Translations under genes and position numbers: made by a program
Source: a virus
IMG/VR virus record: IMGVR_UViG_3300001589_000079
Location: 1 to 32,465 of that record
DNA length: 32,465 nt
Reading direction: 5' to 3' (one strand)
In this document: positions 1-32,465 of the stretch, piece after piece
Layout: every line of letters starts with the position of its first letter
Position numbering within the stretch: the first letter of the stretch is position 1
The notes under the pieces: generated by a model
Database searches by the model: none
What the model saw: only the letters and a program-made list of their open reading frames with translations
Told to the model about the DNA's origin: nothing

Positions 1-154
1 CTTCATCGTTGTTCCACCACATCTGTGCTAAACGTTCAAGTATCTTGTGCATTTTAAGTTCACGTTCCATGCCTTGTTGCATTTCTCGGTCACGTTGTTG
101 TGTAGGGAAGTTACCATCTACAACATTTTCGTTGAAGAATTCGTACAGTTTCAT
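1..154 (-). CDS. Conserved late protein, N-terminal fragment (runs off the left edge)
   Basis: An open minus-strand frame starts at the ATG at 152-154 and continues past base 1, so only the first 51 residues are visible. It begins MKLYEFFNENVVDG and continues as a charged, probably helical, Gln/Glu/Met-rich segment. The start overlaps the TAA stop of the gene to its right (TAATG), the usual arrangement in this block. The N-terminus fits the M-K-x-x-E-F pattern shared by many late genes here and has a possible gp21-type cleavage site (F-N-E). The function is not recognisable from the fragment. Confidence 0.75.
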   Translation of the reverse strand, partial: MKLYEFFNENVVDGNFPTQQRDREMQQGMERELKMHKILERLAQMWWNNDE

Positions 155-483
155 TATTCTCTATCCATTGCTCGGTTAGATTCTACCTTCCAAATTGCTT
201 GGCCTTTACTATAATCTAGGTCTATCATCTTAAAAGGAAAGTAACCGTCTAGCCATTCGTTCATTAGTTCTATATCAGTTTGTTTATATCTGCTCATCAT
301 AGCAGGATTTTTTTGGATAATATCCATCTCTGTAACTAATCCAGATGTTGCTTCATCCCATGCCCTGACTACTTGTGAACTGTAATTTTTTTGAAACCAA
401 ATTCTTATATCATTGCGGTCATACCATCCCTCTATTTGGGGAGTAAACGCCTCGTCAATATGTTCGAATTCTAGTAGTTTCAC
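154..483 (-). CDS. Small conserved late protein, 109 aa, function unknown
   Basis: This 109-residue protein starts with GTG at 481-483, which overlaps the TGA stop of the upstream 683-residue gene (GTGA, 4-base overlap), so translation is probably coupled. No known domain is visible. It is rich in Trp, Tyr, Asp and Met, with no membrane segment or signal peptide. The N-terminus MKLLEFEHIDEAF matches the late-block pattern and contains I-D-E, a possible gp21-protease site, so it may be an internal head protein. That role is inferred from position and N-terminus only. I do not recognise the family. Confidence 0.8.
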   Translation of the reverse strand: MKLLEFEHIDEAFTPQIEGWYDRNDIRIWFQKNYSSQVVRAWDEATSGLVTEMDIIQKNPAMMSRYKQTDIELMNEWLDGYFPFKMIDLDYSKGQAIWKVESNRAMDRE

Positions 484-2531
484 GTATTTGCACCAAGTTT
501 AAATACGTCCTTAATAAGATTGTCCATACTGTCAACCATTGTAATTTGTCTTCCTTTTAAGGATACCATTGATTGCTGTAACCTATCTACTTGTGTTAAA
601 TCTGCCTGTGTTGGCATTGGCTTATTAACAATTATACTTTTTAATTGTTCGCCATCGTTAGTAATTTCATTTGTATTATCAGATAGTCTTGTAGCAAATG
701 TAAGCAAGTTACGGAGTTTACCTTGATTAAGTGTTTTAGGATTTATCCTTGTAAAATCTAAATTTGTGTATGCCAGACCTGCACCTTTATTAACATCTAA
801 TATGTTTTTCTTTTTAAGATACATTTTTAAATTTTTAATACCTTCATGTTTAAAATCTGGTGTGCCTCGTTTAACATTACCAAACATCTTATCTACATTA
901 CTAGACCCTATAAACAAATCAAGCATGTCGTATTCATTGACACCAAACATTTGTTCATCAAGGTTAGCCTCAACTAGTGACTTCTTAAATTTTAAGTATA
1001 AAAATTCTTTTGCTCTCATATCAGTTTTATTTATCTTGTTTTCTATTACTTTGTCATAACTTATTTTATGTTTAAAATGATCCATTAATTCTTCTAATGT
1101 AGCATTTACTTGTATTGCTTTAACTTCTCTTAAACCTAAAACATGTGCGGCATCTAATCTATGATGTCCGTTTACTAAGTAGCCGTTGCTATCTAATATC
1201 AATGGCCTATAGTCGTCATTAAAGAATCCGTTCTCGGCATCTTCTGCTAAGCCTTCTACACGTTGGCTTTGTATTGGCTTAATAAGACGTGTAAGTATAG
1301 CACCTTCTTCGAAAGTAAATGGTGATATCTTTAAATCACTATGCCTAATTTGAGGTAACTCGTTTCTATCAAAATGCTTATCAGATACTGTCCTAGTGTA
1401 ATGTTCTTCAACAACTTCACGTAGACGTATTACACCGCAACCTAATCTATCTCCAGCATTACCTGTTTTAAGACTTTCTTCATCTCCACCTTTTCCTAAG
1501 TCATCTTCGTCTGCATGTATGACTATTGCTCTGCCTACTACGTCTGATAAATTAACACGGTCTGCTTTTATTTGAAATCTTGCAGTACCTGATTGGTCTG
1601 CAACAATGTTACCTAGGTCTCCTACATGGCCTTGTGCTTTATCGCCATGATCAACACCGTCTGGGTTATAATGTCCTCCGGCACTTGCACAACCATCACT
1701 TAAATCTCCAAACTCATGTATGTGGAAGCCGTGTTTGCCTGGTGTAAGTCCCTTAACTATGCCTTTAATAATTGTAGCCTTTCCAGGTTTTTGTTTGAAC
1801 TTGAACATACCACTTACGTCGCCTTCTGTGTGTTCTAAGTTACATATTGCTTTAACTGTGCTCTCTGCTTCATTAAGGTTATTAACATTTTCACATTGAC
1901 AGCCTGTTGATTTAGTCCTAGGACACGAGTCTAATTCATTTAGTGTCTCGTATATTCCTTTTCCATAATCAAAGTTTTTCTTTTTCTTTTTCTTCTTCTT
2001 CTTTGGACTCATGCTACCTAAATACATAGCAGGACTAGGTGTGGAATCAGCGGCACCAGTGTCTCCACTGACTGCAGACCCGCCCATTCCACTTGAATTT
2101 CCGTGAGCACCACCGCCTGAACTGTTGCCAGCACCTGCACCACCGCCTGAACCAGCACCTGCACCAGATCCTGCACCGCCACCGGCTCCGCCTCCAGCAC
2201 CGCCGCCTCCACCGCCTCCGGCTTCTGCGTTTAATGGTATTCTATACATGATGTCTATAAATTCTTCTACTGCTTCTACTTCTGTTCCCTCTGCATCAGT
2301 ATAAAATTCATCATTTAACTCAGGTATTGTGACTTTGAATATTTTACTCATATGAGTAAAAAGACCTAATAGACCGCCTTTGTTATATTCATTAGCGGCC
2401 TTCTGTTCTGCATCCCATGTATGTTCAGGTCTATATAAAGGTATTTTGGCACCCGCAGGTTTAACATCCGGTGCATCATTTGGATAGTCAGGTCTTAGAC
2501 CTTTATAGATTTCAATTTCGTTTAATTTCAT
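480..2531 (-). CDS. Multidomain late protein: Gly-rich linker, poly-Lys, Cu/Zn superoxide dismutase, ParB-like domain
   Basis: This is a 683-residue fusion. Residues 1-103 form an unrecognised N-terminal domain. Residues 104-160 are an almost pure Gly/Ala/Ser linker, and 177-185 are nine lysines. Residues about 227-370 are a complete Cu/Zn superoxide dismutase domain (2 superoxide to O2 and H2O2). H270, H272, H287 and H339 match the copper ligands; H287, H295, H302 and D305 match the zinc ligands. C281/C365 match the conserved disulfide and R362 the active-site arginine. Residues about 385-490 carry a ParB/sulfiredoxin-like motif (NGHHRLDAAHVLG at 454-466). Residues 500-683 are unrecognised. 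The ATG overlaps the upstream TAA (TAATG). The start MKLNEIE resembles the other late N-termini. The SOD looks catalytically intact; packaging into the virion is inference. Confidence 0.9.
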   Translation of the reverse strand: MKLNEIEIYKGLRPDYPNDAPDVKPAGAKIPLYRPEHTWDAEQKAANEYNKGGLLGLFTHMSKIFKVTIPELNDEFYTDAEGTEVEAVEEFIDIMYRIPLNAEAGGGGGGGAGGGAGGGAGSGAGAGSGGGAGAGNSSGGGAHGNSSGMGGSAVSGDTGAADSTPSPAMYLGSMSPKKKKKKKKKNFDYGKGIYETLNELDSCPRTKSTGCQCENVNNLNEAESTVKAICNLEHTEGDVSGMFKFKQKPGKATIIKGIVKGLTPGKHGFHIHEFGDLSDGCASAGGHYNPDGVDHGDKAQGHVGDLGNIVADQSGTARFQIKADRVNLSDVVGRAIVIHADEDDLGKGGDEESLKTGNAGDRLGCGVIRLREVVEEHYTRTVSDKHFDRNELPQIRHSDLKISPFTFEEGAILTRLIKPIQSQRVEGLAEDAENGFFNDDYRPLILDSNGYLVNGHHRLDAAHVLGLREVKAIQVNATLEELMDHFKHKISYDKVIENKINKTDMRAKEFLYLKFKKSLVEANLDEQMFGVNEYDMLDLFIGSSNVDKMFGNVKRGTPDFKHEGIKNLKMYLKKKNILDVNKGAGLAYTNLDFTRINPKTLNQGKLRNLLTFATRLSDNTNEITNDGEQLKSIIVNKPMPTQADLTQVDRLQQSMVSLKGRQITMVDSMDNLIKDVFKLGANT
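1028..1035 (-). promoter_or_regulatory. Possible internal late promoter octamer (GATAAATA)
   Basis: The minus-strand octamer GATAAATA is identical to the motif in front of the other late genes. It lies inside the SOD fusion gene, 8 bases before an in-frame ATG (1017-1019, Met505). That methionine opens a segment beginning MRAKEFLYLKF, which resembles the late-gene N-termini. A start there would give a nearly leaderless mRNA. The match could be chance in AT-rich coding sequence. Confidence 0.3.
2052..2219 (-). repeat. Low-complexity Gly/Ala/Ser-coding tract
   Basis: This GC-rich tract of repeated GGC/GGA/GGT/GCA codons encodes residues 105-160 of the SOD fusion protein. It stands out sharply in composition from the AT-rich surroundings. 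It would make a flexible linker between the N-terminal domain and the poly-Lys/SOD part. The repeated codons are prone to length change by slippage. Confidence 0.8.
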
Positions 2532-5500
2532 TATGCCCCTGTGTCTACAATAGACGTGTTTGCAAACGGATTTTCGTTTGTTGTTATTAAATAATTTGTT
2601 TTTGCATGTAATCGTAAACCTGTGCCTTCTAGGTCTGATACTTCTTTAATAAAAGTAAATGCTTGTTTGTTAAGATCTAAGAAAAGTATTCCTGCTAAAT
2701 TACCAGTGGCTCTTTTCTTTGTAAGGTAATTGCTTACATTGGACTGTGCAATAAGTTGCATGGCTTGATTTTTATCACCTTGTGCTAAGAACCTTGCAAT
2801 TGGGCCGCCACTAACAGGTAAGTCTGTGAATATATTAGATATAATCTCTGCTACTTCTTTTTCTGCTTCCGGTACTGCTTTTAAAAATGTTATTATCTGT
2901 GCTTGTTGCATACCAGATTTAACTCTAACTTTTAATCCCTGTGCTTCTAATTCTTTAAACTTCTCATCATACTTTGTAAAGAATGCTGTTACCATAGTCT
3001 TATATGAATCCGACACCGTAACTTGTCTATCATTAAATCTTGCTGAATTCTTTCTTGTTGTTTTTAATTCTACTGGAGAATTGTCAATTAATAAATCACC
3101 TTTACCTTCGCCTTCACCATCTTCATTATCACCAGACGATGCACCTATACCTTCTATTCTCTGAGATAAAACTGCTAAAGCGAACTCACCTGGCCCTATA
3201 CCATACTGAACAACTTGATTCAAATCATCTACCAATTCAGTTACATGGCTTTCACCTTTATCTCCGTAACCATTAAAGATAGTTTCTAGACTTACTGTTG
3301 ATGTTGATAATAATGCATCTACATTTACTAATCTATCTGCTTTCCAATCTACAAAAAGTTGTGCCCTTTCAGTCGGACTCATCTCTATACTAGCAATTAT
3401 TTTTGCAATTTGGTTTACTGATTTTTTAACATCTACATCCGGAATTATTTCTAATTGATTACTTAAACTTCGTATTTTACCACCAACACCCATATCATCT
3501 ATAAGTTGTTCTATGTAATTTATAAGTTTTACTGTACTCTCATCCTCTGGCATAGCATCTAATTTTGCAATTAAATCATCTTTGCTTTCAGTTAAATTTA
3601 GTTCTGTGTGCAGTCTTGGATTTAAATTTTGTTGTATATAATTTCTTAATATAGATCTTAAACAAATATCAGGCCCACCTTCTACTGCTCTATATCTAAA
3701 ATCTTTAAGCATTTGTGGAACTGGTATTGCAAAATAGGCATCCATTTGTTTCTTAATATCATGTGCCGGCATAGGCTCTGCTAATAATGTATTAAGTACC
3801 CTAACTGTTGTATTATTGGGAACACTCTCATCTACTTTACTTTTATCTGTAAAATAATTTGGGTCACGTTTTACCATAGCATTTACTTGCATTGTAGCAT
3901 TCGCTCTACTAATGTTTTGTTTACTCATAATACTTTGAATAACATTTTCTTTATGCTCTGCAGGATTATATTTCTTTTTTATAGCCATTGGATTTGGAGC
4001 CACTATTGGTTCTACAGGCTCTTTATAGTCTCCTGACATCCATGCATTTTTTAAACGTCCTTCATAAACTTTATCAATTTTCTTTTTATCTATTTTTCCT
4101 AAATGTTCTAATTGTTCCTGCAAGGATAGATTATCAAACTTTTTAAATACACTTTCATTACCTTGTCTACGAGTAACTGCTAATGCATCTTGGAAACTTG
4201 CAAAAGGACCGTTTTCCATATCACCTCGATTTGTTATAGTATTTAAAACCTGCGATTTGAAAACATTATCATTGCTTGGATTGTTTAAAAATCCTACTAG
4301 GTCATTTACTTGGCCACGTGCTAAGTAATCCTGCATACCACGTTGCATCATTCTATCGAAGCCTGGATGGTCTGCTCTGGCTTTATCATAATCTGTGTTC
4401 ACTTGTTGGTCCGGCGTACTATAAACATCTCTTACATCGTCGCCAACGTTACCGTCTGAATCTATTCTAAAATAGTTTCCACCACTTACTTTATAATTTT
4501 TCTTAACATATTCAACAGCATCTTTTACACAGCCTATCCATCTTTCCATGCTATGTCCGGATCTTATTGAGGATTGTTCACTATCAAACTGATCATAAAC
4601 CTTTTTAAATATATTAATGCCTTGGTTGTTTACTCCTGCTTCAATACCTACATATTCTGCTAAAGCCTCCCAATTAGTTTTTCTAGATATACTATTTGAA
4701 GCCTCGCCTTCCATGTCATCAACACCTGCCGCTCTTTTTAATGATGGTGCATTTATAATATCAACATCTAAGTTTAGTTCTTTATTAACTACTTTTTGTA
4801 ACACTTCTTCTAATGCTATTCGAAAACTACCGTATCTATCATTTTGCATTACTTGAGCAACAACACTTTTCATTTTTTCTGGATATAAACTCCAATCAAA
4901 TGCTTCAAAACGTTTTTGCTCTGCATCTTCGTCATTCATTTCCCAACTTGTACTACTGCTTCTGTTTAGTGGTTCTCCGCTTAGAGGATTTTTTGTTGAT
5001 TCAGCATCTAGTAAATCTTTTTGCCCAGGAGCACCTTTTCTACTGTCACCTTCATGGGTTACTTCTATACCAAGATTTTTTAGTTCGCTGTATAATCGTT
5101 CTCCACCAGTTTCGCTAAATTCATCTTCGTCGCTTAACTCTTCCCAATTTATTCCGTATAAACTTCTAAATTTGCTTAGTACACGCCTATAATCTGTTTT
5201 ACGCCAAGTGTGATAATAGTTCTTCTGCTGTTCGTATACTTCTATTAAATTTAGACCTTCTAATGCATCTGTGGCATCATCCCAATGACTTGCAGGTATT
5301 ACCCAAATCATATCACCTCTGTTAATTTTGTTTTTAATATGATCTACTACAGTATTATTAAACCATTGAGTCATCTCACTTTCAGGCTCATCTAAATCAA
5401 CATCTTCTAAATTACCAACAAGAGTATCTCTTGTATAAACGTTACTATGAGCAGGTACATTTAACGTTGCAAGTGTTTTGCTTCTAACATTCTTTTCAAA

Positions 5501-8500
5501 GTCTTTGTTACGTTTATCGTATTGATCTTTGTTGGATATTTCTGCTTTTAAATCTGTAAATCCTTCTGCTGTAAATATTTCATCAAATGCTGATAAGAAT
5601 TTTTTTATTCCTGCAAAACTTTTCTTAATTAATTTTTTTACTATTGGATTTTTCTGTACATCTGAATACTCTGCACCAGGAGTTTTTGCTTGGTAATGAT
5701 CTCTTAACATACTAAGCGGTTCTCTTATTATGTAGTCATCGTATGCCCTAACAAAATTGTATAAGTCATCCTCTTCTAAGGACTTTGCCCTTGTTAAAAA
5801 GTCTAATGCCGTTTCCGTTCTTCTTGAATTTAACTGCAGAGCCCAATGGCCTAGATCTACACTTTCTACTGATCCTACATCATTAGTTACAGAAGAAATT
5901 GTGTTTATAAACTCAGTACCTATTTTAACAAGTTGTACTTTAATTTTATTATACTTGTCTTTGTCATCACTTTTTAATTCTTCTAAATGATCTAACCTAT
6001 GCCTGATCTTTTGCACTAATGCCATTTGAGCAATATCGGCATATGGATCATCGCTATTTATATTAACGTGATGGTCTTTGCCTGTTGGGTGCTCGTAACC
6101 TTTATACGGTTCTAGAAATGCCATTAACTCTTTAGCAGTACCTGGTGTAGTAACTTTTCCGGTACCAAGTAATGTTGTAGTGCTACCCCAGCCTCCACCT
6201 TTTAATTTAGAAACAAATCCGTTTTGACTTCTTTGATGCTTCAATTCTCTTAAAAGTTCTAATACATCATTTTTATTATTCATTGGGTTTAGTTTTACTA
6301 GTAAGTCAGCAAGTGCGTCTAATTTAGTATTATTGATTTTATCATCTGTTTGATAAAATTGCCACATACCATTAGCAATACCATCTAATGCTTGTGGTGT
6401 AATATATGTAGGTTTAGCAATTAGATCTTTCTTAAATATCTTGTCTGCACCCTTTTTCAATCTTGCTAATTTTTCTTTATCAGTTCCTTGTAGATTAAAA
6501 TCATCCATTTTTTGTATAAGAGCATTTTCTAAACCTTTATCATCTAGTTGAACATCTTTTGCAAAATTTCTAAAGATACCTATGTCTTTAGCACTTACTG
6601 GTCCTCTAGCATTACCGTCTGCTATATCTCTAGATAATATAGTAATTGCAGAAGCAAATCTGTCTTGGGCATTCTTTAATTCACTTGCCGCTCTTCTACT
6701 TGGTGCTATTGAATCAGGCTTTACAAATCCTGTTGCAGGAGTTCTTTGCTCAACCTCGTCTATTTCTACTTTGTTGCCTGTGTTCTTCTGATAATCTTTA
6801 ATGCTTTGTTTCCATTCTTTATCAGCATTTGGTTGACTATTTTGATTATACTTTTCTAGATACTCTACACTACTACTTAAAAATTGTATAACATCAAAGT
6901 AATCTTTTTTACCAACAATATTTTTAGCAGAGTCGATTACTTTGTGATTTGCTATGCCTCTTGCTTCAAAATCTTTTGCTTTGTTAGGATCTATTTCCTG
7001 TGACTTACGCAATAATTTAAATACTGCATTTACATAATCTTTTCTAAATGCAGACTCATCGTATCCTGCTCTCATCACAGTAGAGTATCTCACAACTGCT
7101 TTTACAACTTTTTCATACATTGTTTGATAATCTTCACCACCGGCTATTCTAAACTCTATAAGATTAGTTCCTGACATTCTATCTTTTTCAGATTTAAAAT
7201 GTATGCTGTTGAACTTGTCATTGCTGATTCCTTTTGATAACATTTCCTCAAATTGTTCAAAACTTTTTGCGTCACCACGTTTCATGCCTTCGGCATATTT
7301 TAATACACTATTATATTGACTTTTTGTATAACTGTTTTTTAACCTACCAAATTCTGCTAGTAAGTATGGATCACCTAAGAGCAATGCCATCTTTAATTTG
7401 TTTGGTTCTGCGGCACTAGGTAATCCTGCGGCTTCACCGTGCCAACTCATTGTAACGTGAAGTCCTGTTGATCGGTTTGTACCAAAGTTTCTTTCACTCC
7501 AGTCGAACAAACTTTTCATTTCTGTCATCATTTCTCTAGGATTTTGGAATACAGGAGAAATAAGTTCAGCACCTGTGCCTTCATCTGGTTCTATACTACT
7601 GTCAGCCTCTACACTCCAGGCTGATATTGTATTTGTTTCGCCATAATCACCGGATTCTGGATAGTCTGGATAGTTACTGTTATCTCTAATCCATACCATT
7701 AATTCATCTGCAACGTTTTCAACATCGCCACCTGGTCTACTGTAGTCATGACCATAATCATCAAGGAAACTACTCATGTAACTGTAGTTGTCCTGTACCC
7801 ATTCATCCATAGTATAGTCACTTTCTGCGGCTTCTGTGGCTTCGTCATCTAGATTAAATTCACTTACTACATCTTCTTTTAACCAGTCTAAATATTCTTC
7901 TTCGTACTCTTCCTCAACATATTCTCTTACCCAATTCATATACTCCCAGCCATCTTCCTCACGGTTTTCATATTCTTTAGGATTTTCTTCTTCAAAATTT
8001 TCTTTGTATCTTTCTATTGCTTCTGAACTTGGACCTGCACCACTGTCTATAAAGTCGTTTAGGTATTCTTCATCTTCTTTGACTTCTTCTACCTTATCAA
8101 TTATTAAATCTTCTAAGTATTCTTCTTGTCCTTTTTCGTATAACCAATCTCTATAGTCTTCATATGCTCGATCTGGTAAGTCACCGTATTCATATTCTAT
8201 ATCACTGATGCTCATGTTGTCCACATCGTCACTAGCACTATTACTTTCTACAGAATAGAAAAATGTTTCTGCTTCAAATCCACATTTTACAGGAGCATCC
8301 AAGGCATCTTTTGCTATTGATGTCTGATTAAAGTTTATCTCAAATAGTTTAGGATCTGCTTCTTTAAGTCTACGTCTAGATAGTTTCTTAATCTTGCCCT
8401 TTAACTTTCTTAATCTGAGTTTTTTATTTTTTCTATTTGCTAGTTTACTTAATTTGCCTTCATTTGTTTGAGAAATAAACATTTCATCATCAGGCTGTTT

Positions 8501-8950
8501 AATTTCGTATTCACCTTTGCTGTTTTTTATAGCAACAGCATCTACTCCGCCAAAATTATCATCACCTAATGGAGAGTCTACTGTTCCTAATGCCTTTCCA
8601 GTTTTATCGAATATTTCTGTATCTTTTTGTAAATCTTTTGCTTTTGCAGATACAAATGTATTTTGTTTTTTTGCTTGGCCTGGATTTGCTATAGATGTTG
8701 CAGTTCCTTGTACACCACCTGCAACACTTTTAAGTCTTTGAGTTAGTTTACTGTCTTTACCTTTAACCATTGACTTAGACATATTCTTAGCCATATTGCC
8801 CATTGAACCAACGGCCTGAGACATCCTGCCTTGTGACTTGGCGTTTGAGCCTATACCAGTATTGTTTGTACTTTGTTGGCCTACTGGAGTTGCGTATTCT
8901 TTTAACTGTTTTAAAAGATGCTCTAAAGTTTTTACTTCAGTAAATTTCAT
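2531..8950 (-). CDS. Giant late protein (2139 aa) with amidoligase domain and C-terminal nuclease-like motif
   Basis: This is the largest gene in the window. Residues 1-200 are Ser/Gly/Lys-rich and low-complexity, ending in a strongly basic patch at about 165-196. Residues about 221-625 carry the signature of the glutamine-synthetase-like amidoligase family: GFEAE (224-228), W445 followed by D450-S451, the run TGAELISP (459-466), STGLHVTMSW (494-503) and IEFRIAGG (598-605). Such enzymes use ATP to join carboxyl and amino groups. A very acidic insert (about 245-430) interrupts the domain. Near the C-terminus GKGDLLID (1949-1956) followed by ELK (1961-1963) is a PD-(D/E)XK-type nuclease motif. 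The middle 1300 residues are not recognised. The start MKFTEVKTLE fits the late-block pattern, and the ATG directly follows the basic-protein gene. A virion role (structural or injected) is likely but inferred. Confidence 0.88.
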   Translation of the reverse strand: MKFTEVKTLEHLLKQLKEYATPVGQQSTNNTGIGSNAKSQGRMSQAVGSMGNMAKNMSKSMVKGKDSKLTQRLKSVAGGVQGTATSIANPGQAKKQNTFVSAKAKDLQKDTEIFDKTGKALGTVDSPLGDDNFGGVDAVAIKNSKGEYEIKQPDDEMFISQTNEGKLSKLANRKNKKLRLRKLKGKIKKLSRRRLKEADPKLFEINFNQTSIAKDALDAPVKCGFEAETFFYSVESNSASDDVDNMSISDIEYEYGDLPDRAYEDYRDWLYEKGQEEYLEDLIIDKVEEVKEDEEYLNDFIDSGAGPSSEAIERYKENFEEENPKEYENREEDGWEYMNWVREYVEEEYEEEYLDWLKEDVVSEFNLDDEATEAAESDYTMDEWVQDNYSYMSSFLDDYGHDYSRPGGDVENVADELMVWIRDNSNYPDYPESGDYGETNTISAWSVEADSSIEPDEGTGAELISPVFQNPREMMTEMKSLFDWSERNFGTNRSTGLHVTMSWHGEAAGLPSAAEPNKLKMALLLGDPYLLAEFGRLKNSYTKSQYNSVLKYAEGMKRGDAKSFEQFEEMLSKGISNDKFNSIHFKSEKDRMSGTNLIEFRIAGGEDYQTMYEKVVKAVVRYSTVMRAGYDESAFRKDYVNAVFKLLRKSQEIDPNKAKDFEARGIANHKVIDSAKNIVGKKDYFDVIQFLSSSVEYLEKYNQNSQPNADKEWKQSIKDYQKNTGNKVEIDEVEQRTPATGFVKPDSIAPSRRAASELKNAQDRFASAITILSRDIADGNARGPVSAKDIGIFRNFAKDVQLDDKGLENALIQKMDDFNLQGTDKEKLARLKKGADKIFKKDLIAKPTYITPQALDGIANGMWQFYQTDDKINNTKLDALADLLVKLNPMNNKNDVLELLRELKHQRSQNGFVSKLKGGGWGSTTTLLGTGKVTTPGTAKELMAFLEPYKGYEHPTGKDHHVNINSDDPYADIAQMALVQKIRHRLDHLEELKSDDKDKYNKIKVQLVKIGTEFINTISSVTNDVGSVESVDLGHWALQLNSRRTETALDFLTRAKSLEEDDLYNFVRAYDDYIIREPLSMLRDHYQAKTPGAEYSDVQKNPIVKKLIKKSFAGIKKFLSAFDEIFTAEGFTDLKAEISNKDQYDKRNKDFEKNVRSKTLATLNVPAHSNVYTRDTLVGNLEDVDLDEPESEMTQWFNNTVVDHIKNKINRGDMIWVIPASHWDDATDALEGLNLIEVYEQQKNYYHTWRKTDYRRVLSKFRSLYGINWEELSDEDEFSETGGERLYSELKNLGIEVTHEGDSRKGAPGQKDLLDAESTKNPLSGEPLNRSSSTSWEMNDEDAEQKRFEAFDWSLYPEKMKSVVAQVMQNDRYGSFRIALEEVLQKVVNKELNLDVDIINAPSLKRAAGVDDMEGEASNSISRKTNWEALAEYVGIEAGVNNQGINIFKKVYDQFDSEQSSIRSGHSMERWIGCVKDAVEYVKKNYKVSGGNYFRIDSDGNVGDDVRDVYSTPDQQVNTDYDKARADHPGFDRMMQRGMQDYLARGQVNDLVGFLNNPSNDNVFKSQVLNTITNRGDMENGPFASFQDALAVTRRQGNESVFKKFDNLSLQEQLEHLGKIDKKKIDKVYEGRLKNAWMSGDYKEPVEPIVAPNPMAIKKKYNPAEHKENVIQSIMSKQNISRANATMQVNAMVKRDPNYFTDKSKVDESVPNNTTVRVLNTLLAEPMPAHDIKKQMDAYFAIPVPQMLKDFRYRAVEGGPDICLRSILRNYIQQNLNPRLHTELNLTESKDDLIAKLDAMPEDESTVKLINYIEQLIDDMGVGGKIRSLSNQLEIIPDVDVKKSVNQIAKIIASIEMSPTERAQLFVDWKADRLVNVDALLSTSTVSLETIFNGYGDKGESHVTELVDDLNQVVQYGIGPGEFALAVLSQRIEGIGASSGDNEDGEGEGKGDLLIDNSPVELKTTRKNSARFNDRQVTVSDSYKTMVTAFFTKYDEKFKELEAQGLKVRVKSGMQQAQIITFLKAVPEAEKEVAEIISNIFTDLPVSGGPIARFLAQGDKNQAMQLIAQSNVSNYLTKKRATGNLAGILFLDLNKQAFTFIKEVSDLEGTGLRLHAKTNYLITTNENPFANTSIVDTGA

Positions 8951-9235
8951 TTAACGTCTCTTATTTAATGACCTGACTCTTCTACTAGCAGGATTCATAC
9001 GTTTAGTTCTTTGTGCTTTTCTGGCAATTCTAGCACCCATTTTTGCTTTTGTCTTTTTAATAGTCATTCGCTTTTTCATATTAATAGGCGCACTACATTG
9101 TTGCGATTTAGAAACAACACGGCCTTTACGTTTGCCTGATGTACATCTAACCGCACGAACAACTTTGTTGCCCATTTTACGCCATACCATTCTGTTTTCG
9201 ACAACTATGTCTTTTGTTATTTCTTCTAATATCAT
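8951..9235 (-). CDS. Small very basic protein, 94 aa
   Basis: About a third of the residues are Lys or Arg, concentrated from residue 34 to the end, which suggests nucleic-acid binding. It has two cysteines (C31 and C47) but no clear zinc motif. The N-terminus MILEEITKDIVVEN is acidic and amphipathic, unlike the rest. It could be a targeting or scaffold-binding segment removed on maturation, with L-E-E or V-V-E as possible cleavage sites. The start overlaps the preceding gene by 4 bases (ATGA), and the giant gene follows with no gap. From memory, similar small basic proteins occur in T4-like cyanophages, where they are hypothetical. A DNA-condensing or internal head protein role is plausible but unproven. 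Confidence 0.82.
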   Translation of the reverse strand: MILEEITKDIVVENRMVWRKMGNKVVRAVRCTSGKRKGRVVSKSQQCSAPINMKKRMTIKKTKAKMGARIARKAQRTKRMNPASRRVRSLNKRR

Positions 9236-9471
9236 ACTAAATTAATCACTATGCCTATAATAATACTAACCAAAGATGTAAATGTTAGACCAACAATAGC
9301 AATTATCCAACTCTCAAGTTTGTTTAATCTATCCTTTGTTACTTCCTTAAATTCACGTAATTCTGCTGTAATGCTTTCTATTCTAAGCATGTCGGCAATA
9401 ATATGCGCCTCTATATTTCCACTTGCTACATATGGCTTAATATCTTTTTCTGGGTCTGTTTTTTTAGGCAT
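9232..9471 (-). CDS. Small coiled-coil/transmembrane protein (XhlA-like, holin candidate)
   Basis: The protein has 79 residues: a polar N-terminus (1-20), a charged amphipathic helix (about 28-52, heptad-like, ending DRLNKLESW) and one strongly hydrophobic segment (about 54-78) reaching the C-terminus. This helix-then-single-transmembrane layout is that of XhlA-type holin-associated proteins and of some phage lysis or inner-membrane proteins. The start is ATG with an upstream AAGAGAT ribosome site. It sits in the late block between a virion-type gene and the basic-protein gene. No endolysin is seen next to it, so a holin role is only a possibility; a membrane anchor for a virion or assembly factor is the alternative. 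Confidence 0.75.
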   Translation of the reverse strand: MPKKTDPEKDIKPYVASGNIEAHIIADMLRIESITAELREFKEVTKDRLNKLESWIIAIVGLTFTSLVSIIIGIVINLV

Positions 9472-9481
9472 TGTTTATCTC

Positions 9482-9886
9482 TTATAATAAATCTTGTTTA
9501 GTGAATTCCATATTAATGGAACTCTTAGTATCAATTACTCCTGCATTTAATACTATTCCGTTTAGTTCATCTGTTAAAGTTGTTATAGTATGCACTCCTT
9601 CTCTTTCGAAAGCAAATTTATAAATCCAACCTGCTCCTGTAAGTGACGGTGCACCATAATTTTCTAAAACAAATGCCCCAGAACCGCTAAGTTCTACGGG
9701 CTCATTCATCACAACAGGCATTGCTCTTAAGCCTATACATTGAACAACACTTTCAAAATCTTTTTGACTGCTGTCGCCGTAATCGCCTGTTTGTGTAATG
9801 TCTAACGTTGTAAACAATGAATAAAATTCTATGTTGCCCGAAACAACCTCGGAACTCCCCATTGCACCACTTCTTGTTAAACTCAT
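9482..9886 (-). CDS. Late virion-type protein, 134 aa, function unknown
   Basis: This soluble, beta-rich protein has many Gly, Ser, Thr and Val residues and no charged clusters, a composition typical of small phage structural or decoration proteins. It starts at ATG 9884-9886 after a good AGGAGA ribosome site. A late-promoter octamer lies at 9909-9916 and the terminator of the upstream gene just beyond it, so this gene opens a new transcription unit. That unit probably reads on through the coiled-coil, basic and giant genes. No domain is recognised. The assignment as a virion protein rests on late promoter and neighbours. Confidence 0.8.
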   Translation of the reverse strand: MSLTRSGAMGSSEVVSGNIEFYSLFTTLDITQTGDYGDSSQKDFESVVQCIGLRAMPVVMNEPVELSGSGAFVLENYGAPSLTGAGWIYKFAFEREGVHTITTLTDELNGIVLNAGVIDTKSSINMEFTKQDLL

Positions 9887-9908
9887 CTGTGTCTCCTGTA
9901 TATTACAC

Positions 9909-9916
9909 TATTTATC
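9909..9916 (-). promoter_or_regulatory. Late promoter octamer GATAAATA
   Basis: The minus-strand GATAAATA lies 23 bases upstream of the ATG at 9886. It matches the T4-type late promoter (TATAAATA, with cyanophage variants NATAAATA) read by sigma factor gp55 with gp33 and the clamp. It has no -35 box, as expected for this class. Confidence 0.7.
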
Positions 9917-9937
9917 ACAAGTTGTCGACCATGGGGC

Positions 9938-9968
9938 CAAAAAAAAGCACACCTTGGTGTGCTTTTTA
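9938..9968 (-). terminator. Strong rho-independent terminator
   Basis: A perfect 12-bp inverted repeat (9942-9953 with 9956-9967; core GCACACC/GGTGTGC) has a 2-base centre and an A-run at 9939-9946, which reads as a T-run on the minus strand. It lies 16 bases after the stop of the 89-residue gene. Because both arms end in A/T runs it could work in both directions. Confidence 0.9.
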
Positions 9969-9983
9969 AATAAGTTATTAAAC

Positions 9984-10253
9984 TTAGAATGTTACGTCAG
10001 CAATAACGTGTGCTGTAATATCACCGTTTGCTAGGTTGTCTGCACCTTCTACAATCATTTTAACTGTGTCTGAAGTTCCTGCTGTGAAACTACCTACTTT
10101 TAAAATTGAAAGGTTTAAACTTTGTACTGTGCTAACTAGTGATGTTAATTGAGTTGCTGAGATGTTACCTGATTGTTGTTGAAAACTTTTTAGGAATACG
10201 TCTTTACCAATAAACTCGCCTGATGCCGCCGCTCTTCTATCTACCTGTGCCAT
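9984..10253 (-). CDS. Small late protein, 89 aa, own promoter and terminator
   Basis: This small protein is rich in Ser, Ala, Thr and Val, with no membrane segment and no recognised domain. It starts at ATG 10251-10253 behind a very strong ribosome site (AAAAGGAGATTAAAATG). That leader is shared base for base with the next gene to the right. It has its own late promoter (10317-10324) and its own terminator (9938-9968), so it is a monocistronic, probably highly expressed unit. That suggests an abundant virion component such as a decoration or tail protein, by inference only. Confidence 0.82.
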   Translation of the reverse strand: MAQVDRRAAASGEFIGKDVFLKSFQQQSGNISATQLTSLVSTVQSLNLSILKVGSFTAGTSDTVKMIVEGADNLANGDITAHVIADVTF

Positions 10254-10267
10254 TTTAATCTCCTTTT
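10246..10267 (-). promoter_or_regulatory. Duplicated strong ribosome-binding leader, copy 1
   Basis: Twenty-two bases around the start of the 89-residue gene are identical to those at 10716-10737 around the start of the 114-residue gene. They comprise a run of A, the Shine-Dalgarno GGAGA, ATTAAA, the ATG and the first codons. The flanking sequences differ, so the leader itself seems to be the conserved or copied unit. Confidence 0.75.
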
Positions 10268-10316
10268 AGCATATTAATTTCTTCACCTAAGTGTCTAATA
10301 ATGCTGTTGTTAATAA

Positions 10317-10324
10317 TATTTATC
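10317..10324 (-). promoter_or_regulatory. Late promoter octamer GATAAATA
   Basis: The minus-strand GATAAATA lies 63 bases upstream of the 89-residue gene and just downstream of the terminator of the 114-residue gene. This gives a compact terminator-promoter-leader module. Confidence 0.7.
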
Positions 10325-10332
10325 TAAATACC

Positions 10333-10366
10333 CAAAAAAAATGGCAGTTAAAACCGCCATTTTTCT
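10333..10366 (-). terminator. Rho-independent terminator
   Basis: The stem ATGGC/GCCAT (10341-10345 with 10356-10360) is extended by A/T pairs on the outside and by GTT/AAC inside. It is followed on the minus strand by a T-run from the A-run at 10334-10341. It sits 12 bases after the stop of the 114-residue gene. Confidence 0.85.
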
Positions 10367-10378
10367 TTATAAATTTAA

Positions 10379-10723
10379 TTATGCTACTGTTAAACTAGTT
10401 CCTGCTGTAACTGTTGTGCCTGAAAAGTTATAACTATTTACATCGTCAGTTCCAATTGCTCTTAGATGCTTCTGTAAAGATGCCGCATCAAATTGACTGC
10501 TATCAACAACTGCGTGGATTTTACCACTGTTGTCATCAGTAACTTCGTATGCTAGAGGTTGAATCATTTGTAATGCTCTCTCAACTGCTTCTCTTGTTGC
10601 ATCATCTTCTGTTCTAAGGTCTGCACCAGTATCAACTAAGATACATGCTACACTATGTTTTTGGATAAGTGTACCGGTTGTAAAGTCACCAACACCTGCT
10701 CCATTTCCTTTTGATTGTGCCAT
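10379..10723 (-). CDS. Small late protein, 114 aa, own promoter and terminator
   Basis: This soluble protein has 114 residues: a Gly-rich N-terminus, a mixed alpha/beta middle (the stretch ACILVDTGADLRTED, then a helix with repeated Glu/Ala) and a Thr/Ser-rich end typical of virion beta structure. No domain is recognised. It starts at ATG 10721-10723 with the same AAAAGGAGATTAAAATG leader as the 89-residue gene; the first three codons also agree (Met-Ala-Gln). It has its own late promoter (10767-10774) and terminator (10333-10366). The layout points to an abundant late protein. The two proteins are not clearly paralogous beyond the first residues. Confidence 0.82.
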   Translation of the reverse strand: MAQSKGNGAGVGDFTTGTLIQKHSVACILVDTGADLRTEDDATREAVERALQMIQPLAYEVTDDNSGKIHAVVDSSQFDAASLQKHLRAIGTDDVNSYNFSGTTVTAGTSLTVA

Positions 10724-10737
10724 TTTAATCTCCTTTT
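10716..10737 (-). promoter_or_regulatory. Duplicated strong ribosome-binding leader, copy 2
   Basis: This is the second copy of the 22-base leader described at 10246-10267, here at the start of the 114-residue gene. The purine-rich GGAGA lies about 6 bases before the ATG. Confidence 0.75.
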
Positions 10738-10766
10738 TTGTGTTCGTTAAAACACTCTATTACATT

Positions 10767-10774
10767 TATTTATC
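10767..10774 (-). promoter_or_regulatory. Late promoter octamer GATAAATA
   Basis: The minus-strand GATAAATA lies 43 bases upstream of the ATG of the 114-residue gene, in the 85-base gap after the 213-residue gene. No other signal is visible in that gap. Confidence 0.7.
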
Positions 10775-10808
10775 AAATATAGGAAAAAATTAGAACGGTT
10801 TATTGAAC

Positions 10809-11450
10809 TTATCTTAATGAAAGTTTAGATTTACTGCTTACACCTGTTTTTGGTGTAAATATTTTTCTACCTAAATTGGCGCCTTTAGATATAGCATCGT
10901 CAGTACCAGTTGCACCCAGAGGGTTTGAAACAAAAGCCAACGGATCATCTAAAATATCTTTTGCTTTTTGCAGTCCTGCACCAGGCCCTGGAATACCACC
11001 TGTATACTGATTGCCTCTAAAGTTTGAACTATATTTAGGATCAGCAATCAAGTTACCTGTTTTAGGATCTCTTATAAATGCATCACTTGGAACTTCTTGA
11101 CTTTTCTTTCTCTCTTTGTCTCTTACTCTTTCAGCCTCACCACCAATTTTCTTTTTAGAATTTTTATTTTGTTGTGACTTAGCATCAATTGTTCGAGCGA
11201 TTGCTTTATCTATTTCTGCTTTATGTTGTTTGCTTACCTCTGCTGAGTTCGAAGGTTCATTTGTACCTGTACGACTTTGTGATGCTTTAGAAAAGGCGGC
11301 ATCATAATCTAATTGTCCAGCATGAATATTTCTATATGTATTTACTGCTAGAGAAATATCTTGCCCAGATCTAACTAAGTCTGCAACTTTATTTGAGTCA
11401 GTTTTTACTGAGTCTGCTGTAACTTCTGTTATAAAATCGTTTATTTTCAT
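10809..11450 (-). CDS. Late protein, 213 aa, putative internal head protein
   Basis: This 213-residue protein is polar and probably largely disordered, rich in Lys, Asp, Ser and Asn, with a strongly charged stretch at about 85-120. The C-terminal part is Gly/Pro-rich and ends in a basic tail. No domain is recognised. The N-terminus MKINDFITEVTADS is the closest match in the window to T4 capsid-targeting peptides (MKTYQEFIAEA): a nine-residue leader then the I-T-E cleavage-type site. The ATG overlaps the upstream stop by 4 bases (ATGA). A GATAAATA octamer at 11514-11521 could add a promoter. A role as internal, cleaved head protein is inferred. Confidence 0.8.
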   Translation of the reverse strand: MKINDFITEVTADSVKTDSNKVADLVRSGQDISLAVNTYRNIHAGQLDYDAAFSKASQSRTGTNEPSNSAEVSKQHKAEIDKAIARTIDAKSQQNKNSKKKIGGEAERVRDKERKKSQEVPSDAFIRDPKTGNLIADPKYSSNFRGNQYTGGIPGPGAGLQKAKDILDDPLAFVSNPLGATGTDDAISKGANLGRKIFTPKTGVSSKSKLSLR

Positions 11451-12247
11451 TGCTTATTACGTCCACCTGCCCAGTAACCTGCTATTGCACCGATTCCTGT
11501 TCCTGCTTTCTTATATTTATCAACATTGGCTCCTGTCTTCTGTGCAATTTTCTTTCCTAGATATCTTCCTGCTACTGCACCTGCGGCCGCTGTTGCTACT
11601 TTTCTTGTTAAACTTGTTCTTGGTTCTTTATAATCTGATGAAACTCTTAGTCCACGGTCTTTGATCATACTAGTCATAGGTGTTACTAGTTCACTTCCTC
11701 TGCCCAAACGTCTTATTTCTTGAGAAAGTTTTGCTACTGCTAATTGTTTTGCGTTGTATCTTAATTTACCCCAACTTAAAACCATTCGCCTATAACTTTT
11801 GTATCTGGAATCTGTTATTTTAAGTTGATTTTCTAATCGCATAAAAAATGATAGTGCCTCATTATTTTTATCTGCACGTCTGCCCATTTTGGATATAAAG
11901 GCGTGGAACTGTCTTTCGTTAAATCTTAATTTGTCTAAGAACTCTCTGCTTTGTCTATTATTCTTAAACGAAATATATCTGTTATCTGGATTCTTAGTTG
12001 CGTATGCTAACATGTAAATGTCAGTGCCATGTGTTCGCATCAAAGAAAAATACCCATACTGTGATGTTTGCTTTGCGTATGCAACTGCATATTTTTCACT
12101 GCTGTCGTCTTGTAACATCATGTATAAAGATAATGTATGTAGATATAAAAGGTTTGCTATGTCGCGACCTGTTAGATTTTTAAAGCCATTGGTTGTTCTA
12201 TACAACCTTGCTTCTGATATTTCTTGATTTACTAATGTTAAATCCAT
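11447..12247 (-). CDS. Late protein with C-terminal glycine zipper, 266 aa
   Basis: I place the start at ATG 12245-12247, directly after the upstream stop, with GGAAAG as ribosome site. An upstream in-frame TTG at 12272-12274 would add 9 residues and overlap the neighbour. The N-terminus reads MDLTLVNQEISEARLY. The first 180 residues are helical and rich in Arg/Lys/Tyr, without a known domain. Residues about 210-262 contain two Gly/Ala-spaced hydrophobic stretches (TAAAGAVAGRYLG and GTGIGAIAGYWAGG). These are typical glycine-zipper segments able to pack in membranes. It is followed by the 213-residue gene with an ATGA overlap. A role in membrane passage of DNA or cargo is conceivable but not shown. 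Confidence 0.78.
   Translation of the reverse strand: MDLTLVNQEISEARLYRTTNGFKNLTGRDIANLLYLHTLSLYMMLQDDSSEKYAVAYAKQTSQYGYFSLMRTHGTDIYMLAYATKNPDNRYISFKNNRQSREFLDKLRFNERQFHAFISKMGRRADKNNEALSFFMRLENQLKITDSRYKSYRRMVLSWGKLRYNAKQLAVAKLSQEIRRLGRGSELVTPMTSMIKDRGLRVSSDYKEPRTSLTRKVATAAAGAVAGRYLGKKIAQKTGANVDKYKKAGTGIGAIAGYWAGGRNKQ
11514..11521 (-). promoter_or_regulatory. Possible internal late promoter octamer (GATAAATA)
   Basis: The minus-strand GATAAATA lies inside the end of the glycine-zipper gene, 63 bases upstream of the 213-residue gene. This is the same distance as at the 89-residue gene. The spacing is suggestive, but the motif also fits the coding sequence and may be chance. Confidence 0.4.
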
Positions 12248-12248
12248 T

Positions 12249-13505
12249 TTACTTTCCAGGTGCTCCTGTGCCAAAGTTAAGTCTGCTAAACTCTAGTCTG
12301 TCTACTAACTTAATTGCGTTTCCTACTTTGTCTACTGCAACAAATCCTTCTTCGCCTGTTACTTCATACCCATTTTCTGTTTCTTTAAATGTTGGTATTT
12401 GACTTATCTGCTCTAACTTTTTAATAATTCTAATTTTTGCTTCTATAATTTTTAAATACAAATCGTATACAGCAACAATTTGTTCTAGATTTTCTTTAAT
12501 GAACTGTACCCCTTGAACTAATTTATTATTTGCTTCGTCTTGTTTCTTTGCTGTTTTGTAACCATCTATTTTCTTTTGCATAAAGTCAGTATACTTTTTT
12601 ACAAAGCCTTGTGCAAATTTAGTTGGCTGATCAAATGCTCCTGCTCTGATGTTATTGTTTACATGTGCTTTTAATTGTTGTAAGAAGTCTTTTCCTATTA
12701 AATCATTACCTTGTTCTAACCATCTAAATGTATTACTATCTATTTTTTGTAAATAACTGTTAGCATCACTTACAGCACTCATTACATTGTCATTTTCTTC
12801 TTGTGTTAATGTAACTGTTCCACTTAAATCTTTTATAATTGCATCTCTATGCCACACATTAGGAGTTTCTCCTAATCCACTGCTATCAAATCCAAAAGTT
12901 GCAGTTGTGTCTGCTAATGTAGGTCCACCTGCATACTCTGTATGCCAAACAATACCTATTTCTGCATTTGTAATTTTAGATGCTAGTTCTGAATCAGTAG
13001 GTACTGCATAAACAATAGTATTAGGTTTGAATGCAATTACTTTTTCTCCGTTAAGGGACATTGTTTGTAAATCTTCTTTTGTATACAGCATGTCGCCTTG
13101 TGCAACTGTATTCCAATTGAGTCCTTTTAAATATTTTAATGCTACTTTTAATTTTTTCTGTAGTCCTTCTGCAGGATGATTTTCTACAATGTCTCTATCT
13201 GTAAAATTAATCTTTGGGTTTCTTGCAAAAACTCCTTTAGTGCCTACAAAGAATTTACCTGTTTCAGGATCTCTGCCTGCTATAATTGCCGGGGCTCCAT
13301 CCCACTTTGTTGTCATACTAACAGGTGCATCTGCATTGCCTTCTAGCATTTGATGTAAACTATACAAATAATCGACTGCTTCCTTGGCACCTTCTATCCC
13401 TTTATTAAAAATATGATCTTCTAGATGTTCTAAATGGGTATTCTTGCCTTCTGCTTCGCATATAATAGATGTGATTGAGGCTTTAACTACCTCATTTATT
13501 CTCAT
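12249..13505 (-). CDS. Ligase-like covalent nucleotidyltransferase domain protein, 418 aa
   Basis: The protein carries the order of motifs expected for the ATP-dependent DNA/RNA ligase and capping-enzyme superfamily: TKWDGAPAI (66-74, with Lys67 of K-x-D-G as candidate nucleotidylated lysine), GTKGVF (88-93), QGDMLY (136-141, motif III-like), VIAFKPNTIVYAVP (156-169, IIIa-like) and EIGIVWHTEY (182-191, IV-like). The C-terminal half is helical and Lys/Gln-rich, without a clear OB fold. From memory, relatives are widespread in T4-like marine phages as a hypothetical family. The start MRINEVVKAS fits the late N-terminal pattern, with I-C-E at about 15-17 as a possible cleavage site. It overlaps the upstream gene by ATGA. 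Nucleic-acid joining or end repair after injection is an inference. Confidence 0.8.
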   Translation of the reverse strand: MRINEVVKASITSIICEAEGKNTHLEHLEDHIFNKGIEGAKEAVDYLYSLHQMLEGNADAPVSMTTKWDGAPAIIAGRDPETGKFFVGTKGVFARNPKINFTDRDIVENHPAEGLQKKLKVALKYLKGLNWNTVAQGDMLYTKEDLQTMSLNGEKVIAFKPNTIVYAVPTDSELASKITNAEIGIVWHTEYAGGPTLADTTATFGFDSSGLGETPNVWHRDAIIKDLSGTVTLTQEENDNVMSAVSDANSYLQKIDSNTFRWLEQGNDLIGKDFLQQLKAHVNNNIRAGAFDQPTKFAQGFVKKYTDFMQKKIDGYKTAKKQDEANNKLVQGVQFIKENLEQIVAVYDLYLKIIEAKIRIIKKLEQISQIPTFKETENGYEVTGEEGFVAVDKVGNAIKLVDRLEFSRLNFGTGAPGK

Positions 13506-15256
13506 GATTCAATCCTATGCCTACCTAAAACATAATCATTAGGTCCGGGGTTTGGATTGTCTGCTGTTTTAAGAGACTTTACCATAATAAAACCTTTTCC
13601 GTAAGCAGGAGCAGGGCCTAATACTTTTGCATCAATCTTTTTGCCTTTTGATGTTGGATGATTAGATGTAAATCTCACAGTAGAGCCTACTGCTATCTCA
13701 GATGCTACTTTTTGTAACCATTCTGCAAAAGGTGGAAAAGGAATATCTGGGTGTTCCTTTGTGCTTATTTTTAGTGCTTTGCTATACTCAACTTTATTAT
13801 TTAAATTGCCTTTGAAACTATCTGCACGTTGATCATTTGCTTGTTGTTGTGCTTTATTTGGTCTTAATGCTCTATCACCTGGAGTTTTATCATCAAATTT
13901 TGGATTATAGTATCTGTAATTTCTATCTCTAGGTAAAGTAACACCTGCCATTTCTTTCCATTTTCTGAATTCTGGAAATACTCCTTTATTTAAATTTACT
14001 TCTGCTCCTTTCACCATCTGTTGCATTATAGGCATGCCGGCCAACTTCCACTGAGACTTTGCTGTTTCATGATCTTTTTTAGATAATTTAGCATTAGCAA
14101 CTGCTTTTTGGTTATACTCTGGAACTGCTTTAGCAAGATATCTATATGCAGGATATAATTGCCCTTGTTGAAGTATGTCTTGTAATAATATAAAAGAATC
14201 TTTAGAAGTAATACCAGGCAAACGTTGTGAACCTTGGTCTATTAAACGATTAATCTCTTGCATTGCTTCTGCGGCTATACGTTGTGCTTCTTCTTCTTTT
14301 GCCGACATTTGTTCTTCAGGTTCAGGCTCTTCACCTGGCATAGGCGGTGGCATCGGACTGTTTATTCTAGGTTCAGGTAGTATATCTTCATCATCTATGT
14401 CCCGGTAGTTGAGTGGTGCTTCAGTTACATCAACTGATTCTTGAGGATTTTTATTAGGACGGTCTGGATTATCTATACTGCCCATTGCTGGACCCATTTT
14501 AACCTTGGCGTCTTGGGCAACTTTTACAAATTTCTTTATGTAATCAAATAGTATTGGGCCTAATCCTAGACTAACTTCTTTATCTAATAAGTCTTTAATT
14601 GTTGTATTTAAAGTAAGTTCTTTAGTTGGATTAGCATTACCAAACATTCCTAATTTATCTGCAACATTCATTCCACCTGAAACAAAAAGTTTCTTGAACA
14701 TAGAGTTATTAGGATCTGCTCTAGTAGATTTAGCAAAACCACCAGTCTTACCAGTCATGTATCTGTCTAACTTTCCGCCTTTACCTAACGTTTTTGTTGC
14801 CTTGGCGTCTAATGATTTAGTTGTGCCGCCAATGCCTACTCCTAACTGATTCCATAATGCTCTAAGGGTTAAGCCTGTAATAGGTTTGCCTGCTAGGCTT
14901 TCTTCTCCAGGCGGAAAATCTTTAATTAGCCAACCATTTGATTTTAAGTCATATTCTGCTGTTCCATCGTTTGCATTTTTACCATTGAGATTAAGGATAG
15001 CCGCATTTGCTCTAATTCTTTCATTGCCACTGCCGTCGCCTAACTTAGGGAACTTGTCTTTTCCTATAACAACAAGTTTGTTTCTTATGGCTCTATTAAT
15101 TTTATAATAAGGATGGTCATCGGGTATTGCAACCGATTTATTATTTGTATCTATATAGTAGTATCTGTAGCCAACGGTATTATTTTCATCAGAAATACGT
15201 TCTATCTCATATGATTGGCCTCTGGGATTCTCAGTTAAGAAACTATTAATCTTCAC
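13502..15256 (-). CDS. Late protein, 584 aa, putative internal head protein
   Basis: It starts with GTG at 15254-15256 behind GGAGAC and overlaps the upstream gene by 11 bases. The N-terminus (M)KINSFLTENPRG resembles T4 capsid-targeting peptides, with L-T-E as the cleavage-type site. Residues 1-290 are a mixed, soluble region with repeated Gly/Lys/Asn. About 295-325 is a Pro/Glu/Met linker, followed by a helical Glu/Ala/Gln segment (about 325-350). The last 70 residues (VGSTVRFTSN... to VKSLKT) look like a small beta-barrel (SH3-like) domain. No catalytic motif is recognised. It precedes the ligase-like gene in the late operon. I do not know its function. Confidence 0.8.
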   Translation of the reverse strand: MKINSFLTENPRGQSYEIERISDENNTVGYRYYYIDTNNKSVAIPDDHPYYKINRAIRNKLVVIGKDKFPKLGDGSGNERIRANAAILNLNGKNANDGTAEYDLKSNGWLIKDFPPGEESLAGKPITGLTLRALWNQLGVGIGGTTKSLDAKATKTLGKGGKLDRYMTGKTGGFAKSTRADPNNSMFKKLFVSGGMNVADKLGMFGNANPTKELTLNTTIKDLLDKEVSLGLGPILFDYIKKFVKVAQDAKVKMGPAMGSIDNPDRPNKNPQESVDVTEAPLNYRDIDDEDILPEPRINSPMPPPMPGEEPEPEEQMSAKEEEAQRIAAEAMQEINRLIDQGSQRLPGITSKDSFILLQDILQQGQLYPAYRYLAKAVPEYNQKAVANAKLSKKDHETAKSQWKLAGMPIMQQMVKGAEVNLNKGVFPEFRKWKEMAGVTLPRDRNYRYYNPKFDDKTPGDRALRPNKAQQQANDQRADSFKGNLNNKVEYSKALKISTKEHPDIPFPPFAEWLQKVASEIAVGSTVRFTSNHPTSKGKKIDAKVLGPAPAYGKGFIMVKSLKTADNPNPGPNDYVLGRHRIES

Positions 15257-15515
15257 CAGGGGTCTCCTTCAGGCTTTCTTTGATAATTTTTTTAATACCT
15301 CTTGAAAACTTTGAAGGGTCACGGTGTTTTATGCTGTTCACAAGCCTATTAGTTAAGTTCTTTGATTCTTCTGGTGTATAGTTTCTGTCAATTTGCTCTA
15401 ATAGATTAATAGCACTTGCTATTACATGTTCTGCACGATTTTCTACAACGTAATCCTTGCTCTTATCGACTGAAATCTTATTTAATTCTTCTAATATACT
15501 TCTATGTTTAGCCAC
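15246..15515 (-). CDS. Small conserved late protein, 89 aa
   Basis: The start is GTG at 15513-15515 with GGAG five bases upstream. The protein is helical and rich in Lys, Glu, Asn and Ile, with the N-terminus MAKHRSILEELNKIS. No known domain is visible. From memory, similar small proteins with this N-terminus are found in T4-like cyanophages as hypotheticals. It is the first gene of the leftward late operon and lies directly behind the late promoter at 15546-15553. It overlaps the next gene by 11 bases. Confidence 0.82.
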   Translation of the reverse strand: MAKHRSILEELNKISVDKSKDYVVENRAEHVIASAINLLEQIDRNYTPEESKNLTNRLVNSIKHRDPSKFSRGIKKIIKESLKETPGED

Positions 15516-15545
15516 AATCTCTCCAGCGGTATTATGCTTTACTAC

Positions 15546-15553
15546 TATTTATC
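15546..15553 (-). promoter_or_regulatory. Late promoter octamer GATAAATA
   Basis: The minus-strand GATAAATA lies in the 39-base gap between the gp41 helicase stop (15555) and the 89-residue gene, 31 bases before its GTG. It marks the switch from the replication operon to the late block. Confidence 0.75.
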
Positions 15554-15554
15554 A

Positions 15555-16937
15555 TTAGAAGTCGTTCTTCTTTAAGAACTCGTGCATGTTCAGTGCTTGA
15601 TCAATAGTGCCTTTAGATTCTTCATCTTCTGCTTTTATTGAATTGCCACGTTTTAGTTGATCAACTAGTCCTGTAGTTGTCATTGTCATTGCATCTTCGT
15701 CGCCTTCTTCTAAATCTTCAATACGCAACGTATCAGGATTAAACTTTAAGTCTACTTTACTACCAACACCACTACTAGAACGTGTTTTCATAAACTGTAT
15801 CTGATACCTGCCACGTTCTCTCATAGCATTACTTGTAAATATACCTACAACATTATCTGCTGTTTGTATTTTACTAATACCACCTGCAATATGATGGTGG
15901 TCAAATTCTATTTCTTCTACTGCACCTCTGTTTAACTGCGATGCTGTTACCATTAGTAAATCTCTTTCCATTGCTAAGTTACGCAACTCCTCAGATACAT
16001 ATTTGTCTTTGATAAACAGATCACTTCCACTTACTTTATTACTAATAGGCATCATAAGATCTAAGTAATCAACAAGTAAGCAATCTATTTTTTCTCCACT
16101 AGCAATTTCATATTCTCGTAAAAATACTCTTAGATCATTACAATTAACACCATTGACCATTTGTTTTACTCTAAGTCTACCTGCACCTTTGGCCTTCATA
16201 CGAACTTTTAAGTCAACATCATCCATATTACGCATAACATCTCTTGTGCTATACCCACTTACCATTGCATCTAGACGCATACTAATAAGTTGCTCACTAA
16301 GTTCTAAACTAATATAAGCAACATTAAGTCCTGCAAGTGCCCAATTTACAGCAAAGTTCTGTAAGAACAAACTTTTACCTGCACCGGAACCACCTGCAAA
16401 GATTGTTATCTCGCCTCTGTTCATGCCACCATACAATTTTAAATCAATTCCTTTCCAACCTGTGCTTACTGCACCTGCTTGATCTTTGATCCATTGTAAT
16501 CTTGCTTTAGGATCTTCGAAATATTCTATTCCTAAGTCTTTTACAAGTCCAACCTGACTTGCGTTTTTAATCTTTTCTTCTACTGTTCCATAGTCTTGAT
16601 TTTCTAACAAGTCTGTGCTTTCAATAATTGCTTTTTCTAATGCTTTGTGTCTACAAAAAGTTTCAAACTCATTAATAAACCATTCATGATGATCTACTGT
16701 AACATTAGGAATAGGCTCTAGTTGTATGCCTGCTACAGCACTAACTTGCTCTGGAGTAGGAATGGAATTATGATTTTCGCTATGGCTTTTAAAAAGTTCT
16801 ACTGCTGACCTGTATTTTAAATTAAAATACTCAGGTTGCACGATGCTTTGGCACCTTGCAAACAAGTCTTGTTCACTCAATAAGAATCTCAAGAACAATT
16901 CTTGTGTTTCTTCGTTGTAATTTTTTATATCGCTCAT
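15555..16937 (-). CDS. 41: Replicative DNA helicase, DnaB/gp41 type
   Basis: The 460 residues compare with 475 in T4 gp41. This ring helicase unwinds DNA 5' to 3' at the phage fork and works with primase gp61. Residues 1-130 are the helical N-terminal domain. Residues 155-400 are the RecA-like motor: Walker A GGSGAGKS (182-189), then NVAYISLELSE (206-215, with the catalytic-type Glu), Walker B CLLVDYLD (286-293), and a Q-containing segment TASQLNR with a basic FMKTRSSSGVG stretch near the C-terminus. It is the last gene of the primase operon, overlapping the SGNH-like gene by ATGA. The ribosome site is weak, so translation is probably coupled. The assignment is secure. Confidence 0.97.
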   Translation of the reverse strand: MSDIKNYNEETQELFLRFLLSEQDLFARCQSIVQPEYFNLKYRSAVELFKSHSENHNSIPTPEQVSAVAGIQLEPIPNVTVDHHEWFINEFETFCRHKALEKAIIESTDLLENQDYGTVEEKIKNASQVGLVKDLGIEYFEDPKARLQWIKDQAGAVSTGWKGIDLKLYGGMNRGEITIFAGGSGAGKSLFLQNFAVNWALAGLNVAYISLELSEQLISMRLDAMVSGYSTRDVMRNMDDVDLKVRMKAKGAGRLRVKQMVNGVNCNDLRVFLREYEIASGEKIDCLLVDYLDLMMPISNKVSGSDLFIKDKYVSEELRNLAMERDLLMVTASQLNRGAVEEIEFDHHHIAGGISKIQTADNVVGIFTSNAMRERGRYQIQFMKTRSSSGVGSKVDLKFNPDTLRIEDLEEGDEDAMTMTTTGLVDQLKRGNSIKAEDEESKGTIDQALNMHEFLKKNDF

Positions 16938-17677
16938 AATTTTTCTAACTCACTTATTATATATCTATAAATTTCATAATGCCCGTCTTCGTTTGGATGA
17001 CAGTCGGTATCACTTTCAACAAGAGGGCCTTGCTTTCCTACAATGTAGCTCATAGGTTTTGTAAAGTATGGTGTAATGTGTTTAACATTTGGTATGCATT
17101 TCTCATCCATTGCTGTAAAAAGTAACTTAACACCTTTTGCTTTACATAACAGTTTTAAATTATTACACAATCCTAATATGTGTAATTCTCTGTCATTATT
17201 ACTTGTCATCATTTGATCGTTGAAAATTCTTATTTTATGTTGAAATTTATCTTCTAGTGTTTCTCCTAAATCATTTCTAAATACTTCTTTTTCTTCCCCT
17301 ATGTAGCCGTGGCCGCTTCTTTTAAATCCTTCTTGATTTAAAATATCTAATACTTCATATCTATCATAATCTTGAACAAACCCATCAAGTCCATAATTGA
17401 TATATACGTCTCTATCAAAATGGTTTAACTGTTCTGCTCTTATAAACATCTCACCTCTCTCCATTTTAGACAGTTGACAAATTACAACATCTAAATCATC
17501 ATTTGCTATAACATTTTCTATGCACATTCGTAATGCTCTAAATGAACTACCTCCATTTAAAGAATCATTAATAACAGATACATCTTGATTAAATAATTTA
17601 CACCAAGCCTTGCCGCCACGGTCTCTAAGACCTTGATGCCCTGCGGAAAAACTACAACCATTTATATAAATTTTCAT
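16934..17677 (-). CDS. SGNH/GDSL hydrolase-like protein, copy A (247 aa)
   Basis: It is a paralogue of the gene immediately upstream; the two are similar over the full length. It carries SGNH-type blocks: INGCSFSAGH (5-14; Ser9 candidate nucleophile), SLNGGSS (39-45, Gly block), DVVICQLS (62-69) and DCHPNEDGHYEIY (225-237; Asp225/His227 candidate catalytic pair). SGNH enzymes are esterases, lipases or sugar O-acyl hydrolases, and some are acyltransferase partners. No signal peptide is visible, so it acts in the cytoplasm. It is tightly coupled (ATGA) to both the second copy and gp41. Its substrate is unknown. A role in replication is suggested only by the operon. Confidence 0.8.
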   Translation of the reverse strand: MKIYINGCSFSAGHQGLRDRGGKAWCKLFNQDVSVINDSLNGGSSFRALRMCIENVIANDDLDVVICQLSKMERGEMFIRAEQLNHFDRDVYINYGLDGFVQDYDRYEVLDILNQEGFKRSGHGYIGEEKEVFRNDLGETLEDKFQHKIRIFNDQMMTSNNDRELHILGLCNNLKLLCKAKGVKLLFTAMDEKCIPNVKHITPYFTKPMSYIVGKQGPLVESDTDCHPNEDGHYEIYRYIISELEKL

Positions 17678-18390
17678 AGTTTCTTCAACTCACTTAATAT
17701 ATATTTGTAAATTTCATAATGTCCTGCTTCGTTTGGATGGTTGTCCTCTGCACTTTCAACTAGTGACCCTGTTCTACCTATAATATGACTCATAGGTTTT
17801 GTAATGTAGGGCATTAACGTCATATCACCATGGTAAGACGGAACACAAATTGAGCTCATTGCTGTGAACAAAAGTTTTATACCTTTTATTTTGCATAACT
17901 TTTCTAAGTTATTACATAATGCTAATATTTCAATTTGTCTTTGCCACTCAGGTACAATTACTGTATTATGCCATAATATATTTTTATGGAAATATACATC
18001 CTCTATAGATTCTCCTTTTTCATTAAAGAATTGTGTATCTTTTCTTGTTGTAAACCCTTGCTGTTTGAAAACTTCTATTTCTTTTTCACCTAAAATAAAC
18101 CTATTAGTAATATAGTTAATATACATGCCTAGATCTTGATGAAAAAATTCTCCTCTATGCGGATTAGACAACTGACAGATTATAACATCTACTTCTTGAT
18201 TTTTCTGTCCATGACGCATTGCTCTATCCATACACATACGCAATGATCTGTGTGAACTTCCTCCTGATAGAGACTCATTTTCAACACGATATCCATTGTT
18301 ACTTAGGTGCTGTGGCCAAAGTTTGCCGTTACGTTCTATGAGGGCATTATGTCCATGAGAGAAACTACAACCATTTACATATACGATCAT
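17674..18390 (-). CDS. SGNH/GDSL hydrolase-like protein, copy B (238 aa)
   Basis: It shares block order with copy A: VNGCSFSHGH (5-14), SLSGGSSHRSLRMCMDR, DVIICQLS, LLFTAMSSIC and the final DNHPNEAGHYEIY near residues 216-228. It keeps the candidate Ser and Asp/His residues, so both copies look potentially active. No signal peptide or membrane segment is visible. It lies between primase gp61 and copy A, with ATGA overlaps on both sides. The tandem arrangement indicates a duplication followed by divergence. The function is not known. Confidence 0.8.
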   Translation of the reverse strand: MIVYVNGCSFSHGHNALIERNGKLWPQHLSNNGYRVENESLSGGSSHRSLRMCMDRAMRHGQKNQEVDVIICQLSNPHRGEFFHQDLGMYINYITNRFILGEKEIEVFKQQGFTTRKDTQFFNEKGESIEDVYFHKNILWHNTVIVPEWQRQIEILALCNNLEKLCKIKGIKLLFTAMSSICVPSYHGDMTLMPYITKPMSHIIGRTGSLVESAEDNHPNEAGHYEIYKYILSELKKL

Positions 18391-19364
18391 AGCATTTTAC
18401 CCTTTACTCGTGCTTTTATCTTGTTGCTAGTAGCATGTTTAATGATACTTGATACTGTGGCCAGCCTTCCATATTTTAAAACGGCATCTGCGGCGTCTTT
18501 AATTTCTACATGCCATGGTGGAAAACTTACTTCCCAATCTAATGCTATTGCTTGTTCTATCAAATCTTTTCCTGCATCATCTCTGTCTGGGCATAATATA
18601 ATTCTTTGTCCTAATTTTTCTATTAGTTGTGCCTGCTCTGGGCCAACACTATTACCTTGTATAGATACTCCGTCTATAAGTATTGCATCGAACGTGCCTT
18701 CTGTGACAATTACAACTTCTCTTTTGCTGTCAGCAAATCTATCTACATTAAATACAAAGCCAGGTTGCATGTTGTGTAAGTATTTTGCAGTTTGCTTGTT
18801 AGGTGGATTTATGTGTCTTGCTGTCCACCCTACTAAGTCACCGTTATATGAAAAGGGAACTACTAATCTTTGCTTATATAATGTTTCATCAAAATAAAGC
18901 AATGGATATAGACCGTATAGTCCCCTATCAATTGCGTACTGCTTCACTCGATGCCCATCTGGTAAGTCATCTACTGCTGAAGCATTTTCGGGTAAGTCTA
19001 CTTTATTAAATTTAGACAAAGAGTAAACGTATTCTGTAGTATCTTCTTGCTCTAACAATTCTTGATGTTTAAGCAATTCTACTTGTAACTTATGTAGTTC
19101 AGTTTGATCTACGCCTAGTGTTGTTACTAGTTCTTTAAATTTGCCACCTAAGTGAGGATTTGGTGCCCATCCTGTTTTATATCCGCAGTTAAAACAATTA
19201 AAAGATATTTTAGCACCACTAGTTATAATGCCACCTCTTTTTCTATTGTCACTACACATAGGACAGTTTAATGTTGTCCAACCACTAGGAGTTCTACTTG
19301 TATTAACAGGTAAATGATCGAAGACAAGTCGATGCACTTGTTCTACTAGTGAGTCTATATCCAT
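18387..19364 (-). CDS. 61: DNA primase, gp61 type
   Basis: The 325 residues compare with about 342 in T4 gp61. It makes RNA primers for lagging-strand synthesis with helicase gp41. The N-terminal zinc finger is CPMC (34-37) with CFNC (57-60). The TOPRIM catalytic core has VIVTEGTFDA (218-227; Glu222) and LCPDRDDAGK (257-266; Asp260, Asp262, Asp263). The ATG at 19362-19364 coincides with the predicted transcription start of a consensus sigma70 promoter, so the mRNA is probably leaderless. It is the first gene of a four-gene operon with gp41 last. Confidence 0.96.
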   Translation of the reverse strand: MDIDSLVEQVHRLVFDHLPVNTSRTPSGWTTLNCPMCSDNRKRGGIITSGAKISFNCFNCGYKTGWAPNPHLGGKFKELVTTLGVDQTELHKLQVELLKHQELLEQEDTTEYVYSLSKFNKVDLPENASAVDDLPDGHRVKQYAIDRGLYGLYPLLYFDETLYKQRLVVPFSYNGDLVGWTARHINPPNKQTAKYLHNMQPGFVFNVDRFADSKREVVIVTEGTFDAILIDGVSIQGNSVGPEQAQLIEKLGQRIILCPDRDDAGKDLIEQAIALDWEVSFPPWHVEIKDAADAVLKYGRLATVSSIIKHATSNKIKARVKGKML

Positions 19365-19370
19365 AAGTTT

Positions 19371-19398
19371 ATTATACAGGATATATTTAATATGTCAA
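19371..19398 (-). promoter_or_regulatory. Consensus sigma70 promoter for the primase-helicase operon
   Basis: On the minus strand TTGACA (19393-19398), a 16-base spacer and TATAAT (19371-19376) preceded by TG. The predicted start about 7 bases after the -10 box falls on the A of the primase ATG, giving a leaderless mRNA. Confidence 0.85.
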
Positions 19399-19399
19399 G

Positions 19400-20200
19400 T
19401 TAATTTCTTAAAAGAATCTGAGTAACTGAACCGGAAGTTGGGTATGTTAAGCATCTAATCCAGTTTGCATTAATTGTAAATGTTTGATGATTTAGATTAC
19501 TAGCGGCCGTAAATGCAACATTAGATATATTAAACCAATCATTACTTGCATCGTCTGGATTAGGTGCATTTTCTATAATACTGCCTTGTATCAAAATATT
19601 GCCTGTAAATGTTGAAGGGTAAATTGCTAAAGAGTGTCTTGCGTCCTGGAAGTTTCTGTCTTGGTTACCATACATAGAACTAGTTGTAAAAATATTTGCA
19701 CTATCGCCTAGCATTGTGTTAGCAACCTGTGTAAATACATTGGCTACCTGTGTAGCAGTTGGTTCTATTACACCATCTGCAAGTATCTCTACGTCCATTG
19801 ACACACCGTGATCTTGATTTGAGTAGACCGGCATGTTTTTAGTTTCTGCAGAATCTTTTGTAAGATACATTTTATATAATCCAGGATCTATGTTAGTAAG
19901 ATCTCCTTCATTTAAAAATAATTTTATTATGCCAATGCTATTAGTATCTTCACATCTTCTTGTTAGCATTCTCTTTTTAGTTGTTGGATTGTATATATGT
20001 GCCCATAGAGTTTCACTAAAAACATTTTGTAGTTTTCTGTCTCTATTGCGTATATTAAAAGTAAGTTCGTTACTAAATCCTTTATGTGCTTTTAATTTTC
20101 TATTGTTCATAGGTCTGTTGTCCAAATAAAGAGAGTCGGTAGTAACCACTAAATCTACTGGGTCGTCGTATAAATATAATCTGTGATCTCCATCGCTCAT
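19400..20200 (-). CDS. Late virion-type protein, 266 aa
   Basis: This beta-rich protein is high in Asn, Thr and Ser, with no signal peptide. The N-terminal half (to about 130) looks like a beta domain with a charged loop region. The C-terminal part ends in TYPTSGSVTQILLRN, a type of ending I recall from T4-like marine phage virion proteins. No enzyme motif is visible. A late promoter (20226-20233) lies 25 bases upstream of its ATG. It therefore forms a late island inside the replication region. A structural role, for example tail, baseplate or fibre, is inferred from promoter and composition. Confidence 0.82.
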   Translation of the reverse strand: MSDGDHRLYLYDDPVDLVVTTDSLYLDNRPMNNRKLKAHKGFSNELTFNIRNRDRKLQNVFSETLWAHIYNPTTKKRMLTRRCEDTNSIGIIKLFLNEGDLTNIDPGLYKMYLTKDSAETKNMPVYSNQDHGVSMDVEILADGVIEPTATQVANVFTQVANTMLGDSANIFTTSSMYGNQDRNFQDARHSLAIYPSTFTGNILIQGSIIENAPNPDDASNDWFNISNVAFTAASNLNHQTFTINANWIRCLTYPTSGSVTQILLRN

Positions 20201-20225
20201 GTTTTTTATAACCTTTATGTATTAG

Positions 20226-20233
20226 TATTTATC
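20226..20233 (-). promoter_or_regulatory. Late promoter octamer GATAAATA
   Basis: The minus-strand GATAAATA lies in the 40 to 55-base divergent gap between the 266-residue virion-type gene and the plus-strand gene. No clear promoter for the plus-strand gene is visible in the same gap. Confidence 0.7.
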
Positions 20234-20255
20234 TTTCTAGATGGTAAATATCATT

Positions 20256-20621
20256 ATGCAAGAAAAGTATCAAGAAAAGTTTCCGTTCATTACTGGTCTA
20301 AAGTATGGCGAAGCAGAACATTTTGGTATTGTTGTAAACTATGATAATTCTATAATTACATTTTATGACATACAGAAAATTAAAAACTTAGACGACACCA
20401 AAATACTTTTGGAACTTGGAGATACATGGTGGTGGGAGTCAAATCGAATGATGCCCATAGATGTATTTTTGCATCACGAACTGAAATCATTTCGTCCTTA
20501 CCTAACAACCTTTATTATGAAAGATGTTACTCACCTATTTGGTCCAATGACAACTCTTCAAAATCTTTTAAAGAAAAGAATTAAGCGAAGAGGAATACAG
20601 TTAATTAGGAAGTCTGATTAA
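20256..20621 (+). CDS. Small conserved phage protein, 121 aa, the only plus-strand gene
   Basis: I prefer the ATG at 20256, giving MQEKYQEKFPFITG, because the homologues I recall begin there; ATG 20241 would add five residues. Neither has a good ribosome site. The protein is compact, with Trp-rich WWWESNRMMPIDVFL in the middle and a basic C-terminus (KKRIKRRGIQLIRK), suggesting nucleic-acid or protein binding. Similar proteins are common in T4-like cyanophages and are uncharacterised. It is divergent from the virion-type gene and convergent with the DnaE-like gene, whose 3' end it overlaps by 17 bases. The function is unknown. Confidence 0.8.
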   Translation: MQEKYQEKFPFITGLKYGEAEHFGIVVNYDNSIITFYDIQKIKNLDDTKILLELGDTWWWESNRMMPIDVFLHHELKSFRPYLTTFIMKDVTHLFGPMTTLQNLLKKRIKRRGIQLIRKSD

Positions 20622-21183
20622 GATTTTCTAGTATAGAATTTAATTGAACAGTAATTGCTAAAGCATAACCCATTGCGTGGCTTTGTTTAAAAAAGTAGTC
20701 ATCTGTTTTTACCCAAACTTCTTTTTCAATATCCTTCCAATCCTTTCCAACCAAGTGCCTTTTACCTGGTCTTATCATTGCAAGTATCATTGCTAATTGT
20801 TCTATGTTTTTAGGTTGGTGCTGTTTTACTATTTCAAAATGTTTTGCAATGTGAAATAGTTGTTCAACTATTTCTTTATGTCCAAATAGTTCCCACATTG
20901 GTTCTGTTGCAATAAGTCTATCTAAATGTTCTTCATCTTTAATATCTTTGTATATATGATTATTTAAAAAGTCAACTTTAAACCAACCTTCTTGTTCTGC
21001 TTGTTTGTGATCTATTGTGCTATAGCCTTCTAATGGAAATTTAGGAATGTTCTGAAAGTAGACACCAGTATTGTGTTTGGTAAACGTACCATCCTTTTCA
21101 ATACTTGCAGGCGTATGCTTAACTAATCTGAGAAAGTCATCTCTATTAGCCATATCAATGTCTACATCAAAATCAATTTTCAC
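20605..21183 (-). CDS. Miniature DNA polymerase III alpha (DnaE)-like catalytic core, 192 aa
   Basis: The protein looks like bacterial DnaE reduced to its active-site pieces, in the same order. DFDVDIDMANRDDFLRLV (4-21) matches E. coli DFDVDFCMEKRDQVIEHV, so Asp6 and Asp8 match catalytic Asp401 and Asp403. TKHNTGVYF (35-43) matches GKHAGGVVI. GWFKVDFLNN (66-75) matches GLVKFDFLGL, so Asp71 matches Asp555. QPKNIEQLAMILAMIRPG (123-140) matches QPDCFEDMIALVALFRPG. FFKQSHAMGYAL (164-175) matches GFNKSHSAAYAL. The PHP domain, most of the fingers, the clamp-binding and OB parts are absent. It starts with GTG (21181-21183), overlapping MazG by 11 bases. The E. coli alignment is from memory and should be verified; polymerase activity is not certain. 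Confidence 0.7.
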   Translation of the reverse strand: MKIDFDVDIDMANRDDFLRLVKHTPASIEKDGTFTKHNTGVYFQNIPKFPLEGYSTIDHKQAEQEGWFKVDFLNNHIYKDIKDEEHLDRLIATEPMWELFGHKEIVEQLFHIAKHFEIVKQHQPKNIEQLAMILAMIRPGKRHLVGKDWKDIEKEVWVKTDDYFFKQSHAMGYALAITVQLNSILENLNQTS

Positions 21184-21433
21184 TGAACAACAAACTCCAT
21201 TTAATTAGTTTTTCTTTTTTAATTTGCATACGTTCTTGTATTTGCTCATCACTTACTAATCCATTATTTTTTAAAATATCTATCATACACATTACATCGC
21301 CTATTTCATCTTGTAAGTTTGAAAGATCGTTTGGGCATTGGTCTTTTTCAAAACGTATAATTTTACTACATGCTTGACTAAGTTCTGCACACTCTTCCAT
21401 TGTGATGACTAACATTTCTTGTTTTCTATTCAT
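21173..21433 (-). CDS. mazG: MazG-like nucleotide pyrophosphohydrolase, copy A (86 aa)
   Basis: A minimal all-alpha NTP pyrophosphohydrolase: EECAEL (13-18) and DEIGDVMCMID (43-53) give the E-x-x-E and E-x-x-D metal-binding motifs of the MazG/dUTPase-like fold. Such enzymes hydrolyse (d)NTPs, or possibly other nucleotides, to monophosphates. Phage MazG has been linked to nucleotide recycling or control of (p)ppGpp-type signals. It is adjacent to a second, diverged MazG-like gene with a 1-base overlap, and to the DnaE-like gene. The substrate cannot be told from sequence. Confidence 0.88.
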   Translation of the reverse strand: MNRKQEMLVITMEECAELSQACSKIIRFEKDQCPNDLSNLQDEIGDVMCMIDILKNNGLVSDEQIQERMQIKKEKLIKWSLLFSEN

Positions 21434-21723
21434 TATTCTTCCTTAACAAATATTCCATCTACCATTTTGCCTTTGCGATCTTTTATATCCTCATAAGCAA
21501 CACCTAAGCATTCTTCTAATGTTGTGCCTTCTCTTTCAGCAATGTTAATAAGAATAACTAGACAATCTCCAATGTCGTCTTTTACATCTTCTCCTTTACA
21601 AACACTATCTGATAGTTCTCCAACTTCTTGTATTAATTTTAATACTTGGTCTTTACTAGTTGCACCATCAATTAAGTTTCTATCATGATGCCATTGCGAT
21701 GTTTTTTCAATTAAGTCCTTCAT
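21433..21723 (-). CDS. mazG: MazG-like nucleotide pyrophosphohydrolase, copy B (96 aa)
   Basis: I choose the ATG at 21721-21723 (MKDLIEKTSQW), which has AGGAG five bases upstream. A longer frame to 21753 would overlap the upstream gene by 22 bases. It keeps the pair of metal motifs, EVGELSD and DDIGDCLVILIN. The sequence differs clearly from copy A, so the two may have different substrates. It sits between the zinc-finger gene and copy A. The family assignment is good; specificity is unknown. Confidence 0.87.
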   Translation of the reverse strand: MKDLIEKTSQWHHDRNLIDGATSKDQVLKLIQEVGELSDSVCKGEDVKDDIGDCLVILINIAEREGTTLEECLGVAYEDIKDRKGKMVDGIFVKEE

Positions 21724-21731
21724 TCTATCTC

Positions 21732-22448
21732 CTATAATCTTGCTACTTGGCAAGTCTTTTTAATTTCTGCTACTTCTTCTTTGTTGGCTAAAAATACTTT
21801 CATCCAAAATTTAGAATCTATTATATCTTTTATCATATCTACTTGCTCAGAACTAAAACGTCTAAACAAGTCATTTCCGGAGTCACTTAAATACATAACC
21901 CATGGTGACACTTTTGCTGAACGTATATCATGAACTGCTCTTGGTGTAGATACTTCTTTAAAATATTCACTATAATCTTTATTATTATCCTTTGCCCATT
22001 CAGACAAATACATTATTGTTCTTTCTAATGCTTTTAATCCAGGCTCTTTTTTAACATATAATAATAAAAATTCATCATACATTTTATCTTTATGCCAATC
22101 TGCTAGTTTCTTTCCGTTCTTGATTAACCATTTTGCAAATTCTTCTGGTTGCAAATATTCGTTTCTAATGCAACTTCTTCCAAACTTTGTAAAGCCTTCA
22201 TAGTATTGACTTCTAATAAAATCTTCTTGAGACTTTGCCTTACTTGCTGTTGTATTCAATTCATAAAACATTTGAAATACTCTATACCCTAGCCTAGTAT
22301 GTGTTAAATCTTTGTCTGCATATCTTCTTTTCTTAACACACATATGAGCACTTAGAGTTCTTTCACTCATAAAGTTTTTGTTACACCATTTACAGGTGTT
22401 ACTTTCCAAAGATGTCTTTGATTGTTTTGTCATCGTATCCGTAGTCAT
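21732..22448 (-). CDS. Zinc-finger protein, 238 aa, conserved in T4-like marine phages
   Basis: An N-terminal zinc-finger-like motif, CKWCNKNFMSERTLSAHMC (19-37), is C2H2/C2HC-like. It is followed by about 200 residues of mostly helical, charged sequence without a known domain. The ATG at 22446-22448 lies inside the end of the gp62-like gene (50-base overlap) with AAAGG nine bases upstream. The long overlap suggests coupled translation. From memory, T4-like cyanophages carry a similar protein next to gp62. A role in DNA or RNA binding during replication or transcription is likely but not shown. Confidence 0.8.
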   Translation of the reverse strand: MTTDTMTKQSKTSLESNTCKWCNKNFMSERTLSAHMCVKKRRYADKDLTHTRLGYRVFQMFYELNTTASKAKSQEDFIRSQYYEGFTKFGRSCIRNEYLQPEEFAKWLIKNGKKLADWHKDKMYDEFLLLYVKKEPGLKALERTIMYLSEWAKDNNKDYSEYFKEVSTPRAVHDIRSAKVSPWVMYLSDSGNDLFRRFSSEQVDMIKDIIDSKFWMKVFLANKEEVAEIKKTCQVARL

Positions 22449-22869
22449 ATGCCAATGCCTTTAATTCATTATTACTGTTTAACTTAATCATCAATTCTAT
22501 ATCTTCTGGTTTACTATGCGGATATAAACCATATAAGAATTCTGATATTTTATTTTTCTTCTTTTTAGCATTGGGTGGTTTTAAGTAAGGGTGGAATTGT
22601 ATTTTGCCAACACCACATGCACTAAGTAATAACCACTGTAGTTCAGGATGCTTACTAACTTCCATAAACTGAAAGTTTACTAATTCATTTGTAAGATATA
22701 TGTAGTTTGCGGCATCTCGACCTTGCACACTACTGCAATATCTCATCATCATCCAGGCACTAAATGCCTTTTTCTGTTCAGCAGTAAGACGATTATAAAA
22801 ACCTCTGTCTTTCTTATCGACAGCCGCCATTACATCTTTAAGTGCTATTGCTGGTAACTTTTTAGCCAT
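22399..22869 (-). CDS. 62: Probable DNA polymerase clamp-loader small subunit, gp62-like
   Basis: The 156 residues (T4 gp62 has 187) are largely helical with short basic stretches. The pattern of a central EVSKHPELQWLLLSACGVGKIQFHPYL segment and a C-terminal LKALAYDYGYDDKTIKDIFG segment resembles gp62 of marine T4-like phages. In T4, gp62 joins the gp44 ATPase to load the sliding clamp gp45. It has no ATPase motif, as expected. The ATG overlaps the apt stop (TAATG), with AAGGA as ribosome site. gp44 and gp45 are not in the window. The call rests on remembered family pattern and is moderate. Confidence 0.6.
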   Translation of the reverse strand: MAKKLPAIALKDVMAAVDKKDRGFYNRLTAEQKKAFSAWMMMRYCSSVQGRDAANYIYLTNELVNFQFMEVSKHPELQWLLLSACGVGKIQFHPYLKPPNAKKKKNKISEFLYGLYPHSKPEDIELMIKLNSNNELKALAYDYGYDDKTIKDIFGK

Positions 22870-23408
22870 TATGTTCCTTCAAATTCTACAAGTGTTTTAA
22901 CATTGTAACCTTGCTGTTGTATTATAGCACTTCCCTTCAAATCGGGCAAGTCTATTACAGCCAGAATTAAAATATTTTCTTTAGGAACATCAAAAGCATT
23001 GTATAATATATCTGCACAGGCTATTGCAGTTCCGCCTGTAGCAATTAAGTCATCTATAATTACAACTTTGTCAGTGTTTCGAATTGGCGTGTTGCATTGT
23101 ATACTTAAACTTGCTTCACCGTATTCTAACTTATAACTTTGTGTGTAGCATTGTCCGGGTAACTTGCCTGGCTTTCTTGCCATTACAAAAGGCACTTCTA
23201 AGTCTCTGGCAAGTGGTGCCCCGAATACAAAACCTCTACTTTCAATTCCAATTATCTTATCTGCTTTAAAATCCATGCAGTCATTAGTTAATTGCATTAG
23301 TGCATAATTAAATGATTGTGGATTTTCTACCAGTGATGTAATATCTCTGAATTCTATGCCCTCGATAGGAAAGTCTAATACAGTTCTTATATATTTTTTT
23401 AAGTCCAT
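22869..23408 (-). CDS. apt: Adenine phosphoribosyltransferase
   Basis: It converts adenine and PRPP to AMP and diphosphate. It has the type-I PRTase signature VVIIDDLIATGGTA (PRPP loop), the N-terminal FRDITSLVENP segment and the IIGIESRGFVFGAPLA flexible-loop region typical of Apt. Length is normal (about 179 aa). I prefer the start MDLKKYI at 23406-23408, the typical Apt N-terminus; an ATG at 23421-23423 would add five residues and also has a possible ribosome site. It overlaps the end of metK by 10 bases. Together they could make SAM and recover the adenine released by its breakdown. The assignment is secure. Confidence 0.95.
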   Translation of the reverse strand: MDLKKYIRTVLDFPIEGIEFRDITSLVENPQSFNYALMQLTNDCMDFKADKIIGIESRGFVFGAPLARDLEVPFVMARKPGKLPGQCYTQSYKLEYGEASLSIQCNTPIRNTDKVVIIDDLIATGGTAIACADILYNAFDVPKENILILAVIDLPDLKGSAIIQQQGYNVKTLVEFEGT

Positions 23409-24496
23409 GCTTGTTCTTCCCATGGCAATCCTTGTCTTCCAAAGTGACCGTAGTTTGTTGTTGTAGCAAGATCTAAATTAAATAAATCAAATTTTTCTAT
23501 AATACCTAACGGTGTAAGATCTAGCAGTGACTTAACATGTTCTGCAATTACATAGTTTATTTTTTTATCAGTCCATATTGTTACTGATGTAGGCTCTTTT
23601 ATTCCAATAGCATAACTTAATTGTACTAATACTTCTTGAAATGGATTTTCTAGCAATACTTGTTTTGCAATTGATCTAGCCATATAAGCGGCACTTCTAT
23701 CAACTTTAGTACAATCTTTACCACTAAATGCTCCTCCGCCATGTGGAGATGCTCCGCCATAAGTATCAACAATAATCTTTCTACCAGTAAGACCCGTGTC
23801 GCCATCCGGGCCACCTATTACAAATCTTCCTGTAGGATTAATTAAAAAATTTGTATCAGTTGTTAAGTATTCACCTGCAACATCTTGTATAACTTCCTTA
23901 ACTCCTTCTCTGACAAATTCTAGATCAACATTTTCTTTATGCTGAGTGCTACATACTACATTTGCAATGTCAATTGGTTTGCCATCACTTCCATAATTAA
24001 AAGTAAATTGTGCTTTATTATCAGGTTCTAACCAAGTATAGTTTGGATCATTTTTTCTTAGTATTTGTAATTTTTTTAGCAATTCATGACTATAATATAA
24101 TGGCAGTGGCAATTTGTTGCCTGCTTCTTCACATGCATAGCCAAACATTATACCTTGATCTCCAGCACCAAAGTCATCTGTTCCTAGTGCTATATCTTGG
24201 CTTTGGCCATGTAAGTGATTTTGTACTTCTACTGTTTCCCAATGGAAGCCTTCTTGCTCATATCCTATTTCTTTTATAACTTCTCTTACAATGTTTTCGA
24301 TTCTATCTGGATTCTGTCCTCGATCGCTTTTAAATTCACCTGCCAGTATAACTTTATTTGTTGTAACTAATGTTTCAACTGCGGCTCTGTGATTGATATT
24401 TCCATTGATTAAGTATGTTGCTACAGTATCAGATATTAAATCTGCTACTTTATCTGGATGTCCTTGCGAAACACTTTCGCTTGTAAATTGATACAT
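23399..24496 (-). CDS. metK: S-adenosylmethionine synthetase
   Basis: It makes S-adenosylmethionine from methionine and ATP. At 365 residues it is a little shorter than the usual 380-400. The landmarks are present: ESVSQGHPDKVADLISD (7-23, His14 of HPDK), GAGDQGIMFGYA (substrate/ATP loop), RFVIGGPDGDTGLTGRKIIVDTYGG and the glycine-rich SPHGGGAFSGKDCTKVDRS ATP/phosphate region. It appears complete and active. The ATG has GAGG upstream, and apt follows with overlap. A phage metK is unusual. It could raise SAM for methylation or offset consumption in a small-genome host. Confidence 0.96.
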   Translation of the reverse strand: MYQFTSESVSQGHPDKVADLISDTVATYLINGNINHRAAVETLVTTNKVILAGEFKSDRGQNPDRIENIVREVIKEIGYEQEGFHWETVEVQNHLHGQSQDIALGTDDFGAGDQGIMFGYACEEAGNKLPLPLYYSHELLKKLQILRKNDPNYTWLEPDNKAQFTFNYGSDGKPIDIANVVCSTQHKENVDLEFVREGVKEVIQDVAGEYLTTDTNFLINPTGRFVIGGPDGDTGLTGRKIIVDTYGGASPHGGGAFSGKDCTKVDRSAAYMARSIAKQVLLENPFQEVLVQLSYAIGIKEPTSVTIWTDKKINYVIAEHVKSLLDLTPLGIIEKFDLFNLDLATTTNYGHFGRQGLPWEEQAWT

Positions 24497-24504
24497 TGAT
24501 TACC

Positions 24505-24792
24505 TCATTTCATTTTTAAATTTAATATTTCTTCCCATTCTGCATATTCTGTTTTATTAAAAGAGTTTACAGGAAATTGTGGCGGTTCTATATGTAGCCA
24601 CCTTTCTCTTTTATAAAGTGTTTTAAGCCAAACCTTATTTCCACTAATTGTTATTTTAGGCGTAAATGCAAATGTCTTTTTCCATTTAGTAGTTCTTAAG
24701 TTATCTTCACTATTAATATAATCGCCTGCAATGGTACCTTTATTCTTCAAGTGTGGATACCTAGCATAGGCTGGATGATTATAATTCACCAT
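24505..24792 (-). CDS. Small hypothetical protein, 95 aa
   Basis: This is a basic, Trp/Tyr/Lys-rich, probably beta protein without signal, membrane segment or known motif. The start MVNYNHPAYARYP overlaps the upstream kinase/nucleotidyltransferase gene by 14 bases. An in-frame GTG one codon later is possible. It lies directly upstream of metK. The family is not recognised. The tight coupling on both sides is the main reason for believing it is real. Confidence 0.7.
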   Translation of the reverse strand: MVNYNHPAYARYPHLKNKGTIAGDYINSEDNLRTTKWKKTFAFTPKITISGNKVWLKTLYKRERWLHIEPPQFPVNSFNKTEYAEWEEILNLKMK

Positions 24793-25582
24793 CCTCTCTC
24801 ATTTGCTTCCTAATTTTGGTTGCACTGATATTTTGTGTTTCCTCATCTAAAACTTCTTCTTCAATTTTATATCCTACACCTCTGCCATAAGTAATATTCA
24901 TTATGTTAGGTACAGGGTAACATCTAAACTTACCTGCATGTTCGGCCAGTGCTATTTCTATGTTCTCACAAATCTTATCCACTTGCCAAGGATTATCGTC
25001 TGTTAAAGGCATATCTCTTACAAGTAATGCTACTTGACCATGTTTTGCTAGTGCTCTTTCAAATAACTTTTGATGTCCTTCATGCCATGGTTGAAATCTT
25101 CCTAACATTTGTGTGGTTGGTTGCTTTGGTTGGAACTCATGGTCTTTAATATCGACTGCAATTAATCTAGCCCATTCTTCAATTTTTTCTTCTGTCCACC
25201 AATCTTCTGCATTTATAATAGCATTTACTTTTACACTATCTATAACAGGTTTTTCAAACATCTTATTTGTGTCTTCAAATCTACCTTCTTCAATAGTATT
25301 CATCCAAATAACATACTCAGGAACATTTTGTTCTCTAAGTTTATTAGTAGGACAAACAAAGTCTGCTATACCATAGTTTCCTTTTGCAACACTTTTACGA
25401 ACATAATCTCGCATACGCAATGATTGTCTTTCTCTACCTTCAGGTGAAAAATCCCAATCATCAAATGTTTCTCTTATTTTGTCTGCATTATGCCAGTCTG
25501 CATTACCTAAAATTTTTGTTAATTTTTCAGCAAGTGTAGATTTACCTGAACCAGGCAATCCAAATATTAATATTCGCTTCAT
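24779..25582 (-). CDS. Bifunctional APS-kinase-like / NadM-like nucleotidyltransferase fusion
   Basis: Two domains. Residues 1-145 are a P-loop kinase: GLPGSGKST (8-16), then HNADKIRETF...DFSPEGRERQSLRM and ADFVCPTNKLRE. This is the pattern of adenylylsulfate (APS) kinases. Residues about 156-267 are an HxGH nucleotidyltransferase: GRFQPWHEGH (161-170), and ISATKIRKQM (252-261) like the ISTTxIR motif. They are closest in pattern to NadM/NMN adenylyltransferases or cytidylyltransferases. In NadR the order is reversed (transferase first, kinase last). The enzyme could act in NAD salvage, or phosphorylate and activate a small metabolite. The substrate is not known. It overlaps neighbours by 4 and 14 bases. 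Confidence 0.82.
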   Translation of the reverse strand: MKRILIFGLPGSGKSTLAEKLTKILGNADWHNADKIRETFDDWDFSPEGRERQSLRMRDYVRKSVAKGNYGIADFVCPTNKLREQNVPEYVIWMNTIEEGRFEDTNKMFEKPVIDSVKVNAIINAEDWWTEEKIEEWARLIAVDIKDHEFQPKQPTTQMLGRFQPWHEGHQKLFERALAKHGQVALLVRDMPLTDDNPWQVDKICENIEIALAEHAGKFRCYPVPNIMNITYGRGVGYKIEEEVLDEETQNISATKIRKQMREDGEL

Positions 25583-26331
25583 CTATTTTCCTTTTCCCAT
25601 TCAACGTTATCGTTGTATTCATCCCAATATTCTTGGTCTACATTAGTATATCTATCTGCTGGATCTCTCCATTTCTTATTTAACCAGCCTATATCAGCAT
25701 CGTAACTTTTACCGGTAGTATCATTGTAATCGTAATCTGTATCAAGTTCTTCTTTGTTGTAGTAAACAGCATCAACAAATTCTCCTAAGTTTGTTTCGCA
25801 AATCCCATAGGCTAATTTGAATTCATCAAAATCTTCTCCGTCTGTTTCCATATACCATACACCAAAAGTTCCCTTTTCAGAACTATGAAAACATAATACT
25901 GGCATATACTCATCTTTATTTTCAGTTGGCTCTTCTCTTCCAAAGTATGCACCTTCTCTACCATACAGTAAGATTCCCTCACCGTCATAAATTTCTTTAT
26001 CATAACTCCAATCATCTGAGCCATCTGCTGGAACTTCGTACACAAAAAATCCGCCATCTGCATAAGGACCGTTAAGGTGTTCTAGTTCATCACATTCCCA
26101 CATATAAAAATCGTTATCTTCTAATGCAGGACTAGGTGGAGTATTCGGATCTTGTAGTGCATCTGCAGGTAATTCTGATTCATCCCCATAGTCGTCTGTT
26201 TCTAAAACTGCTTCTACAATTTCCATACTATCATGCTCTTCATAGTATCTTACAAAATTTGGATTAACTTCTCCTAAAACAAGTTCGCCTCCGTATCTGC
26301 CGCCTTCTATTCTAAATTTTCTTTTTGCCAT
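25579..26331 (-). CDS. Highly acidic conserved protein, 250 aa
   Basis: Asp and Glu make up about a quarter to a third of the residues, with many Tyr and Trp and few basic residues after the first 15. The N-terminus MAKRKFRIEGGRYGGELVLG is basic/Gly-rich and may be a small beta module. There is no known catalytic motif, signal or membrane segment. The ribosome site AGGAGGT is near-perfect. Candidate roles are a DNA-mimic inhibitor or an acidic scaffold, from charge only. It lies in the early/middle region between the UvsW-linked gene and the kinase fusion. Confidence 0.75.
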   Translation of the reverse strand: MAKRKFRIEGGRYGGELVLGEVNPNFVRYYEEHDSMEIVEAVLETDDYGDESELPADALQDPNTPPSPALEDNDFYMWECDELEHLNGPYADGGFFVYEVPADGSDDWSYDKEIYDGEGILLYGREGAYFGREEPTENKDEYMPVLCFHSSEKGTFGVWYMETDGEDFDEFKLAYGICETNLGEFVDAVYYNKEELDTDYDYNDTTGKSYDADIGWLNKKWRDPADRYTNVDQEYWDEYNDNVEWEKENR

Positions 26332-26340
26332 AATAACCTC

Positions 26341-26838
26341 CTATAGCATATCAGCAAAATCAATATCTTTGATTTTATTTGCTTCTTTTACAAACATAAC
26401 ACATTTAGGTTCAGGCCCATCTTCTAATGGAACTACAAGTAAATGTCCGTTCTTTAATTTTGGGAAATACCATTTTACATCTTGATAGACATTTGTTATT
26501 TGTATTTCTTCTGCTCTTGGCATCCAAGTTTTTAATGGATTTAAAACTGGTGCTACAAAGCCTCTGTTATTTAAACTAGATAATGGCATAACTTCCAATC
26601 CATCAAAGTCTTCATCACTTGTTAGTATACTCCAGTCCATAGGCATCTGGATTTTAAATCCGCCTATGTCTAAGCATATTGCTGGTGCGTAAAAACTTTC
26701 CAAAAAGATTAATGGTAAAAAGAAGAAATCCATAAACTCTGGATCACCTGCATCAAAAATGCAGTATCTTATATCATCTATCTCATCTGGTACACTATCT
26801 ATGTCGTAACTATTATTTTCTAATGTTAATATTTTCAT
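26341..26838 (-). CDS. Conserved hypothetical protein next to uvsW, 165 aa
   Basis: It overlaps the uvsW stop by 4 bases (ATGA). The protein is acidic, with a hydrophobic central part (DFFFLPLIFLESFYAPAICLD) that is too broken by charges and prolines to be a clear membrane span, then a soluble beta-rich C-terminal half. No known domain is visible. A similar gene near uvsW occurs in T4-like marine phages as far as I recall. A role in recombination-dependent replication is suggested by position only. Confidence 0.75.
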   Translation of the reverse strand: MKILTLENNSYDIDSVPDEIDDIRYCIFDAGDPEFMDFFFLPLIFLESFYAPAICLDIGGFKIQMPMDWSILTSDEDFDGLEVMPLSSLNNRGFVAPVLNPLKTWMPRAEEIQITNVYQDVKWYFPKLKNGHLLVVPLEDGPEPKCVMFVKEANKIKDIDFADML

Positions 26839-28289
26839 TTATATTCAACCTTTGTTACCTTATGTCTAAAGTTCTGTTCTTTATAGAACTGCTTTCTTTT
26901 CGTAAGGTGTCTTTTACTATACTTTAAATTGCTCGTGATGTCAACCACTTGCACATAATCTTTGTCCTCTGCTTTACGAATACCTCTTCCGATACTTTGT
27001 ATAACACGAACAAAACTCTTTCCTGGTTCTAACATAACAAGGTTAAATATCCTAGGTATGTTAATACCAACAGCGGCAACACCGTATGTTGCAACAATAA
27101 CTTTATTGTCCATTTCACTAATTTCTGCATACTCGTCTTGCCTATCTGTAGTTTTCATTTTACCACTTACAAATACCCAATCGTCATTTCTTTCTATTAG
27201 CATCTCGCCTGTTTTAATTCTGTCTATCAATACAAGTGTATTACCACTTGTTGCTAAACCTCTTATAATCTCACTGATATGATCAATACGTTTATCATCA
27301 GTAAGAAGCCATTTTAATTCTTGTGCATAACTATTAAAGCCTAATACACCATCTTGTAATTGAAAAATATTAACATCTAAATCTGCTAGTACACCCATAT
27401 CTTGTAATTCTTTACTGCTTAGATTTCCTACTACAGGACCTAAACTACAAAATGTGCTTACTGCTTCATGTTCATCTTTTGGTATAGTTCCTGTTAGTCC
27501 CCAACGAATAGGAACATTAGCAAATACACCACCTAATAAGTTTCTTAATACATCTGCTTTTGCTTTGTGTACTTCATCTACCATAATGCAAACAACACCA
27601 TCTAAGAACTCATCAATTGGAAAGTCGGCTTCATGTGCCTTTGTTTTCTTTTCTAATATACTTAAACTTTGCCATGTGCAAATAGTATGTGTTTTGTTGT
27701 ATTCTTTTCTGTCACCAAAGTATACTCCTACATCTAATCCTAAGTTCTTATAGTCACGTTCTGTTTGCACAACTAAATCTTTGTTAGGAACAATTACAAT
27801 AGTTCTACCATATGGCTCGCACTTATGACTTAATACTGCTGTAACTAATGTCTTACCTGCACCTGTGGCAACTTCTTGTAAACATTGTGGATTTTCTAAA
27901 AATTTATTAATTACATCGACTTGATAATCTCTTAAGATTACTGGTGTTCCTGCAACAGGGTGCCTAGGTGGCCATGCAATATGTTCATACTCTGTTTGCT
28001 CAACTTTCTCAAAATCAAAATTCCATGGTTTACGCAAATCTTTTACTTCAATTTCATAACCATCTGTGGCAACAATAGGTAACAATTTTTCTAATAAATG
28101 GAAATATGTTCTTCCACCTATATCACAAAATCTTATACAGCCGTCCCATCTACCTAGTTTGTAAGCAGGCATATGATATGCATAGGGCAAGAAAAATTTA
28201 ACTTCTTCTGAAATCTTACGTCTAGTTTTAACATCAAGTCCAACGAACCTAACGTTTACTTCATCTCTTATTTCTAATACACATTTCAT
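26835..28289 (-). CDS. uvsW: UvsW-type recombination DNA helicase
   Basis: The 484 residues compare with about 503 in T4 UvsW, a superfamily 2 helicase. UvsW unwinds branched DNA and R-loops and shifts replication from origin-dependent to recombination-dependent mode. It has an N-terminal substrate-binding domain (1-100), Walker A ATGAGKT (141-147), the DEVH box (238-241), LTGT (265-268, motif III) and a C-terminal motif VI IGRGIRKA. The ATG at 28289 overlaps the end of the zinc-ribbon gene by 1 base. The catalytic motifs are intact and the assignment is secure. Confidence 0.95.
   Translation of the reverse strand: MKCVLEIRDEVNVRFVGLDVKTRRKISEEVKFFLPYAYHMPAYKLGRWDGCIRFCDIGGRTYFHLLEKLLPIVATDGYEIEVKDLRKPWNFDFEKVEQTEYEHIAWPPRHPVAGTPVILRDYQVDVINKFLENPQCLQEVATGAGKTLVTAVLSHKCEPYGRTIVIVPNKDLVVQTERDYKNLGLDVGVYFGDRKEYNKTHTICTWQSLSILEKKTKAHEADFPIDEFLDGVVCIMVDEVHKAKADVLRNLLGGVFANVPIRWGLTGTIPKDEHEAVSTFCSLGPVVGNLSSKELQDMGVLADLDVNIFQLQDGVLGFNSYAQELKWLLTDDKRIDHISEIIRGLATSGNTLVLIDRIKTGEMLIERNDDWVFVSGKMKTTDRQDEYAEISEMDNKVIVATYGVAAVGINIPRIFNLVMLEPGKSFVRVIQSIGRGIRKAEDKDYVQVVDITSNLKYSKRHLTKRKQFYKEQNFRHKVTKVEYK
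26916..26944 (-). promoter_or_regulatory. Possible internal sigma70-like promoter
   Basis: Minus-strand TTGACA (26939-26944), 17-base spacer, TATAGT (26916-26921). It lies inside the 3' end of uvsW, about 75 bases before the next start. The -35 is perfect and the -10 one base off, but it is inside coding sequence. Confidence 0.45.
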
Positions 28290-28471
28290 TAGGGTTTTAT
28301 AACTCTTGCTTCTTTTGATTCATTAATTCTTGCTGGTACAACTATTTCATTGTTGCATTTAATACAGCACCTATCTTTTCTATTATCCGAAACTGGAAAT
28401 GGGTTATGTGAAAGCATAAAGTCTTCTATAACCTCATCGCAAAAACAACATTGTAACCATTCCAGTTTCAT
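28289..28471 (-). CDS. Small zinc-ribbon protein, 60 aa
   Basis: The two Cys knuckles CCFC (8-11) and CCIKC (35-39) form a four-cysteine zinc ribbon. The loop SHNPFPVSDNRKDR and the tail VVPARIN are a pattern I recall in small conserved proteins of many tailed phages. It is probably a nucleic-acid- or protein-binding adaptor. The start is ATG 28469-28471, only 5 bases after the -10 box of a sigma70 promoter, so its mRNA would be leaderless. It is the first gene of the uvsW operon and overlaps uvsW by 1 base. Confidence 0.85.
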   Translation of the reverse strand: MKLEWLQCCFCDEVIEDFMLSHNPFPVSDNRKDRCCIKCNNEIVVPARINESKEARVIKP

Positions 28472-28476
28472 ATTAT

Positions 28477-28506
28477 ATTATACTACCAGTTGTACTGTAA
28501 TGTCAA
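28477..28506 (-). promoter_or_regulatory. Sigma70 promoter for the zinc-ribbon/uvsW operon
   Basis: Minus-strand TTGACA (28501-28506), 18-base spacer, TATAAT (28477-28482). The -35 box lies in the last codons of the receptor gene. The predicted start falls within a base or two of the zinc-ribbon ATG. Confidence 0.8.
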
Positions 28507-30168
28507 GTTTACTTGTTTGCCTTGGTTATCATAATAAGGCAATACTTCTACTTTTTCATCTGTAAGATTTTCATATGAGAAGTTTAAGTTTAATCCATTA
28601 GTAAAACTTTTAGTAATAAACAAACTTAGTTTTTTAAGATCGTCTAAAAATTCCTGTCCTTCAGGTAAGTAATCATATGGTCCAGGTGCTCTATCAAACT
28701 GTCCTGCATATTGTACTTTATAGTCAACATCTTTAAAAGTTTGTTGCCACGTAATAACAGTTACATATTCGGGTATTCTAGTTTGATCTGTGTCATTAAC
28801 TTTAAGCATAACTGTCATAGGACCCCATGTATTACTAAATCTAATACCTTTAGTTGTATAAGAACCTGAGTTATTATACCTTGCATTAGTCCAAACAGAT
28901 TCTGTAACAGCATCAAGTATTAAAGTACCAGCATCATCGTATATTGCATCTTCAATAATATTTGTAGTCATAAATCCACTAGTATACTCGATTGACTCTT
29001 TAAAGTCATACACAAATAAACTAATTGCACCAAACCCAACCTCATAACCTACGCCTTCTTCAGGAAGTAAATTATCGTTGCCATCAACATAAGCATCACC
29101 AAATACTTCGTATAAGTTTGGTCGTCTGTAACTTGTTCCAAAGTTTATAAAGAATTGGTCTTTTGATATACCTAACCTCACAGCATTTTGATCATCGTTT
29201 CCTGCTCTTAATCCAAAGTTATACTCTAAAGCAAACTCGGCATTAACACTTAAAAAGACTCCATAGTCATCTTTTTCATGTACACCATATTGGTCTCTAC
29301 TTCCGTCAGCACCATATGTAACTTCTAATAGGTTAGATAGTTGTACTGTATCTCCTACTCTAAAGAAGTCTCTACTGCTTTCATTTTCATATGTACTAGC
29401 ACCTTCTGTAAAATACTCTGCTTTATCTTCTGTTCTGCCAACAGTAAAGAATTCATTTCTAATACTTACAGTAAATCTTTCGCCGTCTTGTAAGCAGTCA
29501 TTAGATTGGCTAAAACTAGCAGTATAACAATTATCATAATCGTATGCATAGTCTGTTGCAGTAACATAAAGTTTAAAGTCTCCTGCGTCTGCTATAATTT
29601 TTGCACTAGTATTTTCGTACTTGTCATATTCTTCATTGTCATTTCTTGCTTGTTGCTTTACTGAGAAATCTGTAACCTGCATCCAAGTTGTAGGTGCTAC
29701 TGAAATATATTGATGATCTTGATTACCTAATCTTCCTGTAATTCCTCTTGTGATTGTGTCCTTAATTAATACTGTACCGCCAATACTTCCTGACCCATAC
29801 ATAACACTATTTGCACCACTTATAACTTTAACACTTTCGCCTGACACAATATCATGTCCAAAGTCGTACCAACCTGAACCAGGTGTGTTTTGTGGTATGC
29901 CGTTTCTATATACTGTAGAGTGAACCGATTGTGTTCCACGTTCTCTATATAGAATATTTCCTCCATAGCCTCCTGCTATCCAGGTTACATCAGGCATTAT
30001 GCTACTAATTAATTTAGTATCTGTAAGTGCATCTGTTTCTGTTTGTTTTACTACCTGAGCAACTACAACTACCTCTTCTATATCTTCAGCAAGTGCAAAT
30101 GCTGTCCATAAAGGTAAAGATATAATTACTGCAATTTTAACGATATTATCGTATAAAAATCTTTCCAT
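28483..30168 (-). CDS. TonB-dependent outer-membrane receptor
   Basis: The 561 residues (most family members have 600-800) span a signal peptide (1-27, hydrophobic, AxA-type cleavage before ED), a TonB box IEEVVVVA (30-37), a plug domain (about 43-137), and a C-terminal beta-barrel. The plug has YRERGTQ, VYRNGIP and a GANSVMYGSGSIGGTVLI run. The barrel shows alternating hydrophobic strands, an NLTDEK segment and the aromatic last residue YNW. These receptors import iron chelates, cobalamin or other substrates using TonB energy and are often phage receptors. The frame is uninterrupted. AGGAG precedes the ATG, and a consensus sigma70 promoter lies just upstream. The ligand is unknown; a cysteine pair (NCYTASFSQSNDCL) suggests a structured loop. 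Confidence 0.93.
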   Translation of the reverse strand: MERFLYDNIVKIAVIISLPLWTAFALAEDIEEVVVVAQVVKQTETDALTDTKLISSIMPDVTWIAGGYGGNILYRERGTQSVHSTVYRNGIPQNTPGSGWYDFGHDIVSGESVKVISGANSVMYGSGSIGGTVLIKDTITRGITGRLGNQDHQYISVAPTTWMQVTDFSVKQQARNDNEEYDKYENTSAKIIADAGDFKLYVTATDYAYDYDNCYTASFSQSNDCLQDGERFTVSIRNEFFTVGRTEDKAEYFTEGASTYENESSRDFFRVGDTVQLSNLLEVTYGADGSRDQYGVHEKDDYGVFLSVNAEFALEYNFGLRAGNDDQNAVRLGISKDQFFINFGTSYRRPNLYEVFGDAYVDGNDNLLPEEGVGYEVGFGAISLFVYDFKESIEYTSGFMTTNIIEDAIYDDAGTLILDAVTESVWTNARYNNSGSYTTKGIRFSNTWGPMTVMLKVNDTDQTRIPEYVTVITWQQTFKDVDYKVQYAGQFDRAPGPYDYLPEGQEFLDDLKKLSLFITKSFTNGLNLNFSYENLTDEKVEVLPYYDNQGKQVNLTLQYNW

Positions 30169-30216
30169 GATCTATTTTCTCCTGTGTGATGACTGATCTA
30201 GTCGTTGTAAATAATA

Positions 30217-30244
30217 ATTATACATTCTTTTCACTATATGTCAA
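30217..30244 (-). promoter_or_regulatory. Consensus sigma70 promoter for the receptor gene
   Basis: Minus-strand TTGACA (30239-30244), 16-base spacer, TG-TATAAT (30217-30222). The layout equals that before the primase, including the bases TAT after TTGACA. The predicted start leaves a leader of about 40 bases with an AGGAG ribosome site. Confidence 0.87.
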
Positions 30245-31454
30245 GCGGAAAAACATTATTTTCATACTTTTCTATACCAGTGTTAATCAGTATATTTTGG
30301 TTGTGTTTAAGTATTGGCATCATATCCCAATACATCTCATGTAACTCCTCCAATGGCTTGCTGTTAAGTTCTGTTACAACGTCCATTATCATTTGGAGTT
30401 TTTTGTTTCCATTCGATTCATTATCGTAATCTTCATTCCAATAATTACTGAATGTTTTAAATCCCCAACTTTTTAAATATTCTAATGTTCCTGTACTAGA
30501 GTATAAAATTTGAGGGTGTAAATAAAGCATAGGCCTAGTTGTTTTTTCAGTAATAAATATCTCATTATGGAAACGCCTAAAGTATTCATCTAGATTATCT
30601 TCGCAGAATTCGTTGCAAAGTTGCACACATTCGCCACTTTCTGTAGTTACAGTAAAGTAACAATTATCATATATGTAACTGTAATCTCCTGTTTTATTCC
30701 AATCTGTTAATACACTTGGGTCGTGTTTGCTATCAAATATTTTCGCATAAACTTCTTCCCAACCGCCTTTAAGGTCAAATTGGATAGGTAGGATATCTTT
30801 TAGTTCTTGTGGAATAGGGTATTGTTCTTCTATTGGATAATGCATTCCATGAAAATAATGAAAACTTATAAGATTGTTTTCTGTATCTAATAAGTTATTC
30901 TTCCACATATAGTGCAGGAATGCTATCCTGTGCTGTATGCTTAAATTAGCATTCAGACAATTAAACTTTTTTGTTCTTAAATTAGTGTGTGCTTCTTTTG
31001 GAAATTTTAAAATATCAAAATACACATTATTTTTTTCATACAGCCAAAGACCAAAATCAGTATGTCTTAGTTTTATTTTATCTTCGTTTGATCTGTGTAA
31101 CGAATGCCATTTATTATATGACCTATCTAATGATGCGGACCCGCCATGAAAAGTAATATTTTGTAATGGTATGCTATATTTTTTTGCAAAATTATGTATT
31201 GCATCTGCAAACCATTTGTCGTTAACTACCCATAGAGTGCCTTCTTGTGTATATTCAAAATACACAAAAATGTTATCTCTTCTTGAAGTTTGTTTACAAT
31301 GCTCTTGTAAATCTGAGGTTAGGGTTTCAGTAAAATTTTCAAAGTTCCTACGGCCACGTTCTTCACACTTATTAAGTCTGTAAAAGAATGTTAGTCGATC
31401 ACTATGTCTTCCATTCCTGCTGTTCTCAGTCTTGTTATGTGTCCTATCTGCCAT
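30234..31454 (-). CDS. Possible glycosyltransferase-like protein, 406 aa
   Basis: This is a soluble protein without signal or membrane segment. The C-terminal part contains ITEKTTRPMLYLHPQIL, then LEYLKSWGFKTFSNYWNEDYD. The layout 'EK...P..., L...GFKTF...DE.YD' is seen in marine phage proteins annotated as glycosyltransferase-like, with some resemblance to the nucleotide-sugar site of fucosyltransferases. The N-terminal 200 residues are not recognised. The start ATG 31454 lies 64 bases inside the upstream gene; no good alternative start is seen, so coupling is likely. The -35 box of the receptor promoter overlaps its last codons. The assignment is weak; surface-sugar modification of the host is a guess. 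Confidence 0.55.
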   Translation of the reverse strand: MADRTHNKTENSRNGRHSDRLTFFYRLNKCEERGRRNFENFTETLTSDLQEHCKQTSRRDNIFVYFEYTQEGTLWVVNDKWFADAIHNFAKKYSIPLQNITFHGGSASLDRSYNKWHSLHRSNEDKIKLRHTDFGLWLYEKNNVYFDILKFPKEAHTNLRTKKFNCLNANLSIQHRIAFLHYMWKNNLLDTENNLISFHYFHGMHYPIEEQYPIPQELKDILPIQFDLKGGWEEVYAKIFDSKHDPSVLTDWNKTGDYSYIYDNCYFTVTTESGECVQLCNEFCEDNLDEYFRRFHNEIFITEKTTRPMLYLHPQILYSSTGTLEYLKSWGFKTFSNYWNEDYDNESNGNKKLQMIMDVVTELNSKPLEELHEMYWDMMPILKHNQNILINTGIEKYENNVFPLDI

Positions 31455-31852
31455 TGCTTTGTGTCTAGTCCTTTCATAATACCTAGGTACTTGTTACGCA
31501 AAAGGGAGAACTGATTTGTAAGGTGTGTTAGGTCTATAACACTTTGTTCACTATCTACGAACTTTTCAGCGTCTCTACTGCTAAGTGTCCTATTGTAAGA
31601 TTCTAAGAATTTACGAAAAGTTATTGATCGTTCTTTACGCAATTCTATATTTAAATGTTCAAGTATCGCCTCAATCTCTTGTAATTGATTAAAGCGAAAC
31701 TCAGTTGTGCCGGGAAGGGAGGAACTGGCTTTTTCCAGGCTCCCCTTTATTCTGCATTCGTATTTGGCATCATTAAGTTCGTTTTCGTAATAAGCAATGG
31801 CGTCAACCATTTTGCTTAAATCAGAAACTACTTCATTATACCAAGTTGCCAT
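31391..31852 (-). CDS. Conserved coiled-coil protein next to uvsX, 153 aa
   Basis: It is mostly helical with heptad-like stretches and basic/acidic alternation. The C-terminal part (SSRDAEKFVDSEQ to GHITRLRTAGMED) looks conserved among T4-like marine phages from memory. In size, position downstream of uvsX and C-terminal sequence (WQIGHITRLR beside T4 UvsY FAIKHIQDMR) it recalls the recombination mediator UvsY. The similarity is too thin to name it so. It directly abuts the 79-residue gene. Confidence 0.78.
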   Translation of the reverse strand: MATWYNEVVSDLSKMVDAIAYYENELNDAKYECRIKGSLEKASSSLPGTTEFRFNQLQEIEAILEHLNIELRKERSITFRKFLESYNRTLSSRDAEKFVDSEQSVIDLTHLTNQFSLLRNKYLGIMKGLDTKQWQIGHITRLRTAGMEDIVID

Positions 31853-32092
31853 TTATCCCCATTCCTCATCTTCATCATCTTCTTCGTCATCTTCAAGTAA
31901 ATCAAAGTGACTAACAATAGCCGCCTTCATTACTGCATCAAACTCCATGATGTGGTGTTCCACTTCAGAAACATCTACGTTATCATCGAATGTTCTAACT
32001 AATATTTCTGCAATGTTGAGTCTTTCTTTTTTGGGCATATATGCTTTAATGCTATCCCATGTTTCTAGTAACAATGCTACTTCAGGATTCAT
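31853..32092 (-). CDS. Small acidic protein downstream of uvsX, 79 aa
   Basis: A helical N-terminal part (1-65) is followed by a strongly acidic tail (LLEDDEEDDEDEEWG). The start overlaps the end of uvsX by 11 bases. From memory, similar proteins accompany uvsX in T4-like cyanophages. The acidic tail suggests binding to a basic protein surface or a single-strand-binding-type competitor. No enzymatic motif is present. Confidence 0.78.
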   Translation of the reverse strand: MNPEVALLLETWDSIKAYMPKKERLNIAEILVRTFDDNVDVSEVEHHIMEFDAVMKAAIVSHFDLLEDDEEDDEDEEWG

Positions 32093-32465
32093 CTGCGTAT
32101 TCCTCTACGTTTGGTTCAAGATCATCTGGGTCCACATCTTCTATTACTTCTTTCTGTGCAATAGGATTTTGTTCCCACTCATCTATAATTACCTGAAGTT
32201 TCTCATTAGTCCATGCTTTTCTGAACTCTTTGATTTCTTCTCCAGTTACAGGCGATACATAAGAAAGTTTATTTCCTACTTTAGCAACAATGCCTTTAGT
32301 TTCTAGCATTTCTAACATACCACTATAAGGGTCCATTCCTGTTTCGTATGGAATCTTAATCTGTACACCTTCAAAAGGTTTACTGTATCTTGATTTCACT
32401 ACTTTACAAGCGGCTCTTATACCTTGTACTGTAGAAACTTTATTACCATCCTCATCTTCTTTGAG
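32082..32465 (-). CDS. uvsX: UvsX RecA-like recombinase, C-terminal part (cut by the window edge)
   Basis: The frame is open to the right edge, so the gene continues beyond base 32465; the GTG at 32397-32399 is internal. The visible 127 residues contain the basic KSRYSKPFEGVQIKI segment, then PYETGMDPYSGMLEML, a loop (GNKLSYVSPVTGEE) and FRKAW, ending in an acidic tail. This matches the C-terminal end of UvsX in T4-like phages, where the motor domain ends in the KSR-xx-xPF region. UvsX forms filaments on single-stranded DNA and drives strand exchange. The Walker motifs are outside the window. Confidence 0.88.
   Translation of the reverse strand, partial: LKEDEDGNKVSTVQGIRAACKVVKSRYSKPFEGVQIKIPYETGMDPYSGMLEMLETKGIVAKVGNKLSYVSPVTGEEIKEFRKAWTNEKLQVIIDEWEQNPIAQKEVIEDVDPDDLEPNVEEYADES

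Follow-up and report, generated by a model that had tools for sequence, protein, structure and literature searches.

A phage kinase–nucleotidyltransferase fusion with relatives in marine bacteria and haloarchaeal plasmids is a candidate compact PAPS synthase

Human PAPSS1 is built as a kinase followed by a half with an HxGH motif, and this motif, HNGH, is needed for ATP sulfurylase activity according to the part of PMC11697783 that was consulted. In the consulted parts of two reports on viruses, the products of viral cysC genes are described as APS kinases that serve assimilatory sulfate reduction (PMC9529941), and cysC and nadM are listed separately for Lake Baikal viruses (PMC8066274). For SAR11 bacteria, the consulted text of PMC5069961 states that AprBA can make APS and that Ca. 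P. ubique lacks cysDNCHIJ and sat.

Here we describe a gene that joins an APS-kinase-like half to a small HxGH nucleotidyltransferase (NT) half, located in an IMG/VR virus record (IMGVR_UViG_3300001589_000079) of 32,465 bases that we call the window. We show its two-domain anatomy, modelled folds and conserved motifs, and the linkage of the family to APS kinase and sulfotransferase in several lineages. From sequence comparison, the family is most likely a new form of PAPS synthase. A search of open-access papers found no description of this kinase–NT fusion.

The fusion gene and its two halves

The fusion gene, its halves and its immediate neighbours are as follows.

24779–25582, minus strand: kinase–NT fusion gene, 267 aa, ATG start; the stop codon, 24779–24781, is included
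25136–25582, minus strand: P-loop kinase half of APS-kinase fold, residues 1–149 (by Pfam, motifs and model), with the motifs GLPGSGKS 8–15, NAD..R 32–37, DWDFS..GR..Q 42–53, DFVCP 74–78 and NTI..GRFEDTN 95–106
24782–25135, minus strand: NT half, a compact nucleotidyltransferase of NadM/PPAT fold, residues 150–267 (by profile, motifs and model), with the motifs GRFQPWHEGH 161–170, NP 197–198, VPNI 224–227, YGRGVGY 232–238 and ISATKIR 252–258
25579–26331, minus strand: upstream gene overlapping the fusion, 250 aa, cluster in 38 viral loci
24505–24792, minus strand: downstream gene overlapping the fusion, 95 aa, cluster in 33 viral loci
23399–24496, minus strand: metK-like S-adenosylmethionine synthetase, cluster in 36 viral loci
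22869–23423, minus strand: phosphoribosyltransferase, cluster in 35 viral loci

The analysis confirms that the fusion is real and that the kinase precedes the HxGH half, as an earlier note on this DNA had proposed when it described an APS-kinase-like domain in front of a NadM-like transferase, in an order opposite to that of NadR. A chance fusion can be set aside, since residues 1–261 match phrog_10255 ('kinase') with an E-value of 1.1e-52, and at least 597 of at least 599 pattern matches in viral contigs were confirmed as related stretches. The four neighbours of the fusion, each shared across 33–38 viral loci by gene clustering, mark the window's own phage clade, and the product of the upstream gene has no match in Pfam or PHROG. 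The earlier note had also used the adjacency of metK as grounds for a sulfur link; this is a weak argument, because metK is a recurrent neighbour among phages of the window's clade, with 36 viral loci and no locus from cells.

Elsewhere the window encodes a UvsW-like helicase, a DnaB-type helicase and a Toprim protein. It also contains a 683-aa phage protein (480–2531, minus strand) with a full-length match to Sod_Cu, the Cu/Zn superoxide dismutase domain (Pfam E 1.2e-43), which is preceded by Gly/Ala- and Lys-rich stretches. A TonB-dependent receptor plug domain (E 2.7e-9) is likewise present on this phage record, in a protein of 561 aa (28483–30168, minus strand), and a gene resembling it is in the equivalent place in a relative (L010:28–1734). 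Two small neighbouring genes resemble MazG-like pyrophosphohydrolases (21173–21753, minus strand), one narrowly passing the Pfam cut-off and the other narrowly missing it, and a pair of genes for proteins of 247 and 238 aa without a Pfam match (16934–18390, minus strand) look alike by eye, as if duplicated.

The kinase half passes the gathering cut-off of Pfam APS_kinase (PF01583; 25.5 bits against 21.1, residues 4–85) and falls far short of the NCBIfam apsK equivalog (TIGR00455; 19.4 bits against 138.7). A profile search with this half returned a probable APS kinase as its top match (7e-12). In an AlphaFold2 model of the whole protein, built from 51 window and locus sequences and having a mean pLDDT of 93.9, the N-terminal half is closest to APS kinases (Z 18.4, 1.9 Å over 142 residues, 4fxp_B), with gluconate kinase next (Z 15.8). 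Residues D34, R37, R50, F75 and P78 align with APS-kinase positions and are invariant among 40 aligned members of the family, which also show little or no variation in the P-loop, HxGH and ISxT-type residues. The second D and the R of the DGDxxR acceptor motif are also invariant in these members; the first D is replaced by N in most of them, giving NAD, and DGD is found in L003. It is quite probable that the kinase half phosphorylates APS or a close adenylyl analogue, and the evidence for this half, a fold match, is stronger than that for the NT half, a profile kinship.

The NT half reaches 20.2 bits with Pfam CTP_transf_like over residues 161–188, slightly below the cut-off of 21. Modelled alone (pLDDT 89.5), it adopts a NadM/PPAT-type adenylyltransferase fold with the motif GRFQPxHxGH, and its structural matches to PPAT (Z 10.9) and NadM (1f9a_A, Z 10.2, 2.9 Å over 111 residues) amount to a tie. 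Its profile kin is the archaeal NadM MJ0541 (5e-10), yet the archaeal NadM equivalog is not reached (TIGR01527; 21.1 bits against a cut-off of 181.2), and neither is the NadR model (TIGR01526; 29.3 against 341 bits), relative to which the domain order is reversed. Between two aligned blocks the NT profile has 11 residues where MJ0541 has 36 (72–107), and it is in this shortened stretch that the nicotinamide-stacking Trp of NadM sits. GRxVGY is a conserved motif of the NT's own. Among 141 distinct NT domains, a biased sample, 140 retain HxGH, 140 retain GRxVGY and 139 retain IS[AG]TxxR; decayed copies are under-sampled here because GRxVGY was among the patterns used to retrieve the genome loci, and the count of 141 of 141 for the 'NP' motif is uninformative, as its pattern also admitted NR.

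The HxxH and ISxT motifs of Sat are present as HEGH and ISATKIR, and the NT is colinear with the Sat part of 2gks at an E-value that is not significant. The ATP-sulfurylase signature QxRN is absent from the NT. No ATP sulfurylase was among the matches of the profile search that gave MJ0541, the Sat profile (PF01747) was not among the matches of the window protein down to E 0.1, and the structural match list of the NT half (VIA-align: PPAT, NMNAT) contained none, an absence that is not exclusionary. To our knowledge, no NadM-type domain uses sulfate.

Distribution and gene neighbourhoods of the family

The kinase–NT family is widespread, occurring in viral contigs, phages, SAR11, SAR86 and haloarchaeal plasmids. 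It was found in 5 of 50,697 phage records and in 15 of 72,556 plasmid records at E 1e-3, ten of which cover at least 80% of the query; genome contigs gave at least 592 candidate stretches, at least 141 of them confirmed, and 80 loci were kept for analysis. Seven of these 80 are fused, 55 have kinase and NT genes less than 100 bp apart and seven have both with a gap, while within the stretch nine show an NT only and two a kinase only. Fusion or close adjacency thus ties the kinase to the NT in 62 of the 80 loci. One of the fused seven (L093) resembles a phage contig that was binned with Synechococcus. SAR11 and SAR86 mostly encode the two domains as two adjacent genes; in the phages examined they form one chain. 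In a FastTree tree of the 141 NT domains, with group labels assigned by hand from record titles (L159, a Gammaproteobacteria record, was labelled SAR86), the window clade stands apart from a second phage group of 19 tips, which groups with two fused SAR11 copies (support 0.81); the haloarchaeal and alphaproteobacterial copies are deepest under midpoint rooting.

All nine haloarchaeal plasmid matches were inspected, and in each a DGDxxR kinase is joined to an NT (L207 by reading). These NT copies were found without motif patterns; all nine retain HxGH and GRxVGY, and eight retain IS[AG]T, L210 having ISGA instead (L207 again by reading). The two haloarchaeal kinases tested both pass the apsK equivalog cut-off of 138.7 bits, with 154.7 and 160.3, and the NTs of the same two fusions match the NT-family profile at E 3e-22. 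Each of the eight annotated records has a sulfotransferase gene upstream of the fusion, often separated from it by a single small ORF, and Pfam confirmed this sulfotransferase in L168; by reading, the ninth, unannotated record (L207) has a long ORF in the sulfotransferase position. We also observed a YqcI/YcgG-family gene beside the fusion or its sulfotransferase in eight of eight annotated records (L168:9875–10618, L169:9863–10612 and six more).

A locus of Microvirga lotononidis (L167) places the family within a nod cluster. The genes run nodI, nodJ, a Sulfotransfer_3 gene at the nodH position, an unmatched ORF, the fusion, a CysD-type gene and a CysN-type gene, with the NodI, NodJ and CysD-type proteins exceeding their NCBI cut-offs. 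The CysN-type protein (11181–12770) ends in a C-terminal DUF2061 membrane domain (E 1e-19), and no APS kinase match was found in it. The kinase half of the fusion has an intact P-loop and scores 54.1 bits with Pfam APS_kinase, and the NT lacks HxGH, GRxVGY and ISxTxxR, the sole such loss in the 141 distinct NT domains, a single gene in a biased sample. The simple reading is that the kinase stands in for the missing CysC part of CysN, and that the NT has decayed because CysD/CysN already makes APS. Kinase-only relatives were found in four annotated plasmid loci, three of which list a sulfotransferase within the stretch, namely those of Rhizobium, Cupriavidus (at a distance of about 6 kb) and Rhodoferax (L172, overlapping); the Methylosinus locus, whose gene table is incomplete, lists none.

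Among 13 family-carrying genomes, Sat was found in none, CysD matches in two (one over the cut-off) and Sulfotransfer_3 in ten. L091 and L092, which lie outside SAR11 and SAR86, have CysD matches (one over the cut-off) alongside an intact NT, and in L091 a sulfotransferase gene is in the same stretch as the family genes. Within the stretches themselves, a crude text pattern picked out a sulfotransferase in one of the 80 genome loci. In the SAR86 family, defined as the family of the complete SAR86 genome, 92 of 107 genomes, of no given completeness, have the NT at E ≤1e-20 (95 at 1e-3); the 92 include partial or broken copies in G059 and G056, and G035, G074 and G116 were not counted because their E-values of 3e-4 to 9e-4 are at the level of other nucleotidyltransferases. 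Sulfotransfer_3 occurs in 101 of these 107 genomes, Sat in none, and CysD over the cut-off in none (one weak match). Separately, a SAR86-family genome has a gene with a PAPS_reduct domain (L112:9684–10277, E 1.4e-20) about 3 kb from its kinase and NT genes.

The 197 genomes of the SAR11 family, likewise of no given completeness, contain the NT in 117, CysD in nine (seven over the cut-off) and Sat in nine, and 108 of the 117 NT genomes are without both Sat and CysD over the cut-off. When the lists were compared by hand, the NT was present in one of the seven CysD genomes and in eight of the nine Sat genomes, so that it occurs in 9 of 16 genomes with either sulfurylase against 108 of 181 with neither, and the NT and the known sulfurylases are therefore not mutually exclusive in SAR11. 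CysD taken alone gave a Fisher p of 0.019 (0.008 with the partial CysD of G164 included), values for related genomes that are not independent; the idea of exclusion between CysD and the NT was dropped given that Sat and the NT occur together in eight of nine genomes. This co-occurrence speaks against a strict replacement of sulfurylase by the NT in SAR11. The Sat-type ATP sulfurylases themselves are in G118, G126, G165, G190, G210, G273, G281, G289 and G307.

Five shared genes (90–99% identical) have the fusion upstream of them in one SAR11 genome (L087) and a sulfotransferase, CysD and CysN–APS kinase upstream of them in another (L196), a correspondence that is suggestive only, since the region looks like a variable island. 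The row of sulfotransferase, CysD and CysN–APS kinase in this SAR11-family locus (L196:7630–11262) is in itself unusual for a group described as being without sulfate assimilation.

The phage-side case for sulfation is weaker than the cellular one. Of 50 records searched for Sulfotransfer_3 (48 virus contigs and two phage records), two gave matches over the cut-off and two gave weak ones; in the record of phage L083 the gene is present twice, with one copy lying some 3 kb upstream of the fusion, and the record of L010, whose fusion is related to the window protein at 91%, has the gene about 16 kb away. The window's record lay outside this search, and a Pfam scan of 20 window proteins found no sulfotransferase. 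Small ORFs near the fusion in ten loci (L078, L079, L081, L082, L023, L027, L030–L032 and L034) looked sulfotransferase-like by eye, with an RxG loop and an R..S motif; Pfam scans of five of them, PHROG scans of four and searches with PDB profiles gave no support. Pfam also gave no match for two ORFs before the fusion in L073 or for an ORF of L088 (8721–9629). None of these ORFs was counted as a sulfotransferase. A DUF2061 gene adjoins the fusion in five phage loci by clustering, confirmed by Pfam for L054. In Stenotrophomonas phage Bhz60 (Casjensviridae), a NADAR gene (L001:5559–6002, E 4.1e-26) overlaps the start of the fusion; the NADAR domain is named for NAD/ADP-ribose, and this overlap would suit a role in NAD metabolism.

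Sulfate activation and its alternatives

In the mechanism that we favor, the C-terminal NT, a shortened HxGH adenylyltransferase of the NadM/PPAT type, would convert ATP and inorganic sulfate to APS and pyrophosphate, and the N-terminal kinase, with the fold seen in the model, would use a second ATP to phosphorylate the 3'-OH of APS and so yield PAPS. The PAPS would be consumed by sulfotransferases of the cell or the phage. Taken as a whole, this two-step reading of the fusion as a compact, two-domain PAPS-synthase-like enzyme is the account we lean toward, and the suggestion of two successive activation steps in the earlier note is probably right. With this activity the NT would represent a third kind of ATP sulfurylase, in addition to Sat and CysD/CysN. 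We give roughly even chances to the fuller proposal that this third kind, of about 118 residues, evolved independently from NadM-type adenylyltransferases, that together with its APS-kinase partner it gives SAR11 and SAR86, which are mostly without known sulfurylases, PAPS for sulfation, and that phages carry a fused one-chain version. Several points count against the PAPS reading: the kinship of the NT with NadM, the co-occurrence with Sat, the presence of AprBA, the finding of sulfotransferase over the cut-off in only two of 50 virus records, and the shortfall of the window kinase against apsK.

One alternative is that the kinase half is an APS kinase and the NT does something else, transferring AMP or CMP to another acceptor or serving a structural role, with APS coming from host AprBA, Sat or CysDN. 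The stronger support for the kinase agrees with this, as do the kinase-only relatives, the NT alongside Sat in eight of nine SAR11 genomes, the CysD matches in two other genomes, and AprBA as an APS source in SAR11 (PMC5069961, in the part consulted). However, the catalytic motifs are kept in all but one or two of the 141 NT domains, biased as that sample is, and also in the nine haloarchaeal NTs that were found without motif patterns (HxGH and GRxVGY); the NT is fused or close to the kinase in 62 of 80 genome loci, and the single clear NT loss, in Microvirga, coincides with a supply of CysD/CysN. We regard this alternative as unlikely. A non-sulfate acceptor is a further alternative, and one that we judge improbable. 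The O-methyl phosphoramidate pathway of Campylobacter uses a cysC-like protein as its cytidine diphosphoramidate kinase, and HxGH enzymes usually act on phosphate esters; on this model the NT would make a nucleotidyl compound from a non-sulfate group (a phosphonate, a phosphoramidate, or a sugar or amino phosphate), a 3'-phosphate would be added by the kinase, and a sulfotransferase-fold enzyme would transfer the group. The divergence of the window kinase from apsK and the location of some marine loci among sugar and capsule genes (L088, by reading) fit such a scheme, but both haloarchaeal kinases tested pass the apsK cut-off, and the NodI, NodJ, CysD and CysN-type genes of Microvirga belong to a known sulfation system.

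The earlier note had left the choice between sulfur and NAD open. An NAD enzyme would be a NadR with swapped domains, its kinase acting on nicotinamide riboside and its NT adenylylating NMN, perhaps for refilling NAD during infection or countering an NAD-depleting defence. The NadM kinship of the NT, the weak matches to the NadR and NadM models, the phosphoribosyltransferase near the fusion in the window and the NADAR gene of phage Bhz60 would agree with this, yet both models are far under their cut-offs, the NT of about 118 aa is shortened in the region that holds the nicotinamide-stacking Trp of NadM, and an APS-kinase-like first half fits poorly with NAD, as do the haloarchaeal, nod and sulfotransferase contexts. 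We consider an NAD enzyme very improbable. Sulfur is favored over NAD because the haloarchaea fuse a canonical APS kinase to the NT, sulfotransferase genes are neighbours, and the nod cluster contains the fusion; the sulfur half of the earlier suggestion is thus the one that holds up, with NAD as a minor possibility.

If the PAPS-synthase reading is correct, some very abundant ocean bacteria and many phages could activate sulfate, for use in sulfation, with no recognised ATP sulfurylase, and genome-based statements on their sulfate use would need a qualifier, namely activation for sulfation and not for reduction. ATP sulfurylases would gain a third lineage, minimal in size, and viral 'cysC' matches that belong to the kinase–NT family would point to sulfation in place of assimilatory sulfate reduction.

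Comparison with known enzymes

Each half of the fusion resembles a described enzyme and departs from it. Compared with CysC (PF01583, TIGR00455), the window kinase shares the fold (Z 18.4) and passes the Pfam cut-off, but it lies under the equivalog cut-off, and most aligned members of the family have NAD for DGD. The products of viral 'cysC' auxiliary genes have been read as APS kinases by profile and fold, as is the N-terminal half of the fusion here; compared by description, the consulted part of PMC9529941 makes no mention of an NT half or of SAR11, SAR86 or haloarchaeal kin. The NT has the GRFQPxHxGH, NPF/NPW and ISxT-type motifs of archaeal NadM (TIGR01527), whereas it is shorter, has its own GRxVGY and is joined to an APS-kinase-like protein or encoded next to one. 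NadR also combines a P-loop kinase and an HxGH transferase in a single chain, but in the opposite order, with a kinase of other kin and a model score far under the cut-off.

Comparison of sequence motifs did not find the pocket of one known bifunctional enzyme, the result that the earlier note had named as counting against it, and by profile the C-terminal half is no known ATP sulfurylase. As a whole the earlier interpretation is partly supported; it did not remark on the kinase-first order that the fusion shares with PAPS synthase. Animal PAPS synthases (PAPSS1/2), in the parts of the sources consulted, likewise have the kinase first, a GLxGxGKT P-loop and an HxGH motif in the second half. 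If an animal-type PAPS synthase is defined as an APS kinase followed by a PF01747 sulfurylase, the fusion shares the first part of this definition and has, in place of the second, a NadM/PPAT-type half that spans about 118 aa and does not match PF01747, in a chain of 267 aa against about 560–630 in PAPSS1 PDB chains. The order of the two halves parallels human PAPSS1, as would a reliance on HxGH in the second.
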